From positions 806,001-870,000 of the forward strand of contig NZ_AP028461.1 of NCBI RefSeq assembly GCF_033097365.1: a stretch of DNA of 64,000 nt. Direction: 5' to 3'. Origin of the DNA: Actinoplanes sichuanensis. Its GTDB lineage: Bacteria > Actinomycetota > Actinomycetes > Mycobacteriales > Micromonosporaceae. Positions 1-64,000 of this stretch are shown here, piece after piece; positions within the stretch are counted from its first letter, which is position 1, and each line of letters begins with the position of its first letter. A program made the position numbers and the translations under genes. Below the pieces are notes generated by a model that saw nothing but the letters and a program-made list of their open reading frames with translations, made no database searches and was not told the DNA's origin.

Positions 1-7
1 GAACACC

Positions 8-1039
8 TTGGCCCATCAGTTACGCGACATGCACGGCGCCGCCCGTGCCGTCGCCTATCTGATGCTGGCCGCCGGGCCCTACAACTTCGTGACCGGTGTC
101 CTGATGAAGCTCGGCGACCCGCTGGGCCAGGTCATCGCCCTCGCCGTCACCTCGTTCATCCTGTTCACCGTCGGCCTGATCTGCCTGCGCCGCCCGCAGG
201 CCATGCCCAGACTGTTCTGGCTGCTCGTGCCACTGATGTCGGCGGGCGTCATCACCGGGCTCAACGTGGGCACCGCGGACGCCACCATGGGTCCGCAACT
301 GTTCTACCTGTGGCCGCTGCTCTACGCCGCGATGTTCCTCAACCGCCGGATGATCGCCCTCACCGTCGTCCAGATCTCCGCCGGGCACGCGCTCACCGCC
401 TTCCAGTTCCAGGAGAGCGGACAGGCCCTGCTCGACTGGATCGCGATCACCGTGGCCATGTCGATGACCGCCGTCGTCGTCGCCGGCCTCCGCGAACGCA
501 ACGACCGGCTACGCGGCGTGCTGGAGACCCAGGCCACCTCCGACTCGCTCACCGGCGCCGCCAACCGGCGCGCCTTCGACGCCGAACTCGACCGGGCCGT
601 CGCCGACGCCGACGACCACGAACCGCTCGCGCTCATCATGATCGACGTCGACCACTTCAAGACGATCAACGACACCTGGGGCCATGCGGTCGGGGACCTC
701 GCCCTGCGTACCGTCGCCGACGCCCTCCGCGACGCCGCCGAGGACCGCCGGCACATGGTCGCCCGCCTCGGCGGCGACGAGTTCGCCGTGCTGCTGCGGG
801 CCGCGCCCTACGCGGCCGTCCGCTTCACCGAACTCGCCCGCGCCCATGTCGGCGCCACCACCGGACTACCGTGCGGCCCGCCGAGCCTCAGCATCGGCAT
901 CGCCGTGCTCCCCGACCACGCCACCGGCGCCGACGAACTTCAGAAGGTCGCCGACGCGGCCCTCTACCGGGCCAAGGAGGGTGGCCGGGGCCGCAGCATG
1001 ATGGCCCATCCACCCCAGCGACTGCCCGCCTCGGCCTGA
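8..1039 (+). CDS. Membrane-anchored GGDEF diguanylate cyclase (5' end uncertain)
   Basis: Predicted to make cyclic di-GMP from two GTP at the cytoplasmic face of the membrane. About five to six hydrophobic segments fill residues 10-160, and a GGDEF domain follows from about residue 175. The intact signature RLGGDEF lies near residue 253-259 and the metal/substrate motif DVDHFKTINDTWGH is upstream of it. The frame is open to the first base, so the TTG at 8 may not be the start; ATG at 29 is an alternative and neither has a clear Shine-Dalgarno. It is the first of three GGDEF proteins in the window. It converges on the giant minus-strand gene with a single base between the stop codons. The signal sensed by the membrane part is unknown. 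Confidence 0.85.
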   Translation: MAHQLRDMHGAARAVAYLMLAAGPYNFVTGVLMKLGDPLGQVIALAVTSFILFTVGLICLRRPQAMPRLFWLLVPLMSAGVITGLNVGTADATMGPQLFYLWPLLYAAMFLNRRMIALTVVQISAGHALTAFQFQESGQALLDWIAITVAMSMTAVVVAGLRERNDRLRGVLETQATSDSLTGAANRRAFDAELDRAVADADDHEPLALIMIDVDHFKTINDTWGHAVGDLALRTVADALRDAAEDRRHMVARLGGDEFAVLLRAAPYAAVRFTELARAHVGATTGLPCGPPSLSIGIAVLPDHATGADELQKVADAALYRAKEGGRGRSMMAHPPQRLPASA

Positions 1040-1040
1040 C

Positions 1041-4000
1041 TCACCCCGGCTGGTCACCGTCCGCGGCCGGCTTACCGCCCAGCGGGGTCAGGATCTCCGG
1101 AGACCTGCGGGGGTACGGGCCCCAACCGTCCCGCAACACGTGGATGTAGACCGCCTCCAGGCACACCCCGATGCGCTCGACCAGATCGGTGTCCTCCGGG
1201 GCGCCCAGCCGGACCGCCCGCGCGAAATGGTCCAGCGCCTCCATGTGCCGCCCCTGGTCGAAGCAGCTGCGCCCGGCGTTCTCGTGCACCACACTGCGCA
1301 CCGCCGGCGACACCTCCGCCTCCACCGCCTTCTGGAACAGCCGGTCGGCCTCCATGTAGTCACCCCGCAGTCGCAGCACGTGCGCCAGCTCCGCCTGGGC
1401 GATCACCATCGACTGCAGGTCGTGCGCCGACTCGGCGTGCGCCAGCGCCAGCCGGCTCGCCGCGGCGGCCATACCCAGCTCACCGAGCAGGCGGTACACC
1501 TCCGCGCGTACGCTCAGCAGCCCCGCCTTGACGATGTTGTCCGCCTCGTCGGTGAGCGGCCCGTCGAGCCGTTCCCCGAGCGCCCGCAGCGCGTCCCGGT
1601 TGTCGACGACCTCCCGCAGCGTCGCCCCGTCCAGCCGCCATCTGATCGCCGACAGTTCGGCCGCGGTCAGCGGCAGATGCGGAGCGAGGTCCGGCCCGCG
1701 CGGCACGTCGGACGCCGCCCGCGCACCGTTCTGCTGCTTCGGTCGGGCCGCGTCGGCTGCTCCGCCGGCCGGCTGCTCTCCGGCCGCACCGAGCTTCGCC
1801 GCGGCCTGCCCGTCGGCGCCCGCGCCGCTCCCGGCCTGCCGTCCGGTGCCCGAGTCGGTCTCGGCCTGGCGTTCGGCGCCCGCGCCGTCTCCGGCCTGCG
1901 GTTCGCCGGCCCGGTCGGTCTCGGCCCGCCGTTCAGCGGCCGTGCCGTTTCCGGTCCGCCGTTCACCGTTCGCGCCCGCGGGTCCCTCGGCCGTGGCCCG
2001 CTGTTCGCCGGCTGCCTTCGGGTGCCCGTCGGTCGTCGTCTCGCCGTCGGTCGTCGCCGACTGTCCACCGGTTGCGGTGGCCCGGCCGTCGGCGGCCTGA
2101 TGGCGGGCTTCCCCGGCCTTCCCGGCCGCGGCGGCGGCCCGGCCGTCACCCATCTCGCCACCGGCCGGCTCCGCGTCGGCGCCGGCCTTGGAGGCGTGCC
2201 GACCGGAGCCGCCCTGGACTCCCGAAGCCCCGTCGCGACCGGCGGCCGTGCCACCGGTCGCCGTGTCACTGCTCGCCGTGTCACTGCTCGCCGCTCCACC
2301 GGTCGCCGTGCCACCGGCGTCCGGCTCGCCGTCACCGGCAGCCTTCGAACCGCCGGCCTTGCTGACGAACCAGCCACCACCGAACGCCGTGTCCGCATAG
2401 CGCCGAGGCTCGGTGTCCGGCCCGGACGTCTCCAGCCGACCGATCGGCCGCAGATTGTGCAGCGTCCCGTCGGCGTCCATGTACGGCCGATCCGCCTCGA
2501 CCGGCTCCGGACGGCTCAGCGGGAACCCGATCTTCTCCCGCCCGGCCCCGGACGGGGTACCGGGCTTCGGCATCGCCACCGTGGGCCGCTCAGCCGTAGC
2601 CCCCGACCCCTCGGCCTGTCGCCCGTCACCCGGCGCGGCCCCCGAGGGCGCCCCGGAGACCGGCGTGGCTCCGATCCGCCCACCGGCCGAGCGGACGTCA
2701 CCCGCCGATGCGGGCGCGGGCGAGACGGGCGTCGGCCCGTTCCATCCGGTCGCTGCGGGACCCGTCGCCGGTGAGACCGGTGTGGGCCCGTTCCATCCGG
2801 CTTGACGTCCATCCGGCGTGGCGGCTGGGGAGACCGGTGTGGTGCCGTTCCAGCCAGGCTGCCCGGCGGGCGCACCCGAGGCAGGCGTCGCGGTTCCACC
2901 CGATCCCACCCCGTGGACCGCCGCACCGGACGCGGGCGGCGCGGATCGCGGCGTGGCACCGTTCCATCCAGCCGGTCCGGCCTGCGCACCGGCGGCTTGC
3001 GCCGGACCGGCGGGGGTAATCCCGGCCCGTCCGGTACCAGCTTGTGCCGGTCCGGTGTGGGCACCGCCCTGCGAGGTCTCGGCCTGTCCGGTACCAGCTT
3101 GTGCCGGTCCGGTGTGGGCACCGCCCTGCAAGGTCTCGGCCCGTCCGGTACCGGCCCGTCCGGCACCGGCCGTGGTGGCCGCGGTGTTGTCGGCGGCGTG
3201 TGCGCCATGCCGTGGGCCGCCCGAGGTGGGCGCCGATCCCGGCATGCCCCTGGTGGCCTGCTCGCCGGTGGGACCATCCCAGGCGGCACCCGTCGGGGAC
3301 GCCGTCTCCGGAGCCGGTCCGAACCCGTTCCACGGCCCGAACGGCACACCCGGTGCGGGCGGCGCCGAACGGGGCACGCTGGACGCGTCACCCGGACCGG
3401 CGTTGTTCCGTGCGCCACCGGCCGGCGGCGCACCCGGCGCACCGAACCCGGTCCGCGAACCCTCGGCACCGGTAGCCGGAGGCGCCGAACGCGGCGCGCT
3501 GCCACCCGGAGCCGCGGTACCGGCGGCCCCTTGCGCTCCGAAGCCGTTCCACGAGTTCGCCAGCCCACCGGGATCGTTCGAAGGCGGTGCCGATCGTGGC
3601 GCCGCACTGTTCCGCCCGTCGCCGGGCCGTCCGGCTCCCGTGCCGTTCCAGCCGTCGGCGGAACCGGCCTGGGACGCTCCTGGAGCGGCCTGCGGCTGCC
3701 CGGACACCGTCGGTCCCACACCGGAATGTGCGCCACCGGGCCCCGAAGGCGCGCCACCGGGCGCCACCCGCGGTGAACCGGGCGCCGAGTACCCGCCACC
3801 GGGCGCGGCTTGCGGGGCGCCGGGACCGGTCTGCGGGATGCCGGGACCGGTCTGCGGGGCACCGGGACCGGACTGCGGGATGCCGGGACCGGACTGCGGA
3901 GTTCCTGAGCCGGGTGGCGTCTGGCCGGGCCCGTGCGGACCGGGCGCGTTCCGGACAGCGGGCGGCCAGGCGGCCGACGGGTGCCCGGCCACGGCCGGAT

Positions 4001-4781
4001 CCCCACCCGGAATCGGCTGCACACCCGAACCCATGTCACCGGGAACCTGCGGCCGGGCCGCGGGCGGCCACGCCGTGGCCGCCGCGGGCTGACCAGCCAC
4101 GCCACCCTCGGGAGCGGGCGGCGAAACCGGTCGCGCACCGGCCGCCGGTTGAGTCGCATCCGGAACCATGGCCCACGGCCCGTCCCCCTCACTGAGGAAG
4201 ACGTGCGCGGTCCGAGGCGACCGGGCTCGCTGCTGCGGAACCCCACCCTCGCCCGGCCGCTCGAAGCCGCCGGTCACGTCGGGCCGGCCTCCACCCCAGC
4301 GGGCGTCGCCGGGAGCGCCGGGCCGTTCGAAGCCGCCGGTGACATCCGGACGTCCACCGGCTCCACCCCAGCGGGGATCGGTCGGGGCGCCGGGCCGTTC
4401 GAAGCCGCCGGTGACGTCGGGCCGTCCTCCACCCCAGCGGGCGTCGCCGGGAGCGCCGGGTCGTTCGAAGCCGCCGGTGACGTCGGGCCGTCCGCCCGGG
4501 CCGCCCCATTGTCCATCGCCGGGTGCGGCGGGTCGTTCGAAGCCGCCGGTCACATCCGGACGGGTTGCGTTGCCGGGAGCCGCGTTCCCGTCGGGGCGGT
4601 CCGTTGCGGGACCGGGCTGCGGTCCGTTCGGACCGATCACGCGCGCCGGCGGAACCGGCGCCGGAGCGGCGACGACACGCGGCGCAACCGGCGGCTCGGC
4701 CTTGATGACGCGCGGCGCGGGAGGCGGTGTCGCAGCGCTGACAACCTTCGGCGGTACGGGCGCCTCAGCCCTCCGGACCAC
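1041..4781 (-). CDS. C-terminal part of a giant Pro/Ala/Gly-rich protein with a TPR-like C-terminal domain
   Basis: About 1,000 residues of low-complexity Pro/Gly/Ala/Thr-rich sequence are followed by a folded alpha-helical domain in the last ~220 residues. Its paired helices (for example SVRAEVYRLLGELGMAAAA and AELAHVLRLRGDYMEADRLF) look like tetratricopeptide repeats, a protein-protein interaction fold. The low-complexity part has five RPDVTGGFERP repeats near its start and many AxPRSAPPA and WNGxTPVSPA motifs. The only start available is GTG at 4781, with no Shine-Dalgarno before it, and the same frame meets a stop at 4824-4826. The preceding reading frame (ending 4637) overlaps it one base out of phase. 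I infer that both are one gene of about 2,220 codons, joined by a -1 frameshift or broken by an indel. Function unknown. Confidence 0.7.
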   Translation of the reverse strand: MVRRAEAPVPPKVVSAATPPPAPRVIKAEPPVAPRVVAAPAPVPPARVIGPNGPQPGPATDRPDGNAAPGNATRPDVTGGFERPAAPGDGQWGGPGGRPDVTGGFERPGAPGDARWGGGRPDVTGGFERPGAPTDPRWGGAGGRPDVTGGFERPGAPGDARWGGGRPDVTGGFERPGEGGVPQQRARSPRTAHVFLSEGDGPWAMVPDATQPAAGARPVSPPAPEGGVAGQPAAATAWPPAARPQVPGDMGSGVQPIPGGDPAVAGHPSAAWPPAVRNAPGPHGPGQTPPGSGTPQSGPGIPQSGPGAPQTGPGIPQTGPGAPQAAPGGGYSAPGSPRVAPGGAPSGPGGAHSGVGPTVSGQPQAAPGASQAGSADGWNGTGAGRPGDGRNSAAPRSAPPSNDPGGLANSWNGFGAQGAAGTAAPGGSAPRSAPPATGAEGSRTGFGAPGAPPAGGARNNAGPGDASSVPRSAPPAPGVPFGPWNGFGPAPETASPTGAAWDGPTGEQATRGMPGSAPTSGGPRHGAHAADNTAATTAGAGRAGTGRAETLQGGAHTGPAQAGTGQAETSQGGAHTGPAQAGTGRAGITPAGPAQAAGAQAGPAGWNGATPRSAPPASGAAVHGVGSGGTATPASGAPAGQPGWNGTTPVSPAATPDGRQAGWNGPTPVSPATGPAATGWNGPTPVSPAPASAGDVRSAGGRIGATPVSGAPSGAAPGDGRQAEGSGATAERPTVAMPKPGTPSGAGREKIGFPLSRPEPVEADRPYMDADGTLHNLRPIGRLETSGPDTEPRRYADTAFGGGWFVSKAGGSKAAGDGEPDAGGTATGGAASSDTASSDTATGGTAAGRDGASGVQGGSGRHASKAGADAEPAGGEMGDGRAAAAAGKAGEARHQAADGRATATGGQSATTDGETTTDGHPKAAGEQRATAEGPAGANGERRTGNGTAAERRAETDRAGEPQAGDGAGAERQAETDSGTGRQAGSGAGADGQAAAKLGAAGEQPAGGAADAARPKQQNGARAASDVPRGPDLAPHLPLTAAELSAIRWRLDGATLREVVDNRDALRALGERLDGPLTDEADNIVKAGLLSVRAEVYRLLGELGMAAAASRLALAHAESAHDLQSMVIAQAELAHVLRLRGDYMEADRLFQKAVEAEVSPAVRSVVHENAGRSCFDQGRHMEALDHFARAVRLGAPEDTDLVERIGVCLEAVYIHVLRDGWGPYPRRSPEILTPLGGKPAADGDQPG
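3031..3150 (-). repeat. 57-bp in-frame tandem repeat (about two copies)
   Basis: A 57-bp unit starting ggtaccagcttgtgccggtc is repeated about twice almost without change. It encodes 19-residue units containing GGAHTGPAQAGTG in the low-complexity part of the giant protein. Near-identity at third codon positions indicates recent expansion. Confidence 0.75.
4253..4562 (-). repeat. Five RPDVTGGFERP-coding repeats (66-72 bp period)
   Basis: Five copies of a unit coding RPDVTGGFERP are separated by variable Gly/Pro/Ala/Trp linkers (GAPGDARWGG and variants). The core is conserved at DNA level as well as in protein. The repeats lie just after the frameshift point in the giant gene. Confidence 0.8.
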
Positions 4782-7702
4782 CCGGGGCCCGTTGTCGGCG
4801 CCGGGGAAGCCGGCCCGTTCCCATCAGACGGATCCGGTGCGGCGCCGCCGTTCGTGCCTTGACCTGCTCCCGGACCCCGGCCATCCCGGCTGCTGAGATC
4901 CACGGTCGGCTCAGCGGGCGTGTCCGCGGCCGGGCCCCGCTGTCCGGGCACGAGCCGCGCGACAGCCGAACGCCAGCCCCCGCGCCGCTCCGAACCCTTC
5001 CGCTCAGCCTTGCCGGAAGCCTCCCGCCCAGCGCTTTCCGTGTCACCCTGACCGGGAACGGCCTTGCCACCGACCACCGGCGGCGCAACCGGCCGACCAG
5101 CCGACCCGTCGGCCCCATACTCCGTGGCACCGGGCGGAGTAGCCCAGCCGGCCGCCGTGTCCGGCTGCGGCGCGGTCCAGTCACCCTGCCCCGGGGTGGC
5201 GCCCTGCCCTTGGGTGGTCCAGTCACCCTGGCCCTGCGGGGCTCCGCTGCCGGCGCCGCCCTGCGGCCGCTGTCCTGCGGAGGCCTGCCCACCCGGACCG
5301 GTGTTCCGATACTCGCCCTGCGCGGCGTTCGCCGCAGCCGGCCGCTCCGGGGCGGTGCCCCAGGGGTCTGTCGCGCCACGCGGGTCCCCGGTGTTCCCGA
5401 GTCCGGCGTGACCACCCGAGGCCTCCGGCGCGCCGCGACCGTCGGCGGCACCGGCCAACTCGGTCGGAACCGTCGGCGCCTCGGTCTCCGGCATACCGCG
5501 CCGGTCGGGGGCGCTTCCACGCCCGGCCTGGTCACCCGTGGTCTGCGGCGTGTCCCGGTATCCACCGGCGCTGCCACGCCCGGTTTGCCCGCTCGTGGCC
5601 GGCGACGTGTCGCCGGCGCTTCCCCGTCCGGTCTGACCGGCCGCCGGCTGCGGTGTGTCGCGGCGCTCGTCGGCATTCCCCTGGCCGGCCGGGGGAACCG
5701 GTGTGTCGCGGCGGTCGGCGGCGTTTCCGCGACCGGGCTCGGTCTGACCCGGGACAGCACGGTCGGAGCCGGTCTGACCCGGGACAGCGCGGTCGGAGCC
5801 GGTCTGACCCGGAACAGCGCGGTCGGACCCGGTCTCGGCCTGGCCGGGGAGGTCCGCGGGCGTGACGGTGCGGCCGGTGGCGGCCCGGCCGGGGAGGTCT
5901 CCGGCCAGGATGTCGGCGCCGTCCGGGCGGACGGCGGCACGGTCGTCGGGTGCGGTCGGGCGGCGTTCGGCCTGGTCGCGGGCTACCGGCTCGGCCGGGG
6001 CACGGGTGTCCCCGGCTGCGGGCAGGGCCGGTTCGCGGCGCTGGTCCTGGCGGTAGCGGTCGTCGCCCGTACCGAAGACCTGGTCGAAATCGTCCGAACC
6101 GGAGGCCGGGACCTGCGCGCGTCCGGTGACCGCCTGGTCGTCGCGTCGTGCCGGACCGGACCGCCGGGCGTCCTCGTCGCGTCGCGGACGTCGCCCGCCG
6201 GGCGGGCGGATCGGGCCGAAGTCGTCGTCCTCCCATGTCTCGCCGCCGCGGCCGGGACGGGCCTGACGGTCGCGGGAACGGTTGGTGTCCTCCCAGTATT
6301 CGTCGGCGCCCAGTTCGATGGTGCGGCCGCTGCCGGGCCGGTCGCCGTCGCGTTCGATGTGGCCCTCGTCGTCCCACATCTCGTCGGCGCGGATCTCCAT
6401 GGCCCGCCGGCCACGGCCACGACGGTCGTCGCGAGGATCCCGCCGGTCGTCACCGGCCAGCGGGTCACGGGAATCTCCCGACTGCACGCGGAGATCGTCC
6501 CGGGTGTTCCGGCCGTCGCGCGGGTCACGCAGCTCACCACGCTGGTCGCGAAGGTCCCGGGAGTCGCCACGCTGGTCGCGGACGTCGCCACGCGGGTCGC
6601 GGGAGTCGCTGCGCGGATCACGCACGTCACCGCGGCCGTCGAGCAGATCGCGCTGGTCGCGGGAGTCGCCGCGCGGGTCGCGGAGGTCGCCGCGTGGGTC
6701 GCGGGCCTCGCCGCGGGCGCCGCGTTGGTCGCGGAGATCGCGGGAGCCGCTGCGCGGGTCGCGGAAATCGTCGCGCTGGTCGCCGGGTTGCGCGCGGAGA
6801 TCGTCCCGGACGTTCCGGCCGTCGCGCGGGTCGCGGACGTCACCACGTGGATCGCGGAGATCGCGGGAGTCGCTGCGCGGGTCGCGGACGTCACCGCGCG
6901 GGTCGCGGGCGTCACGCGGGTCGCGGGACTGGCCGCGAAGGTCACGGGGATCACGCAGGTCACCGCGCGAATCACGGGAATCGCGCCCATCACGCAGATC
7001 ACCGCGTGAATCGCGTACCTCGCGGTCGTCCCGCAGGTCCCGTGGAGCGCGCGGGTCACGGGAGTCGCGGGGGTTGCGCAGGTCACGGGAATCACGCACG
7101 TCGCTGCGCTTGGAAGGCCGCCGCTCCCGGTCGTCCCAGCGCCCGTCCCGGTCGTCCCGGCGGGCCGGCGTGCCGTCCCGACGGTCGTCCCAGCCGCGTC
7201 CCGGGTCGTCGGAGCGACGGCGGGGTGGCGCGTCGTCCCGGTAGCGGGAGGACGGTCCGTAGCCGCGTTCGTCGTCACGGCGCTCGTCGGCCGTACGCTC
7301 ATAGCGGTTGTCTCCGCCGCGACGCTGGGCCGCGCCGCCTCGCCGGAGCTCCGGGCGGGCCGCGGGGTCGACGATCGGAAAGTCGGGTTTGTCGAAGTCG
7401 ACGCCGAGTTCGGGCCGGTTGAAGTCGACGTCGTCGAAGTCGTCGCCGACCAGGTTGTCGACGGACGTGTCGATCGGTTCGAAGTCGGGGTCGTCGAGCC
7501 AGGAGGGCCGTTCGGAGTCGAAGGCCGCCTGCTTCTGGCGGAGGGTGCCGTCCTCGGGCGCGCCCGCGCGACGGCGGGTGGGCATGACCGGGTCCGGAGT
7601 GGTGCGTTTGGTGTAGTGCTTCTCCTGTTTGACCGCGGAGCTGGGCATGAAGGAGTACTCGTCGTACTCGTCCTCCCAGTACTCGTCGTCTTCGAAGCTC
7701 AT
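4637..7702 (-). CDS. N-terminal part of the giant low-complexity protein (acidic head, Arg/Asp repeats)
   Basis: The ATG at 7702 opens a very acidic head (MSFEDDEYWEDEYDEYSF) followed by a non-repetitive segment to about residue 120. Roughly 250 residues made almost only of R, D, P, G, S and L follow (RDPRGDVRDxRD-like units, residues ~190-420). A Gln/Gly/Thr-rich region with three 10-residue GQTGSDRAVP units comes next. After about residue 973 the frame turns into an Arg-rich string typical of an out-of-phase reading, while the overlapping frame ending at 1041 takes up plausible protein sequence. The true product therefore probably continues there. No signal peptide or membrane segment is seen, so it should be cytoplasmic. 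Alternating charge and disorder suggest a scaffold or condensate-forming protein; this is inference only. Confidence 0.7.
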   Translation of the reverse strand: MSFEDDEYWEDEYDEYSFMPSSAVKQEKHYTKRTTPDPVMPTRRRAGAPEDGTLRQKQAAFDSERPSWLDDPDFEPIDTSVDNLVGDDFDDVDFNRPELGVDFDKPDFPIVDPAARPELRRGGAAQRRGGDNRYERTADERRDDERGYGPSSRYRDDAPPRRRSDDPGRGWDDRRDGTPARRDDRDGRWDDRERRPSKRSDVRDSRDLRNPRDSRDPRAPRDLRDDREVRDSRGDLRDGRDSRDSRGDLRDPRDLRGQSRDPRDARDPRGDVRDPRSDSRDLRDPRGDVRDPRDGRNVRDDLRAQPGDQRDDFRDPRSGSRDLRDQRGARGEARDPRGDLRDPRGDSRDQRDLLDGRGDVRDPRSDSRDPRGDVRDQRGDSRDLRDQRGELRDPRDGRNTRDDLRVQSGDSRDPLAGDDRRDPRDDRRGRGRRAMEIRADEMWDDEGHIERDGDRPGSGRTIELGADEYWEDTNRSRDRQARPGRGGETWEDDDFGPIRPPGGRRPRRDEDARRSGPARRDDQAVTGRAQVPASGSDDFDQVFGTGDDRYRQDQRREPALPAAGDTRAPAEPVARDQAERRPTAPDDRAAVRPDGADILAGDLPGRAATGRTVTPADLPGQAETGSDRAVPGQTGSDRAVPGQTGSDRAVPGQTEPGRGNAADRRDTPVPPAGQGNADERRDTPQPAAGQTGRGSAGDTSPATSGQTGRGSAGGYRDTPQTTGDQAGRGSAPDRRGMPETEAPTVPTELAGAADGRGAPEASGGHAGLGNTGDPRGATDPWGTAPERPAAANAAQGEYRNTGPGGQASAGQRPQGGAGSGAPQGQGDWTTQGQGATPGQGDWTAPQPDTAAGWATPPGATEYGADGSAGRPVAPPVVGGKAVPGQGDTESAGREASGKAERKGSERRGGWRSAVARLVPGQRGPAADTPAEPTVDLSSRDGRGPGAGQGTNGGAAPDPSDGNGPASPAPTTGPGWSGGLRRPYRRRLSALRHRLPRRASSRPSRRLRRVSSPLRRRFRRRA
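4784..4790 (-). other. Candidate -1 frameshift site or indel (GGGCCCC)
   Basis: Read on the minus strand in the upstream frame, the codons are ACG GGC CCC GGG. The heptamer G-GGC-CCC has the X-XXY-YYZ form of a -1 slippery site. Slipping back one base moves the ribosome into the frame that runs to 1041. The other frame is closed at 4824-4826, so the change of phase must fall between there and 4637, and protein-like sequence switches frame at this point. A miscounted homopolymer base in the assembly would look the same. Confidence 0.5.
5740..5836 (-). repeat. 30-bp in-frame tandem repeat, three copies
   Basis: A 30-bp unit is repeated three times with one or two base differences. It encodes GQTGSDRAVP in the N-terminal part of the giant protein. 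Confidence 0.8.
6440..7130 (-). repeat. Long Arg/Asp low-complexity repeat tract
   Basis: About 690 bp of degenerate short repeats built on cgcgggtcgcg and related words code for RDxRD/RDPRGD strings. The unit length varies (6-12 residues), so it is a degenerate array rather than a strict tandem repeat. The opposite strand also stays open here because of the biased composition. Confidence 0.75.
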
Positions 7703-8457
7703 GACGCGGCCCCGAATCGGCCGGTGAAGGACCCAACGCCCCTACGCCGCATCCGTGCCACCGTCCTCACGCTGTACCACCTCCGCACCCCGGTGCCGCC
7801 CCCTGCGTCCCGCGATCAATACCTGCCACGTGGTGGATGTGGAAGGTTAACCACGGATTTGCGCAGTGCGCCACCGCCCTGCGGGTCCCCGTCATCGGCC
7901 TCACGGACGGCCCGTGAGGGTGGATCGCATCGGCGCCGCAGCTCGCCGATGGAGCGCGATCATCGGGGTATACGTCCTGCGGGCGGTCCTGGTTCAACGG
8001 GTTGAGCAGTCACTATGACAGTGCTCCGGAGGCGGTTCCGGCCGGGGTCCGGGCGTTGCCCTGATCAACGGCGTTCGCTGCCTCGAGGTGACGGTCCCGA
8101 TGTCGACTTAAGGACTTTTTAAGTTTCTCTTCAGGAGAACCACGGACTAGCGGGTGACCCTGAACAGGTGACAGCCTGTATCGGAACCCGCGTGAACGAG
8201 AGGTGTCGCAAGCGTGTCCGGCGGGTGGCGAAGGACACGCTCCGTGGTCGCGGATCATGGACCGGTGATCTGTCACGGTGGATGTGCACCCCGCTGAGGC
8301 CGACGAAGTCCCAGCGGGTTCATTGCGGCCCCGACTACCCGGCCCCCGGCCGCCGCCCCCCGGTTACATGGCGGCCGTTTCGTGCCCGAGACGTTCCGCT
8401 GAGACGACGCCCCCTCGTCTTCTCGCGGTTGGCGGTTCTTGGCACGGGGTCGGGTCG

Positions 8458-8496
8458 GGAGGCGGCGGCGGGAGCCCATCTTCCGCCGCCGTCCTC
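8458..8496. repeat. Inverted repeat, hairpin 1
   Basis: The arm GGAGGCGGCGGCGG pairs with CCGCCGCCGTCCTC across a short loop (GGAGCCCATCTT region), with one bulged base. It is the first of two similar hairpins 180 bp apart. There is no T-run, so it does not look like a simple terminator. Confidence 0.65.
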
Positions 8497-8637
8497 ACCG
8501 GTTCGCGTTGGAGCCACCCGGCTCGGCGGCCACCGCCCCCCAGCAAGGTGGCCGTGCTGTGCCCGAAACACCCCCGCGGGGAGGAGCCCCCTCGAATCCC
8601 TCGCGGTGTGCGTCACCGGGCACCCCGAGCCGGGCCC

Positions 8638-8678
8638 GGAGGCGGCGGCGGAATCCTGTCATTCCGCCGCCGTCCTCC
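8638..8678. repeat. Inverted repeat, hairpin 2
   Basis: GGAGGCGGCGGCGGAAT pairs with ATTCCGCCGCCGTCCTCC around the six-base loop CCTGTC, with a single bulge. It directly abuts the 19-bp repeat array, whose first copy overlaps the right arm. Confidence 0.8.
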
Positions 8679-8844
8679 CACGAGCAGGGCCGCCTCCCAC
8701 GAGCAGGGCCGCCTCCCACGAGCAGGGCCGCCTCCCACGAGCAGGGCCGCCTCCCACGAGCAGGGCCGCCTCCCACGAGCAGGGCCGCCTCCCACGAGCA
8801 GGGCCGCCTCCCACGAGCAGGGCCGCCTCCCACGAGCAGGGCCG
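8674..8844. repeat. Nine perfect copies of a 19-bp tandem repeat
   Basis: The unit CCTCCCACGAGCAGGGCCG is repeated nine times without a spacer or mismatch (171 bp). Because 19 is not a multiple of three, all frames read the same 19-residue cycle, so open frames here are an artefact. There are no spacers, so it is not a CRISPR array. It ends 20 bp beyond the stop codon of the minus-strand gene at 8864-9292. Confidence 0.95.
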
Positions 8845-8863
8845 TCCCGGATGAGGACGGCGA

Positions 8864-9292
8864 TCAGAGGCGGCCGTCGGTGGTGAAGCCGCTGACCCGC
8901 GTGGGCAGCGCCAGCCCCGCCGCGGCGAGAGCGGTGAGCAGCGCGGACAGTTCGGTGCGGGTCATCGAGGCGGCGGCGTCCGGATGCGGATGCGGCACGC
9001 CGAGCGCGGTGGCCGCCTCGACGGCCCGGGCGCCGATGGCCGCCTCGACCGCCCACAGTCGGTGGGCGCAGAGGGACACATGCGCCGAGGCGGCGAGCTC
9101 GCCGTGCAGGCGGAGTAGTCGGCGCAGGTCGGCGGCGAGACGTTCGATCGGCGGACCCCAGGGTTGCGGGGCCGGCGGGCGGAGGCGTTCGGCCACGGCG
9201 GCACACCACCGGGGGACGTAGCGGCACCCGGCGGCCACCGCCGCGGGCGCGGCGAGGATCAGGACGATGCGGCCGGCATCGAGGAGGGTCAC
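8864..9292 (-). CDS. Hypothetical protein with N-terminal membrane segment
   Basis: A 142-residue protein. Residues ~5-23 (DAGRIVLILAAPAAVAAGC) form one hydrophobic segment, and the rest is helical, Ala/Leu-rich and soluble-looking. I do not recognise a family. Last of a run of minus-strand genes; 30 bp separate its start from the stop of the DUF6292-like gene upstream. Codon use matches its neighbours, so it is probably a real gene. The 19-bp repeat array begins immediately after its stop and may lie in its 3' untranslated region. Confidence 0.55.
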   Translation of the reverse strand: MTLLDAGRIVLILAAPAAVAAGCRYVPRWCAAVAERLRPPAPQPWGPPIERLAADLRRLLRLHGELAASAHVSLCAHRLWAVEAAIGARAVEAATALGVPHPHPDAAASMTRTELSALLTALAAAGLALPTRVSGFTTDGRL

Positions 9293-9322
9293 GGGAGTTC
9301 CTCCGACGGTCTTGCGGTCGGT

Positions 9323-10063
9323 CTACCCTCGACCTTCCGCCGCGTCCCGCCACCCGTCAACGGACTTTGTGCGACGCGCCGAATAACGCAGCAGCGCCGC
9401 CTCGAACGCCGGATCGGCCACCCCGGCGCGATGCCCGGGAAAATCGGCGTCGACCTCAGGAAGGCCGAAGAAGGCCCCGGCGGATCCGAATGCCCCGGCG
9501 GGCCCGGAGGCTGCGACGGGCCTGGAGGCCGCGAGGGGTCCGGAGGTGGCGGCGGATCCGGAGGCCCCGGCGGGCCTGGAGGCCGCGACGGGTCCGGAGG
9601 TGGCGGCGGATCCGGAGGCCCCGGCGGGCCCGGAGGCTGCGACGGGTCCGGAGGTTGCGGCTTCGCGCGGGGGAGAGACGGAAAGACCGGCGAGGGCGGC
9701 GATGCTCCGGGCCACCGCGCCCGGCGCGGCGATCATCGCGATTCCCAGAGCCTCGGCGGTACGGACATCGCGCCCCGCCGGATCGTCGACGGTGAGCAGA
9801 TACCAGCCCCGCTCCTCGGACCACCCGGCCCCGGCCTGATCGTGGTCCCACACCGGCCGCCCGTGCAGCCGAACCTGCCGGGCCAGGTCGAACGGGATCC
9901 ATCCGTCGCGGACCGGCCCGTCGTCGGCCCGCCAGTCGGCGACCGGCACCCCGGCGTCCTCGAGCGCCGCGGCGACGGCCCGGATGTAGGCGGCATGCGC
10001 CGACCGGCTGCCGTCCATTCCGTCGGTGCCGTCGATTCCCTCGAAGCCGCCGGTGCCGCCCAT
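9323..10063 (-). CDS. DUF6292-like protein with an internal Ala/Ser/Gly repeat tract
   Basis: 246 residues from ATG 10063, four bases after the stop of the upstream gene, which suggests coupled translation. Residues ~18-125 (HAAYIRAVAAALEDAGVPV, then WDHDQAGAGWSEERGWYLL) resemble the DUF6292 family found in actinomycetes; I base this on memory of the pattern, so treat it as tentative. Residues ~145-210 are a repetitive SGPVAASRPAGASGSAAT tract with a 54-bp DNA period. The tail after that is ordinary. An upstream start at 10288 would overlap the preceding gene by more than 200 bp and gives implausible sequence. No catalytic motif is seen. Confidence 0.6.
   Translation of the reverse strand: MGGTGGFEGIDGTDGMDGSRSAHAAYIRAVAAALEDAGVPVADWRADDGPVRDGWIPFDLARQVRLHGRPVWDHDQAGAGWSEERGWYLLTVDDPAGRDVRTAEALGIAMIAAPGAVARSIAALAGLSVSPPREAATSGPVAASGPAGASGSAATSGPVAASRPAGASGSAATSGPLAASRPVAASGPAGAFGSAGAFFGLPEVDADFPGHRAGVADPAFEAALLRYSARRTKSVDGWRDAAEGRG
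9470..9665 (-). repeat. 54-bp in-frame tandem repeat, about three copies
   Basis: Units reading ggaggtggcggcggatccgg on the plus strand recur with a 54-bp period. They code 18-residue Ala/Ser/Gly/Pro units inside the DUF6292-like protein. Confidence 0.75.
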
Positions 10064-10067
10064 GCGG

Positions 10068-10568
10068 TCAGATGACGGCGCGGCCGGCGAGTTCGACCAG
10101 ACCGGGCCGGCCGCCGAAGACCCGCCGCACCGCCGCGCCCATCCGGTCGAACAGGTCGTCGCCGCCGAAGTCGGCCGGGCCCAGTTCACCGAGCAGCAGG
10201 TGGACGGCGAGCCCGTCCTCGTGGGTGCCCGGCAGGTAGCCCTCGGCCGGCAGGTCGGTGGCGAACACCCGGCGGGCCAGGGCGGCATCGCCGTCGGGGG
10301 TGTCCGGTTCGCTGCTGTGCAGCCAGAGCAGGCCCGCCGTCTCCGGGCGCAGCACCCGCTGGAACACGCACGGCTCGACGCCGACGTCGACCAGCCCGCC
10401 GGCCCAGAACGGCTCGGACACCTCGAAGCCGGCGGCGGTCAGGGCGGCGGCGGCGGTTCGCCCGGACGGGCCGTCGTCCCACGTGATGGTCGGGGGCACC
10501 CGCTGGTCGGCGCGGGGGAGCAGACCGGGGACGACGGACAGCGCCGTGAGGAGTCGGGCGGGCGTCAT
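10068..10568 (-). CDS. Hypothetical protein, 166 residues
   Basis: The protein starts MTPARLLTALSVVPGLLPRA and has mixed alpha/beta character; no motif is recognised. A central acidic Gly-rich stretch (GELGPADFGGDDLFDRMG) precedes the C-terminus. There is no signal peptide of obvious type. It lies four bases upstream of the DUF6292-like gene and 45 bp downstream of the pirin gene, all on the minus strand, so cotranscription is likely. Coding bias supports a real gene; function unknown. Confidence 0.6.
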   Translation of the reverse strand: MTPARLLTALSVVPGLLPRADQRVPPTITWDDGPSGRTAAAALTAAGFEVSEPFWAGGLVDVGVEPCVFQRVLRPETAGLLWLHSSEPDTPDGDAALARRVFATDLPAEGYLPGTHEDGLAVHLLLGELGPADFGGDDLFDRMGAAVRRVFGGRPGLVELAGRAVI

Positions 10569-10613
10569 CGGGTGATCATGACGGCCGCCGACCCAAATGG
10601 GAAGCGCGGCCGG

Positions 10614-11543
10614 TCAGTACGTGTTGCCGTGCCGGTCGCGCGCCTTCAACCGTACCGTCGGAAGCTCTGGCGCCGGAAGAGGATCGGCGTCGCAGCCCGC
10701 GACGGCGCCGAATCTCTCCCCGGCCGTCCACTGAGTCCGGGCCCGGACGATGTCGTCGTGGCTGCGGCCGACGAAGTTCCACCACATGACCAGCGGCTCG
10801 TCGAAGGGTGCCCCGCCGATCAGGAAGAGCCGGGCCGGTCCGGCCGACTCCAGTTCGAGGTGGTCGCGGCCGCCGCCGAGGTAGAGCAGCGACCCTGATG
10901 CCAGCGGCGTCCCGGCCACCGTGACCTCGCCGGACATCACCAGCACGCCGTGTTCGAACGCCGGATCCAGGTCGAGCGTGTGCCGGGTCGCGGCGTGGTG
11001 GACCAGTTCCGCACCGACCAGCGGCGAGTGCACCCCGGCCGGGGACCGCTGGTCGCCGAGCTTTCCGATCACGACGGTGACCGTGACGTCACCGTCGCGC
11101 CGCGACGGTAGGGCGGCGTGGTGCTCGAAGCGGGCCGGGCCGTGCCGGGCGTCCTCGGGCAGCGCGATCCACAGCTGCAGGCCGTGCATGCCGTCCGGAT
11201 GCTCGGGCGGCGTGAACTCGGAGTGGGCGATCCCGTGCCCGGACGTCATCAGGTTGAGCCGCCCGGGCGTGATGAGCTGATGGCTGCCGAGGCTGTCGCG
11301 GTGTTCGATCAGGCCGTCGACCAGCCATGTCACGGTCTGCAGGCCGGTGTGCGGGTGCGGCGGTACCTGCATGCCGGGGCGGCCGCTGACGTCGTCGGGT
11401 CCGAAGTGGTCGACGAAGCACCAGGCGCCGACCATCCGCCGCTCGCGGTGCGGCAGCAGTCGGCGGACCGTGGTGTACCGCCCGAGGGGCACGTCGTGGC
11501 CGGGCAGCAGCACGCTGTCGGCGATGTCCGGCGAAGCGCTCAT
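10614..11543 (-). CDS. Pirin family protein
   Basis: A 309-residue bicupin. The N-terminal cupin carries the pirin metal-site pattern [11 protein letters not shown], followed by [24 protein letters not shown], where the conserved histidines and glutamate bind a metal, usually iron. The C-terminal half ends with FIGG-type sequence ([23 protein letters not shown]), also typical of pirins. Members include redox-sensitive regulators and quercetinases, so the substrate cannot be given. Its ATG overlaps the stop of the PPOX-fold gene by four bases (11540-11543), indicating translational coupling. Confidence 0.9.
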
Positions 11544-11953
11544 TCCACCGAGGTTAATAGCGAGGCCGACCCCAGAATGCGGGTGATCTTCACTTCGATG
11601 ACCACCCGGGCCGGGTTGGGGCGCGGCCGGCGGTAGCGGGCGGCGTACCGCTCGACGGCGTCGGCGACCGAATCCGGGTCGTCACGGATCTCGGCGAGGC
11701 CCTCGATCGTGCTCCAGCGGCCGGCGTCGACCTGGCAGATCGCCACCCGCCGGTGGCCGCGCAGCACGTTGCGGACCTTGGTCGACCCGCCCGAGGTGAT
11801 CACCCGGGCCAGGCCGGCGACCGGGTCGAAGGTGGCTCCGACCGCGACCACGTGCGGTGAACCGTCAGCGCGCAGGGTGGTCAGCGTGCACAGGTGACGT
11901 TCGGTCCAGAAGTCCAGGAGCGCGGGGGAGTCGAGGGGAATGGCGCCGCTCAC
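11540..11953 (-). CDS. PPOX-fold (pyridoxamine-phosphate-oxidase-like) protein
   Basis: 137 residues with the split-barrel pattern of the PPOX/F420-dependent family. The conserved strand [23 protein letters not shown] is followed by the [18 protein letters not shown] segment that usually binds the cofactor phosphate. Members bind FMN or F420 and reduce or sense small molecules; which cofactor is used here cannot be read from the sequence. The gene lies 36 bp downstream of the DUF2252 gene and overlaps the start of the pirin gene. The three probably form one transcript. Confidence 0.8.
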
Positions 11954-11989
11954 GGGCGTACCTCATCGGGGTCGGGGGTCATCGGATGG

Positions 11990-13408
11990 TCATGCCGGCT
12001 CGGCCGGCAGGTCGCCGCGGCGGACCGCGGCGACCAGGGCCTCGTGGTCGCTCTCGACCTGGTCGGCGTAGGCCCGGGCGAATCGGGCCAGGGATTCGTC
12101 GAGTTTGTCGCCGCTGCCCACGTAGCCGGCGATCATGGAGGCGCCGCTGGTCCGGGCGTGCGACTTGGCGAGCAGGAAACCGCAGATTGCGGCGTAGTCG
12201 GCGAGCGCGCCGGCGTTGATGTCGTCGACGACGATGGCGCCTTTCATGTCCCGGAACTGGCGCACGTAGTACTGGTGGTCGCCGACCGTGGTCCAGCCGA
12301 GCAGCGGGTCGCTGACCGTCTGCAGCGCCTGCTGGTACTCCACGACCCGTTGGCCCTGGTGCCGGTGCCAGGCCAGCGCGCCGTGCTGGTGTTTCGCGAC
12401 GACCGAGCGGCGGGCCTGCTTGAGCTGCAGGAAGAGGACGTCGTCGGGGCTGCTGCCCTCGCACAGCGCGACGTACGCCCGCAGGCCGACCGAGCCGACG
12501 CCGACCACCTTGTGCGCGATGTCGACGATCCGGTACCCGCCGAGGATCCGTGCCCAGTGCGGCTTGAGGGTGCTGAGGTAACCGTCGAGGGCTTCGGCGA
12601 GCTGCTCCCGTTCGTCGGCCGGGAGCCTGGTGATCAGCGGCTCCTCCTCGACCATCCGCAGGGCGCCGTCGTTGCGCTCGGTGAAGCGGGGCAGCGCCCG
12701 GTCGCTGGTGCGGCGGCGAGCACGGCGGGCGGCCCGTTCGATCTCGTCGCGGAAGCTGGCCCGGCTGGCCGCCGAGCGCATGCCCTCGACGTCGAGCTGG
12801 TCGAACGAGCGGGCCAGCAGCGGCTGCTCGGCGAGGTGGGCGATCTGCTCCCGATACGACTCGACGCAGTGCTGGACGGCGTCCGAGCAGGAGCTCTCCC
12901 GGAAGCCGTTGACCCGGCCGGCCACGTGCACGCTCACCGCGAGGCGGCGCAGGTCCCACTCCCACGGGCCGGGGTGGGCCTCGTCGAAGTCGTTGAGGTC
13001 GAAGACCAGCTCACGCTCGGGGGAGGCGTAGAAGCCGAAGTTGCCGAGGTGGGCGTCGCCGCAGATGACCGGGGTGATGCCGGTGCTCGGCAGCCCGGCG
13101 AAGTCGTCGGCCATCAGGCCGGCGGTGCCGCGCAGGAAGGTGTAGGGCGAGGCGATCATCCGGCCGATCCGGACCGGCACGAGCCGGCTGAGGCGGCCCT
13201 CGTGCGACGCGACGACCTGGGCGACCGGGTCGAGCCGCCGACCGGGGGTCTTCCAGTGGGCCATGTCGGAGCGTGGCGAACGGTCACGCAGCGACCGGCC
13301 GATCTCGTAGCGCTCGGCGCGCGGGGCGGCGGCCCGGCGTAACGAGGTGAAGCCCTCGTCCGCTAAGCTGCCGAGCACACCCGGCCCGTTGTTCCCTGAT
13401 GGTTGCAT
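11990..13408 (-). CDS. DUF2252 family protein (kinase-like fold)
   Basis: 472 residues from ATG 13408 (MQPSGNNGPGVLG). DUF2252 proteins are widespread in actinobacteria and belong to the protein-kinase-like superfamily. The motifs CGDAHLGNFGF and DLNDFDEAHPGPWEWDLRRL resemble the catalytic-loop and metal-binding motifs of aminoglycoside phosphotransferases. No substrate is established. An earlier start at 13480 would place the start codon inside the LacI operator and adds atypical sequence, so the shorter form is preferred. It is divergent from the LacI gene and shares a 142-bp region with it. The operator at 13465-13480 could therefore also affect this gene. Confidence 0.85.
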   Translation of the reverse strand: MQPSGNNGPGVLGSLADEGFTSLRRAAAPRAERYEIGRSLRDRSPRSDMAHWKTPGRRLDPVAQVVASHEGRLSRLVPVRIGRMIASPYTFLRGTAGLMADDFAGLPSTGITPVICGDAHLGNFGFYASPERELVFDLNDFDEAHPGPWEWDLRRLAVSVHVAGRVNGFRESSCSDAVQHCVESYREQIAHLAEQPLLARSFDQLDVEGMRSAASRASFRDEIERAARRARRRTSDRALPRFTERNDGALRMVEEEPLITRLPADEREQLAEALDGYLSTLKPHWARILGGYRIVDIAHKVVGVGSVGLRAYVALCEGSSPDDVLFLQLKQARRSVVAKHQHGALAWHRHQGQRVVEYQQALQTVSDPLLGWTTVGDHQYYVRQFRDMKGAIVVDDINAGALADYAAICGFLLAKSHARTSGASMIAGYVGSGDKLDESLARFARAYADQVESDHEALVAAVRRGDLPAEPA

Positions 13409-13464
13409 CGCTGCCGAGGGTACGTGTCGCCAAAGATCGTCCGCGCGGGGCTCGTGAAATGCCG

Positions 13465-13480
13465 ATGTTATCGATAACAT
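13465..13480. promoter_or_regulatory. LacI-family operator 1 (perfect 16-bp palindrome)
   Basis: ATGTTATCGATAACAT is a perfect palindrome with the central CG typical of LacI-family operators. It lies 71 bp upstream of the LacI gene start and 57 bp upstream of the divergent DUF2252 start. A near-identical core (TGTTAGCGATAACA) precedes araA. Confidence 0.75.
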
Positions 13481-13550
13481 TTCGGAGTCTGTGAGCACGT
13501 GGCGGAGTCCCGTTACGCTCCATGAGACCTGGATCGGACGAGGTGCGCAA

Positions 13551-14561
13551 GTGGACAAGGGATCCCGTAGCCCGGCGATGACGGATGTGGCCCGGCTGGC
13601 CGGAGTGTCCCATCAGACCGTCTCGCGCGTCCTCAACGATCATCCCAACGTCAAGGAGCAGACCCGCATCCGGGTCCGGGCCGCCATCGCCGAGCTCGGC
13701 TATCGCCCCAACCGCGCCGCGCGGGCCCTGGTCACCGGCCGGTCCCAGCTGATCGGCGTGGTCGCCCGCAACAGCACTCTGTTCGGTCCGGCCACCATGC
13801 TCAGCGAGTTCGAGCAGGCCGCCGCCGACGCCGGGTTCGCGGTCAGCGTGGGCAGTGTCCGCGAGTTGGACCGCTCGTCCATCTCGGCGGTCGTCGACCG
13901 GCACCTGGACCAGCGGGTGGCCGGCCTCGTGGTGATCGCCAACACCGCGTCGGCCACCGAGGCGCTCGCCGAGATCCCGGAGGACCTTCCGGTCGTCTTC
14001 ATCGACGGCGATCCGGCCAGCGGGCGCCCGCTGGTGACGGTGGACCAGGTGGCCGGTGCCCGCGCGGCGACCCGGCATCTCCTCGACGCCGGGCACGAGA
14101 CGGTCTGGCACGTGTCCGGGCCGACCGACTGGTTCGACTCGGCCGGCCGGATCCAGGGCTGGCGGCAGACCCTGGAGGAGGCGGGCGCCGAGGTGCCGCC
14201 GCTGCTGTCGGCGGACTGGTCCGCGGCCGAGGGCTACCGGACCGGGCAGATGCTGGCCCGGATGCCCGAGGTGACGGCCATCTTCACGGCCAACGACCAC
14301 CTGGCCCTGGGCATCCTGCGGGCGCTGCACGAGCGTGGCCGGCGGGTGCCGCACGACGTGAGCGTGGTCGGTTTCGACGACGTTCCGGAGGCGGCCTACT
14401 TCATTCCGCCGCTGACCACCGTCCGACAGGCCTTCGGTGACGTCGCCCGAGCCGCGTTGAGCCTGCTCCTGGGGCAGATGAAGGACGACTCCGGCATGGC
14501 CGACCAGATCGTGGTGCCGCCACAGCTGATCATTCGGGAAAGTGCCCCCCGCCGCATCTGA
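13551..14561 (+). CDS. LacI-family transcriptional regulator of the arabinose locus
   Basis: 336 residues, the usual LacI length, from GTG 13551 with ACGAGG eight bases upstream. An N-terminal helix-turn-helix (MTDVARLAGVSHQTVSRVLN) and hinge helix (YRPNRAARALVTGRS) are followed by a periplasmic-binding-protein-like effector domain to the C-terminus (SVVGFDDVPEAAYFIPPLTTVRQ). It should bind operator 1 before its own gene and operator 2 before araA, and release them on binding a sugar. L-arabinose or a derivative is the natural candidate given the next gene. Earlier in-frame starts at 13491 add unrelated residues. Confidence 0.9.
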   Translation: MDKGSRSPAMTDVARLAGVSHQTVSRVLNDHPNVKEQTRIRVRAAIAELGYRPNRAARALVTGRSQLIGVVARNSTLFGPATMLSEFEQAAADAGFAVSVGSVRELDRSSISAVVDRHLDQRVAGLVVIANTASATEALAEIPEDLPVVFIDGDPASGRPLVTVDQVAGARAATRHLLDAGHETVWHVSGPTDWFDSAGRIQGWRQTLEEAGAEVPPLLSADWSAAEGYRTGQMLARMPEVTAIFTANDHLALGILRALHERGRRVPHDVSVVGFDDVPEAAYFIPPLTTVRQAFGDVARAALSLLLGQMKDDSGMADQIVVPPQLIIRESAPRRI

Positions 14562-14629
14562 GCGATTACTCTCCGCCTACGTTAATGGGCCGTTACCTCG
14601 TTGTTGCCGACGGCCGTTGACACGGTATT

Positions 14630-14643
14630 TGTTAGCGATAACA
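14630..14643. promoter_or_regulatory. LacI-family operator 2 upstream of araA
   Basis: TGTTAGCGATAACA matches the core of operator 1 (TGTTATCGATAACA) except for one base. It lies 254 bp before the araA ATG and 66 bp before the Shine-Dalgarno of the small open frame at 14709. It is the expected target of the adjacent LacI protein for control of the araA/transport genes. Confidence 0.7.
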
Positions 14644-14708
14644 CTGAGGTTCTCCCGCCGGGATGTGGTCGCGGCCACCCGTGCGGCCACCCCTCGGAGG
14701 TACATCCC

Positions 14709-14858
14709 ATGGCCGGGTATGGCGTGACGTTTGGTGACGGCGGCCCCGTTTCCGGACGTAAGATCACTGGGTTGCCGGCCGCCCTCATGGCCGGCGACCG
14801 GATGAAGACGTGCCTGCCGGCTCTGGCGATGGCGCGCCGTGCTGCCGCGGGCGCCTGA
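14709..14858 (+). CDS. Candidate small protein or leader peptide, 49 residues
   Basis: ATG 14709 has a strong GGAGG eight bases upstream (14696-14700). The frame codes [20 protein letters not shown] and onward, ending 25 bp before the araA start. It lies downstream of operator 2, so it would be made on the araA transcript. No family is recognised. It may be a genuine small gene, a translated leader that couples to araA, or the remnant of a larger gene. The good ribosome-binding site is the main evidence. Confidence 0.4.
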
Positions 14859-14883
14859 ACTTCTTCGACCAAAGGACCAACCG

Positions 14884-16368
14884 ATGAACCCGCAGATCTG
14901 GTTCCTGACCGGTAGCCAGCATCTCTACGGCCCGGAGACCCTTCAGCAGGTCGCCGACCAGTCCGCCGAGATCCAGCGGACCCTGGCCGCCGGTGGCCTC
15001 ACCGCCGAGATCGTCGGCAAGCCGGTGCTCACCGACTCCGGCGCCATCAAGCAGGTCATGCTGGACGCGAACGCCGACCGCGACTGCATCGGCGTGATCG
15101 CCTGGATGCACACGTTCTCGCCGGCCAAGATGTGGATCGGTGGCCTGGACGCGCTGCGCAAGCCGCTGCTGCACCTGCACACCCAGCACAATCGGTCACT
15201 GCCGTGGTCGACCATCGACATGGACTTCATGAACCTCAACCAGGCCGCCCACGGCGACCGGGAGTTCGGGTTCATCCAGGCGCGCCTCGGCGTGCCGCGC
15301 AAGGTGGTCGCCGGGCACGTCGCCGACCCGTCGGTGGTGAAGCGCATCGACGCATGGTCCCGGGCCGCGACCGGTCTCCAGCACCTGCGCAGCCTGCGGC
15401 TGGCGCGGTTCGGTGACAACATGCGGGACGTGGCGGTCACCGAGGGCGACAAGGTCGAGGCCGAGCTGCGGTTCGGCGTCTCGGTCAACACGTACGGGGT
15501 CAACGACCTCGTGGCGATCGTCGACCAGGTGTCCGACATCGAGATCGACAAGCTGATCGCCGAGTACCGCGACGTCTTCGAGATCGCCCCCGAGCTGCTC
15601 GGCGACCGTCTCGACTCGTTCCGCTACGCCGCCCGGATCGAGGCCGGCCTGCGGCGGTTCCTGACCGAGGGCGGCTTCGGCGCGTTCACCACCAACTTCG
15701 AGGACCTCGGCGGTCTGCGGCAGCTGCCGGGCCTCGCCGTGCAGCGTCTGATGGCGGACGGCTACGGCTTCGGCGGCGAGGGTGACTGGAAGACCTCGGT
15801 GCTCGTGGCCACCGTGAAGGCGATGGGTGCCGGAACCGGACGTGGTACCTCATTCATGGAGGATTACACCTACCACTTCGGTCCGGGTGAGCCTAAGATC
15901 CTCGGCGCGCACATGCTCGAGGTCTGCCCGTCCATCGCGTCGGCGAAGCCGCGCGCCGAGATCCACCCGCTGGGGATCGGTGGCCGGGAGGACCCCGTGC
16001 GTCTGGTCTTCGACGCGGCCCCCGGCCCGGCGGTGGTCATGGGCATGGCCGACATGGGAGACCGGTTCCGTCTGGTCGCGAACGAGATCGAGGTGATCCC
16101 GCCGGACGAGCCGCTGCCGAACCTGCCCGTGGCCCGCGCGGTGTGGAAGCCCGCCCCGTCGCTGTCCACCTCGGCCGAGTGTTGGATCATGGCCGGCGGA
16201 CCGCACCACACGGTGCTGACCCAGGCGGTCGGCGCGGAGACACTGCGCGATTTCGCGGAGATGGCCCAGACCGAACTTCTGCTGATCGATGAGCGCACGA
16301 CATCGGCTGACTTCGCCGATCGAGTGCGCTGGAACCAGGCGTACTTCCGCCTGGCCCGCCCCCTGTAA
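14884..16368 (+). CDS. araA: L-arabinose isomerase
   Basis: Converts L-arabinose to L-ribulose (EC 5.3.1.4) in the cytoplasm. 494 residues, the usual length, from ATG 14884 with AAAGGA upstream. The family start ([16 protein letters not shown]) is present. So are the segments holding the four Mn-binding residues of the E. coli enzyme: [26 protein letters not shown] and GGPHHTV. It is followed after 28 bp by the sugar-binding lipoprotein gene, so the operon combines uptake and first catabolic step. No ribulokinase (araB) or epimerase (araD) gene is in the window. Regulated most likely by the adjacent LacI protein. Confidence 0.97.
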
Positions 16369-16396
16369 CACCCGTTCTCAAAGAGGAGATTCCACC

Positions 16397-17524
16397 GTGA
16401 AATATCCCCGGCTCGCGGCCGTTCTGACCGCTGCCACCATGGTCGCCACGATGGCTGCCTGCGGCGACGCCGAGAAGACCACCGACAAGGAGGCCGCCAG
16501 CGGTGACACCGCCGGCGCGCTGGTCGGTATCACCATGCCGACGCGTTCCTCGGAGCGCTGGATCCACGACGGCGACAACCTCAAGTCGCAGCTCGAGGGC
16601 CTGGGCTACAAGGTCGACCTGCAGTACGCGGAGAACGACATCCCGACCCAGACCCAGCAGCTGGACAGCCAGATCACCAAGGGCGCGAAGCTGCTGATCA
16701 TCGCGTCGATCGACGGCGAGGCGATCACCACTCAGCTGGAGAACGCCAAGACGGCCGGCATCAAGGTCATCGCGTACGACCGCCTGATCCGTAAGAGCCC
16801 GAACGTGGACTACTACGCCACCTTCGACAACTTCAAGGTCGGCGTCCAGCAGGCCACCTCGCTGCTGACCGGCCTGGGCGTGCTCGACGCGACCGGCAAC
16901 AAGACCGACAAGAAGGGCCCGTTCAACGTCGAGCTCTTCGCCGGTTCGCCGGACGACAACAACGCCACGTTCTTCTTCAACGGCGCCAAGAGCATCCTGG
17001 ACCCGTACATCGCCGACGGCACCCTCGTCGTCAAGAGCGGCCAGAAGGACTTCGAGACCGTCGCCACGCTGCGGTGGGACCCGGAGACCGCGCAGAAGCG
17101 CATGGAGAACATCCTGACCTCGACCTACAAGGACGGCTCGAAGGTCAACGGCGTTCTGTCGCCCTACGACGGCATCTCGATCGGTATCCTCTCGGCCCTC
17201 AAGTCCGGCGGCTACGGCACCGGTGCGCAGGCCTACCCGATCGTGACCGGTCAGGACGCCGAGCTCGCCTCGACCAAGTCGATCCTCGCGGGCGAGCAGT
17301 ACTCCACGATCTTCAAGGACACCCGTAACCTGGCCAAGGCCACCGGTGAGATGGCCGACGCGGTCCTCAAGGGTCAGACCCCGAAGACGAACAACACGAC
17401 GGACTACGACAACGGCGTCAAGGTCGTCCCGTCGCAGCTCCTCGACTCCGTCATCGTCACCAAGGACAACGTCCAGAAGGAACTGGTCGACGCTGGCTAC
17501 TACACGGCTGACCAGCTGAAGTGA
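16397..17524 (+). CDS. chvE: Monosaccharide ABC transporter, substrate-binding lipoprotein (ChvE type)
   Basis: 375 residues from GTG 16397 with GAGGAGA just upstream. A lipoprotein signal peptide ends in the lipobox MAAC (Cys 22), so the mature protein is tethered outside the membrane. The rest is a type-I sugar-binding fold ([20 protein letters not shown], then [31 protein letters not shown]), as in ChvE-like multiple-monosaccharide receptors. Given araA, L-arabinose is a likely ligand, but the family also binds xylose, glucose and galactose. Transporter ATPase and permease genes follow on the same strand. A strong hairpin after its stop may raise its dose relative to them. Confidence 0.93.
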
Positions 17525-17532
17525 TGTAGGAC

Positions 17533-17570
17533 CCGTGCCCCCGTCCGTCCCCCGGCGGGCGGGGGCACGG
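17533..17570 (+). terminator. Intra-operon hairpin between chvE and mmsA
   Basis: CCGTGCCCCCG pairs perfectly with CGGGGGCACGG, closed by a further CCG/CGG pair, eight bases after the chvE stop. There is no T-run. In binding-protein operons such hairpins often protect the upstream message or end part of the transcription, giving more binding protein than permease. Confidence 0.65.
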
Positions 17571-17595
17571 CCTCATCAGCCCATAGGAGGGCTCC

Positions 17596-19131
17596 ATGAC
17601 CGACACGATCCTGCGGATGAGCGGCATCACCAAGACGTTCCCGGGCGTCAAGGCGCTGCAGGACGTCAATCTCGAGGTACGCAGGGGTGAGATCCACTCC
17701 ATCTGCGGCGAGAACGGGGCCGGCAAGTCGACCCTGATGAAGGTGCTCTCGGGTGTCTACCCGCACGGCACCTACGATGGTGACATCCAGTACGACGGCG
17801 AGTTGTGCCACTTCTCCGGAATCCGGGACAGTGAGCATCGCGGCATCGTCATCATCCACCAGGAGCTGGCGCTCGCGTCCAATCTTTCCATCGCCGAGAA
17901 CATCTTTCTCGGCAACGAGCAGGCCAAGAACGGCTGGATCAACTGGAACCGGACCAACGCGGCGGCGGACCAGCTGCTGCGCCGGGTGGGCCTCGCGGAG
18001 AGCGCTGTCACGCCCGTCGTCGAACTCGGCGTCGGCAAGCAGCAGCTGGTGGAGATCGCCAAGGCCCTCTCCAAGGAGGTCCGGCTGCTGATCCTCGACG
18101 AGCCCACCGCGGCGCTCAACGACGAGGACTCGGCCCACCTGCTGAACCTGCTGCGCGGACTGCGTGACGAGGGCATCACCTGCGTGATCATCTCGCACAA
18201 GCTCAACGAGGTGATGGGGATCTCGGACCGGGTCACCATCCTGCGGGACGGTCGGACCATCTGGACCGAGGAGACCGTCAACCTCACCGAGGAGAAGATC
18301 ATCGCGGGCATGGTCGGCCGCGACATGGAGCACCGGTACCCGGACCACACGCCGAAGATCGGCGAGGAGTCGCTGCGGATCGTCGACTGGACGGTCTACA
18401 GCCCCACCCAGCCCGACCGCGCCCTGGTCCGCAACGCTAACCTGACCCTACGCCGCGGCGAGATCGTCGGCCTGGCCGGCCTGATGGGCGCCGGCCGCAC
18501 CGAACTGGCGATGAGCGTCTTCGGCCGCTCCTACGGCGTCAACATCTCCGGCCGGCTGTTCAAGGACGGCAAGGAGATCCAGGCGCGCAGCGTGCGCGAG
18601 GCGATCGACCACGGCATCGCCTACGCGACCGAGGACCGCAAGCGGTACGGCCTGAACCTCATCGAAGACATCAAGCGCAACGTCTCGGCGGCCGCGCTCG
18701 GCAAGCTCGCCAAGGGCGGCTGGGTCGACGGCAACGAGGAGTTCAAGGTCGCCGACGAGTTCCGGACCAGCATGAACATCAAGTCGCCGACCGTCGAGGC
18801 GATCGTCGGCAAGCTTTCCGGCGGTAACCAGCAGAAGGTCGTACTCTCCAAGTGGATCTTCACTGACCCGGACGTGCTGATCCTGGACGAGCCGACCCGA
18901 GGCATCGACGTCGGCGCGAAGTACGAGATCTACACGATCATCAACCGGCTCGCCGACGAGGGGAAGGCCATCCTGGTCATCTCGTCCGAGCTGCCCGAGC
19001 TTCTCGGGATCTGTGACCGCATCTACACCCTCTCGGCCGGCCGGATCACCGGCGATGTGCCCCGCGCCGAGGCCACGCAGGAGAGCCTGATGACCCTGAT
19101 GACGAAGGAAGTACAGGAGGTAGCGCCGTGA
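17596..19131 (+). CDS. mmsA: Multiple-monosaccharide ABC transporter, double ATP-binding protein
   Basis: 511 residues with two fused ABC ATPase domains, the layout of CUT2 sugar importers (GguA/MmsA, XylG, AraG). Domain 1 has an intact Walker A ([11 protein letters not shown], residues 38-48) and Walker B ([12 protein letters not shown]). Domain 2 has the family's degenerate Walker A ([10 protein letters not shown]) but an intact signature ([15 protein letters not shown]) and [21 protein letters not shown] precedes ATG 17596. The stop overlaps the start of the permease gene (GTGA, 19128-19131), so the two are translationally coupled. Energises uptake of the sugar bound by the ChvE-like protein. 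Confidence 0.95.
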
Positions 19132-20369
19132 CGGCCGCACCCGCGCAGGTCGGCAAGGGCGCGGGCGCGCCCGGGCGCGACACGGCTCCCCGCAGGGTCA
19201 ACTTCGACCTGAAACAGAGCGGCATCTACATCGCTCTGGCGATCACCGTCGTGATCTTCACGGTGCTGACCGGTGGCGACCTGCTCGCCCCGCAGAACCT
19301 GAGCAACATCATCGTGCAGTACTCGTACATCCTGGTGCTCGCCATCGGCATGGTGCTGATCATCATCGCCGGGCACATCGACCTCTCGGTCGGCTCGGTG
19401 GTGGCCGCGTCCGGCGCGTTCGCCGCGGTCATGATGGTCGAGATGGATCTGGCCTGGCCGATCGCGGTGGTCGCGACGCTGGCCTTCGGCGCGTTGGTCG
19501 GCGCCTGGCAGGGCTACTGGGTGGCGTACTTCGGCATCCCGGCGTTCATCGTCACCCTGGCCGGCATGCTGCTGTTCCGTGCGGTCACCTACATGATCCT
19601 GGGCAACAAGGGCATCGGCCCGTTCCCGGAGGAGATCCGCACCATCGCGAACGGCTTCATCCCCGGCTGGATGGGCAACATCGGCCTCGGGTCGGCGCTC
19701 GGCGGCGCCGACCTGTTCAGCATCATCGTCGGTGTCCTGGTCGTGGTGGCGATGGCCATCGTCCAGTTCCGCACCCGGGCCGGCCGGATCCGCTACAGCC
19801 AGGCCGTCGACCCGATGTGGCTGTTCCTGCTCAAGGTCATCGTCCCGGCCGTGCTGGTGCTGTTCCTGGTCGTGCAGCTGGCCCGGTTCCGCAACCTGCC
19901 GTGGGTACTGGTCCTGCTCGCGGCGCTGGTGGTCGGCTACACCATGGTCACCAACCGGGCCGTGTTCGGCCGCCAGATCTACGCGGTCGGTGGCAACCTG
20001 CAGGCCGCGACGCTCTCCGGCGTCAAGGTCAAGTCGGTGGTGTTCTGGCTGTTCGTCAACATGGGCGTGCTGTCCGCGGTGGCCGGCCTGATCTTCGCCG
20101 GCCGGCTCAACCTGGCCGGACCGACCGCCGGTAACAGCTTCGAGCTGGACGCCATCGCGGCCGCGTTCATCGGCGGCGCAGCCGTCCAGGGCGGTGTCGG
20201 CAAGGTCGTCGGCGCCATCACCGGCGGCCTGATCATGGGTGTCATCAACAACGGCATGGGCCTGCTCGGCGCCCAGACCGAGACGGTCATGCTGGTCAAG
20301 GGCGCGGTGCTGCTCGCCGCGGTCGCCTTCGACGTCTGGTCGAAGCGCCGCACGGCAGGCGCCCGCTAG
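19128..20369 (+). CDS. mmsB: Multiple-monosaccharide ABC transporter permease
   Basis: 413 residues, mostly hydrophobic, with about ten to eleven membrane segments after a cytoplasmic Pro/Arg-containing N-terminus. The conserved [19 protein letters not shown] segment of CUT2 permeases is present after the second helix. A hydrophilic-poor insert around residues 225-265 matches the longer GguB/MmsB form rather than the ~330-residue RbsC form. The GTG start overlaps the ATPase stop. It is the last gene of the arabinose operon, followed by the hairpin at 20416-20450. Confidence 0.93.
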
Positions 20370-20415
20370 GGATACCAGCCGGCCCGGGACAGGGCCTTGA
20401 TCCGGGTCGGCTGAC

Positions 20416-20450
20416 AAGGGCCGGTGCTTCTGGGAGAAGCACCGGCCCTT
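20416..20450. terminator. Strong bidirectional terminator hairpin
   Basis: AAGGGCCGGTGCTTCT pairs perfectly over 16 bp with AGAAGCACCGGCCCTT around the loop GGG. It sits between the converging permease and DUF1501 genes, so it can stop transcription from both sides. Confidence 0.85.
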
Positions 20451-20474
20451 GCTCGTGTCATCGACGGTACCGCC

Positions 20475-21749
20475 TCAGCGGGCCGTGGCCAGGCCGAACG
20501 AGGACGGCTTGACCTTCGGGAAGACGGTGTCCAGGGCGCCCAGGCCGCAGCGCTTCTGCAGCACCTCGCCGATCACCGAGCGGTAGTCGGTGGTCGCCTT
20601 CAGGTCGCCGGCGATCAGCGCCTGCGGGTCCAGGGTCGGCCAGTCGCCGTACACCCGGCCGCCCCGGATGCCGCCGCCGAGCAGCATCATCGCGTTGCCG
20701 TGGCCGTGGTCGGTGCCGCGGGAGCCGTTCTCCTTCACCCGCCGGCCGAACTCGCTGATCGTCAGCACCGTCACGTTCTTCATGCCCTGATCACCGAGAT
20801 CGGTGACGAAGGCGGCCATCGCGGTGGAGAAGTCGAGCAGGTTGTCGTACATCCGCTCGCCGGCCACCGCCGGGCCGAGCCCCTGGTGCATGTCCCAGTC
20901 ACCGCAGTCCACCGCCGCTGTGACCAGCCCGGACTTCGCCTTGATCAGCCGGGCCACGTCGCGCAGCGCGCCGCCGAGGTCGGAGTCGGGGTAGACCGCG
21001 CCGTTGGCCGGGGTGTACGTGCCCTTCACCGTGGCGGTGGCGGCCAACGCCCGGTCGGCGGCCAGGGCGGGCGCCGCGAGCACGGCGGGGACATCGGCGT
21101 ACATCGCCCGCAGCGCCGCCGCCATCGGCTTCTTGCCGTCGGCGGTGAGGGTGAACTCCTCCAGGCCCCGCATCGACACGTCGGACGCCGGGCCGGACAT
21201 CAGCCGGGCCGGCATCGCGTCACCCATCGACACCGCGGCCAGCGGCCCCGAAGCGCCGGTGAGGCCGAGCATCCGGTCCAGCCAACCGCTGCGGATCGAG
21301 GTGCCGGGGGCGGCGTTCTCCATCGCCTCCATGGCGGCGAAGTGCGAACGCGTCGGGTCGGGCTGGCCGATCGCGTGGACGGCGGCCAGCCTGCCCGCCT
21401 TCCACTGTGGCAGCAGCGGAGCCAGCGCCGGGTGCAGGCCGAACATGCCACCGTCCCCGGCGATCACCTTGGCCTTCGGCACCGCGATGCCGGGCCGTGC
21501 CTTGAAGTAGTCGGAGTCCCCGATCGGCGCGAACGCCGACAGGCCGTCGAATCCGCCGCGCATCGACACCACGACCAGGGTGTCCCCGGTGTACGTTCCG
21601 GCGGCGAAGGCCAGGCTGGTGCTCAGCGTCTCCCCGGCCAACCCGGCCAGCGCCGCCCCGGCGCCGACGGTCAGCCCGCGGCCGAGCACTCCCCGGCGGG
21701 TGAGCTGCAGCTTCTCGTTCTCGTCACAGCAGAGCAGTGGTGCGGTCAT
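20475..21749 (-). CDS. Tat-exported DUF1501 family protein
   Basis: 424 residues. The N-terminus has a twin-arginine signal (LTRRGVLGRGLTVGAGAALAGLAG), so it is exported folded. The body carries the DUF1501 pattern with an alkaline-phosphatase-superfamily look: VVVSMRGGFDGLSAFAP near the start and TISEFGRRVKENGSRGTDHGHGNAMMLLGGGI near the end. The activity of the family is not established. A Shine-Dalgarno (GAGGTGA) lies over the stop of the DUF1800 gene three bases upstream. DUF1800 and DUF1501 genes are commonly paired in bacteria, which implies joint function. Confidence 0.9.
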   Translation of the reverse strand: MTAPLLCCDENEKLQLTRRGVLGRGLTVGAGAALAGLAGETLSTSLAFAAGTYTGDTLVVVSMRGGFDGLSAFAPIGDSDYFKARPGIAVPKAKVIAGDGGMFGLHPALAPLLPQWKAGRLAAVHAIGQPDPTRSHFAAMEAMENAAPGTSIRSGWLDRMLGLTGASGPLAAVSMGDAMPARLMSGPASDVSMRGLEEFTLTADGKKPMAAALRAMYADVPAVLAAPALAADRALAATATVKGTYTPANGAVYPDSDLGGALRDVARLIKAKSGLVTAAVDCGDWDMHQGLGPAVAGERMYDNLLDFSTAMAAFVTDLGDQGMKNVTVLTISEFGRRVKENGSRGTDHGHGNAMMLLGGGIRGGRVYGDWPTLDPQALIAGDLKATTDYRSVIGEVLQKRCGLGALDTVFPKVKPSSFGLATAR

Positions 21750-21752
21750 CGG

Positions 21753-23288
21753 TCACCTCAGCTGGAAGGACGGCGAGTCAAGAACAAGGGCGATGAGGTA
21801 CGGCGCGGAGCCGGCCAGCGACTTGTCCTTGCCGGTCAGAGGACTGGTCGGCACCTTCCCGGCGACACTGAGCACGGCGGCGGTGTGGGCGGCCGGCAGT
21901 TTCGCCCCGATCAGCCGCTGCGCGATCGCGTCGACCAACGCGCCGTAGGTGCCGGGCAGCACTCCGACCAGCGACTTCAGCAGGTCGGCGGGCCGGGTCA
22001 GCTGCTTGGGGTACCAGCCGGCGGCCAGGTTCAGGTGCAGGTTGCAGCGCATCAGGAACGCCGAGGGTGAGGCCCAGGCGGTGGCCACGTCCGGGAAGCC
22101 GTCCGGGGTGCTCCAGCGGAACGGGGCGTTCCCGGCCTCCACCAGGTGGTTGTAGATGGCGTCGAGCGACTTCACCCCGGAGGCGTCCGGGCCGAGGCCG
22201 AGCACCCGCACCGTGGCGATGGCGTCCTCGAACGGGGTGCGCGCCTTCTGCCCGGCCGAACCGGCGAACTCCGGCGACAGGAACAGCGCCTTCAGCACCG
22301 GGGCGATCGCGGTGTCGTTGTCCAGGTAGACCTTCTTCAGCTTGGCCACCAGCGTCTCCGGGGCCGTGTCGGCCACGAACCGGACACACAGCTTGCGGGC
22401 GATCCGCTCGGCGGTCTCCGCGCGGCGGGCCAGGTGGTCGATGAAGGCGAACGCGGCGGCCTCACCGTCGGTGGCGGAGTTGGCGTGCCGGAAGCCCAGG
22501 ATGTCGACGGCACCGGTGGCGTGCAGCGAGGCGTCGTAGACGTACGCCCGCGACGACTTGCCGACCGTCATGCCGGTGAGCAGCCGGGCCGCGGCCAGCA
22601 CGTCGGGCTCGGAGTAGTTGTCGACGCCGACGGTGTGCAGCTCCATCAGCTCACGGGCGTAGTTCTCGTTCGGGTGCGCCTTGGTCGACGAGCGCTGGTC
22701 GAGGTAGGTCAGCATGGCCGGGTGCCGGGCGCTGGCCTTGAGCATGTCGGCGAACTTCCCGAGCGCGTGCTTCCGGATGACCGTGGTGTCGTAGTCGGCG
22801 CGGGTGTCCCAGACGCCGCTGGACGGGGCGGCCACGTGCAGGTGGTTCGCCCAGAACGCGACGGCCTGCTCGAACAGCTGCCGCTCGCTCCATGCGGCCC
22901 GGGCGACGGCGGCCCGACCCAGCTGCTTGAACGCGTCGTAGGAGTCCTTGGCCAGCTTCGCGCGCACGGTGACCGGGTCGGCACCGGCCATCGGCAGCCG
23001 CTTGACGACCTCGTCGCACCGGGTGTCGCTGATCCGCGCCGGGTCGAGCTGCCGGTCCAGCCAGCCGTTCACACCCAGCCGCCGGGCCTCGGCCAGCGAC
23101 TCCGGGGTGGCGCCGAAGGTGGCGCGGCGCAGCAGGTGGGCGATCGGGTCGGCGCCCATCGTCCGGGCCAGGTCGAGGACGGGCGCGGCCAGGGCGGCGG
23201 CGGGCGTCTCGACGGCCAGGCCGGTGACGGTGAGGGCGGCGGTGGCGACGGAACCGGCGAGCACGGTACGGCGGGTCGGCTTGGTCAT
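21753..23288 (-). CDS. Tat-exported DUF1800 family protein
   Basis: 511 residues from ATG 23288. The start MTKPTRRTVLAGSVATAALT is a twin-arginine signal peptide. The body matches DUF1800: HLLRRATFGATPESLAEARRLGVNGWLDRQLDP near the N-terminus, VAFWANHLHV, and NENYARELMELHTVG. The longer frame to 23399 adds residues before the signal peptide and is rejected. It is the first gene of the pair with DUF1501 and diverges from the ROK gene over 115 bp. Biochemical role unknown; the partner and export route are known only from family context. Confidence 0.9.
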   Translation of the reverse strand: MTKPTRRTVLAGSVATAALTVTGLAVETPAAALAAPVLDLARTMGADPIAHLLRRATFGATPESLAEARRLGVNGWLDRQLDPARISDTRCDEVVKRLPMAGADPVTVRAKLAKDSYDAFKQLGRAAVARAAWSERQLFEQAVAFWANHLHVAAPSSGVWDTRADYDTTVIRKHALGKFADMLKASARHPAMLTYLDQRSSTKAHPNENYARELMELHTVGVDNYSEPDVLAAARLLTGMTVGKSSRAYVYDASLHATGAVDILGFRHANSATDGEAAAFAFIDHLARRAETAERIARKLCVRFVADTAPETLVAKLKKVYLDNDTAIAPVLKALFLSPEFAGSAGQKARTPFEDAIATVRVLGLGPDASGVKSLDAIYNHLVEAGNAPFRWSTPDGFPDVATAWASPSAFLMRCNLHLNLAAGWYPKQLTRPADLLKSLVGVLPGTYGALVDAIAQRLIGAKLPAAHTAAVLSVAGKVPTSPLTGKDKSLAGSAPYLIALVLDSPSFQLR

Positions 23289-23366
23289 GCCAGACGGTTC
23301 GGCCTGGAAGCCGGGTCGAGGCACGGCTGCAACCGTGACTAACGGATCCGCAATCCGGGCGCACCC

Positions 23367-23396
23367 GTGACCGGAAACGGGGTGCTGACTTAGTCT
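23367..23396 (+). promoter_or_regulatory. Candidate leaderless promoter of the ROK gene
   Basis: GTGACC (23367-23372) and TAGTCT (23391-23396) are 18 bp apart. The start codon GTG lies seven bases after the -10-like box. No Shine-Dalgarno is present. The geometry fits transcription starting at or next to the GTG. Confidence 0.45.
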
Positions 23397-23403
23397 CAAG
23401 ACC

Positions 23404-24447
23404 GTGGATCAGGCTGAAACCGTACGTACCCCGTCCTCCTGGGTCGTCGTCGGGCTAGACAACGGCGGCACCTGCAACAACGCCACGGTTCTCGACGCGA
23501 CGGGGCAGTTCCTCGTCAGCGACCTCGTGGAGAACCCGAGCCGGGTGCTCGAGGGCCCGGAGTCGGCCGTCGAGGCCCTCGCCGAAGCATTCGGCAACAT
23601 TCTGGAGCTGACCAGGACACCGCTGTCACTGGTCCGCGCGGTCGGGTTGGACACGCCGGGCCCGGCCAGCGCGCACGGGGTGATCTCGTCGAAGGGCGCC
23701 ACCAACTTCAACCAGGTGTCCTGGCACGGGTTCGACATCCGGGGTGCCCTGGAGACCCGGCTCGGCCTGCCGGTGGTCTACAACAACGACGGCAACGCGG
23801 CCGCCCTGTACGCCCACCACCAGCACTTCGGCGCCGAGGCCGCGGCGAGCTCGTCGGTCTCCGCGATCGTCGGCACCGGTCTGGGCGGCGGTGTGGTCGA
23901 GGCCGGGCATGTGGTCCGCGGCGCGGCCGGGATGGCCGGCGAGCTGGGGCACGTGCAGATCCCGCTGCACGGGGTCCTCGAGGAGGGGCAGCCGGTCCCG
24001 ATGTGCAACTGCGGGTTCGCCGGCGACGTGGAGAGCATCGCCTCGCTCACCGGTATCAAGAACAACCTGCTGCCGTACTGGCTGACCCGGTTCCCGGACC
24101 ACCCGCTCGCCGCCGAGCCGATCCCTCAGGCCGCCAAGGCGCTACGCGGGTACGGCGAGAAGGAGGACCCGATGGCGCTGGCCGTCTTCGGGCAGCAGGC
24201 CAAGGCGATCGGCAAGCTCTTCACCATCGCGGCGAACTTCACCGACCCGTCGGCGTACTTCCTGGGCGGCGGCGTGGTCGAGGCGGCACCGCACTTCCGG
24301 CAGTGGTTCCTCAACTCGGTCCGGGAGAGCACCGACCTGCGCGACGAGCAGAAGGCGGTCGCCACCTTCGCACTGGTCCCCGACCGGGACATGGCCGGGG
24401 CCCGGGGCGCGGCGGTGGCGGCGCTCAAGTCGGTCACTCCTCTTTGA
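23404..24447 (+). CDS. ROK family protein (sugar kinase type), altered zinc motif
   Basis: 347 residues. ATP/sugar-binding motifs are present: VVVGLDNGGTCNNATVLD (phosphate 1), VGLDTPGP, NNDGNAAALYAHH (catalytic Asp) and IVGTGLGGGVVEAG. There is no helix-turn-helix, so it is a kinase-type rather than a repressor-type ROK protein. The zinc-site region reads GELGH then MCNCGFAGDVES. ROK proteins normally have CxCGxxGCxE, so the third cysteine is replaced by Asp. The substrate is unknown and glucokinase is only one possibility. The 3' end overlaps the convergent STAS gene by 14 bases. Confidence 0.85.
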   Translation: MDQAETVRTPSSWVVVGLDNGGTCNNATVLDATGQFLVSDLVENPSRVLEGPESAVEALAEAFGNILELTRTPLSLVRAVGLDTPGPASAHGVISSKGATNFNQVSWHGFDIRGALETRLGLPVVYNNDGNAAALYAHHQHFGAEAAASSSVSAIVGTGLGGGVVEAGHVVRGAAGMAGELGHVQIPLHGVLEEGQPVPMCNCGFAGDVESIASLTGIKNNLLPYWLTRFPDHPLAAEPIPQAAKALRGYGEKEDPMALAVFGQQAKAIGKLFTIAANFTDPSAYFLGGGVVEAAPHFRQWFLNSVRESTDLRDEQKAVATFALVPDRDMAGARGAAVAALKSVTPL

Positions 24448-24769
24448 GAGCAGCCGCCACGTCCGGGAACATCGGCAGGTAGTCGCTGAGCCCGAGGGTG
24501 TCGAAGAGCCTGCGCAGGAAGCCCGACGGGGCGGCGAGACGGACCCAGCCGCCCCGTTCCGCGGCCCGGCCGTGCGCGGTGACCAGCACACCGACGCCCA
24601 TCGAGTCGCAGAAGTCGAGGCCCGACACGTCCACCACCACACGGGGGGCGGGGCGTTCGACGAGCCTGGTCAGGTTCGCCTTGAGCGCCGGTGCGGTGTC
24701 GATGTCGAGTGATCCGCGCAGGACCAGCACGGCCGTGTTCGGTGGATGGTGCGCGACCGAGACCTGCAT
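24434..24769 (-). CDS. STAS-domain protein (anti-sigma factor antagonist type)
   Basis: 111 residues forming a single STAS domain. The conserved LDFCDSMGVGVLV segment carries Ser 56, the residue phosphorylated by anti-sigma kinases in SpoIIAA/RsbV proteins. AAAGGA lies ten bases before ATG 24769. No cognate kinase or sigma factor gene is adjacent, so its partner is encoded elsewhere. It follows zwf on the same strand after 107 bp; whether it shares its transcript is unclear. Confidence 0.88.
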   Translation of the reverse strand: MQVSVAHHPPNTAVLVLRGSLDIDTAPALKANLTRLVERPAPRVVVDVSGLDFCDSMGVGVLVTAHGRAAERGGWVRLAAPSGFLRRLFDTLGLSDYLPMFPDVAAALKEE

Positions 24770-24876
24770 ATTCGGGTGTCCTTTGCGGTGGAGCGGGCTC
24801 GCGTGCGGTGGATCGGGCTCGCGGGGGATCGATGAATACCCTATGCGAGCCCGTCACCACACGCAGGTTGCGCCAC

Positions 24877-26370
24877 TCAGGACGCGTTGCGCCACTTGCG
24901 GCCGTTGCGGCCGATCAGCCGGTCGGCGTCGGTGGGGCCCCAGGACGCCGCCTCGTACGTCGGGATCGGCGAGGTGTCCTTGTTCCAGTGCTCGATGATC
25001 GGGTCGACGATCCGCCAGCTGTGCTGCACCTCGTCGCTGCGGATGAAGAGCGACGCGTCACCGATCAGCGCGTCCAGCAGGAGCCGCTCGTACGCCTCCG
25101 GGGACTCCTCGACGAACGTCTGGTCGTACGAGAAGTCCATGCTCGCCGTGCGCACCCGGAACGAGTGACCGGGCACCTTGGCGCCGAACCGCAGCGAGAT
25201 GCCCTCGTTGGGCTGGATCCGGAGGATCAGCGCGTCGGCCTCCAGACCGGTGAGCTGATCGGTCGGGATCGGCAGGTGCGGCGGCCGCTGGAACTGGAGC
25301 GCCACCTCGGTGAGCCGGGCCGGCAAGCGCTTGCCGGTCCGCACGTAGAAGGGCACGCCCGCCCAGCGCCAGTTGTCCACGTTCAGGCGCATCGCGGCAT
25401 ACGTCTCGGTACGCGAGAGCGGGTCGACGCCCACCTCCTCGCGGTAACCGGCCATCAGCTCCTCGCGGGTGCCGCCCCGGGTGTACTGCCCGCGGACCGC
25501 GGCGTCGGCGATGTCCCGGTCGGTGGGCAGCCGGATCGCCTGGAGCAGCTTCACCTTCTCGCTGCGCAGGCCCTCACCGCCGAACGACGCGGGCGGCTCC
25601 ATCAGGGCCAGCGCCAGAACCTGGAGCACGTGGTTCTGCACGATGTCGCGCATCGCGCCGGCGTGCTCGTAGAAGCCGCCACGGGTGCCGACGCCGAGAG
25701 TCTCGGCCACGGTGATCTGCACGTGGTCGACCCAGGAGCGGTCCCAGATGGGCTGGAAGATCGAGTTGGCGAAGCGCAGCGCCAGCACGTTCTGAACAGT
25801 GTCCTTGCCCAGGTAGTGGTCGATCCGGAAGACCTGGTGCTCCTCGAACGCGCCGTGCACGATGCCGTCCAGCTCACGCGCGGTGGCCAGGTCACGCCCA
25901 TACGGCTTCTCGATCACCAGCCGGGAGAAGGAGCCCTCCCGCGCCTGGTTGAGCCCGGCACCGGCCAGCCCGTTGATCACCGGCTCGAACGCGCCGGCCG
26001 GGGTGGACAGGTAGAACAGCCGGTTACCGGCGGTGCCGCGAACCGCGTCCAGCTCGTCCAGGGTCTCGGCGAGGCGCTTGTAGGTGTCCGGGTCGTCGTA
26101 GCCACCCGCCACGTAGCGGATCCCGCCGGCCAGCTGCCGTTTCTCGGCGAGGCTGCGGCCGCCGAGGGCGCTCTCCGCGAACTGCTCGTCGCTCATCGGC
26201 GTCCGCGCGACGCCCACCAGCGCGAACTGGTCGGGCAGCCGGCTGTGCCGGGCCAGGTTGTCCACCGCCGGCAGCAGCTTGCGGCGGGTCAGGTCGCCGG
26301 ACGCGCCGAAGATCACCAGCGTGGCTGGCGGGGCGCTGCGCTCCTGGATGAGCTGAGGTGCGTGGTCCAT
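24877..26370 (-). CDS. zwf: Glucose-6-phosphate 1-dehydrogenase
   Basis: Oxidises glucose 6-phosphate to 6-phosphogluconolactone with NAD(P)+ (EC 1.1.1.49), the entry to the oxidative pentose phosphate pathway. 497 residues. Nucleotide-binding motif FGASGDLTRRKL at residues 21-32, EKPYGRD at ~154-160 and the active-site signature RIDHYLGKD at 182-190, including the catalytic His. A GGAGGA is ten bases upstream of ATG 26370. The usual companions (transaldolase, transketolase, opcA) are not next to it, so this may be a second, stand-alone copy. It is divergent from the DHH gene. Confidence 0.96.
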   Translation of the reverse strand: MDHAPQLIQERSAPPATLVIFGASGDLTRRKLLPAVDNLARHSRLPDQFALVGVARTPMSDEQFAESALGGRSLAEKRQLAGGIRYVAGGYDDPDTYKRLAETLDELDAVRGTAGNRLFYLSTPAGAFEPVINGLAGAGLNQAREGSFSRLVIEKPYGRDLATARELDGIVHGAFEEHQVFRIDHYLGKDTVQNVLALRFANSIFQPIWDRSWVDHVQITVAETLGVGTRGGFYEHAGAMRDIVQNHVLQVLALALMEPPASFGGEGLRSEKVKLLQAIRLPTDRDIADAAVRGQYTRGGTREELMAGYREEVGVDPLSRTETYAAMRLNVDNWRWAGVPFYVRTGKRLPARLTEVALQFQRPPHLPIPTDQLTGLEADALILRIQPNEGISLRFGAKVPGHSFRVRTASMDFSYDQTFVEESPEAYERLLLDALIGDASLFIRSDEVQHSWRIVDPIIEHWNKDTSPIPTYEAASWGPTDADRLIGRNGRKWRNAS

Positions 26371-26562
26371 GGTCTGCGAGTCCTCCGACCGGGTCGTAAC
26401 CGTCCGTTTGAACCTTACGGCCGGTGACCCTCGGAGGGTTCATCCGCTTCCTGCAAAGCGGGACAACGTGGCGGTGAACACGTCCATAGCCCCGATGCGC
26501 CCGGACCATTGCGAAAAAAGTGGCAAACTGGGTTCAAAGGTCTGGCAACCGAGGGGGACCCT

Positions 26563-27501
26563 GTGAAGTACCGGCTCGTGACCCGTAGCGACTTCGACGG
26601 TCTCGTGTGTGCCGTACTGCTGCGCCATCTCGACATGATCGACGACATCCTCTTCGTGCACCCCAAGGACGTGCAGGACGGCGTCGTGGACATCTCCGAC
26701 CGGGACATCCTCACCAACGTGCCGTACGACCCGCGCGCCAACATGGTCTTCGACCATCACCATTCGGAGACCCTGCGTAACACCGGTGGCCTGGACAACC
26801 ACGTGATCGACGCGGAGGCCCCGTCGGCGGCTCGGGTGATCTACGAGCACTTCGGTGGCCGGGAGCGGTTCCCGAAGGTCACCGACGATCTGATGCGCGC
26901 CGTGGACCAGGCCGACTCGGCCGACTACTCGCTCACCGACATCCTCAGCCCGACCGGCTGGACGCTGCTGAACTTCCTGATGGACAGCCGCACCGGCCTG
27001 GGTCGGTTCCGCAACTTCCGGATCTCCAACTACCAGTTGATGATGCAGCTCATCGACGCGTGCATCGAGCACAACGACGTCAACGAGATCCTCGCCCTGC
27101 CGGACGTGGTGGAACGCTCCGAGCTGTTCCACGAATGCTCGCAGCGGTTCGTCGACCAGTTGCACCGGGTGTGCCACATGGAGGGCGACGTGGTGGTCGT
27201 CGACCTGCGGGAGGAGGAGGTGATCGAGGCGGGCAACCGGTTCATGGTGTACGCGCTGTTCCCCGAGTCGCGGGTGTCGGTGCACATCATCTGGGGCCGG
27301 CAGAAGCTCAACACGGTCTTCGCCTGTGGCAAGTCGATCCTGGACCGCACCTCCCCGGTCGACATCGGCGAGGTGATGCTGCGCTACGGCGGCGGCGGTC
27401 ACCTCGCGGCCGGCACCTGCCAGGTCCCGCACGACGAGTCGGACCGGGTGGAACGCGAGATCATCGACGCGCTGCGCACCGAGCGGGTCGTCACCGTATG
27501 A
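26563..27501 (+). CDS. DHH-family phosphoesterase
   Basis: 312 residues from GTG 26563, which has GAGGGGG upstream; the frame to 26509 adds non-conserved residues. Motifs of the DHH superfamily are in order: RSDFDGLVCAVLL (motif I), MVFDHHHSE (the DHH motif) and VDQADSADYS. A DHHA1-like end follows with GGGGHLAAGTCQVP, which carries the substrate-binding GGGH. The family contains manganese-dependent exopolyphosphatases, nano-RNases and cyclic-dinucleotide phosphodiesterases. The substrate cannot be chosen from sequence alone, though the c-di-GMP genes elsewhere in the window make a dinucleotide role worth considering. Confidence 0.88.
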   Translation: MKYRLVTRSDFDGLVCAVLLRHLDMIDDILFVHPKDVQDGVVDISDRDILTNVPYDPRANMVFDHHHSETLRNTGGLDNHVIDAEAPSAARVIYEHFGGRERFPKVTDDLMRAVDQADSADYSLTDILSPTGWTLLNFLMDSRTGLGRFRNFRISNYQLMMQLIDACIEHNDVNEILALPDVVERSELFHECSQRFVDQLHRVCHMEGDVVVVDLREEEVIEAGNRFMVYALFPESRVSVHIIWGRQKLNTVFACGKSILDRTSPVDIGEVMLRYGGGGHLAAGTCQVPHDESDRVEREIIDALRTERVVTV

Positions 27502-27537
27502 CCGGGCGGGCGGGACCCTGAGGTCCCGCCCGCCCGG
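27502..27537 (+). terminator. Hairpin immediately after the DHH gene
   Basis: CCGGGCGGGCGGGACC pairs perfectly over 16 bp with GGTCCCGCCCGCCCGG around the loop CTGA, starting right after the stop codon. It lacks a T-run and is probably a 3' end or stability element. Confidence 0.7.
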
Positions 27538-27613
27538 CGCGCGGATCACGGGCCTTGCCCGGGCCCCACCCGCCGGTCGTGGTTCCGCGCCCCACGCGCT
27601 CGCCACGACGTTT

Positions 27614-27639
27614 CCTCACGCCCACCCGCGTGAGGTTTT
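27614..27639 (+). terminator. Rho-independent terminator downstream of the DHH gene
   Basis: CCTCACGC/GCGTGAGG form an 8-bp stem with a six-base loop, followed directly by TTTT on the plus strand. It lies between the DHH gene and the converging YcnI-like gene. Confidence 0.65.
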
Positions 27640-27672
27640 CCCAAACTGCAGGCCCGGCCTGCTTGGGAGCCT

Positions 27673-28485
27673 CTACTCGCCCTTGTAGGCCCATTTGCTG
27701 CTGCCGGCGCCGACGGGCTCCTTCTCCTCGTCGTCCGCCGGTTCCTTCTCGTCCTCCGCCGGCTTCTCGTCCTCGACGGCCCGGTGCCGTCCGCGCAGCA
27801 TCGTCCAGCCCGCGCCGAGAAGCGCCAGCGCGGCCACGATCCAGCCGGAGATGGAGAGCCAGGACGGTCCCTCGGTCGCGTTGGCCACGAGCTCCGCGAA
27901 CAGGGCGTCCTCGGCCGTCGTGTCGTCCGTCGCGGTGGTGGTGCCGGTCCCGCTGTGGTGCACCGGGATACCGCCGTTCGACGGAGTCAGCGTCATCGTC
28001 GCGGGCATCACCGGCCCGGCCTTCCCATCGGCGAACTTGGTCTCGACCATGAACCGCATCGTGCTCAGCGTCGGCATGGGGCCGATCGCCACGGACAGGT
28101 CGGCCGAGGCGCCCGGCGCGATGGTGGTGCCGTTCACCGCGATCCAGGTGATCGATTCGGCGGCCTCGGTCGCCGGGGTGCCGCCGTGGATGGTGCTGAG
28201 CGGCTGCTGCAGCTTCTGGTAGGTGATCTTCGGTGCCCAGTCCGGATGCGACAGCGGGTACACCTCGGCCACCGGCGTGTCCGCCGGAATCTTCAGTGCC
28301 ACCTCGCCGATCGGGGACGTGCCGTCGTTGGTCACGTGGAACGTCAGGTTCGCTCCACTGCCCTGCGGCGCGGTCGCCGGATTCACTGTCACGTCCGCCA
28401 TGGCGGCGCCGCCGGCGAAGAGCACGCCGACAGCGGTCACAGCGGTGATCACGCCCGCACGGCGGGCCAGCCCGAGATGCCTCAC
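27673..28485 (-). CDS. YcnI-like (DUF1775) membrane-anchored protein lacking the N-terminal copper histidine
   Basis: 270 residues: signal peptide (to about Ala 30), an extracellular DUF1775/YcnI domain (VTVNPATAPQGSGANLTFHVTNDGTSPIGEVALKIP and onward), one membrane helix (~217-237) and a charged Lys/Glu tail. In copper-binding YcnI the mature protein begins with His, which coordinates Cu(II). Here the predicted mature start is DVTV, so His is replaced by Asp. The usual neighbours (CopC/CopD or SCO1-type genes) are absent. The protein may have lost copper binding or use another ligand. Divergent from the S4 gene over 81 bp. Confidence 0.85.
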   Translation of the reverse strand: MRHLGLARRAGVITAVTAVGVLFAGGAAMADVTVNPATAPQGSGANLTFHVTNDGTSPIGEVALKIPADTPVAEVYPLSHPDWAPKITYQKLQQPLSTIHGGTPATEAAESITWIAVNGTTIAPGASADLSVAIGPMPTLSTMRFMVETKFADGKAGPVMPATMTLTPSNGGIPVHHSGTGTTTATDDTTAEDALFAELVANATEGPSWLSISGWIVAALALLGAGWTMLRGRHRAVEDEKPAEDEKEPADDEEKEPVGAGSSKWAYKGE

Positions 28486-28566
28486 GACATGTAGTTCGGA
28501 TCACCGGTCCCGATGGTTCAACCCGGACCCAGAAGATTTCCGGGAGATCTCGTGACGGATGATTGA

Positions 28567-28779
28567 ATGATGCGTGACGTGCCCATCGACGGCGACATGA
28601 TCCGGCTCGGCCAGTTCCTCAAGCTGGCCGATCTCATCGACACCGGCGGCGAGGGCAAGATCCTCATCGCCTCCGGTGATGTGACGGTGAACGGCGAGGT
28701 CGACGTGCGCCGCGGCCGGCAGTTGCATCCCGGCGATGTGGTCGAGGTGCTCGGCCGTCGGGCTCGGGTGGTTTCTTAG
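28567..28779 (+). CDS. Small S4-domain RNA-binding protein
   Basis: 70 residues making one S4 domain. IRLGQFLKLADLIDTGGEGKILI is followed by VTVNGEVDVRRGRQLHPGDVV, the usual loop that contacts structured RNA. Similar small proteins (YaaA/RlbA type) bind ribosomal RNA or act near recA/dnaN in Firmicutes; that context is missing here. Two ATG codons (28567, 28570) are possible starts. A lipoprotein gene follows 43 bp downstream on the same strand. Confidence 0.88.
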   Translation: MMRDVPIDGDMIRLGQFLKLADLIDTGGEGKILIASGDVTVNGEVDVRRGRQLHPGDVVEVLGRRARVVS

Positions 28780-28822
28780 CAAAAGCCGGAACCTCGGCGG
28801 GACCGGGCTCGTCGTACCGGGC

Positions 28823-29710
28823 ATGACCACCAACCGCGGTCTGCTGACCGCCGTCGCCGTCCCCCTTCTGCTGCTGGGCGCCTGCGCCCGGCCCGGCGTC
28901 GCCGGCGAGGCCGGCGCCCCCGGCTCCGCCGCTCCGGTCACCGAGAGCACCACCGCCGATCCCGCGACGATCGTCCTGCGTGTCGAATACCGCGGCGGTT
29001 TCGTCCCGGCCGAGACCATCCCCTCCCGGCTCCCGCAATTCAGCATCTACGCCGACGGCCGCGCCGTCACCGAGGGCCCGGTCACGCTGATCTATCCCGG
29101 CCCGGCTCTGCCGAACCTCCAGGAGATCAAACTCAGCGAGGCCCAGGTCAAGCAGCTGACCGCCGACGCGGTCGCCGCGGGCGTCCGGTCCGGCACCGAT
29201 TTCGGTACGCCCGGAGTCGCCGACATCCCCAGCACGAGGATCAGTGTCGTCACCGCCGGTGGCGAGCAGTCCGTCGAGGTGATGGCGCTGAGCGAGGCCC
29301 GTCCCGACGACACCTCACTGACCGCGGCGCAGAAGACCGCGCGCACGAAGCTCAGTGACTTCGTCAAGTCGCTGCACGACCTGTTCGCCGAGGCGGCAAG
29401 CCCGGCGGCCAAGCCCTACCAGGCGGAGCGGGTCGCCGTGCTGGCCGCCCCGTACCAGGACAACGGTGACGGTCTGAGCGGCGCCCCGGTCAAGTGGCCG
29501 GCCGCCGACCTGCCCGGCGCGTTCCTCAACCAGGAGCTGCGGATCAACTGCCTGACCGTGGAGGGCGCGGCCAAGGACGAGGTGCTGGCACTGGCGGCCA
29601 AGGGCAACGAGCGGACCCCGTGGGAGTCGGCCGGCAAGAAGTGGCAGATCAAGTTCCGGCCGCTGCTGCCGGACGAGAAGGAATGCGCCGACCTGCGGAG
29701 GCAGGCGTGA
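28823..29710 (+). CDS. Secreted lipoprotein of unknown function
   Basis: 295 residues from ATG 28823. A signal peptide with lipobox LGAC (Cys 22) predicts anchoring on the outer face of the membrane. The mature part has a beta-rich look (TIVLRVEYRGGFVPAETIPSR, FSIYADGRAVTEGPV) and ends with a segment carrying single conserved-looking Cys residues (RINCLTVEG, EKECADLRR) that might pair. I recognise no named family. The longer frame from 28736 overlaps the S4 gene and is not used. A 55-residue open frame overlaps its stop by GTGA. Confidence 0.8.
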   Translation: MTTNRGLLTAVAVPLLLLGACARPGVAGEAGAPGSAAPVTESTTADPATIVLRVEYRGGFVPAETIPSRLPQFSIYADGRAVTEGPVTLIYPGPALPNLQEIKLSEAQVKQLTADAVAAGVRSGTDFGTPGVADIPSTRISVVTAGGEQSVEVMALSEARPDDTSLTAAQKTARTKLSDFVKSLHDLFAEAASPAAKPYQAERVAVLAAPYQDNGDGLSGAPVKWPAADLPGAFLNQELRINCLTVEGAAKDEVLALAAKGNERTPWESAGKKWQIKFRPLLPDEKECADLRRQA

Positions 29711-29874
29711 ACCCGATCGGTGAGCCGGTCGACGACGGCGTTCCGGTGGTGAGCGGCGGCACCGGTCCCGCCGACGGCGACCGCCGACCCGGGCCGGCTG
29801 CCGAGCCCGCCGGCCCACCCGAGGTGAGCGTGCCGAAGGGACAGCCACCGGCCGGCGCGGCCCCGCTCGGCTGA
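29707..29874 (+). CDS. Candidate 55-residue Pro/Gly-rich small protein coupled to the lipoprotein gene
   Basis: GTG 29707 overlaps the lipoprotein stop as GTGA, the same coupling used by other gene pairs in this window. The frame codes VNPIGEPVDDGVPVVSGGTG and onward, a Pro/Gly/Ala-rich chain with no motif or hydrophobic segment. Two hairpins follow its stop. It may be a real small gene or chance; the overlap geometry is the only support. Confidence 0.35.
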   Translation: MNPIGEPVDDGVPVVSGGTGPADGDRRPGPAAEPAGPPEVSVPKGQPPAGAAPLG

Positions 29875-29888
29875 GCATCCGGCCGGCT

Positions 29889-29925
29889 CCCGGTGCTGTC
29901 CGAAGGCCGTTGCGACAGCACCGGG
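29889..29925. terminator. Terminator-like hairpin after the lipoprotein genes
   Basis: CCCGGTGCTGTC pairs perfectly over 12 bp with GACAGCACCGGG around a 13-base loop. It sits between plus-strand genes ending at 29710/29874 and the converging FKBP gene. Confidence 0.65.
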
Positions 29926-29960
29926 AAGCAGCCGAAGTCGATCTGGTCGCCGATCGCTCG

Positions 29961-29997
29961 CGGCGGCCGCGTCTCCCTCGGGAGGACACGGCCGCCG
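29961..29997. terminator. Second hairpin, on the FKBP side
   Basis: CGGCGGCCG pairs with CGGCCGCCG, with an interrupted extension (CGTCTCCC/GGAGGACA) around a short loop. It lies 41 bp past the FKBP stop on the minus strand. Confidence 0.55.
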
Positions 29998-30038
29998 TGC
30001 ACCGCCGTCCGAATGGACCGGGCGCAGGCCCGCGGCGG

Positions 30039-30407
30039 TCAGTGGACCTGAAGCAGGTCCACCACGAAGACGAGGGTCTCGTTCGGCTTGATCGCGCCTG
30101 CCGCACCGCGCGAGCCGTAACCCATGTGCGGCGGGATGACCAGCTTGCGGCGGCCGCCCACCTTCATCCCGGCGACACCCTCGTCCCAGCCGGCGATGAC
30201 CTGCTGGCCGGCCACCCGGAAACCGAACGGCTCGCCCCGGTTGTAGGAGGCGTCGAACTCCTTGCCCGTGGACTGGGCGACACCCACGTAGTGGACGCTG
30301 ACGAAGTCGCCCGCCTTCGCCTCCTGGCCCTCGCCCTGCACGATGTCCTCGATCAGCAGCTCGCTGGCCGGAGCATCGGGGATGGGGCCGACATCGGGCT
30401 TGTGCAT
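30039..30407 (-). CDS. FKBP-type peptidyl-prolyl cis-trans isomerase
   Basis: 122 residues from ATG 30407, preceded by a strong AGGAGG. A single FKBP domain: GDFVSVHYVGVAQSTGKEFDASYNRGEPFGFRVAGQQVIAGWDEGVAGMKVGGRRKLVIPPHMGYG, then NETLVFVVDLLQV. The drug- and proline-pocket positions typical of FKBP12 (Asp in FDASY, Val-Ile-Ala-Gly-Trp, Tyr in MGYG) are present. There is no signal peptide, so it is cytoplasmic. The longer frame to 30443 starts before the Shine-Dalgarno and is not used. Divergent from the LPMO gene across 119 bp. Confidence 0.95.
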   Translation of the reverse strand: MHKPDVGPIPDAPASELLIEDIVQGEGQEAKAGDFVSVHYVGVAQSTGKEFDASYNRGEPFGFRVAGQQVIAGWDEGVAGMKVGGRRKLVIPPHMGYGSRGAAGAIKPNETLVFVVDLLQVH

Positions 30408-30526
30408 GAATCCTCCTGGTTTCTTACTGACTCGGCCATGCAATCACAGGTCGATGGCCGGTGAACGAGCGGTGCCTGAACTCCGTACCCCCGGGTGGCT
30501 CCACCCAGCCGTACCCGGGAGATCTC

Positions 30527-31396
30527 ATGCTTGTCCGCCGCATAGCCGCAGCCGCCCTGATCGTGGTGGCCGCCGTCCCCGTCGCGCCGTCGCCCGCGAA
30601 CGCCCATGGCGCGCCGATGACACCGATCAGTCGCAGCGCCGCGTGCGCCGGAAACGGCGTCCAACGGGACGCCGCGGCCTGCAAGGCCGCTCTCAAGGCC
30701 ACCGACGGGTTCCTCGGCGCCTACGACAACCTGCGCCTCGCCAACGTGCAGGACGATCGCACCCGGGTGCCGGACGGCAAGCTGTGCAGCGCCGGCATCG
30801 ACCTCTACCGGGGTCTCGACCTGGCGCGTGACGACTTCCCGTCGACGCCCGTGAAGTCCGGGCAGAACTTGAAGATCAACTACCGGGGGACGATCCCGCA
30901 CCAGGGCTCGTTCCGGATCTTCATCACCCGGACGGGGTACGACCCACTGAAAAAGCTGACCTGGGACGACCTCGGAGACGACCCGATCGCGGAGATCAAG
31001 GATCCGCCGCTGGCCGACGGGGCGTACCGGATGCGGGTGACCCTGCCTGAACGGACCGGGCGGCACCTGCTCTACGTGGTGTGGGAGACGTCCAGCACGC
31101 CGGACACCTACTACTCCTGCTCCGACCTGGTGTTCCCGACTCCGGTCCCGGTGGTCACCAAGAGCGCCGCCCCGGTCGTGACAAAGGCTCCGCCGGTCAC
31201 GGCGGAGCCCTCCGCACCGGCGGCGACTCCGGTCGAGGTGGAACCCGAGCCCTCGGACACACCCGTGCTCTTGCCCGCCTCCGACAACAAGATGATCGAT
31301 CTCGGTCACTGGCTCATCGTCGGTGCCCTGGCGGTCGCTGCGCTGGTCGCGGGCGGTGCGGGTCTCTCCCGGCTACGTCGCCGCGAAACTCGTTGA
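30527..31396 (+). CDS. AA10 lytic polysaccharide monooxygenase with C-terminal membrane anchor
   Basis: Copper enzyme that oxidatively cleaves chitin or cellulose outside the cell. 289 residues from ATG 30527 (GGGAGA upstream). A signal peptide ends ANA before His 27, the N-terminal ligand of the histidine brace; the second copper His is 125 (TIPHQGSF), and the axial position is Phe 203 (YYSCSDLVF). A Pro/Thr/Glu linker (~205-260) leads to a membrane helix (~264-282) and an RRRETR tail. Most AA10 enzymes are free or carry a binding module, so the anchor is unusual. Cleavage preference cannot be assigned. Confidence 0.88.
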   Translation: MLVRRIAAAALIVVAAVPVAPSPANAHGAPMTPISRSAACAGNGVQRDAAACKAALKATDGFLGAYDNLRLANVQDDRTRVPDGKLCSAGIDLYRGLDLARDDFPSTPVKSGQNLKINYRGTIPHQGSFRIFITRTGYDPLKKLTWDDLGDDPIAEIKDPPLADGAYRMRVTLPERTGRHLLYVVWETSSTPDTYYSCSDLVFPTPVPVVTKSAAPVVTKAPPVTAEPSAPAATPVEVEPEPSDTPVLLPASDNKMIDLGHWLIVGALAVAALVAGGAGLSRLRRRETR

Positions 31397-31500
31397 GAGT
31401 TTCCTGATTTTTCCTTTGAACTGCCGGCATCTCGATCTCGTACTGATCGGCGTCGACGATGCATTGCCTGTCAGGCCCCCCCAACGACGAAAGGCCAAGC

Positions 31501-31776
31501 ATGAGTCGTGTTCGTTACCGCGCACCGGGCCGCACCTCGTGGCTGTCCCGCCGCCGCGTGCTGGCCCTAGCCGCGACAGGTGTGGGCGTCTCCGCCGCCG
31601 GTGTAGCCGGGCTGAGCCTCGCTGGAACGTCGGAAAGCGATGACGACGGTGCGCCGCTCGTGATCTCGCTGCGCGACGTCAAGAAGGGCACGATCGACGT
31701 CTTCTCCGGTGAGAAGGTCAAGACGATCACCGACAAGAAGCTCGTGGCCAGCCTGCTCAAAGCAGCCGGCCGCTGA
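31501..31776 (+). CDS. Small Tat-signal protein, 91 residues
   Basis: MSRVRYRAPGRTSWLSRRRVLALAATG... contains a twin-arginine signal (SRRRVLALAATGVGVSAAGVAGLSLAG) followed by a ~45-residue exported part (APLVISLRDVKKGTIDVFSGEKVKTITDKKLVASLLKAAG). The exported part resembles no family I know. It starts at ATG 31501 with GAAAGG upstream; earlier frames add nothing. It lies 50 bp before the DUF4331 gene, which has no signal peptide of its own. The small protein may be a partner that carries it or an independent exported peptide; this is inference. Confidence 0.65.
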   Translation: MSRVRYRAPGRTSWLSRRRVLALAATGVGVSAAGVAGLSLAGTSESDDDGAPLVISLRDVKKGTIDVFSGEKVKTITDKKLVASLLKAAGR

Positions 31777-31826
31777 CTTCCGACGTTTCGACCTAACGTT
31801 CTTCCCGACAGGAGATCCCCCCGAAC

Positions 31827-33218
31827 ATGTCTTCCCATCGCGAAGCGCCGGAGATCAGCAAGGACCCGGTTGCCGACAGTTCCGACCTGTACGCGTTCGT
31901 CAGCCCCGACGACCCGGACACGGTCACGATCATCGCCAACTACGTGCCGCTGCAGCTCCCGTCGAGTGGCCCGAACTTCTTCGAGTTCGGCGACGACGTG
32001 CTCTACGAGATCCACATCGACGCGAACGGTGACGCCCGTCCGGACATCACCTACCAGTTCCGGTTCCGCACCGAGCTGCGCAACGACAAGACGTTCCTGT
32101 ACAACACCGGTCAGATCAAGTCGCTCGACGACGAGAACTGGAACCGCCGGCAGTTCTACTCGGTGACGAAGGTCGACAGCCACGGCAAGAGCACGGTCCT
32201 GGCGAACAAGCTGCCGTGCCCGCCGTGCAACGTCGGCAAGATCTCGATCCCGAACTACGCGAAGCTCGCCGAGGACGCCGTCCACAAGCTGAAGAGCCGC
32301 GAGAAGGTCTTCGCCGGCCAGCGCGCCGACGCCTTCTTCGTCGACCTGGGCTCGATCTTCGACCTCGGCACGCTGCGCCCGTTCCAGGACAAGCACCTGG
32401 TCGGCTCCCAGCTGTTCAACTACGCCGGCAAGGCGGTCAACGCCACCGACAAGACGAACGTGCACAGCATCGCCATCCAGATCCCCCTCGACATGGTCCG
32501 CCGGGACGGCAAGAAGCGGGTCCGGGCCAAGGACGCGGGCGCCGTCATCGGCGTGTGGACCTCGGCCAGCCGCCGCCAGGTCGAGGTTCGTGGTGACAAG
32601 GGTGGCGGTGACGTCGTGGTCGGCCCGCAGGTGCAGGTCTCGCGTCTGGGCAACCCGCTGTTCAACGAGGTCATCGTGCCGATGGCGCAGAAGGACAAGT
32701 GGAACAGCCTCCCGCCGAGCGAGGACAAGCGGTTCGCCGAGTTCGTCGCCACGCCCGAACTGGGAGCGCTCCTGCCGGTCCTCTACCCGGGCCTCTTCGA
32801 CAACCTGGCCGCGTTCAACAAGACCAAGGGCGCCCGTGCCGACCTGCTGGCGATCCTGCTGACCGGTATCCCGGACGGCATCATCGAGGGCTTCCAGAAC
32901 AACACCGGCACGGTCCAGGCGGACATGCTGCGCCTGAACACGGCCATCCCGCCGGCCAAGAAGGAGAACGCCTTCGGTGTCGTCGGAGGCGACATCGCCG
33001 GCTTCCCGAACGGCCGCCGGATCGCCGACGACGTGGTCTCCATCTCGATCAAGGCGGTCGCCGGCGCGACGCTGCCGCTGGTCAACAAGGACTTCAAGGC
33101 GGACGCCGCGTCCGGGCTGGTCGAGCAGGGCCTGAGCATCAAGAACGTCAGTGCCTCGCTGCTCAAGAAGTTCCCCTTCCTGCCCACCCCGTTCGACGGC
33201 TTCAACAACCCGTCCTGA
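31827..33218 (+). CDS. DUF4331 family protein
   Basis: 463 residues from ATG 31827 with AGGAGA upstream. It opens with the family pattern SSHREAPEISKDPVADSSDLYAFVSPDDPDTVTIIANYVPLQ and contains GDARPDITYQFRFRTE and CPPCNVGKISIPNY, where the Cys-Pro-Pro-Cys motif could be redox active or metal binding. No signal peptide is seen although many relatives are exported. Function is not established for the family. It is placed between the small Tat protein and a histidine-rich protein, in a likely three- or four-gene operon. Confidence 0.9.
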   Translation: MSSHREAPEISKDPVADSSDLYAFVSPDDPDTVTIIANYVPLQLPSSGPNFFEFGDDVLYEIHIDANGDARPDITYQFRFRTELRNDKTFLYNTGQIKSLDDENWNRRQFYSVTKVDSHGKSTVLANKLPCPPCNVGKISIPNYAKLAEDAVHKLKSREKVFAGQRADAFFVDLGSIFDLGTLRPFQDKHLVGSQLFNYAGKAVNATDKTNVHSIAIQIPLDMVRRDGKKRVRAKDAGAVIGVWTSASRRQVEVRGDKGGGDVVVGPQVQVSRLGNPLFNEVIVPMAQKDKWNSLPPSEDKRFAEFVATPELGALLPVLYPGLFDNLAAFNKTKGARADLLAILLTGIPDGIIEGFQNNTGTVQADMLRLNTAIPPAKKENAFGVVGGDIAGFPNGRRIADDVVSISIKAVAGATLPLVNKDFKADAASGLVEQGLSIKNVSASLLKKFPFLPTPFDGFNNPS

Positions 33219-33241
33219 CGAGAACCACGAGGGAGCACGGC

Positions 33242-33616
33242 ATGAGCCTCGGACACGGCGACCACCACCATCACCACCACACCTACGCCCCCTCCGGGCA
33301 GGGCACGGTGATGCTGAACATCGGCGGCACGATCGGCGCGCTGATCATCCACACGCCGGCCACCCTGCACGGCCACGAGATCGAGGTGTCTCCGGTCGAC
33401 GACAGCGGGCACCGGACGCACGCGGCGGTTCGCGCCCGATACGTCCGGTCGGGTGTCACCTTCTGCGTGGTCATCGACAGTCTTCCGGAGGGCCGTTACA
33501 CGGTCTGGCAGGACGACGACACGCCGTACACGCAGGTTGAAGTCGTCGGTGGGGCGGTTGCCGAGGTCACCTGGCCGGCCAATCTGGTCCCTGGAAGGAC
33601 GCCCGTGGCGGTCTAG
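33242..33616 (+). CDS. Conserved small protein with a natural hexahistidine N-terminus
   Basis: 124 residues from ATG 33242 with GAGGGAG nine bases upstream, 23 bp after the DUF4331 stop. It begins MSLGHGDHHHHHHTYAPS, so six consecutive histidines occur near the N-terminus. The rest forms a compact beta-rich domain (MLNIGGTIGALIIHTPATLHGHEIEVSPV, then TVWQDDDTPYTQVEVVGG) that resembles small actinobacterial proteins of unproven function. The His run may bind Ni, Zn or Co. Its TAG stop overlaps the -10-like TAGTCT of the next gene. Confidence 0.75.
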   Translation: MSLGHGDHHHHHHTYAPSGQGTVMLNIGGTIGALIIHTPATLHGHEIEVSPVDDSGHRTHAAVRARYVRSGVTFCVVIDSLPEGRYTVWQDDDTPYTQVEVVGGAVAEVTWPANLVPGRTPVAV

Positions 33617-33619
33617 TCT
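33614..33619 (+). promoter_or_regulatory. Candidate leaderless -10 box of the AraC gene
   Basis: TAGTCT lies seven bases before ATG 33627, with no Shine-Dalgarno between. The same hexamer and spacing precede the ROK gene. It includes the stop codon of the upstream gene and lacks a clear -35, so support is moderate. Confidence 0.3.
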
Positions 33620-33626
33620 GGACGCC

Positions 33627-34640
33627 ATGGCAGGCGGTCGGCTCCCGGGCCCGGCATCGCCGGGCGCGGACGTCCCGGTCCATGTCGGCCTGCGCACCTC
33701 CGACATGGACGAGGCCCGGGAGTTCTGCCGCAAGCTCTACTACGCGCCACTACGGATCGATCCGGTCGGTGACCCCGGCCGGATGCAGTTCGCCGCCGAC
33801 GTGGTCACCATCGGCCCGATCACGCTCGGCGAGGTGCGGTACGGGACCGACATCCGGATCACCGTCGGGGCGTTGGAGACGGCGTACCACGTGCTGGTCC
33901 CGCTCAGCGGCGCGGTCCGCTCCCGGCACCGCGGCACGACGGTCCAGGCCGACGCCACCCGCGCGGTCGTGTACCGCCCGACCGGCGACATCGAGCTCGA
34001 CTGGCCCGGCACCTGCCGGCTGTTGAGCGTCAAGGTCGACCGCGCCGCCCTGGAACGCGAGGTGGACGCCGCCCTCGACCACCGGGTGGTCTCCCCACTG
34101 CCGCTCGGCGCCACCTTCGATCTGGTCGACGGCCCCGGCCGGACCTGGGCCGCCCTCACCCGCCTGCTGCTCAACGAGTCGCGCTGCCCGGACGCGCTGG
34201 CCAGCCGCCCCCGGATGGCCGCCCGCTGGCGCGACATGGTGGTCAGCGGCCTGGCCCTCACCGTCGAGCACCCCTACGGCGAGGAGCCCGCCGGTCTGCA
34301 GGGCCCGCACCGCCCACGCACGGTCAAACGCGCTCTCGACGCGATGAACGCCGAACCGTGGCGACACTGGGCCATCCACGACCTGGCCGCGCTGGCCGGC
34401 GTCGGCGTCCGCGTCCTGCAGGAGTCGTTCCGCCAGCACGTCGGCATGCCGCCGCTCACCTACCTGCGCCGCCAGCGCCTCGACGAGGTGCACGCCGAGC
34501 TGTCCCGCTCCGATCCGGGCCAGGTCAGCGTCAGCGAGGTCGCCTACCGCTGGGGTTTCACCCATCTGGGCCGCTTCGCGGGCGCCTACCGCGAGCGGTT
34601 CGGTGTGTCACCGTCGCAGACCCTCCGAGACCGCCTCTAG
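33627..34640 (+). CDS. AraC-family transcriptional regulator
   Basis: 337 residues from ATG 33627. The N-terminal ~190 residues resemble the AraC_binding_2 domain (YHVLVPLSGAVRSRHRGTTVQADATRAVVYRPTGDIEL). The C-terminal third holds two helix-turn-helix units, with HDLAALAGVGVRVLQESFRQHVGMPPLTYLRRQRLDEVHAEL and VSEVAYRWGFTHLGRFAGAYRERFGVSPSQTLR, the AraC signature. It follows the DUF4331 group by 10 bp, so it may regulate that group. The effector is unknown. Confidence 0.92.
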   Translation: MAGGRLPGPASPGADVPVHVGLRTSDMDEAREFCRKLYYAPLRIDPVGDPGRMQFAADVVTIGPITLGEVRYGTDIRITVGALETAYHVLVPLSGAVRSRHRGTTVQADATRAVVYRPTGDIELDWPGTCRLLSVKVDRAALEREVDAALDHRVVSPLPLGATFDLVDGPGRTWAALTRLLLNESRCPDALASRPRMAARWRDMVVSGLALTVEHPYGEEPAGLQGPHRPRTVKRALDAMNAEPWRHWAIHDLAALAGVGVRVLQESFRQHVGMPPLTYLRRQRLDEVHAELSRSDPGQVSVSEVAYRWGFTHLGRFAGAYRERFGVSPSQTLRDRL

Positions 34641-34865
34641 GTGGTACGGCCAGGGGCCGCCGACCGCATCGGCCCGGTACCGCTCCCTCCGGCGCGAGCG
34701 ATGCGACAGTCCCGGCCGACAGCGCGACCGCCGGGCGTGTGCGATGGTCACCGCCCCGGTGGCGCCGCCGCGGGAAAAGTTCGCGAGGAACGGCAACCAT
34801 GCGGGCCCGGCCGAGCGTCATGGGTGGCGACCCGAGAACGACATCGATGAACGGGGGACTCCCGG

Positions 34866-35387
34866 GTGGGAGCCGCTGATGACGAGTTCGACTCCTTCGT
34901 CCGTGCCCGCACGCACGCGCTGCTGCGTTCGGCCTATCTGCTCACCGGTGACCAGCAACTCGCGGAGGACCTGGTCCAGACCGCGCTGACCCGCACCCAC
35001 CAGGCGTGGAAGCGGCTGGCCGACACCGGCAACGCCGAGGCGTACGCCCGCCGCACCATGTACCACCTGCAGGTGTCCTGGTGGCGCCGCCGCCGGGTGG
35101 CCGAGGTCATGCCGGAGGTGATGCCGGATCGGTCCGGCGGTGACGACCACGCCGGCGCGGTGAGCCTGCGCCTGGTCATGCGGACCGCGCTGCTGCGACT
35201 GAGCGCCCGGCAGCGGGCCGTGCTGGTGCTCCGGTTCTTCGAGGACCGCACTGAACGGGAGGCCGCCGACCTGCTCGGCGTCACCGTCGGCACGGTGAAG
35301 AGCCAGACCGCGAAAGCCCTGGCCCGGTTGCGGGCCGTCGCCCCCGAACTCGCCGACCTGGAGACCCGGAACGGAGTCCTGTCGTGA
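34866..35387 (+). CDS. SigE-family ECF RNA polymerase sigma factor
   Basis: 173 residues from GTG 34866, preceded by GGGGGA. Region 2 includes LLRSAYLLTGDQQLAEDLVQTALTRTHQAWKRL. Region 4 includes LSARQRAVLVLRFFEDRTEREAADLLGVTVGTVKSQTAKALARL, the helix-turn-helix for the -35 element. The TYLLTGD-type start is characteristic of the actinobacterial SigE-family ECF group. Its stop overlaps the GTG of the next gene (GTGA, 35384-35387), making that product its likely regulatory partner. The 225 bp upstream (34641-34865) hold no gene and presumably its promoter. Confidence 0.93.
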   Translation: MGAADDEFDSFVRARTHALLRSAYLLTGDQQLAEDLVQTALTRTHQAWKRLADTGNAEAYARRTMYHLQVSWWRRRRVAEVMPEVMPDRSGGDDHAGAVSLRLVMRTALLRLSARQRAVLVLRFFEDRTEREAADLLGVTVGTVKSQTAKALARLRAVAPELADLETRNGVLS

Positions 35388-36442
35388 ACAACCTCCCCGA
35401 GCACCTGGCCGATCTGGCCGACGAGGTGGTGACCCCGCCAGACATGCGGGACCGGGTGCTGGCCTCGTCCCGGCGCGCGACCACCCGGCGGCGGGCCCGG
35501 CTCGCCGGTTCGGCCGCCGCCGCGGTGCTGGTGATCGCCTCCGGGGTCGCCTGGGCGGGCCTGCCGGGCTCGTCCCGCAGTGGCCCGGTCGAGGTCGCCG
35601 CCCCGTCGTCCTCCCCTCCGCCGCTGCCGGGCCCCGACCCGACGACGCACGGGGCGACCGTCCCGGACCGGCTGTTCTACCTGGCCGCGGACGGGCGGCT
35701 GCAACTGCTGCGGGACGACGGCAAGGTCACCACCCTGTTCACCCCGGACGGTGAGACCTGCGGCCTGACCGTCTCGCTGGACGGCAGGCGGATCGCCTGG
35801 GTGGCCGCCGACGGCGGTGGCGCGACGGGTGACCTCATCGTGGCCGAGCCGGACGGCAGCCACCGGCGGACGGTTCGCACCGGCGTGGCCTGCACCGGCG
35901 GCAACAGCCCGGTCTGGATGCCCGGCGGCCGGCACCTGCTGGTCCGGCCGGGCAACACCGCGCCGCGGGTCCTCGTCGACACCGTGTCCGGGGTGACCAG
36001 CCCGTCCTCGTTCCGGCACGTGAGCGGCTATCTGGCCTGGTCACCGACGGGCAGCCGGGTCGCCTACCGGGACGGCGCGGACATCGTGGTGGCCCGGCCG
36101 GACGGCGCCGAGGTCCGCCGGGTCGCCCACGGTGACGAAAGCCCGACGGGTGGATTCAGCGTGCAGGGTGTCTCCGACGACGGCCGGTGGGTGGTCGTCG
36201 GCATGCAGAACAGCGATCCCGACCTGATCCGGACCGGTTTCCGGGTGGTCGACGTCGAGTCCGGTGGCGTCGTGGATCCGACGAGGGGGATCACCGGGAA
36301 ACTGACGCAGGTCCGGCCGTCCGCGGACGGCAACCTGCTGTTCCGGGCCGGGGGGCGCCTGGGGCTGACCGGACCGCCCGACGATATTCACGTCATCTGG
36401 CCCGAGCCGGCCGTGTTGCGTACCGCCACGTTGTTGCTCTGA
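35384..36442 (+). CDS. Membrane protein with extracellular beta-propeller, probable sigma-factor partner
   Basis: 352 residues. The first ~40 (MNNLPEHLADLADEVVTPPDMRDRVLASSRRATTRRRAR) form a short cytoplasmic, basic part. One membrane helix follows (~41-60), then a Pro-rich linker. The outer domain has TolB/WD40-like strands (LFYLAADGRLQLLRDDGKVTTLF, SLDGRRIAWVAADGG, LAWSPTGSRVAYRDGADIVVARPDG). Translational coupling to the ECF sigma gene suggests a role as anti-sigma factor with a propeller sensor, although no zinc-binding anti-sigma motif is seen. Confidence 0.75.
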   Translation: MNNLPEHLADLADEVVTPPDMRDRVLASSRRATTRRRARLAGSAAAAVLVIASGVAWAGLPGSSRSGPVEVAAPSSSPPPLPGPDPTTHGATVPDRLFYLAADGRLQLLRDDGKVTTLFTPDGETCGLTVSLDGRRIAWVAADGGGATGDLIVAEPDGSHRRTVRTGVACTGGNSPVWMPGGRHLLVRPGNTAPRVLVDTVSGVTSPSSFRHVSGYLAWSPTGSRVAYRDGADIVVARPDGAEVRRVAHGDESPTGGFSVQGVSDDGRWVVVGMQNSDPDLIRTGFRVVDVESGGVVDPTRGITGKLTQVRPSADGNLLFRAGGRLGLTGPPDDIHVIWPEPAVLRTATLLL

Positions 36443-36454
36443 TCGGGGTTTCTT

Positions 36455-36486
36455 CTCCGCCGGGTGGGCCGTCCCGCCCGGCGGAG
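36455..36486. terminator. Hairpin between converging propeller and glgC genes
   Basis: CTCCGCCGGGTGGG pairs with CCCGCCCGGCGGAG (one G-T pair) around a four-base loop. It lies seven bases past glgC and 13 past the propeller gene, so it could serve both. Confidence 0.7.
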
Positions 36487-36493
36487 TACCGTC

Positions 36494-37726
36494 TCACAGC
36501 TCGACGCGCTGGCCCTTGCCGATCACGACCACGCCGTTGTCGCTGACCGTGTAGAGCTTGCGGTCCCGGTCGAGGTCGACACCGATCTGGGCGCCCTCGG
36601 GGATCACCACGTTCTTGTCGATGATGGCGTTGCGGATCACCGCCCGCCGGCCGACCGAGACGCCCTCCATGATCACCGCGCCGTCGACGTGCGCCCACGA
36701 GTTGACCCGCACGTTCGGCGAGATGACCGAACGCTCGACCAGGGCGCCGGAGACCACCACGCCGGGGGAGATCATCGAGTCGATGGCGCGGCCCTGCCGG
36801 TCGTCGTAGCCGTGCACGAACTTGGCCGGCGGCCACGAGCCGTAGTTGGTGAAGATCGGCCAGTCGTGGTTGTACAGGTTGAAGATCGGCAGGGTGGCGA
36901 TCAGGTCCATGTGGGCCTCGTAGAACGAGTCGAGCGTCCCCACGTCGCGCCAGTAGCCGCGGTCCCGGTCGGTGGCGCCGGGCAGCTCGTTGTCGCGGAA
37001 GTCGTAGACGTTCGCCTCACCCTTCTCCACCAGCATCGGGATGATGTTGCCGCCCATGTCGTGCTTGCTGTCCGGGTTCTGTGCGTCGGCGGTGACCGCC
37101 TCGCACAGCGCCCGGGTGGTGAAGACGTAGTTGCCCATCGACGCGTAGACCTCGTCGGGCGAGTCGGGCAGGCCGACCGCGTCCTTCGGCTTCTCCCGGA
37201 ACGCCCGGATCTTCTTACCGTCCGCGCCGACGTCGATCACCCCGAACTGGTCGGCGAGCGACAGCGGCTGGCGGATCCCGGCGACGGTGACCGCGGCACC
37301 CGAGGCGATGTGGTCGTTGACCATCTGCTTCGGGTCCATCCGGTAGATGTGGTCGGCGCCGAACACGATCACGTAGTCGGGCGACTCGTCGTTGATCAGG
37401 TTGAGACTCTGGTAGATCGCGTCGGCCGAGCCGGCGAACCAGCGGGGCCCCAGTCGCTGCTGGGCCGGAACCGGGGTGACGTAGTTGCCGAGCAGCGTCG
37501 ACATCCGCCACGTCTTGGAGATGTGCCGGTCCAGCGAGTGCGACTTGTACTGCGTGAGCACGACGATCTTGAGATACCCCGCATTGGCGAGGTTCGACAG
37601 CACGAAGTCGATCATGCGATAGATGCCGCCGAACGGCACGCCGGGTTTGGCCCGGTCAGCCGTCAAGGGCATCAGGCGCTTGCCTTCTCCACCAGCCAGA
37701 ACGATCGCAAGCACCTTGACTGCCAT
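36494..37726 (-). CDS. glgC: Glucose-1-phosphate adenylyltransferase
   Basis: Makes ADP-glucose from glucose 1-phosphate and ATP (EC 2.7.7.27), the committed step to glycogen and related glucans. 410 residues. The nucleotidyltransferase start [28 protein letters not shown] holds the catalytic and ATP-binding residues; [10 protein letters not shown] follows, and a left-handed beta-helix ([43 protein letters not shown]) ends the protein. The start has no Shine-Dalgarno; a TAGCGT box seven bases upstream suggests a leaderless message. In mycobacteria glgC is directly divergent from glgM/glgA. Here two c-di-GMP genes lie between them. Confidence 0.97.
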
Positions 37727-37733
37727 GGGGAGG

Positions 37734-37739
37734 ACGCTA
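37734..37739 (-). promoter_or_regulatory. Candidate leaderless -10 box of glgC
   Basis: On the minus strand, TAGCGT is seven bases before the glgC ATG and no Shine-Dalgarno is present. The same hexamer and spacing occur before the MoxR-like gene. Confidence 0.4.
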
Positions 37740-37813
37740 ATATTCCGGCCGCCCCCGCGCCACCCGAAAGGGCGGTTCGAAATATCTTGCTGGCGCTGCA
37801 GCCTTCTTACCGG

Positions 37814-40015
37814 TCAGGTGGCGGCGTGCAAAGCATGCTCGCGCATCAGCGTGTCGATCGTGTCGGCGTCGGCCGGACGGCCGTAGTGGTAGCCCTGCGC
37901 CAGCGGGCAACCCAGATCGCGCAGCAGGTCGGCCTGACCCGGCGTCTCCACGCCCTCGGCCACCGCGAGCAGGTCCTGGCTGCCGGCCAGTTCCAGGATC
38001 GCCCTGGTCAGGCTCACGTCCTGGGGGCGGGGCGGGTCCTGGAGCCGGCGGATGAACGACTGGTCGATCTTCAGGATGTCGACCGGCAGGGCGTGCAGGT
38101 ACGCCAGTGACGAGTACCCGGTGCCGAAGTCGTCGATCGCGATCCGGATCCCGTGCGCCCGCAGCTCACCCAGTACCGGCGTGTCGGCCGCGTCGATCAG
38201 CACCGATTCGGTGATCTCCAGCACCAGCGCCTCGGCGGGCAGCCCGGTGTCGGCCAGGGTCGACAGCACCGACGTGGTGAACCCGGGATCACGCAGCTGA
38301 TGGGTGGAGACGTTGACGGTCAGGTAGAGGCCGTGCTCCCGGTGCCAGACGGCGGCCTGCGCGCAGGCCAACCGCAGCGCCCGGGCGCCGATCGCGCCGA
38401 TCAGGCCGGTCTGCTCGGCGACCGGGATGAACACGCCGGGCGGCACCGACTCGCCGTCGCGGCGCCAGCGCATCAGCGCCTCCACCCCGGTGGCCCGGCC
38501 GGTGCCCGTGTCGACGACCGGCTGGTAGTGCATGAACAGGGTGCCGTCGGCGAGTGCCTGCCGTAGTCCGGCGGCGATCCGGGTGCGCTCGGACTGCTCG
38601 GCCCGCAGCGACTCGTCGAACCGGGCGGTCCGGGCCCCACCCGCCTGCTTGGCGGCGCGCAGGGCCAGGTCGGCGTCACCGAGGACGGCGTTGTTGCCGG
38701 GCACCCCGTCGGCCAGACCGGCCCGGGCGGTCAGGTGGATGCGGCGCTCGTCGACGGCGTACGGCGCGGCCGACACCGCCGTCACGACCCGCTCGGCCAG
38801 CGCCGCCGCGTCGGTCCCGGACGTGATCAGGAAACCGAACTCGTCCCCGCCCAGCCGGGCCACCAGCTCCACCTCCGGCGCGAACAGCAGCAGCCGCCCG
38901 GCCACCTGGCACAGCACGGTGTCGCCGACATGGTGCCCGTAGGTGTCGTTGATCTCCTTGAACCCGTCCAGAGCGCAGAGGATCAGCGCGTACGGCCGGT
39001 CCCCGGCGACGGCCCGGCCCAGGTGGTCGAGCAGCAGGTCACGGTTGGCCAGCCCGGTCAGGCCGTCGTGCCCGGCCCGATGCGCCAGCCGCCGCTGGAG
39101 CACCTGCTGCTCGTGCAGGGCCGCACGGGCCTGCCTGGCGCGGCGCTCGGCGAGTCGGGCCAGCACCACGATCCGCAGGAGCAGCAGACCGCACAGCCCG
39201 GCGGTCAGCAGTGCCGGCACCACCACGATCGCGGACGGGTCGGCGATGGCCGGCAGCAGCGGACTGGCCACCGCGGCGGTGTACATGACGGTGAGGGTGA
39301 CCCGGCCGGGCGCGGCGTCGGCGGCCCGCGGCTGGGCGGCCCGCGGGTGCAGCGCCGCGGCGACGATCAGCACCCACCAGAACTGGAGGACCAGGTGTGG
39401 CAGGCCACCGGGCAGGAACGGCCGGGTGCCCTCGGCCGCGGTCGCCGCGTACACCAGGTGCGCGCCGACCAGCAGCACCCCGGCACCGGCGACGAGCCCG
39501 CCCGGTACCCGCCGGGAGCCGGTCGCGGCGCGCAGCGCGGTTCCCAGGATCGCCAGGTCGAGGACCGCGTAGAGCATCGCCAGCGCGTCGTCGACCATCC
39601 GGTAGCCGGGCTGTCCCAGGTATGGCAACACGATGAACGACCAGGCCAGCATGGCCAGGGCCAGCACCACGGCGCCGGCCTCGGCGGCTCCGCCGGGGCG
39701 GCGCAGCCGGCTGAACTGGACCGCGGCCGCCGCGTGCAGGGCGTACTGGACGGCCAGGCTCAGGCCCATCGGCGTGGTCGCCGGTTCGCCGCCCCGGATC
39801 GTCCACCACAGCGACGTCAGGGTCCCGGCGGCGCTCGCCCCGAAGAACAGCCACCAGCCGCACCGGTGTCGGCGGGCGGCCCCGAACAGCACCACGGTCC
39901 CGGCCGCCTGGAGGATCAGCCACGCCCACGGGCTGCCCAGGGCGTACAGGGCGAGCACGGCAGCGCTACCACCCGCGAGGGTGTACTGCCAGACCGGGAT
40001 GCGGAGGATGGGCAC
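37814..40015 (-). CDS. Membrane GGDEF-EAL protein (c-di-GMP synthesis and/or breakdown)
   Basis: 733 residues. About eight to nine hydrophobic segments fill residues 10-300. A GGDEF domain follows with intact RLGGDEFGF (~386-394) and GLTGLANRDLLLDHLGRAV, then an EAL domain. The EAL domain keeps GVEALMRW (~505-512), VLEITESVLI, AIDDFGTGYSSLAYLHALPVDILKIDQSFI and AEGVETPGQAD, the residues for metal binding and catalysis. Both activities are therefore possible. It sits nine bases downstream of the GGDEF gene on the minus strand, and 87 bp upstream of the glgC start, also minus strand. Its position suggests linkage of c-di-GMP to glycogen metabolism. Confidence 0.93.
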   Translation of the reverse strand: MPILRIPVWQYTLAGGSAAVLALYALGSPWAWLILQAAGTVVLFGAARRHRCGWWLFFGASAAGTLTSLWWTIRGGEPATTPMGLSLAVQYALHAAAAVQFSRLRRPGGAAEAGAVVLALAMLAWSFIVLPYLGQPGYRMVDDALAMLYAVLDLAILGTALRAATGSRRVPGGLVAGAGVLLVGAHLVYAATAAEGTRPFLPGGLPHLVLQFWWVLIVAAALHPRAAQPRAADAAPGRVTLTVMYTAAVASPLLPAIADPSAIVVVPALLTAGLCGLLLLRIVVLARLAERRARQARAALHEQQVLQRRLAHRAGHDGLTGLANRDLLLDHLGRAVAGDRPYALILCALDGFKEINDTYGHHVGDTVLCQVAGRLLLFAPEVELVARLGGDEFGFLITSGTDAAALAERVVTAVSAAPYAVDERRIHLTARAGLADGVPGNNAVLGDADLALRAAKQAGGARTARFDESLRAEQSERTRIAAGLRQALADGTLFMHYQPVVDTGTGRATGVEALMRWRRDGESVPPGVFIPVAEQTGLIGAIGARALRLACAQAAVWHREHGLYLTVNVSTHQLRDPGFTTSVLSTLADTGLPAEALVLEITESVLIDAADTPVLGELRAHGIRIAIDDFGTGYSSLAYLHALPVDILKIDQSFIRRLQDPPRPQDVSLTRAILELAGSQDLLAVAEGVETPGQADLLRDLGCPLAQGYHYGRPADADTIDTLMREHALHAAT

Positions 40016-40024
40016 GTCGCCATG

Positions 40025-41548
40025 TCACCCGACGCCGGTTGCGGCCCGGTTGCCACGACGGTCGGTTTCCGGAGCGTGCACCCGATGGCAACCGCGGCCG
40101 GCCGCCTTCGCCGCGTAGAGGGCCACGTCGGCGTCGCGCAGCGCCTCGGCGCAGCTGTGCACGTCGTCGAGATCGAGCACGCCGATACTGGCCGACACCC
40201 GGACCACGGCGCCGCCGAGCAGGTGCTCCACGGCGGCCGCCCGCAGCAGCCGGTCCGCGGTGCCGACCGCGTCGCCGGGGACGAGCACCGCGAACTCGTC
40301 GCCCCCGAGCCGGGCCACCAGGCCGTCGGCGGTGATCCGCCGGAACTCGTCGCCGAGCGCGACCAGCAACTCGTCGCCGACCGGATGGCCCAGGGTGTCG
40401 TTGACCTCCTTGAACCCGTCCAGGTCGAGCAGCAGCAACCAGCCGCGGTCACCGACCGGCCGGCCGACGGCCGTGGTGAGGGCCTCGGTGAGCGCGGCCC
40501 GGTTGCCGAGGCCGGTCAGCGGGTCGTGGGTGGCCCGGTGCTCCAGCTCGGCCCGCAGCGCCTCCTGCTCGCGCAGTGCCGCGTCCAGCGCCCGGGCCCG
40601 CCGCTGGGCCAGATTGCCGAGCATGCCCATCCGCAGCACCAGCAGCACACTCACCCCGACCCCGAGCAGCATCGGCAGCACGAACATGTGCAGTCCGTCC
40701 GCCACCGCGGGCGGTCGCCCGCCGGCCAGCCCGGGCAGCGCGTTCAACCCGGTCATCAGCGGATAGAACGCGGTCAGCACGGCGAACAGCCCGAGCCGGG
40801 TACGCGACAGGGTCTCCGGGTCGCCGCCCCGCTCGGCCCGGGCCATCGACGGGTGCAGGGCGGCCGCCCCGATCATCAGGTGGCCGGTCATCCAGGCCAG
40901 GATGTGCCAGACGGTCGGCGGCCGGTCCGAGGCGGCGTACCCGGCATCCGCGGCGAACAGCAGAAACGTGCTCGCCACGATCAGTTGGTGGGCCCGGTTG
41001 CGCGGGTTGCCGGCCAGCAGCAGGACGGCCGCGGCGGCGAGCCGGAGCAGGGTCAGGATCGTGTAGAAGCCGAACACCGCGGCCGGGGTCGGGTGGTGCC
41101 AGCGTTCGGCGAGCACCGGACCGATCACCATCGGCCAGGCGCCGGCCATCACACCGAGTACCACCATGGCGCCGTCGAGCAGGTTGGCCCGCAGGTTGAC
41201 GGGCAGCGAGCAGGACCGGACCCGCACCACCATCGCCGCGGTGACCAGCAGGAACGCCGTACCGAGGGCGAGCTGGTCGACGAGTGGGCCGGGGCCGCGC
41301 GGACCGGCCAGGTGGGTCAGGGCGAAGAAGAACAGCCCGGCCGCCAGGAGTTTCCAGAACAGCGGGTTCTCCGGCCGGTACCGACGGAGCCCGGCCAGAA
41401 CGGCCAGTCCGGCGCAGGACTCCACGCCGGTCAGCGCCCATTCCGCGCCCGGTTGCGGCAGCAGCAGGGCGCCGAGGGTCAGGGCCACCCCGCCGAGCAG
41501 GAAGCCGGACCACAGCCAGTCGTCGAGCCGTCTCACGCCCGCACCCAT
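40025..41548 (-). CDS. Membrane GGDEF diguanylate cyclase
   Basis: 507 residues from ATG 41548; a TTG start at 41593 is possible but would reach within two bases of glgA. The N-terminal ~320 residues have about eight to nine membrane helices with the same spacing as the neighbouring GGDEF-EAL protein, indicating that the two arose by duplication. The GGDEF domain keeps LLLLDLDGFKEVNDTLGHPVGDELL and ARLGGDEFAVLV (~413-424). Divergent from glgA across only 47 bp, so they share a control region. Probably cotranscribed with the GGDEF-EAL gene. Confidence 0.92.
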   Translation of the reverse strand: MGAGVRRLDDWLWSGFLLGGVALTLGALLLPQPGAEWALTGVESCAGLAVLAGLRRYRPENPLFWKLLAAGLFFFALTHLAGPRGPGPLVDQLALGTAFLLVTAAMVVRVRSCSLPVNLRANLLDGAMVVLGVMAGAWPMVIGPVLAERWHHPTPAAVFGFYTILTLLRLAAAAVLLLAGNPRNRAHQLIVASTFLLFAADAGYAASDRPPTVWHILAWMTGHLMIGAAALHPSMARAERGGDPETLSRTRLGLFAVLTAFYPLMTGLNALPGLAGGRPPAVADGLHMFVLPMLLGVGVSVLLVLRMGMLGNLAQRRARALDAALREQEALRAELEHRATHDPLTGLGNRAALTEALTTAVGRPVGDRGWLLLLDLDGFKEVNDTLGHPVGDELLVALGDEFRRITADGLVARLGGDEFAVLVPGDAVGTADRLLRAAAVEHLLGGAVVRVSASIGVLDLDDVHSCAEALRDADVALYAAKAAGRGCHRVHAPETDRRGNRAATGVG

Positions 41549-41583
41549 CGTCACCGTCGGCGGCCGACCTGAGGGACGGCGGC

Positions 41584-41589
41584 TAAGCT
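41584..41589 (+). promoter_or_regulatory. Candidate leaderless -10 box of glgA
   Basis: TAAGCT lies six bases before GTG 41596, with no Shine-Dalgarno. The 47-bp gap to the divergent GGDEF gene must hold both promoters. Confidence 0.4.
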
Positions 41590-41595
41590 CCAAGC

Positions 41596-42792
41596 GTGAC
41601 GGACTCCCGACTGCGCGCCGACCTGATCACCCGTGAGTACCCGCCGGAGGTCTACGGCGGCGCGGGGGTCCACCTGGAGTATCTGGCGCGTGACCTGCGC
41701 GGGCTCGCCGACGTGCGGGTGCACTGCTTCGGCGCGCCGCGGGACGAGCCGGGTGTCACGGCCTATCCGGAGCCGGCCGAGCTGGCCCGGGCCAACGCCG
41801 CGCTGCGCACCATGGGGGTCAATCTGGCGATCGCCCAGGGCTGCGCCGGCGCCGACGTGGTGCACAGCCACACCTGGTATGCCAATTTCGCCGGGCACAC
41901 CGCGAAACTGCTGCACGGCGTCCCGCACGTGGTGACCACGCACAGCCTGGAGCCGCTGCGCCCGTGGAAGGCGGAGCAGCTCGGCGGCGGTTACGCGCTC
42001 TCCTCGTTCTGCGAGCGGACCGCGATCGAGAGCGCCGACGCGATCATCGCGGTGTCCGGCGGGATGCGGCGTGACGTGCTCCGGGCCTATCCGTCGGTCG
42101 ACCCGGACCGGGTCCAGGTCGTCTACAACGGCATCGACACCGAGCTCTACCAGCCGGATCACGAGACCGGTGTGGTGGACCGGCTCGGCATCGACCGCAA
42201 CCGGCCGAGCGTGGTGTTCGTCGGCCGGATCACCCGGCAGAAGGGCCTGCCCTACCTGATGCGGGCCTGCCACGATCTGCCGGCCGATGCCCAGATCATC
42301 CTGCTCGCCGGTGCTCCGGACACCCCGGAGATCGCGGCTGAGGTGGCAACGCTGGCGGCGGATCTTCAAAAGACCCGCTCGGGTGTGATCTGGGTGCAGG
42401 AGATGCTGCCGAAACAGGAGGTCATCCAGGTCCTCACGCACGCCACGGTCTTCGTCTGCCCGTCGATCTACGAGCCGATGGGGATCGTCAACCTGGAGGC
42501 GATGGCCTGCGAGACCGCGGTGGTGGCCACCGCGACCGGCGGCATCCCCGAGGTGGTCGCCGACGGCGAGACCGGCCTGCTCGTCCCGATCGACCAGCTC
42601 CAGGACGGTACGGGAACGCCCGTCGACCCGGAGAAGTTCGTCGCCGACCTGGCCGCCACCCTGACCCGGGTGCTGAACGATCCGCAGCTCGCCGAGCGGA
42701 TGGGTAAGGCCGGTCGTCGCCGAGCGGTGGAGAGGTTCAGCTGGTCACGGATCGCCGAGGACACCCTAGAGATCTACCGGTCGGTGCTGTGA
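41596..42792 (+). CDS. glgA: GT4-type glycogen / maltose-1-phosphate synthase
   Basis: 398 residues of the GT4 glycosyltransferase family, the actinobacterial GlgA (called GlgM in mycobacteria). It uses the ADP-glucose made by GlgC to extend a glucan or to form maltose 1-phosphate. The start LITREYPPEVYGGAGVHLEYLA is typical; the C-terminal Rossmann half has VVFVGRITRQKGLPYLMRA and SIYEPMGIVNLEAMACETAVVATATGGIPEVV, where Glu and the EPxGxVxLEAMA motif bind the donor. Which acceptor is used cannot be read here. The stop overlaps the GHL10 gene by GTGA. Confidence 0.93.
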   Translation: MTDSRLRADLITREYPPEVYGGAGVHLEYLARDLRGLADVRVHCFGAPRDEPGVTAYPEPAELARANAALRTMGVNLAIAQGCAGADVVHSHTWYANFAGHTAKLLHGVPHVVTTHSLEPLRPWKAEQLGGGYALSSFCERTAIESADAIIAVSGGMRRDVLRAYPSVDPDRVQVVYNGIDTELYQPDHETGVVDRLGIDRNRPSVVFVGRITRQKGLPYLMRACHDLPADAQIILLAGAPDTPEIAAEVATLAADLQKTRSGVIWVQEMLPKQEVIQVLTHATVFVCPSIYEPMGIVNLEAMACETAVVATATGGIPEVVADGETGLLVPIDQLQDGTGTPVDPEKFVADLAATLTRVLNDPQLAERMGKAGRRRAVERFSWSRIAEDTLEIYRSVL

Positions 42793-44405
42793 GTCTGCTT
42801 CGCCGGCCCCCGGTCCGGGTGGCCATGCTGCTGTCGGCGGTCCTGTTCGCGGCGGCGGTGCTCGGCGTCGGCCTGGTCCGGGCCGCGTTCTACGAGCCAC
42901 CGTCGCGGGCCGCGGACACCGTGGCGGTGGCCGACGCACCCACCCAGACCGTGACCGGGCTGTGCGGGGCGGTGCCGGTGTCGGCGCCACGCGAGCTGCG
43001 CGGCATGTGGCTGACCACGGTCTACAACATCGACTGGCCCAGTAAGCCGGGACTGCCCCAGGAACAGGTCCGCTCGGAGTACCTGAGGTGGCTGGATCTG
43101 GCCGTCGCGCAGAACCACAACGCGATCTTCGTGCACGTGCGCCCGAGCGGCGACGCGTTCTGGAGATCCGACTACGCCCCCTGGTCGAACTGGTTGACCG
43201 GCCGGCTCGACGGCGCGGACCCGGGCTGGGATCCGATGGCGTTCATGGTCGACGAGGCGCACAAGCGCAACCTGGAGTTCCACGCCTGGTTCAACCCGTA
43301 CCGGGGCACCCAGTTCGCGCCGGACGGGGCCGGCACCGACCTGTCCAAGCTGCCCGCGAACCATCCGCTGGTGGTGCACCCGGAGTGGCGGATCGCGCAC
43401 CCGTCGGGTCCGAAGGGCCGCTTCTACTACGACCCGGGCAATCCGGAGGCACGTCAGTTCGTCGAGGACGCGATGCTGGAGGCGGTCGCGAAGTACGACG
43501 TCGACGGCGTCCACTTCGACGACTTCTTCTACCCGTACCCCGGCGACGGCAAGGGCCAGGACTTCCCGGACGACGTGTCGTTCGCGAAGTACGGCAAGGG
43601 GAAGAGCCGCGCCGACTGGCGGCGGGACAACGTGAACACCCTGGTCCGCGAGATGAAGCAGCGGATCGCCGAGGTCAAGCCGTGGGTGAAGTTCGGGATC
43701 AGCCCGTTCGGGATCTGGCGCAACGGCGGCGAGGGCTCGGACACCAACGGCCTGGAGAGCTACAGCGCCATCTACGCCGACACTCGCACCTGGGTCCGCG
43801 AGGGCTGGCTGGACTACATCGTTCCGCAGCTGTACTGGACGATCGGGTTCGACAAGGCCGACTACGCCAAGGTGCTGCCCTGGTGGGCGAAAACGGTCAA
43901 GGGCACGGGTGTGCAGCTGTACATCGGAATGGCCGACTACCGGGTCGGCGAGAAGGGCGACTGGAGTGATCCGGCCGAGCTCGACCGGCAGATGGCGCTG
44001 AACGACAAGTTCGGCGTGCAGGGCCAGGTCCACTACAGCGCCGCCTCGGTCCGCGACGACAAGCTCGGCGCGGCCGGCCGGTATCGGGCGAAGCACTACG
44101 CGGCGCCGGCGCTGCTCCCGCGGATCGCGCGGCTCCCGGCCGCGCCTCCGGCGGCGCCGCGGATCACCGCGGCGACCAGGTCCGACGCGGGCCCGGTGAC
44201 GTTGACGGTCGCCGACGGCGGGGGTACGAGCTGGGCCCTCTACCGTACGGCGAACGGCTCCGCGTCCCTGGTCGCGACGGGCCGGGCGGGCAGTGCGGTG
44301 ACCGACCCGAAGCCGCCGGCCGGCCCCGCCACCTACTGCGTCAGCGGCCTGGACCGGTCGGCCAACGAGGGCCCGTTGAGCAGCCCGTTCACCACAGCCG
44401 GGTAA
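42789..44405 (+). CDS. Secreted or anchored GHL10 (family 10-like) glycoside hydrolase
   Basis: 538 residues. A membrane helix or uncleaved signal (~10-33) is followed by a glycoside-hydrolase-like domain of the GHL10/DUF187 type: ELRGMWLTTVYNIDWPSKPGL, AIFVHVRPSGDAFWRSDYAPWS, YDVDGVHFDDFFYPYP (the Asp residues here are candidate catalytic acids) and GISPFGIWRN. The last ~90 residues (PRITAATRSDAGPVTLTV onward) look like a fibronectin-type domain. Substrate unproven; relatives act on extracellular glycans. Translational coupling to glgA (GTGA overlap) is unusual because the two act on opposite sides of the membrane. Confidence 0.88.
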   Translation: MSLLRRPPVRVAMLLSAVLFAAAVLGVGLVRAAFYEPPSRAADTVAVADAPTQTVTGLCGAVPVSAPRELRGMWLTTVYNIDWPSKPGLPQEQVRSEYLRWLDLAVAQNHNAIFVHVRPSGDAFWRSDYAPWSNWLTGRLDGADPGWDPMAFMVDEAHKRNLEFHAWFNPYRGTQFAPDGAGTDLSKLPANHPLVVHPEWRIAHPSGPKGRFYYDPGNPEARQFVEDAMLEAVAKYDVDGVHFDDFFYPYPGDGKGQDFPDDVSFAKYGKGKSRADWRRDNVNTLVREMKQRIAEVKPWVKFGISPFGIWRNGGEGSDTNGLESYSAIYADTRTWVREGWLDYIVPQLYWTIGFDKADYAKVLPWWAKTVKGTGVQLYIGMADYRVGEKGDWSDPAELDRQMALNDKFGVQGQVHYSAASVRDDKLGAAGRYRAKHYAAPALLPRIARLPAAPPAAPRITAATRSDAGPVTLTVADGGGTSWALYRTANGSASLVATGRAGSAVTDPKPPAGPATYCVSGLDRSANEGPLSSPFTTAG

Positions 44406-44452
44406 TCCGGCATTCCGCCCTTGTCGCATGATTCGTGGCGTTAACGTGAGCC

Positions 44453-45136
44453 GTGCCCCGAATCCTCGCGTTGACGGCCACCACGCTCGCCGCCGTGCTG
44501 ACCCTGCCCGCCGCCGCCCAGGCCGCTGCGCCCGGCGAGCCGTGGCCGGTGGCGGTCGCGGTGCTGCCACCGCCGCCCGACGAACCGGCGAGCGACCGGC
44601 TCACCGCGCTGCTGCTGGCGGCCGGTGACCTGCCCACCGGTTTCCAGCCGCAGACGGGCGCCGCCGACGACCTGTTCGCCCGGATCCCGGCCGAGATCGC
44701 GGCCTGCGGCAAGGGCGCCCGGGTGCCGGCCGGAACGGTGTACCGGGAGTACGTGCGCGGCCCCGGCGACGAGGACCTGCTGGTCGAGACCCTGGCCGAA
44801 CCCGGGGCGCAGGCGGCGCGGGCGGCGGTCGCGAAGATCGCCGGGGCGCTGCCCGGGTGCGCGTCGTTCACCAGGGCTCCGGGGGAACTGCCGATGGAGC
44901 TCAAGTTCGCGCTCACCCCGTACCCCCGGGCTCCGAAGATCGGTGACGCCTCGGCGGCCGTGAGTTTCGTGATGACCGTGCCCACCCTGAGTTTGACCGT
45001 GAAGGGCCGTCTGCTGGCCGCCGCGGCCGGGAAGGCCCAGGTCACCGTCCTGCTGATGACCGAGGCCGACCCGAAGGTGGCCGACCTGGAGGCCGCCGCC
45101 CGCAGCGCCGCCGACAAGCTCGCGGCGGCCCGATAG
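44453..45136 (+). CDS. Secreted protein of unknown function
   Basis: 227 residues from GTG 44453. A signal peptide (PRILALTATTLAAVLTLPAAAQA) predicts export; there is no lipobox. The mature part has two Cys (IAACGKGA and LPGCASF) that could form a disulfide, a pattern seen in PknH-sensor-like extracellular domains of actinobacteria, but the match is weak. TAACGT lies five bases before the start, so the message may be leaderless. It converges with the helical-repeat gene with six bases between. Confidence 0.75.
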   Translation: MPRILALTATTLAAVLTLPAAAQAAAPGEPWPVAVAVLPPPPDEPASDRLTALLLAAGDLPTGFQPQTGAADDLFARIPAEIAACGKGARVPAGTVYREYVRGPGDEDLLVETLAEPGAQAARAAVAKIAGALPGCASFTRAPGELPMELKFALTPYPRAPKIGDASAAVSFVMTVPTLSLTVKGRLLAAAAGKAQVTVLLMTEADPKVADLEAAARSAADKLAAAR

Positions 45137-45142
45137 CGACTC

Positions 45143-46714
45143 CTAGGCCGTCGGGAGCAGCGGGACGAACGAGACCCACCGCCTGGCCCGCGTCTCGCTG
45201 TCCCGGATCGCGCGGATCGCCGTGGCGGCGCGTTCCAGAGCTGTCCGGCGTAGGTCGGCGGGCAGATCGGTGGCCAGTCCCATCAGGCAGAAGGCCCGCA
45301 TGTCGGCGCCGCGGACCGCCGACGCGGCGGCCAGCGCGAGAGCGGTCACCGCGGCCTGCCGATCGGCCGGCACCACCCTGCGGAGGCCGTCCAGAGCGTC
45401 GAACCGGGTCAGCGGGTCGCGTATCGCCGACATGTGGGCGATCACCTCGTCGAGGCGACTCCCGTCGAGACGCTCCACCATCCTGGTGAGCAGTCCGGTC
45501 CGGATAACGCCGTTGCCGATGGTGTAGGCCGCGTCGAAGGCGGCGGCGATCCGTGGGGCGCTCAGCCGTGGGCCGAGGACGAGGAGTTCCTCCGGCCCGG
45601 CCCGGCCGACCGCCGCGTCGACCTGCTCGTCGGTCAGATGTGGAACGAGACCCGCGAACGTGTCCGGCCAGGAGCCGGGCCGGAGCCTGGCGATCAGATC
45701 GTCGGTGGCGGCTTCGCGGTGTCCGGCCGGCAGGTGACCGATGAGCCTGGCCAGGTCCTGGAGCAGGTTGAGGGACGAGAACCCGGAGTCCGGTGCGAGC
45801 CGGATCGCCACGAGCTCGACGACGGTCTCCGGCGCGGCATGGGCCGCCAGGTCCGTCAGATGGGGACAGCCGCTCGCTGCGAGTTCGGCCACCTGCCCGT
45901 GGTCGAGCAGCGGAAGCAGGGGGTGCAGCGCCCAGTGGTGGGCCATCTCCCGGCGGCCCGCGGTGAACTCGGCCACCAGCAGGGCGAGGGCGGTGGCGAC
46001 GAGTTCCGGCCGCAGCCGGGCGGGTGCGTCTCTGGCCACCCCGGCCAGCATCTGGGCCCGCCTGAGCGGGTCGCGCAGGGTGTCCACGGCGGCGATCAGG
46101 TGAGTGATCCGGGCTTCGCCGGCCCCGGTGGACAGCCGCTGGATCGCGGTGGCACGGGTGCCCTCGTCCGCGATCGTGCCGACGTCGCGTGCCGCCTCGT
46201 CGAGCACCGGTTCCGGAAGGTGCATCGCGATCGCCGCGATGACCGTGACCTGCCGGCCCCGACCGCCGCGGACCGCCAGGCCGGCCCGGATCGCGCGGGC
46301 CGCCTCGTCCGCCTCGAGCCGGGGGAGCAGCGTGTTGAGCGCCGTGGACCGGTCGGAGTCGGGAATCCGCGGCAGATCGGTGATCGCCGCCTCGACCGCG
46401 GCGGCCCGCTCGGCGCCGTCCAACCGGCCGAGGAGCCTGGCCAGCGCCGTCAGGCGGTCGAACGGATCGGTCCGCCGGTGCACCTCCGCGACGATCCGGG
46501 ACAACTGCGCCGGCGTCGCCCGGGCCGCCGCGTGGCGGTGGACGCGGTTCTGGGTCCACGGGTCCCGGGCGGCGTCCAGGACGGTGTCGAGCCGGCTGCC
46601 GTCGGACCGGGCGGCGAACGCCTCCAGGCCATCGCGCCGGAGCCACTGGTCGTCGAGAGCGACGAAGAAGCGCAGCAGGTCATCGAGGTCGGGGAGGCTG
46701 TCCGGCGTGTCCAC
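45143..46714 (-). CDS. Alpha-helical repeat protein of unknown function
   Basis: 523 residues without signal or membrane segment. The sequence is built of ~45-60 residue helical units with recurrent words such as IRDPLTRFDALDGLRRV, IPDSDRSTALNTLLPRLEADEAARAI and LRDPLRRAQMLAGVARDAP, suggesting a HEAT/ARM-like solenoid. Such proteins bind other proteins or nucleic acids. No catalytic domain is attached. It is separated by 26 bp from the ABC-F gene upstream on the same strand, so cotranscription is possible. Two neighbours of the same strand give no further clue. Confidence 0.7.
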   Translation of the reverse strand: MDTPDSLPDLDDLLRFFVALDDQWLRRDGLEAFAARSDGSRLDTVLDAARDPWTQNRVHRHAAARATPAQLSRIVAEVHRRTDPFDRLTALARLLGRLDGAERAAAVEAAITDLPRIPDSDRSTALNTLLPRLEADEAARAIRAGLAVRGGRGRQVTVIAAIAMHLPEPVLDEAARDVGTIADEGTRATAIQRLSTGAGEARITHLIAAVDTLRDPLRRAQMLAGVARDAPARLRPELVATALALLVAEFTAGRREMAHHWALHPLLPLLDHGQVAELAASGCPHLTDLAAHAAPETVVELVAIRLAPDSGFSSLNLLQDLARLIGHLPAGHREAATDDLIARLRPGSWPDTFAGLVPHLTDEQVDAAVGRAGPEELLVLGPRLSAPRIAAAFDAAYTIGNGVIRTGLLTRMVERLDGSRLDEVIAHMSAIRDPLTRFDALDGLRRVVPADRQAAVTALALAAASAVRGADMRAFCLMGLATDLPADLRRTALERAATAIRAIRDSETRARRWVSFVPLLPTA

Positions 46715-46740
46715 GCCGGACAGCCAACCATGATCGACGG

Positions 46741-48363
46741 TCAGCCGGTGACCCTGCCTCCGTCGACCTGGAGGCGACGGTCGGTGGCGACCGCCTCCAG
46801 CATCCGCCGGTCGTGGGTGACCAGCAGCAGCGTGCCCGTATAGGAGGCCAGCGCCGACTCCAGTTGCTCGATGGCCGGCAGGTCCAGGTGGTTCGTCGGC
46901 TCGTCGAGGACCAGCAGGTTCACCCCGCGCGCCTGGAGCAGGGCCAGGGCGGCCCGGGTGCGCTCGCCGGGGGAGAGGGTGACCGCCGGGCGCAGCACGT
47001 GCGCCGACCGCAGACCGAACTTGGCCAGCAGGGTGCGCACGTCGGCGTCCGGCCAGTCCGGCACCGCGGCGCCGAACGCCCGGGCCAGCGGCTCGCCGCC
47101 GAGGAACAGGCCGCGCGCCTGGTCGACCTCGCCGACCACCACCCCGGGGCCGAGATGCTGCGTGCCCGAGTCGAGGGGGATCCGGCCGAGCAGGGCCGCC
47201 AGCAGCGTGGACTTGCCCGATCCGTTGGCGCCGGTGATCGCCACCCGGTCGGCCCAGTCGATCTGCAGGGTCACCGGGCCGAGCGTGAAGTCGCCCCGGC
47301 GGATCACCGCCTCACGCAGGGTGGCCACCACCGCGCCGGCCCGGGGCGCGGTGGCGATCTCCATCCGCAGCTCCCACTCCTTGCGAGGTTCCTCGACCAC
47401 CTCCAGGCGCTCCAGCATCCGCTCGGTCTGTCGGGCCTTGGCGGCCTGTTTCTCGCTGGAGTCGGCCCGGAACGCCTTGATGTTCTTGTCGTTGTCGGTG
47501 GCTTTACGGCGGGCGTTGCGCACTCCCTTGTCCGCCCAGCCGCGCTGCATCCGGGCGCGTTCGAGCAGGTCATCCTTCTTGTCGGAGTACTCCTCGTACT
47601 CCTCGCGGGCGTGCCGACGGGCCCGGTCACGCTCCTCCAGATAGGACTCGTAGCCGCCGCCGAACAGGTTGACCTGATTCTGTGCCAGGTCGAGCTCGAG
47701 GACCTTGGTGACGGTCCGGGTGAGGAACTCCCGGTCGTGGCTGACCAGCACCGCACCCGCACGCAGCCCCGACACGAACGCCTCCAGCCGGGCCAGCCCG
47801 TCCAGGTCGAGGTCGTTCGTCGGCTCGTCGAGCAGGTAGATGTCGTAGCGGCTGAGCAGCAGCGACGCCATCCCGGCGCGGGCCGCCTGACCGCCGGAGA
47901 GGGCGGTCATCGGCAGATCCAGGTCGAACCCGAGGTCGGACTCGGCGATCCGCTCGTCCAGGTCGGCGCCGCCCAGATCCAACCATTTGTCCAGCGCGGC
48001 CGCGTACCTGTCGTCCGCGCCCGGCAGCTCCCGGCCCAGTTCGTCAGCCGCCGCGTCCATCGCGGCCTGCGCCGCGGTGACCCCGGTCCGGCGGCCGAGG
48101 AAGTCGCGCACGCTCTCGCCGGGGCGGCGCTCCCGTTCCTGCGGGAGATACCCGACGTTCGCGGTGGGCGGGCTCAGCGCGACACTCCCGCTCTCCGTGG
48201 GGATCGACCCGGCGAGGGTACGCAGCAGCGTCGTCTTGCCCGCCCCGTTCACCCCGACCAGGCCGATCACGTCGCCGGGCGCGACGACCAGGTCGAGCCC
48301 GGTGAAGAGGGTGCGGTCCCCGTGTCCCGCCGCGAGTTGCCGGGCGATCAGTGTGGCGCTCAT
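46741..48363 (-). CDS. ABC-F family ATPase (ribosome-associated)
   Basis: 540 residues from ATG 48363 with GGAGGA upstream. Two ABC domains lie in one chain without membrane segments: Walker A GVNGAGKTTLL (~35) with LSGGQAARAGMA, and GANGSGKSTLL (second half) with TLSPGERTRAALALL and LLVLDEPTNHLDLPAIEQLE. The second signature is SPGE instead of SGGE. The charged helical linker between them (YEEYSDKKDDLLERARMQRGWADKG, then EKQAAKARQTERMLERLE) is the P-site tRNA interaction motif region of ABC-F proteins. Such proteins act in translation, some in antibiotic resistance; no specific drug can be given. Confidence 0.92.
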   Translation of the reverse strand: MSATLIARQLAAGHGDRTLFTGLDLVVAPGDVIGLVGVNGAGKTTLLRTLAGSIPTESGSVALSPPTANVGYLPQERERRPGESVRDFLGRRTGVTAAQAAMDAAADELGRELPGADDRYAAALDKWLDLGGADLDERIAESDLGFDLDLPMTALSGGQAARAGMASLLLSRYDIYLLDEPTNDLDLDGLARLEAFVSGLRAGAVLVSHDREFLTRTVTKVLELDLAQNQVNLFGGGYESYLEERDRARRHAREEYEEYSDKKDDLLERARMQRGWADKGVRNARRKATDNDKNIKAFRADSSEKQAAKARQTERMLERLEVVEEPRKEWELRMEIATAPRAGAVVATLREAVIRRGDFTLGPVTLQIDWADRVAITGANGSGKSTLLAALLGRIPLDSGTQHLGPGVVVGEVDQARGLFLGGEPLARAFGAAVPDWPDADVRTLLAKFGLRSAHVLRPAVTLSPGERTRAALALLQARGVNLLVLDEPTNHLDLPAIEQLESALASYTGTLLLVTHDRRMLEAVATDRRLQVDGGRVTG

Positions 48364-48394
48364 CCGCCCATCCTCCGACATTCATGAGTGACGA

Positions 48395-48400
48395 TATGGT
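48395..48400 (+). promoter_or_regulatory. Candidate leaderless -10 box of the S15 peptidase gene
   Basis: TATGGT is six bases before ATG 48407 and no Shine-Dalgarno is present. The divergent ABC-F gene starts 44 bp away. Confidence 0.35.
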
Positions 48401-48406
48401 GTGCCG

Positions 48407-50188
48407 ATGCGACTGCTCGCCAGGAGCCTCACCGTCCTCATGGTTCTCGCCGGTTCCGCGGCCACCGCCGCCGCACCGGCCCACGCCGCGACCGGAACCC
48501 GGCCGGTCCACGACTACGCCACCGCAATCCGGGAGCAGGTCTGGGTGCAGACCCCGGTGGACAGCGACTTCGACGGCCGACCCGACCGGGTCGCGGTCCG
48601 GATCATCCGGCCCGACACCACGACCCGGGTTCCGGTGATCTTCCAGGCCAGCCCGTATTACGCCGGCCTCAACGACATCCCGAACCACGACGACGTCGAC
48701 CGCGACGGCGGTGTCTCGGCTCTCGCCTCGGCGGCGAACCGGGCCGAGACCATCACCTTCGCCGGATACCTGGACAACTACTTCGTGCCCCGCGGCTACG
48801 CGGTGATCTTCGCCGACAGCCTCGGCAGCGGCGGCTCGGACGGCTGCCCCACCTCGGGCGGCCGCAACGAGACCCTCGGTATGAAGGCCGTGATCGATTG
48901 GCTGAACGGGCGGGCGCCGGGCTTCGACGCCACCGGCGCGCCGGTCCGGGCCGACTGGACCACCGGCCGTACCGGCATGATCGGCGTCTCCTACAACGGC
49001 ACCCTGCCCAACGCGGTCGCCGCGACCGGGGTCCGCGGTCTGGAGACGATCGTCCCGATCGCGGCGATCAGCAGCTGGTACGACTACTACCGGGCCGACG
49101 GCGGTGTCGTCGCTCCGGGCGGCTTCCAGGGTGAGGACACCGACATCCTGGCCAAGGCGGTGCTGACCCGTTCGAACCCCGAGGTCTGCGCCGGTGAGAT
49201 GGCCCGGCTGGAACGCGAACAGGACCGGGAGACCGGCGACTACAGCCCCTACTGGGCCGAGCGGAACTACCTGCGCGACGCCGACCGGGTGCGGGCCAGT
49301 GTGCTGCTGGTGCACGGACTGCACGACTTCAACGTGCGGACCCGGCACGCCGGACAGTGGTGGGACGCCCTCGGCCGCAACCACGTGCCCCGCAAGATCT
49401 GGCTGCACCAGGCCGGGCACACCGACCCGTTCAACATCCGCCGCGCCGAGTGGCTGGACACCCTGCACAGGTGGTTCGAACAGTGGCTCTACAAGATCGA
49501 CACCGGGGTCATGCGGGAACCCGTGGCCGACGTCGAGGTCGCACCCAACCAGTGGGTCACCTCACGATCCTGGCCGCTGACCGGCCGGGAGACCACCCTG
49601 CGGCTCGGCGCCGGGCCCCGGCAGACCTTCGTGGACGACACCTCGCGGGCCGCCGAGTCACTGGCCGCCGCACCCGACGGCACCGACCCGAACCGGTTCG
49701 CGCACCTCACCGCGCCACTGCCGAAGGATGTCCGGCTCTCCGGGACACCCGAGATCACGGTCCGCGCCGATCTGGCCGGTGACTCGCCGTACCTGACCGC
49801 GCTGCTCGTCGACTACGGGACCGCCGACCGGTTCGTGCGGGTGCGGACCCTCGCCGAACAGGACTGCGTCGGGCCCGGCATCGACGGCGATCCCGGATGC
49901 TTCGCCAAGCGGGAGTACGTGACGGCGCCGTCCGACTACGAGGTCGTCACCCGGGGCTGGATCGACGTGCGCAACCGGATCTCGCCGTCGCGGACCACGC
50001 CGATCACCGCCGGGAAGGCGTACACGTTCCGGTTCGAGCTGCAGAGCACCGACCACGTGTTCGCGGCCGGGCACCGGATCGGCGTGGTGTTGATCTCCAC
50101 CGACCGGGACCACACCCTGCGCTACCCCTCGGGCACCGTCGTCGGCGTCCAACCCGGGGCGTCCTTCCTGACCGCCCGGCTCAGCTGA
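48407..50188 (+). CDS. Secreted S15-family Xaa-Pro dipeptidyl-peptidase-like hydrolase
   Basis: 593 residues. A signal peptide ends near AHA (residue ~27). The S15/CocE-type alpha/beta hydrolase domain has nucleophile Ser 195 in GVSYNGT, a later Asp in LLVHGLHDFNVRTRHAGQWW and His in HQAGHTDPF. The C-terminal third (LRLGAGPRQTFVDD ... GVVLISTDRDHTLRYPSGT) is the galactose-binding-like C-terminal domain of PepX proteins. It should release Xaa-Pro dipeptides from peptides outside the cell; some relatives are esterases. GTG 48401 is an alternative start. Its 3' end overlaps the convergent PhzF gene by eight bases. Confidence 0.92.
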   Translation: MRLLARSLTVLMVLAGSAATAAAPAHAATGTRPVHDYATAIREQVWVQTPVDSDFDGRPDRVAVRIIRPDTTTRVPVIFQASPYYAGLNDIPNHDDVDRDGGVSALASAANRAETITFAGYLDNYFVPRGYAVIFADSLGSGGSDGCPTSGGRNETLGMKAVIDWLNGRAPGFDATGAPVRADWTTGRTGMIGVSYNGTLPNAVAATGVRGLETIVPIAAISSWYDYYRADGGVVAPGGFQGEDTDILAKAVLTRSNPEVCAGEMARLEREQDRETGDYSPYWAERNYLRDADRVRASVLLVHGLHDFNVRTRHAGQWWDALGRNHVPRKIWLHQAGHTDPFNIRRAEWLDTLHRWFEQWLYKIDTGVMREPVADVEVAPNQWVTSRSWPLTGRETTLRLGAGPRQTFVDDTSRAAESLAAAPDGTDPNRFAHLTAPLPKDVRLSGTPEITVRADLAGDSPYLTALLVDYGTADRFVRVRTLAEQDCVGPGIDGDPGCFAKREYVTAPSDYEVVTRGWIDVRNRISPSRTTPITAGKAYTFRFELQSTDHVFAAGHRIGVVLISTDRDHTLRYPSGTVVGVQPGASFLTARLS

Positions 50189-51002
50189 ACATCGGGACGG
50201 CCGCGCCGCTGACCCGTACCCCCTTGATCCGCGGATCCAGGCGGACGGTGATGCGGCTCGGCCGGCCCATGTCGTCGCCCTGCCGCAGCGCGATCGTCGC
50301 GGTCGCGTCGGCCAGACCCAGCTCCCGCAGGTAGCCGCCGAACGCCGCGGCCGCCGCGCCGGTCGCCGGGTCCTCGTAGACGCCGCCGATCGGGAACGGG
50401 TCGCGCACGTCGAACTCGTTCGCGCCCGCCCGGAAGACCAGCTGCACCGTGGTCCAGCCCCGGTCGGTCATCAGCGCCTTCAGCGCCGGCACGTCGTAGT
50501 CCAGGTCGGCGAGCCGCTCCCGGCTCCCGACGGCGATGATCGGGTGGTACGCGCCGGCGTACGCGACCTTCGGCGGCAGAGCCGGGTCCAGGTCGTCCGC
50601 CGCCCAGCGCAGGGCCGCCAGCAGGGCCGTCAGCTCCTCCGCCGGCAGGTCGGCGACCTGTGGGTCCACGCTGGTCAGCGTCGCCGTACCGAACTCGTCG
50701 ACGAGCACCGGCACGTCACCCGCGTTCGTGGTGAACAGGTGCTCGCCGGGGCCCAGCGCCACTGCCGTCGCCACCGTGGCGTGGCCGCAGAACGGGACCT
50801 CGGCCAGCGGGCTGAAATAGCGCACCCGGAAACGGCTGCCGTCACGGGACGTCACGAACGCGGTCTCCGAATAGCCGACGTCGGCCGCGATCGCCTGCAT
50901 CGCGGCGTCGTCCAGCGCGCTCGCGTCGAGGACCACGCCTGCCGGATTGCCTCCTTCCGGATCGTGGGCGAATGCGGCGTACCTCTGAATGTCTGTCGTC
51001 AT
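50181..51002 (-). CDS. PhzF family epimerase/isomerase-like protein
   Basis: 273 residues from ATG 51002. Two-domain diaminopimelate-epimerase-like fold of the PhzF family: RYAAFAHDPEGGNPAGVVLDA at the N-terminus, the catalytic Glu 46 in DVGYSETAFV, the FFSPxxEVPFCGHATV pattern (here YFSPLAEVPFCGHATVATA) and EDPATGAAAAAFGGYL in the second half. No phenazine genes are nearby, so the substrate is unknown. The long frame further upstream (to 51383) reads as implausible sequence. Divergent from the MoxR-like gene with 112 bp between. Confidence 0.92.
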   Translation of the reverse strand: MTTDIQRYAAFAHDPEGGNPAGVVLDASALDDAAMQAIAADVGYSETAFVTSRDGSRFRVRYFSPLAEVPFCGHATVATAVALGPGEHLFTTNAGDVPVLVDEFGTATLTSVDPQVADLPAEELTALLAALRWAADDLDPALPPKVAYAGAYHPIIAVGSRERLADLDYDVPALKALMTDRGWTTVQLVFRAGANEFDVRDPFPIGGVYEDPATGAAAAAFGGYLRELGLADATATIALRQGDDMGRPSRITVRLDPRIKGVRVSGAAVPMFS

Positions 51003-51101
51003 GCCGGGAAGCGTGCCGCGCGGCCGGAGCCGCGACCAGAGCCAATCCCGCGGCCCTGGATGTGTCCGCCCGCACAGTCGTGGTTTGTCACAGGACAGGG
51101 G

Positions 51102-51107
51102 TAGCGT
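51102..51107 (+). promoter_or_regulatory. Candidate leaderless -10 box of the MoxR-like gene
   Basis: TAGCGT lies seven bases before GTG 51115, with no Shine-Dalgarno. The same hexamer and spacing precede glgC. Confidence 0.4.
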
Positions 51108-51114
51108 TCTTGCG

Positions 51115-52539
51115 GTGACAGAGGCGCCAATTGCGATCACACCCGTCCCGCCCGCCGATCTGCCCCGTACCCTGGGCGAGCTCCGTGCGACCGGCCACGA
51201 GTTCCGCACCGTCAAGCAGGAGCTGCGCGACAACCTCCTGACCCGGCTCGGCTCCGGTGAGCCCCGATTCCCCGGCATCGTCGGATATGAGGACACCGTG
51301 CTGCCCGAGGTCGAGCGGGCGCTGCTCGCCGGCCACGACATGGTCCTGCTCGGTGAGCGCGGGCAGGGCAAGACCCGGCTCATCCGCGCACTCGTCGGCC
51401 TCCTCGACGAGTGGACGCCCTACATCGAGGGCTCCGAGCTGCACGAACATCCGTATCATCCGCTCACCCCGGCCGCCCGGCGTCGGGCCGCCGAAGCCGG
51501 TGATCTCCTGCCGGTCGCCTGGCTGCACCGCTCCGAGCGATACGGTGAGAAACTCGCCACGCCAGACACCAGCGTCGGTGACCTGATCGGTGACGTCGAC
51601 CCGATCAAGGTGGCCGAAGGGCGCGCCCTGGGCGATCCGGAGACCATCCACTTCGGGCTCGTGCCGCGGACCAACCGGGGCATCTTCGCCGTCAACGAGC
51701 TGCCCGACCTCGCCGAGCGGATCCAGGTCTCGCTGCTCAACGTGCTCGAGGAGCGCGACATCCAGGTTCGCGGCTATCAGCTGCGGCTGCCACTCGACCT
51801 GCTGCTCGTCGCGTCGGCCAACCCGGAGGATTACACCAACCGCGGGCGGATCATCACGCCGCTCAAGGACCGGTTCGGGGCGGAGATCCGGACCCACTAT
51901 CCGGTCGATCTCGCTCTCGAGACGGCGCTCATCCAGCAGGAGGCCGCTCTCGTCGCGCAGCTGCCCGACTTCCTGGTGGAGGTGCTGGCCCGCTACACGC
52001 GTGGGGTCCGGGAGTCGCCGTCGGTCGATGCCCGGTCCGGGGTGTCCGCCCGGTTCGCCATCGCCGCCGCGGAGACCGTCGCCGCTTCGGCGCTGCGCCG
52101 GGCCGGGCTCCGCGGGGAGCGGGAGGCCGTCGCCCGGATCTGCGACACCGTCTCGGTCACGTCGACGCTGCGCGGCAAGGTCGAGTTCGAGAGCGGTGAG
52201 GAGGGGCGGGAGACCGAGATCCTCGGGCATCTCCTGCGGGTCGCCACGGCTGAGACGTTCCGGGCCCGACTGGCCGGCCTCGACCTGTCCGGCTTCACCG
52301 ACCTGGTCGCCGAGGGGGCCATCATCCAGACCGGTGACCTGGTCAGTGCCGAGGAACTGCTCGGCCAGATCGGCACCGTGCCGGGGTTGGCCAAGGTCCT
52401 CGACCGGCTCGATCTCGGTGACGCGCCGAGTCCGGGGCAGGCGGCTTCGGGGATCGAGTTCGCCCTGGAGGGCCTGCACCTGACCCGCCGCCTGGCGAAG
52501 GAGCTGACCGACGACGGCCGCACCATCTACGGAAGCTGA
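51115..52539 (+). CDS. MoxR/Mg-chelatase-type AAA+ ATPase
   Basis: 474 residues from GTG 51115. AAA+ domain with Walker A LLGERGQGKTRLIRA (~78-92), Walker B-like GIFAVNELPDL, sensor-1 LLVASANPEDYTNRGRIITPLKDRFGAEI and a C-terminal helical lid. The pattern is that of magnesium-chelatase subunit I/MoxR proteins, which work as chaperone-like machines with a VWA partner. The VWA gene follows after 68 bp on the same strand. The pair is common in actinobacteria, but its client is not known. It is not a chlorophyll enzyme here. Confidence 0.93.
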   Translation: MTEAPIAITPVPPADLPRTLGELRATGHEFRTVKQELRDNLLTRLGSGEPRFPGIVGYEDTVLPEVERALLAGHDMVLLGERGQGKTRLIRALVGLLDEWTPYIEGSELHEHPYHPLTPAARRRAAEAGDLLPVAWLHRSERYGEKLATPDTSVGDLIGDVDPIKVAEGRALGDPETIHFGLVPRTNRGIFAVNELPDLAERIQVSLLNVLEERDIQVRGYQLRLPLDLLLVASANPEDYTNRGRIITPLKDRFGAEIRTHYPVDLALETALIQQEAALVAQLPDFLVEVLARYTRGVRESPSVDARSGVSARFAIAAAETVAASALRRAGLRGEREAVARICDTVSVTSTLRGKVEFESGEEGRETEILGHLLRVATAETFRARLAGLDLSGFTDLVAEGAIIQTGDLVSAEELLGQIGTVPGLAKVLDRLDLGDAPSPGQAASGIEFALEGLHLTRRLAKELTDDGRTIYGS

Positions 52540-52607
52540 TCGGTGATGCGCACTCCTGCCGCGTTCTCTCGCGTCGCCTCCGTCGTCCGGATCTTCGAGG
52601 GGTCGCT

Positions 52608-54563
52608 GTGAGTGGGAACGTCTTTCGGTACGGGGCCTGGCGGGACGGGCCCGATCCGCTCGCGCCGCCCTACGACGTGCGGGCCGCGGTCGACGAGATG
52701 GGGGAGCGGGTTCTCGCCGGTGACAGCCTGCGGGACGCGCTGCGAGACCTGATCCGGCGCGGCCCTCGGGACGGGCGCGGCCTGGACTCGCTGCGTGACC
52801 GGGCCCGCCGCCTGCGTCGCGACGCCCTGCGCCGGGGAAACCTGGACGGGGCGGTGACCAGGGCCCGCCAGATGCTCGACCAGGCGCTGGCCGCCGAGCG
52901 TGATTCGCTGGCGGCCCGGGATGACGACGCGGCCCGGTTCAACGAGGCGATGCTCGACAACCTGCCCCGGTCCGTCTCCCAAGCCGTGTCCGACCTGTCG
53001 GATTATCAGTGGTCCTCGTCCGAGGCGCGGGACATCTACCAACAGATCCTGGCCGGCCTCCGGGAGGAGGTGGTCTCGCAGCGTTTCGCGGGCATGAAGC
53101 AGGCGCTCCAGCAGGGCGACATGGCCGAGGTCGCGGAGATGGTCCGGGATCTGAACGATCTGCTGGCCCGGCACGCCCGTGGTGAGGACACCGATGACGC
53201 GTTCCGGGACTTCATGGACCGGCATGGCCGGTTCTTTCCGGACAACCCGCGAAACGTCGACGAACTGATCGACTCGCTGGCCCGGCAGGCCGCCGCCGCC
53301 GAACGCCTGATGCGCTCCCTGAGCCCGCAACAGCGTGAGGAACTGCAGCAGCTGATGGCCCAGGCGCTCGGCGACGGCCCACTGCGAGGGCAGTTGGCCG
53401 AGCTCACCGACAATCTGCGAGCGCTGCGCCCCAACCTGAACTGGGGCCGTGGCGAACGGATGCGTGGCCCCGCCGACCTCGGCTACGGCGACGCCGCCTC
53501 GGCGCTGGGCGAGATCGCCGACCTCGACGAGCTCATCGACCAGCTCGGCCAGGAGCACCCCGGCGCGACCCTGGACGACGTCGACGTGGAGGCGGTCGAA
53601 CGCCAGCTCGGCCGGGGCGCCGCCGACGACCTGCGCCGCCTGCGCGAACTCGAACGTGAACTGCGGCGCCAGGGTTGGGTGCAGCGGGACGCCGACGGCC
53701 TCACCCTCTCCCCGAAGGCGTTGCGCCGCCTGGGCCGTACCGCCCTGTCCGCGATCTTCCGCGACGTGGCGGGCAAACGCGGTCAGCACGACATGCGCGA
53801 CGCCGGGGCGGCGGGCGACCTGATCGGAAGTTCCCGCCGATGGGAGTTCGGCGACGATCAACCCCTGGACGTGGTCCGGACCATCGGCAACGCGGTCCGG
53901 CGTCGGGCCGCGGGTGGTTCCGCCACTCTTCCGGTACGGCTGGAACCCGACGACTTCGAGATCGCCGAAACCGAGCGTCGCGCCTCGGCGGCGGTGGCCC
54001 TGTGCGTGGACCTGTCCTATTCGATGTACGCCGACGGCCGCTGGGGCCCGATGAAACAGACCGCACTGGCCCTGTCCCATCTGGTCGCCACCAAGTATCC
54101 GCAGGACGCCCTGCAGATCATCGGCTTCGGCCGGTACGCACAGACCCTCTCGCAGGGTGAGCTGGCCGCCATCGAGCCCACCATCGAGAAGGGCACCAAC
54201 CTTCAGCACGCCCTGAAACTGGCCGCCCGCCACGTCCGGCGCCACCCGGGTGCCGAGCCGGTGATCCTGGTCGTGACCGACGGCGAGCCCACCTCCCACC
54301 TGGAACCGGACGGTGAAGCCGTCTTCTGGTGGCCCCCGCTGCCGGAGACGATCGAGGCGACGATCCACGAGGTGGATCTACTGACCCGCTTCGGCGCCAC
54401 GCTGAACGTCTTCATGCTCGGCGAGGACCCGGGCCTGCGCCGTTTCGTGTCCGCCGTGGCCCACCGCAACGGCGGCCGGGTCTTCAGCCCGGACCCGGCC
54501 GACCTGGGCCGCTACGTGATCGACGACTACGTACAGGCCCGCCGGGGCCGGCGCTCCCGCTAG
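52608..54563 (+). CDS. VWA-domain protein, partner of the MoxR-like ATPase
   Basis: 651 residues from GTG 52608 (GAGGGG upstream). The first ~400 residues are helical and rich in Arg/Asp/Leu (for example AVTRARQMLDQALAAERDSLAARDDDAARFNEAMLDNLP). The C-terminal ~200 form a von Willebrand A domain with the MIDAS motif CVDLSYSMYADGRW (~465-478), then ALQIIGFGRYA, EKGTNLQHAL and ILVVTDGEPT. The MIDAS metal site is complete (DxSxS, Thr, Asp). No signal peptide, so cytoplasmic. Together with the AAA+ protein it is expected to assemble or remodel a protein complex or insert a metal. Confidence 0.93.
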   Translation: MSGNVFRYGAWRDGPDPLAPPYDVRAAVDEMGERVLAGDSLRDALRDLIRRGPRDGRGLDSLRDRARRLRRDALRRGNLDGAVTRARQMLDQALAAERDSLAARDDDAARFNEAMLDNLPRSVSQAVSDLSDYQWSSSEARDIYQQILAGLREEVVSQRFAGMKQALQQGDMAEVAEMVRDLNDLLARHARGEDTDDAFRDFMDRHGRFFPDNPRNVDELIDSLARQAAAAERLMRSLSPQQREELQQLMAQALGDGPLRGQLAELTDNLRALRPNLNWGRGERMRGPADLGYGDAASALGEIADLDELIDQLGQEHPGATLDDVDVEAVERQLGRGAADDLRRLRELERELRRQGWVQRDADGLTLSPKALRRLGRTALSAIFRDVAGKRGQHDMRDAGAAGDLIGSSRRWEFGDDQPLDVVRTIGNAVRRRAAGGSATLPVRLEPDDFEIAETERRASAAVALCVDLSYSMYADGRWGPMKQTALALSHLVATKYPQDALQIIGFGRYAQTLSQGELAAIEPTIEKGTNLQHALKLAARHVRRHPGAEPVILVVTDGEPTSHLEPDGEAVFWWPPLPETIEATIHEVDLLTRFGATLNVFMLGEDPGLRRFVSAVAHRNGGRVFSPDPADLGRYVIDDYVQARRGRRSR

Positions 54564-54641
54564 TCCGGCCGCCATGCCCGACCGCGTGGTGACCTGTGGT
54601 GCCGGTCGGCCCGCGGGTCACCACGTCCGGCGTCAGCCGGC

Positions 54642-54657
54642 AGGAGGCTAGCCTCCT
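54642..54657. promoter_or_regulatory. Perfect 16-bp palindrome upstream of the phosphotransferase/DUF881 operon
   Basis: AGGAGGCTAGCCTCCT is self-complementary over 16 bp without a loop, so a regulator dimer site is more likely than a terminator. It lies 183 bp before ATG 54840 in the 276-bp gap after the VWA gene. A -10-like TATAGT is at 54718-54723. Confidence 0.45.
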
Positions 54658-54839
54658 AGGATGGATTAGCGGGTGTGGCCCGTGTGACTGCGCGTCGGCC
54701 GAGCGGACGCGGCTGGTTATAGTTGCTCGGCGAGTGAGCGGAACGCGTGCGTACCGCCGTCCGGAGACGGCGGGACCAGGCGGACCGGCCATCGTACGAG
54801 CCGGGCGGGGGCCTCGGCCGAGGGGGAGAGGAAGTCGCG

Positions 54840-55442
54840 ATGTCGCAGCAACCTGCGTCGTCCATCGAGTCCTCGAATCGGATCTGGACCCTGCCGAACG
54901 CGATCAGCTTCCTCCGACTGCTCGGCGTGCCGCTCTTCCTGTACCTGCTGCTCGTCACCGAGAACGACGTCGCCGCGGTCGTCGTGTTGATGATCGGCGG
55001 GTCGACCGACTGGGTGGACGGCTATGTCGCCCGCCGGATGAATTCGGTGAGTCGCCTCGGTGAGTTGCTGGACCCGTTCGCGGACCGGCTCTACATCGTG
55101 GCGACACTGATCGGGTTCACCGTGCGCGAGGTGATCCCGCTGTGGTTGACCGGCGCGTTGCTGCTGCGTGAGGCGGTCCTCGGGGTGGTGCTGCTGATTC
55201 TGCGCCGCCACGGGTATGGTCCGCCGCCGGTGCACTACGTGGGAAAGACCGGGACGTTCCTGCTGCTGGCGTCGTTCCCGCTGATCCTGCTGGCCAAGGC
55301 GGTGCCGTCGATCGACTGGTGGGTCGGTCCGGTGGGCTGGGGCCTGTCCTGGTGGGCGCTGGGTCTGTACTGGTGTGCCGCCGTCCTCTACCTGGTCCAG
55401 GCGGTGCGGCTGTTGCGCGCCGACCGTGAGGGCTCCTCGTGA
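54840..55442 (+). CDS. CDP-alcohol phosphatidyltransferase family protein (Rv1822-like)
   Basis: 200 residues, about five membrane helices, from ATG 54840. The catalytic signature D57-WV-D60-G61-xx-A64-R65-x8-G74-x3-D78-x3-D82 is complete (DWVDGYVARRMNSVSRLGELLDPFAD). The enzyme moves a phosphatidyl group from CDP-diacylglycerol to an alcohol; by position it matches M. tuberculosis Rv1822 (pgsA2), but the acceptor is not proven. The stop overlaps the first DUF881 gene (GTGA, 55439-55442). It opens the conserved cluster that runs to the MerR gene at 61.8 kb. Confidence 0.9.
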   Translation: MSQQPASSIESSNRIWTLPNAISFLRLLGVPLFLYLLLVTENDVAAVVVLMIGGSTDWVDGYVARRMNSVSRLGELLDPFADRLYIVATLIGFTVREVIPLWLTGALLLREAVLGVVLLILRRHGYGPPPVHYVGKTGTFLLLASFPLILLAKAVPSIDWWVGPVGWGLSWWALGLYWCAAVLYLVQAVRLLRADREGSS

Positions 55443-56554
55443 GCCGTCCGCTCTCCGACGACCCGGCCGGCGTCTCCGAGACGTCATCCGGCGACACCGC
55501 CGCCCGCGCGGCACCCGACTGGCCCGGATCCACGCCGGAACCGGCCGGGCCCGCGGCGCTCCGGCCCGGTGCGGCGACGGCACTGCGTGAACCGAGCGGT
55601 GCATGGGAGGGGCTGGGCAGCATCGGTGGCCCGCCGGATCCGGACGGCGGTTCGGGAAAGCGCCGCTGGGGTCCGGACTTCCTGACCGAGTTGTTCCAGA
55701 ACCCGTTGGACCCCGGTTATGCCGACGCGGCGGCGAGACGGGCGAAGGAGGGTCCCCGGACCGGTGTGCGGCGGCGGGCCGCGGCGATATCGGCGGCGCT
55801 GACCCTGGCGGTGATCGGGTTCCTGCTGGTGATCGCGTACCGGCAGACGCTGGCCGAGGAACCGGCCCGGACCCAGGCGCGCAGCGATCTGATCGGCCAG
55901 GTGCAGAACCGGCGGGCGGAGACTGAGGATCTTCAGCAGCGCGCTGATCAGCTGGCCGCCGAGGTGGCGGCGCTGCGTGACCGGGAGCTGGGTGGCGAGA
56001 CGGTGGCCCGGCTGCGTGACCTGGAGGCGGCCACCGGGGTGGCGCGGGTGCGTGGTTCCGGGGCGCGGGTGACGCTCACCGACGGGCCGACGTCGGTGGA
56101 CGCGGTGACCGGGGAGCGGCGGACCGAGGCGCAGGTGAAGGACACCGATCTGCAGCTGGCGGCGAACGCGCTGTGGGAGGCCGGGGCCGAGGCCATCATG
56201 ATCAACGGGCAGCGGCTGACGGCGACGTCGCGGATCCGGCAGGCCGGCGAGGCGATTCTGGTGGACATCCGGCCGGTGGGTTCGCCGTACGAGATCGTCG
56301 CGATCGGCCCGGACGATCTCGCCGATGATTTCCGCGAGGGTTATGCGGGTCAGTTCTTCGAGACGTTGTCGGCCCGGTTCGGGATCTCGTTCGAGACCGC
56401 TGAGGCCGATGACGTGACGCTGGAGGCGGCGACCGACTTGAAGTTGCGGTCGGCCGAGCCCAGCATCGCGCCCGTTCCGTCGGGCTCCGTGAACGTCTCA
56501 TCAGGTGCGGGGTCGCCCGCGCCGGACTCGTCAGTGACGGAAGGCGGCCGATGA
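55439..56554 (+). CDS. DUF881 membrane protein (Rv1823-like)
   Basis: 371 residues. A Pro/Gly/Ala-rich cytoplasmic N-terminus (1-110) is followed by one membrane helix (~112-134), a coiled-coil segment (~145-195: QVQNRRAETEDLQQRADQLAAEVAALRDRE) and the DUF881 domain outside (VRGSGARVTLTDGPTSVDAVTG, then LQLAANALWEAGAEAIMINGQRLTATSRIR). The family is related to division/envelope proteins of Firmicutes and actinobacteria; no enzymatic activity is known. It overlaps both its neighbours: GTGA with the phosphotransferase and ATGA with the small basic protein. Confidence 0.92.
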   Translation: MSRPLSDDPAGVSETSSGDTAARAAPDWPGSTPEPAGPAALRPGAATALREPSGAWEGLGSIGGPPDPDGGSGKRRWGPDFLTELFQNPLDPGYADAAARRAKEGPRTGVRRRAAAISAALTLAVIGFLLVIAYRQTLAEEPARTQARSDLIGQVQNRRAETEDLQQRADQLAAEVAALRDRELGGETVARLRDLEAATGVARVRGSGARVTLTDGPTSVDAVTGERRTEAQVKDTDLQLAANALWEAGAEAIMINGQRLTATSRIRQAGEAILVDIRPVGSPYEIVAIGPDDLADDFREGYAGQFFETLSARFGISFETAEADDVTLEAATDLKLRSAEPSIAPVPSGSVNVSSGAGSPAPDSSVTEGGR

Positions 56555-56883
56555 TCGCCGTACTCGCCCTGCTCGTCGGTGTCCTGCTGGGCATCCTGTT
56601 CGAACCGTCGGTGCCGCCCGAACTGGTGCCGTACCTGCCGATCGCGGTGGTCGCGGCGCTGGACGCGGTGTTCGGCGGGGTCCGGGCCAAGCTGGACGGC
56701 ATCTTCGACGACAAGCAGTTCGTGGTGTCGTTCATCTCGAACGTTCTCGTGTCGGGCCTGATCGTCTACGTCGGTGACCAGCTGGGTGTGGGTGGTCAGC
56801 TGTCGACGGGTGTGGTGGTCGTGCTCGGCGTGCGGATCTTCGGTAACGTCGCGGCGATCCGACGGCACCTCTTCCGGGCATAG
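56551..56883 (+). CDS. Small basic membrane protein (DUF1290, Rv1824-like)
   Basis: 110 residues, three to four membrane helices (MIAVLALLVGVLLGILFEPSVPPELVPYLPIAVVAALDAVFGG, then FVVSFISNVLVSGLIVYVGDQLGVG). Family pattern FGGVRAKLDGIFDDKQFVVSFISN is intact. The family is always found beside DUF881 proteins and near cell-division or envelope genes, so it is probably part of a membrane complex with them. Start ATG overlaps the previous stop as ATGA. Confidence 0.94.
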   Translation: MIAVLALLVGVLLGILFEPSVPPELVPYLPIAVVAALDAVFGGVRAKLDGIFDDKQFVVSFISNVLVSGLIVYVGDQLGVGGQLSTGVVVVLGVRIFGNVAAIRRHLFRA

Positions 56884-56891
56884 GACGCGAG

Positions 56892-58754
56892 ATGACCGAT
56901 CCTGACGGCACGCCCGGCGCGGCGCGCTCCCACGGCGAAGACCATGTCGGGGGTACGGCCCCAGGCGTCCCGCGGCATGTCGAGGAGGAGCCGACCGTCC
57001 CGTTCACGGTTTTCGCGGACCCGGGTTCACCGATCGACGGCGATGAGCCGACCCGTGACCTGGCCGCCCGGCGTGTTCCGGAGCCCGATCCGGCTCCACG
57101 GCCTGTTCCGGAGCCCGACCCGGCTGCTCGGCGTGTTCCGGAGCTCGATCCGGCTCCAGGGCGTGTTCCGGAGCTCGACCCGGGTAGCGGGCGTCATCCG
57201 GAGATCGATCCGGCTGATCGGCGTTTCTCGGAGCCCGACCTGGCTCCGCATGCTTCGGAGGGGCCGTCCCTCGATACCTCATCCGACATTTCGGAAATGT
57301 CCGGCTTGGGTGGTGGCTCTCTGTTGAGTGACTCCACACCTGACATCGACGCGAAGCCATCACCGCTGTCGCAGGCCGGCGGAGAGCACCCACCGGTTGA
57401 GGCCGATCGCGGCCCGACTCGCCGCACGGATCGAACCGGTGACGGCCTCGAGAACGTCTCCCCGCAGATGGGTGAGGACGTCGGGAGCGTCGCGCGGCGG
57501 ATCGGTGACGGCCCCGAAAATGTCTCCCCGCAGATGGGTGAGGACGTCGGGAGCGTCGCGCGGCGGATCGGTGACGGCCCCGAAAATGTCTCCCCGCAGA
57601 TCGGGAGCGTCACGAGGCGGGTCGGTGACGGCTCGGAGCGGGCGATCCGGCAGGTCGGTGACGGTCCTGGAAGCGTCACTCCGCAGGTCGGTGACGGCCC
57701 CGACGGCGTCACCCGGCAGATCGGTGACGGCTCGGAGAGGGGAATCCGGCGCATCGGTGACGGGCCCGAGAGTGGGGACCGGCGATTCGGTGGCGGGCGG
57801 GACGGTGCGGATCAGGTCGGTGACGGCGGGGTGGGTGTCGCCGGGCGGGTCGATGACGGCCGTGGTGCCGGGCTCGTCGGCGATGGTCGGGAGAGTGACG
57901 TGGGTGCGGGCGGCCAGGAGGGTGCCGCGGGTCGGGAGGGTGCTCCGGCCGTACCCCATGGTGATCTTGATCTCGAGGGGCGGGAGCCGGAGGCGGATCG
58001 CCCGGCGGAGGAGTCACCCGATCTGTCGATTTCCGGGAAACCGGAAGGTGATCTTGATCGCCCGCGGATCCGGCGGCCGGCGCCGGCCGGGACGCTGATC
58101 TGGGTGCTGCTGGCGTTGCTCGGTTTCACGCTCGTGGTGCAGTTGCGCAGCAACGACGCGGATGACGGGCTGGCCGCGACGCGGCAGGAGGACCTGGTTC
58201 GGATCCTGAGTGATCTGGAGTCGGAGGACAGTCGTCTGCTGGCTCAGATCCAGGAGTTGGAGCAGAGTAAACAGCAGCTGAACTCCGAGGTCGGAGGCCG
58301 TGAGGCGGCGGTCGCGGAGGCGGAGCGGCGCAGTCAGGATCTGGGGTTGCTGGCCGGCACGGTGGTGGGTCGCGGTCCGGGTCTGGACATCACGCTGAGC
58401 GATGTCGGTGCGTCCGATGTGCTGAACACGGTCCAGGAGCTGCGCGGCGCCGGTGGTGAGGTGATGCAGCTCAACGGGGCGAACGACAAGGCGGTGCGGC
58501 TTGTCGCGTCGAGCTTCTTCGTGGATGCGTCGGGTGGTGGCATCATCGCCGACGGTGAGCATCTGAGTGGTCCGTTCCATCTGTTGGTGATCGGGCCGGC
58601 GAGCACGATGAGTACGGCGCTGCAGATCCCTGGCGGGGTGGTGGCGTCGGCGAAGAGTGACGGCGGTAGCGTGACCATGGACTCGCGTTCGCTGGTCGAG
58701 GTGACCGCGGTGCGGAAGGCGGCAGCCTTGCGATACGCGCGTCCGGTGTCGTGA
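56892..58754 (+). CDS. DUF881 membrane protein with a long repetitive N-terminal extension (Rv1825-like)
   Basis: 620 residues, far longer than the ~290-residue relatives. The first ~395 residues are low complexity: VPEPDPAPRP/VPELDPAPGR units (~55-115) and 22-residue RIGDGPENVSPQMGEDVGSVAR units decaying into QIGDGSER variants (~180-300). One membrane helix follows (GTLIWVLLALLGFTLVVQL, ~396-415), a coiled coil, and the DUF881 domain (GRGPGLDITLSDVGASDVLNTVQELRGAGGEVMQLNG). The extension is probably cytoplasmic and disordered. Eight bases separate its start from the previous gene. Confidence 0.9.
   Translation: MTDPDGTPGAARSHGEDHVGGTAPGVPRHVEEEPTVPFTVFADPGSPIDGDEPTRDLAARRVPEPDPAPRPVPEPDPAARRVPELDPAPGRVPELDPGSGRHPEIDPADRRFSEPDLAPHASEGPSLDTSSDISEMSGLGGGSLLSDSTPDIDAKPSPLSQAGGEHPPVEADRGPTRRTDRTGDGLENVSPQMGEDVGSVARRIGDGPENVSPQMGEDVGSVARRIGDGPENVSPQIGSVTRRVGDGSERAIRQVGDGPGSVTPQVGDGPDGVTRQIGDGSERGIRRIGDGPESGDRRFGGGRDGADQVGDGGVGVAGRVDDGRGAGLVGDGRESDVGAGGQEGAAGREGAPAVPHGDLDLEGREPEADRPAEESPDLSISGKPEGDLDRPRIRRPAPAGTLIWVLLALLGFTLVVQLRSNDADDGLAATRQEDLVRILSDLESEDSRLLAQIQELEQSKQQLNSEVGGREAAVAEAERRSQDLGLLAGTVVGRGPGLDITLSDVGASDVLNTVQELRGAGGEVMQLNGANDKAVRLVASSFFVDASGGGIIADGEHLSGPFHLLVIGPASTMSTALQIPGGVVASAKSDGGSVTMDSRSLVEVTAVRKAAALRYARPVS
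57440..57750 (+). repeat. 66-bp in-frame repeats in the second DUF881 gene
   Basis: At 57450-57600 two to three copies of a 66-bp unit are almost identical in DNA. They contain the words TCTCCCCGCAGATGGG and GTCGGGAGCGTCGCG and code RIGDGPENVSPQMGEDVGSVAR. Diverged half units continue to about 57750. Confidence 0.85.
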
Positions 58755-58769
58755 TTAACGGAGGAAGCG

Positions 58770-59150
58770 TTGATTCCTGAGGATCTGCGGTACACCGCGG
58801 AGCACGAGTGGGTCGCCGGTGACGGCAGTGGGCCCGTGCGGGTGGGTATCACCCATTTCGCGCAGGACGCGCTGGGTGACATCGTGTATGTGCAGTTGCC
58901 CGATGAGGGCACGGTGGTGCAGGCGGGTGACTCGCTCGGCGAGATCGAGTCGACCAAGAGCGTCTCGGAGATCTACGCGCCGATCTCCGGCACGGTGGTG
59001 GCGAAGAACGCCACGCTGACCGACGAGCCGGAAATCATCAACGGCGAGCCGTATGCGGCGGGTTGGCTGGTGGAGATCGCGCCGGACGATCCGGCGTCGG
59101 TGGCCGCGTTGCTGGACGCCGCGGCGTACCGGGCTCTCACCGAAAGCTGA
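58770..59150 (+). CDS. gcvH: Glycine cleavage system H protein
   Basis: 126 residues from TTG 58770, chosen because GGAGG lies five to nine bases upstream and the family start IPEDLRYTAEHEWV follows at once. The lipoylated lysine is Lys 63 in ESTKSVSEIYAPISG. It shuttles the methylamine group between the P, T and L proteins of glycine cleavage. gcvP and gcvT are not in the window, as in other actinobacteria where gcvH stays in this cluster. 15 bp separate it from the DUF881 gene. Confidence 0.96.
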   Translation: MIPEDLRYTAEHEWVAGDGSGPVRVGITHFAQDALGDIVYVQLPDEGTVVQAGDSLGEIESTKSVSEIYAPISGTVVAKNATLTDEPEIINGEPYAAGWLVEIAPDDPASVAALLDAAAYRALTES

Positions 59151-59197
59151 CGCCGCGGGCATTTCATGCCCGTCCATTCGTTCTTCCGCGAGTCCGG

Positions 59198-59227
59198 TTG
59201 CCCAGCGATATTGGCGCTGACTAGGCT
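59198..59227 (+). promoter_or_regulatory. Candidate sigma-A-type promoter upstream of garA
   Basis: TTGCCC (59198-59203) and TAGGCT (59222-59227) are 18 bp apart in the 210-bp gap between gcvH and garA, about 134 bp before the garA ATG. It would let garA-ftsR be expressed apart from the genes upstream. Confidence 0.4.
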
Positions 59228-59360
59228 CGCGGAGCACACGAAGAACTGTTATTCCTTTGAAACCGATAGTCGTGCGTCGGGCCGAATGGCTCCGGCGGGG
59301 CCGCAACGTCGCTGGCTTCGCTGGGAGAGGCGACGACCAACTGATCCGTGAGGTGGTCCG

Positions 59361-59810
59361 ATGACGCGCCCAGACGACGAGTTCCCCCCGCTCGACGTCA
59401 CGTCCACGCTGAACCTTGGCGCCCTTGACGAGGTGCTGGAGGGACCCGAGACGGACGTGGTTCCGAGCCGGATGGCCGGCTCGCTCCCCCCGGGGATGGC
59501 TCTGCTGGTGGTGCGCCGTGGGCCCAATGCCGGCGCCCGCTTCCTCCTCGATCACGATGTGACGACCAGCGGTCGGCACCCGGACAGTGACATCTTCCTC
59601 GACGACGTGACCGTGTCGCGTCGCCACGCCGAGTTCCACCGTGACGGCGGGACATTCACGGTTCGTGACGTCGGCTCGCTCAACGGTACGTATGTGAACC
59701 GGGAAAGGGTTGAAGCCGCGACGCTCAGCAATGGCGACGAGGTCCAGATCGGCAAGTTCCGTCTGGTGTTCATCGCCGGTCCGCGGCCGGAGGGCGAGGG
59801 CCGGGCGTGA
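59361..59810 (+). CDS. garA: FHA-domain regulator GarA/OdhI-type
   Basis: 149 residues. An N-terminal tail with DVTSTLNLG, in the position of the kinase-phosphorylated ETTS motif of GarA/OdhI, leads to a complete FHA domain: GRHPDSDIFLDDVTVSRRHAEFH (phosphothreonine-binding Arg, Ser and His) and GSLNGTYVNRERV. In mycobacteria and corynebacteria the protein inhibits 2-oxoglutarate dehydrogenase and controls glutamate metabolism until phosphorylated by a Ser/Thr kinase; the same role is inferred here. The stop overlaps the ftsR start by GTGA. Confidence 0.9.
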   Translation: MTRPDDEFPPLDVTSTLNLGALDEVLEGPETDVVPSRMAGSLPPGMALLVVRRGPNAGARFLLDHDVTTSGRHPDSDIFLDDVTVSRRHAEFHRDGGTFTVRDVGSLNGTYVNRERVEAATLSNGDEVQIGKFRLVFIAGPRPEGEGRA

Positions 59811-60547
59811 CGGCGTCGGGGGCGGCCGCGCGTGATCCGGGGGCTTCGCGCCCTCAGGACGGGCGTGAGGGTGCGCTGATGAGCATCGGGGAGGTGCTGG
59901 CCCATCTGCGCACCGAGTTCCCCGACACCACGATCTCGAAGCTGCGGTTCCTGGAGGCGGAGGGTCTGGTCGACCCGCAACGCACCGCCTCCGGGTACCG
60001 GAAGTATTCGTGGAACGATGTGGCCCGCTTGCGGTTCGTGCTGACCGCTCAGCGCGACCAGTACCTCCCCTTGCGGGTGATCCGGGAGCAGTTGGACCGG
60101 ATGGAGAAGGAGCCGGTGGTTCCGCAGCGGCCCACGCTGGTGGCGGTGGGGACGCAGCAGGCCAAGGATCCGGCGGATTCGCGGATCCCGACGGCGGATC
60201 TGGTCGAGCGGACCGGTGTCGATGAGGCGCTGCTGGCCGAGCTGGAGCAGATCGGTCTGGTGACGGCTCGTCCGCCCGGGTGGTATGACGCCGATCAGGT
60301 GATCATCGTGGAGGCCGTGGTGGGTCTCACCCACTACGGGCTGGAGGTTCGTCACCTGCGTGCGTTCCGCAATGCCGCGGATCGTGAGGTGGGCCTGTTC
60401 ACACAGTTGCTGGCACCGTTGGCCCGTCAGCAGGACCCGGCGGCTCGGGCGCGTGCCGTGGAGACCGCCCGTGAGCTGCAGGCGCTCTCGCAGCGGCTGC
60501 ATGCGGCGTTGGTCCGGTCGGGTCTCCGGGGCGAGTTGGGCCGCTGA
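59807..60547 (+). CDS. ftsR: MerR-family regulator FtsR
   Basis: 246 residues from GTG 59807 (overlapping garA), or 222 from ATG 59879, where the conserved part MSIGEVLAHLRTEFPDTTISKLRFLEAEGLVDPQR begins. The MerR helix-turn-helix is followed by a C-terminal effector-type region (VGLTHYGLEVRHLRAFRNAADREVGLF). It is the counterpart of Rv1828 and of corynebacterial FtsR, which activates ftsZ. It has no metal-binding Cys set, so it is not a metal sensor. Confidence 0.9.
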   Translation: MTASGAAARDPGASRPQDGREGALMSIGEVLAHLRTEFPDTTISKLRFLEAEGLVDPQRTASGYRKYSWNDVARLRFVLTAQRDQYLPLRVIREQLDRMEKEPVVPQRPTLVAVGTQQAKDPADSRIPTADLVERTGVDEALLAELEQIGLVTARPPGWYDADQVIIVEAVVGLTHYGLEVRHLRAFRNAADREVGLFTQLLAPLARQQDPAARARAVETARELQALSQRLHAALVRSGLRGELGR

Positions 60548-60603
60548 TCACGCCGCCGTGCGGATCGGGTGCCCGTGGTGTGCGTGTACCGTGCAGGTTA
60601 GGG

Positions 60604-60620
60604 CGGCTGCGTAGCAGCCG
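60604..60620 (+). promoter_or_regulatory. Short hairpin in the leader of the DUF151 gene
   Basis: CGGCTGC pairs with GCAGCCG around the loop GTA, 26 bp before GTG 60646. It leaves the Shine-Dalgarno (GGAGG, 60636-60640) free. It might affect expression; no known riboswitch is recognised. Confidence 0.35.
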
Positions 60621-60645
60621 AGACAATAACGACACGGAGGCGGCG

Positions 60646-61110
60646 GTGCGTGAGCTGAGCGTGGTCGGGGTCCGGGTGGAGCTGCCCAGCAACCAGCCGA
60701 TCGTGTTGTTGCGGGAGGTGGATGGTGATCGTTACCTCCCGATCTGGATCGGGGCGGTCGAGGCCACCGCGATCGCCTATGAGCAGCAGGGTGTGAAGCC
60801 GGCGAGGCCGCTGACCCATGATCTCCTGCGTGACATCCTGGCGGCGCTGAAGGCGCCGTTGAAGGCGGTCGAGATCACCGAGCTGAAAGACAACGTCTTC
60901 TACGCCGATCTGCTGATCGGTGACAATCTGCGGGTGTCGGCGCGGCCGAGTGACTCGATCGCGCTGGCGTTGCGGGTGGGTGCGCCGATCCGCTGTGCCG
61001 ACCAGGTTCTCACCGAGGCGGGGATCGTGATCCCCGACGAGCAGGAGGACGAGGTGGAGAAGTTCCGCGAGTTCCTCGACCAGGTGCGGCCCGAAGACTT
61101 CGCCGGGTGA
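60646..61110 (+). CDS. Bifunctional nuclease (DUF151) family protein (Rv1829-like)
   Basis: 154 residues from GTG 60646 with GGAGG upstream; the frame to 60580 lies before this site and is rejected. The DUF151 fold pattern is clear: VVGVRVELPSNQPIVLLREVDGDRYLPIWIGAVEATAIAYEQQG, then RPLTHDLLRDILAAL, TELKDNVFYADLLIGD and SARPSDSIALALRVGAPIRCAD. Relatives have reported nuclease activity in plants and form part of this conserved cluster. It follows ftsR by 98 bp. Confidence 0.93.
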   Translation: MRELSVVGVRVELPSNQPIVLLREVDGDRYLPIWIGAVEATAIAYEQQGVKPARPLTHDLLRDILAALKAPLKAVEITELKDNVFYADLLIGDNLRVSARPSDSIALALRVGAPIRCADQVLTEAGIVIPDEQEDEVEKFREFLDQVRPEDFAG

Positions 61111-61140
61111 CACGAAGCCGGGTGACACGAAGCCGGGTGA
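61102..61140. repeat. 15-bp direct repeat at the end of the DUF151 gene
   Basis: GCCGGGTGACACGAA occurs twice in tandem (61102-61131), followed by a partial third copy (GCCGGGTGA). The first copy contains the TGA stop of the DUF151 gene, so each copy offers the same stop again. Confidence 0.8.
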
Positions 61141-61283
61141 TATCGACCGGCGCCGTTCGTCCGTGCGCGGCGTGTCGAGCGGTTACCTCCATGTTTCGGC
61201 TGTGATTGAGATATACGCTCGTGAAGTCCAGGTGAACCGGCACACCGCCTAGATTTTGATCATGGGCGCGGGGAGGTAGTCGC

Positions 61284-61832
61284 GTGCACGAGCAACCTCT
61301 TGAAGGCCCTCTCGTCGGCGAGGACGGCGAGCTCGGGTACCGCGGGGTCACCGCCTGTCAGGCGGTCGGGATCAGCTATCGGCAGCTCGACTACTGGGCG
61401 CGGACCACGCTGGTGGTTCCGAGTGTGCGGGATGCTTCCGGTTCCGGTACCCAGCGGCTCTACTCGTTCCGTGACCTGGTCGTTCTGAAGGTGGTCAAGC
61501 GCCTGCTGGACGCCGGGGTGTCGTTGCAGAACATCCGTCGGGCGATCGAGACGCTGCGGTCGCGTGGCGTGGACGATCTGGCCGAGATCACGCTGATCTC
61601 GGACGGGACGACGGTGTATGAGTGTCGGTCCCCGGAGGAGGTCGTCGACCTGCTGCAGGGCGGCCAGGGGGTGTTCGGCATCGCGATCGGCGGGGCGTTC
61701 AAGGAGATCCAGGGTTCGCTGTCGCACCTGCCGGCGGAGCCCGCCTCGGGTCCGCAGCCGGTCGGCGCCGCGGCCGTCCCGGATGAGAACGACGAGTTGG
61801 CGGCCCGGCGGGCTCGGCGTCGCGCGGGATAG
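61284..61832 (+). CDS. MerR-family regulator (Rv1830-like)
   Basis: 182 residues from GTG 61284 with GGGAGG upstream. An N-terminal winged helix-turn-helix of MerR type (VTACQAVGISYRQLDYWARTTLVVPSVRDASGSGTQRLYSFRDLVVLKVVKRLLDAG) is followed by a dimerisation helix (SLQNIRRAIETLRSRG) and a C-terminal part with ISDGTTVYECRSPEEVVDLLQGGQGVFGIAIGG. No metal- or drug-binding motif is evident. It closes the cluster that matches Rv1822-Rv1830. The 173 bp upstream hold the 15-bp repeat and presumably a promoter. Confidence 0.92.
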   Translation: MHEQPLEGPLVGEDGELGYRGVTACQAVGISYRQLDYWARTTLVVPSVRDASGSGTQRLYSFRDLVVLKVVKRLLDAGVSLQNIRRAIETLRSRGVDDLAEITLISDGTTVYECRSPEEVVDLLQGGQGVFGIAIGGAFKEIQGSLSHLPAEPASGPQPVGAAAVPDENDELAARRARRRAG

Positions 61833-61859
61833 CGGTCGGAAAGTGGCCTTTATCGTGGC

Positions 61860-61865
61860 TACTGT
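61860..61865 (+). promoter_or_regulatory. Candidate leaderless -10 box of the UvrA-like gene
   Basis: TACTGT lies six bases before GTG 61872, with no Shine-Dalgarno in the 39-bp gap after the MerR stop. Confidence 0.35.
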
Positions 61866-61871
61866 CTGTTC

Positions 61872-64000
61872 GTGACCCACATCGCAGACAGCCACGATGT
61901 CATCGAGGTCCGCGGGGCCCGTGAGAACAACCTGCGGGACGTCTCGCTCGACATCCCGAAGCGGCGGTTGACCGTTTTCACCGGAGTCTCCGGCTCCGGC
62001 AAGTCGTCGCTGGTGTTCGGCACCATCGCCGCCGAGTCGCAGCGGATGATCAACGAGACGTATTCGGCCTTCCTCCAGTCGTTCATGGGCAGTCCGGCCC
62101 GCCCAGACGTGGACGCTCTGCACAACCTGAGCGCCGCGATCGTCGTCGACCAGGAGCGGATGGGCGCCAACGCCCGGTCCACGCTCGGCACGGCGACTGA
62201 CGCGTACACCATGCTCCGGATCATTTTCAGTCGTCTCGGCGAGCCGGGTGCCGGCAGCGCGCTCGCCTACTCGTTCAACGCCGAGGGCATGTGCCCGAAT
62301 TGTGAGGGCCTCGGCAAGGTCTCCAGCCTCGACCTGGACCAGCTCGTCGACCGTTCGAAGTCGATCAACGAGGGCGCGATCACGGTTCCGAACTTCAGCG
62401 TCGACGGCTGGTACGTGCGCGGCTTCGCCGAGTCGGGCCTGTTCGACCCGGACAAACCGGTCGGCGACTTCACCGCGGCGGAGCTGGACGACTTCCTCTA
62501 CAAGGCGCCGATCAAGATCAAGGTCAACGGCATCAACACGACGTACGAGGGACTGGTCGTCAAGGTGCAGCGGATGTACCTGACGAAGGAACGTGAGTCG
62601 GTACAGCCCCACATCCGGGCGTTCATCGACCGGGCGGCCACCTTCGCGGCCTGCCCCGACTGTCGCGGCACCCGGCTGAAACCGGCTGTGCTGGAGTCGC
62701 GGATCGACGGCCGCAACATCGCCGAGTGCTCGGCCATGCAGGTCAGCGACCTCGCCGAGTTCCTGGCCGGGATCACCGCCCCGGCGGTCGGCCCGGTCGT
62801 GGCGAACCTGCGGCAGACCCTGGACTCCCTGGTCGAGATCGGTCTGGGCTACCTGTCGTTGGACCGGGAGTCGGCGACCCTGTCCGGCGGGGAGGCGCAG
62901 CGGGTCAAGATGGTCCGGCACCTCGGGTCGAGCCTGACCGACATCACGTACGTGTTCGACGAGCCGACGGTGGGCCTGCACCCGCACGACATCCAGCGGA
63001 TGAACGGCCTGCTGCTGCGGCTGCGGGACAAGGGCAACACGGTCCTGGTCGTCGAGCACAAGCCGGAGACGATCGCGATCGCCGATCACGTGGTGGACAT
63101 CGGTCCCGGTGCCGGTCCGGCCGGCGGGCGGATCCAGTTCGAGGGTGATGTCGCGGCGTTGCGGGCCTCGGGCACCCTGACCGGGCGATGCCTGGGCCAT
63201 CGCGTCGCCGTCAAAGACTCGGTACGGCCGCATACCGGACAAATACCCATCCGGAACGCGTCAACCCATAATCTGCGGGACGTCTCGGTCGACGTGCCGA
63301 CCGGGGTGCTCACCGTGGTCACCGGGGTCGCCGGATCCGGCAAGAGCTCCCTGATCCACGGTTCGCTGCCGCAGCGTGCCGGCGTCATCGTCGTCGACCA
63401 GTCGGCGATCCGCGGGTCCCGGCGCAGCAACCCGGCCACCTACACCGGGCTGCTCGACGCCGTCCGGACCGCCTTCGCCAAGGCCAACGGCGTCAAGGCC
63501 GCCCTGTTCAGCGCCAACTCCGAAGGCGCCTGCCCGAACTGCAAAGGCATCGGCCTGGTCTACGTCGACCTGGCGATGATGGCCGGCGTCGCCGGCGTCT
63601 GCGAGGAGTGCGAGGGCAAACGCTTCACCGCCCAGGTCCTCGAATACCGGCTGCGCGGCCGCGACATCAGTGAGGTTCTGGCCATGCCGGTCAGCGAGGC
63701 CCTGGAATTCTTCACCGAGAAGGCGGCCCGCGCCGTCCTGGAACGCCTCAACGCCGTCGGGCTGGGCTACCTCACCCTCGGCCAGCCGCTCAACACCCTG
63801 TCCGGCGGCGAGCGGCAGCGCCTCAAACTCGCCGTCCACATGGGCAGCGGCGCCGCCACCTACCTGCTCGACGAACCCACGAGCGGCCTGCACCTGGCCG
63901 ACGTCGACCAACTGCTGGCCCTGCTCGACCGGCTCGTCGACACCGGCAACACGGTCATCGTCATCGAACACCACCTGGCCGTGATGGCCCACGCCGACTG
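61872..64000 (+). CDS. UvrA-like ABC ATPase lacking the UvrB-binding domain (3' end cut by window)
   Basis: At least 709 codons from GTG 61872, open to the window end. Two UvrA-type ABC domains: GVSGSGKSSLVFGTIAAES and LSGGEAQRVKM in the first, GVAGSGKSSLIHGSL and LSGGERQRLKL in the second, each with a zinc-finger type CxxC (CPNCEGLG, CPDCRGTRL, CPNCKGIGL, CEECEGK). After IIFSRLGEP the chain goes straight to the CPNC motif. The ~110-residue UvrB-binding domain of true UvrA is thus missing. Such short paralogues occur in drug-producing actinobacteria and in tolerance to DNA-binding drugs. It follows the MerR gene by 39 bp, and MerR proteins often control resistance genes. Confidence 0.92.
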   Translation, partial: MTHIADSHDVIEVRGARENNLRDVSLDIPKRRLTVFTGVSGSGKSSLVFGTIAAESQRMINETYSAFLQSFMGSPARPDVDALHNLSAAIVVDQERMGANARSTLGTATDAYTMLRIIFSRLGEPGAGSALAYSFNAEGMCPNCEGLGKVSSLDLDQLVDRSKSINEGAITVPNFSVDGWYVRGFAESGLFDPDKPVGDFTAAELDDFLYKAPIKIKVNGINTTYEGLVVKVQRMYLTKERESVQPHIRAFIDRAATFAACPDCRGTRLKPAVLESRIDGRNIAECSAMQVSDLAEFLAGITAPAVGPVVANLRQTLDSLVEIGLGYLSLDRESATLSGGEAQRVKMVRHLGSSLTDITYVFDEPTVGLHPHDIQRMNGLLLRLRDKGNTVLVVEHKPETIAIADHVVDIGPGAGPAGGRIQFEGDVAALRASGTLTGRCLGHRVAVKDSVRPHTGQIPIRNASTHNLRDVSVDVPTGVLTVVTGVAGSGKSSLIHGSLPQRAGVIVVDQSAIRGSRRSNPATYTGLLDAVRTAFAKANGVKAALFSANSEGACPNCKGIGLVYVDLAMMAGVAGVCEECEGKRFTAQVLEYRLRGRDISEVLAMPVSEALEFFTEKAARAVLERLNAVGLGYLTLGQPLNTLSGGERQRLKLAVHMGSGAATYLLDEPTSGLHLADVDQLLALLDRLVDTGNTVIVIEHHLAVMAHAD

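Follow-up and report, generated by a model that had tools for sequence, protein, structure and literature searches.

A giant minus-strand gene that reads in one frame in every testable relative is broken by a change of reading frame in the record analyzed here. Its best explanation is an isolated gain or loss of bases in this record, and the likeliest source is a mistake in sequencing or assembling DNA of very high GC content. The window (the whole stretch of DNA that was analyzed, 64,000 nucleotides, to which all positions below refer) corresponds to bases 806001–870000 of a single-contig genome of 12.14 Mb. Two large open reading frames on its minus strand overlap out of phase. ORF A (7702–4637, 1021 amino acids) ends in an arginine-rich tail, and ORF B (4781–1041, 1246 amino acids) opens at GTG 4781, its frame being closed upstream by a stop codon at 4826–4824. 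Frame A (4637..7702) holds the N-terminal half of the gene and is conserved from 7702 to about 4825, with the stretch from about 4790 to 4637 representing out-of-frame read-through. Frame B (1041..4790, including a Gly-Pro-Arg ahead of GTG 4781) holds the C-terminal half. The gene has a GC content of 76%, compared to 71% for the window, and 2219 codons separate the frame-A start from the end of a C-terminal TPR-like segment. A sequence-only reading had described the arginine-rich tail, the stop that closes frame B, and a joined product of about 2,220 residues, all of which we reproduce; its proposal that the two frames carry the halves of a single protein is borne out by relatives, in which segments of both co-occur in one frame.

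Three segments served as frame markers: the acidic N-terminus in frame A, a conserved stretch of 58 residues that follows the junction in frame B (VVRRAE..., 4608..4781, minus strand), and the TPR-like segment of 216 amino acids, also in frame B (1044..1691, minus strand). The locus was taken from all 59 same-genus relatives, and 54 of them allowed a comparison of the N-terminal with the post-junction segment; the other five (G031, G037, G042, G043, and G057), in which the locus is cut by contig ends or lies on short contigs, were left out. The two segments share one frame with no stop codon between them in 54/54. For eight further named loci the junction was not yet represented in the set; two of these (L116 and L118) are contig pieces lacking the junction and were set aside, and all six testable ones, Actinoplanes xinjiangensis and Actinoplanes philippinensis included, again show a single frame. 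A frame change between these segments therefore occurs in 0 of 60 testable relatives, and the window copy alone has them in different frames. A. xinjiangensis and A. philippinensis, the nearest named relatives (98% and 96% identity in the TPR segment, respectively), have intact genes. Conservation of the N-terminal 110 residues is 60–92% identity in many relatives and lower in others, and the TPR segment was found in all 60 genomes drawn from the genus, counting the source genome.

Beyond the junction, the post-junction and TPR segments lie in a single frame in 50 of 51 comparable relatives. The exception is Actinoplanes subtropicus (G013), whose orthologue (L202, L134) is interrupted by a separate frame break at another position, between the mid segment and the TPR segment. 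Apparent single stops in L083, L095, and L102 were recognized from L143, L119, and L142, the named copies of these contigs, as natural gene ends within the aligned tail. Across the window, 171 of 267 coding-like open reading frames of relatives were matched; five of these had pieces in two frames on one strand and were judged on inspection to be antisense or over-extended frames opposite better-conserved genes. A search for near-identical copies used the orthologue L063 as query, scored on its last 219 residues, with lengths of about 1022–3251 and E ≤ 1e-60, against a database clustered at 90% identity; 7993 candidates, a capped list, were scored, and at least 27 proteins passed these limits. 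Among the matches listed (27 proteins from this clustered database), no protein approaches identity with the window across every segment, and no second assembly of the species was found. Of those listed, P0002 comes closest; it is 96% identical in the post-junction segment and 97% in the TPR segment, and matches both frames within one protein.

The position of the break can be narrowed by residues that flank the junction. From 82 loci, 50 distinct relatives were retained after removal of duplicates and of loci in which the post-junction match was missing or did not start at its first residue. In all 50, Pro-Arg immediately precedes the junction valine, and the 100 codons upstream of the junction are free of stops. 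The window encodes Gly-Pro-Arg ahead of this valine in frame B. Because the conserved Pro-Arg reads in frame B, and frame B has its stop at 4824, the length change most probably falls, in the direction of reading, after that stop and before about 4790, within the interval 4790..4824 on the minus strand. The linker at this point varies in length and sequence among species, and a composition change-point within 4824–4782 gives too faint a signal to narrow the interval further. The break sits outside any tandem array, a point that counts against error. Tandem repeats of the window include a 19-bp unit in 9.2 copies with 99% matches at 8669–8844, from which a similar peptide can be read in three frames, and repeats of 18, 54, and 72 bp at 9472–9661, within a minus-strand open reading frame at 9323–10288. 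The 8669–8844 repeat has some match in 12 of 60 genus genomes and high identity in the source genome only.

These data suggest an ordinary, single frame break that is limited to this record; a sequencing slip is the likeliest origin, and the alternative is a very recent mutation. If the slip is the cause, the living strain would lack the length change, and its gene would be continuous. The same comparative pattern is predicted by a genuine, very recent indel, a reading that we hold to be a serious possibility, with a clearly smaller share of our confidence than error receives. Such an indel would have cut the gene in two: the N-terminal part would persist as a fragment ending in an arginine-rich tail, and the downstream half would probably not be made. 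The break is unseen in any testable relative, as a recent event would be, and the A. subtropicus orthologue, broken elsewhere, indicates that a break, or a sequencing fault, has turned up in this gene on more than one occasion. Against a genuine indel stand the presence of the TPR segment in every sampled genome and the preservation of the downstream half; given both, the loss could only be a very young one. Measured against four close relatives, codon changes found in the window alone number 3 synonymous to 1 nonsynonymous in the N-terminus, 2 to 0 in the post-junction segment, and 5 to 0 in the TPR segment. The downstream half thus appears to bear no sign of decay, and the relaxed selection that would mark a decayed pseudogene after the break was not seen in these counts, which are small.

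The frequency of frame breaks elsewhere in the assembly also bears on the choice between error and mutation. As an indel-rate control, 293 genes of the relative G026 (468 kb) were compared to 464 kb of the source genome, with a match requiring at least 60% identity. The comparison matched 128 genes, 122 of them nearly full length in one frame, and flagged three; the remaining 165 yielded no usable comparison. The three flagged splits were traced to over-extended starts or to a gene on the opposite strand, so that the 128 comparable genes, over 464 kb, show no internal frame break, in a control whose composition filter excluded the giant gene and which is blind to sequence of its kind. In the reverse direction, 125 of 284 source genes were matched, 115 nearly full length, and five were flagged in G026; the flagged cases were viewed as open reading frame lists, and the one that mirrors g40 was resolved. 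Neither gene list contains the giant gene. The assembly looks clean in ordinary genes, a result that favors a genuine indel in the giant gene, but the control is mute on sequence resembling that gene. In the view of Antonov et al. 2013 (PMC3711429), unclustered frame transitions that are seen in one genome and validated by BLASTp are expected to reflect sequencing errors, not genuine indels.

Programmed −1 ribosomal frameshifting, by which slippage at G-GGC-CCC would join frames A and B, had been put forward by the sequence-only reading as one of two explanations, the other being an error at the level of single bases. Only the second stands, once widened to sequencing error or recent indel; the first we consider very improbable. 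The heptamer GGGCCCC (4784..4790, minus strand) does fit the X-XXY-YYZ form, is read in frame A as G|GGC|CCC, and is the sole in-phase XXXYYYZ heptamer in the 4823–4637 overlap; a slip at this site would yield the conserved Gly-Pro-Arg-Val. However, its presence is not beyond chance. ORF A contains six in-phase heptamers of this type, where 1000 codon shuffles average 7.1, and at least one falls in an end of the size of the overlap in 31% of these shuffles. Nor is the motif conserved: exact GGGCCCC occurs at the site in one of the 50 distinct relatives (L129), in which the gene is uninterrupted. No downstream hairpin was evident by pseudoknot-free folding, in which the 84 bases after the heptamer (4783–4700) were less stable than 189 of 200 shuffles (z = +1.37), and no upstream Shine-Dalgarno-like stimulator was seen by eye. 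Among the features expected of a frameshift gene, an in-phase heptamer within the overlap was found, whereas a conserved transition, a conserved motif, and a downstream structure were not.

Published measurements in Escherichia coli point in both directions. When the strong IS3 pseudoknot was present, all but three of 64 X_XX.Z_ZZ.N motifs (61) gave more than twice the background, GGGCCCC is absent from the three named as failing to do so, and the all-pyrimidine ZZN codon CCC shifts better than the mixed CCA or CCG; on the other hand, shifting is weaker on average for CCN codons and for motifs in which a purine X is combined with a pyrimidine Z (PMC4066793). Slippage at GGGCCCC is not impossible, yet nothing in this analysis points to it. 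The decisive observation is the uninterrupted frame of the orthologues at this site in all 60 testable relatives, a comparison that the sequence-only reading had itself named as the refuting test and that went against programmed frameshifting. One candidate for programmed frameshifting in a genome of very high GC content is thereby removed: a fitting heptamer is expected by chance in such DNA, and the orthologues decide. A search of literature listings returned nothing specific on frameshifts in Actinoplanes, or on Actinoplanes proteins combining TPRs with disorder.

Two further readings deserve little weight. It is highly doubtful that a genuine recent indel is partly rescued by slipping at G-GGC-CCC, as a ‘saviour’ frameshift soon after the mutation that would allow some full-length protein to be made. 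That frames A and B are two separate genes, the second starting at GTG 4781, is scarcely credible: this GTG does open frame B, but it has no Shine-Dalgarno sequence ahead of it by eye, as noted previously, conserved residues precede it in frame B, and relatives carry one continuous gene across the junction. The gene model ought to be interpreted as a single gene that is broken or mis-sequenced, and not as two proteins.

With the break attributed to a length change in this record, the real product would be a single protein of about 2,220 residues that has an acidic N-terminus, long linkers of low complexity and, at its C-terminus, a TPR-like domain. It has no NCBIfam family match at E 0.01. The C-terminal 216 residues score 28.6 bits against TPR_12, just under the Pfam cut-off of 30.1, and PF13424 is precomputed on 21 of 27 homologues among the matches listed. 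Structure prediction for this segment gives successive paired helices (mean pLDDT 76.9), and the best Protein Data Bank matches of the model are kinesin light chain TPR domains (TM of about 0.4), which supports a predicted TPR-like fold and no particular function. Its architecture suggests a probable role as a scaffold for the binding of partner peptides. All 60 sampled genus genomes also contain a further, weaker TPR-segment match (about 40–50% identity), likewise within a very long open frame; in the source genome it lies at G000:C1:7927407-7927988 on the plus strand, in a stop-free frame of 2219 amino acids, and probably represents a paralogous giant protein.

In the Actinoplanes orthologue L063 (1858 amino acids) and in P0003 of Actinoplanes sp. 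NEAU-A12 (2145 amino acids), the N-terminus, the post-junction segment, and the TPR tail follow one another in the same order as in the window, in one uninterrupted frame, whereas the window copy changes frame between 4824 and about 4790. The established frameshift systems dnaX (PMC3711429) and IS3/IS911 (PMC4066793), like the window, have an X_XX.Z_ZZ.N heptamer that is in phase and falls where the frames overlap; the window differs from them in that its transition and heptamer are not conserved, no stable downstream hairpin was found, and the heptamer consists of G and C only. The frameshifted genes that Antonov et al. 2013 describe as singletons (PMC3711429) offer a further parallel: no differing feature was found, and there, as in the window, the transition occurs in one genome and is validated by intact homologues.
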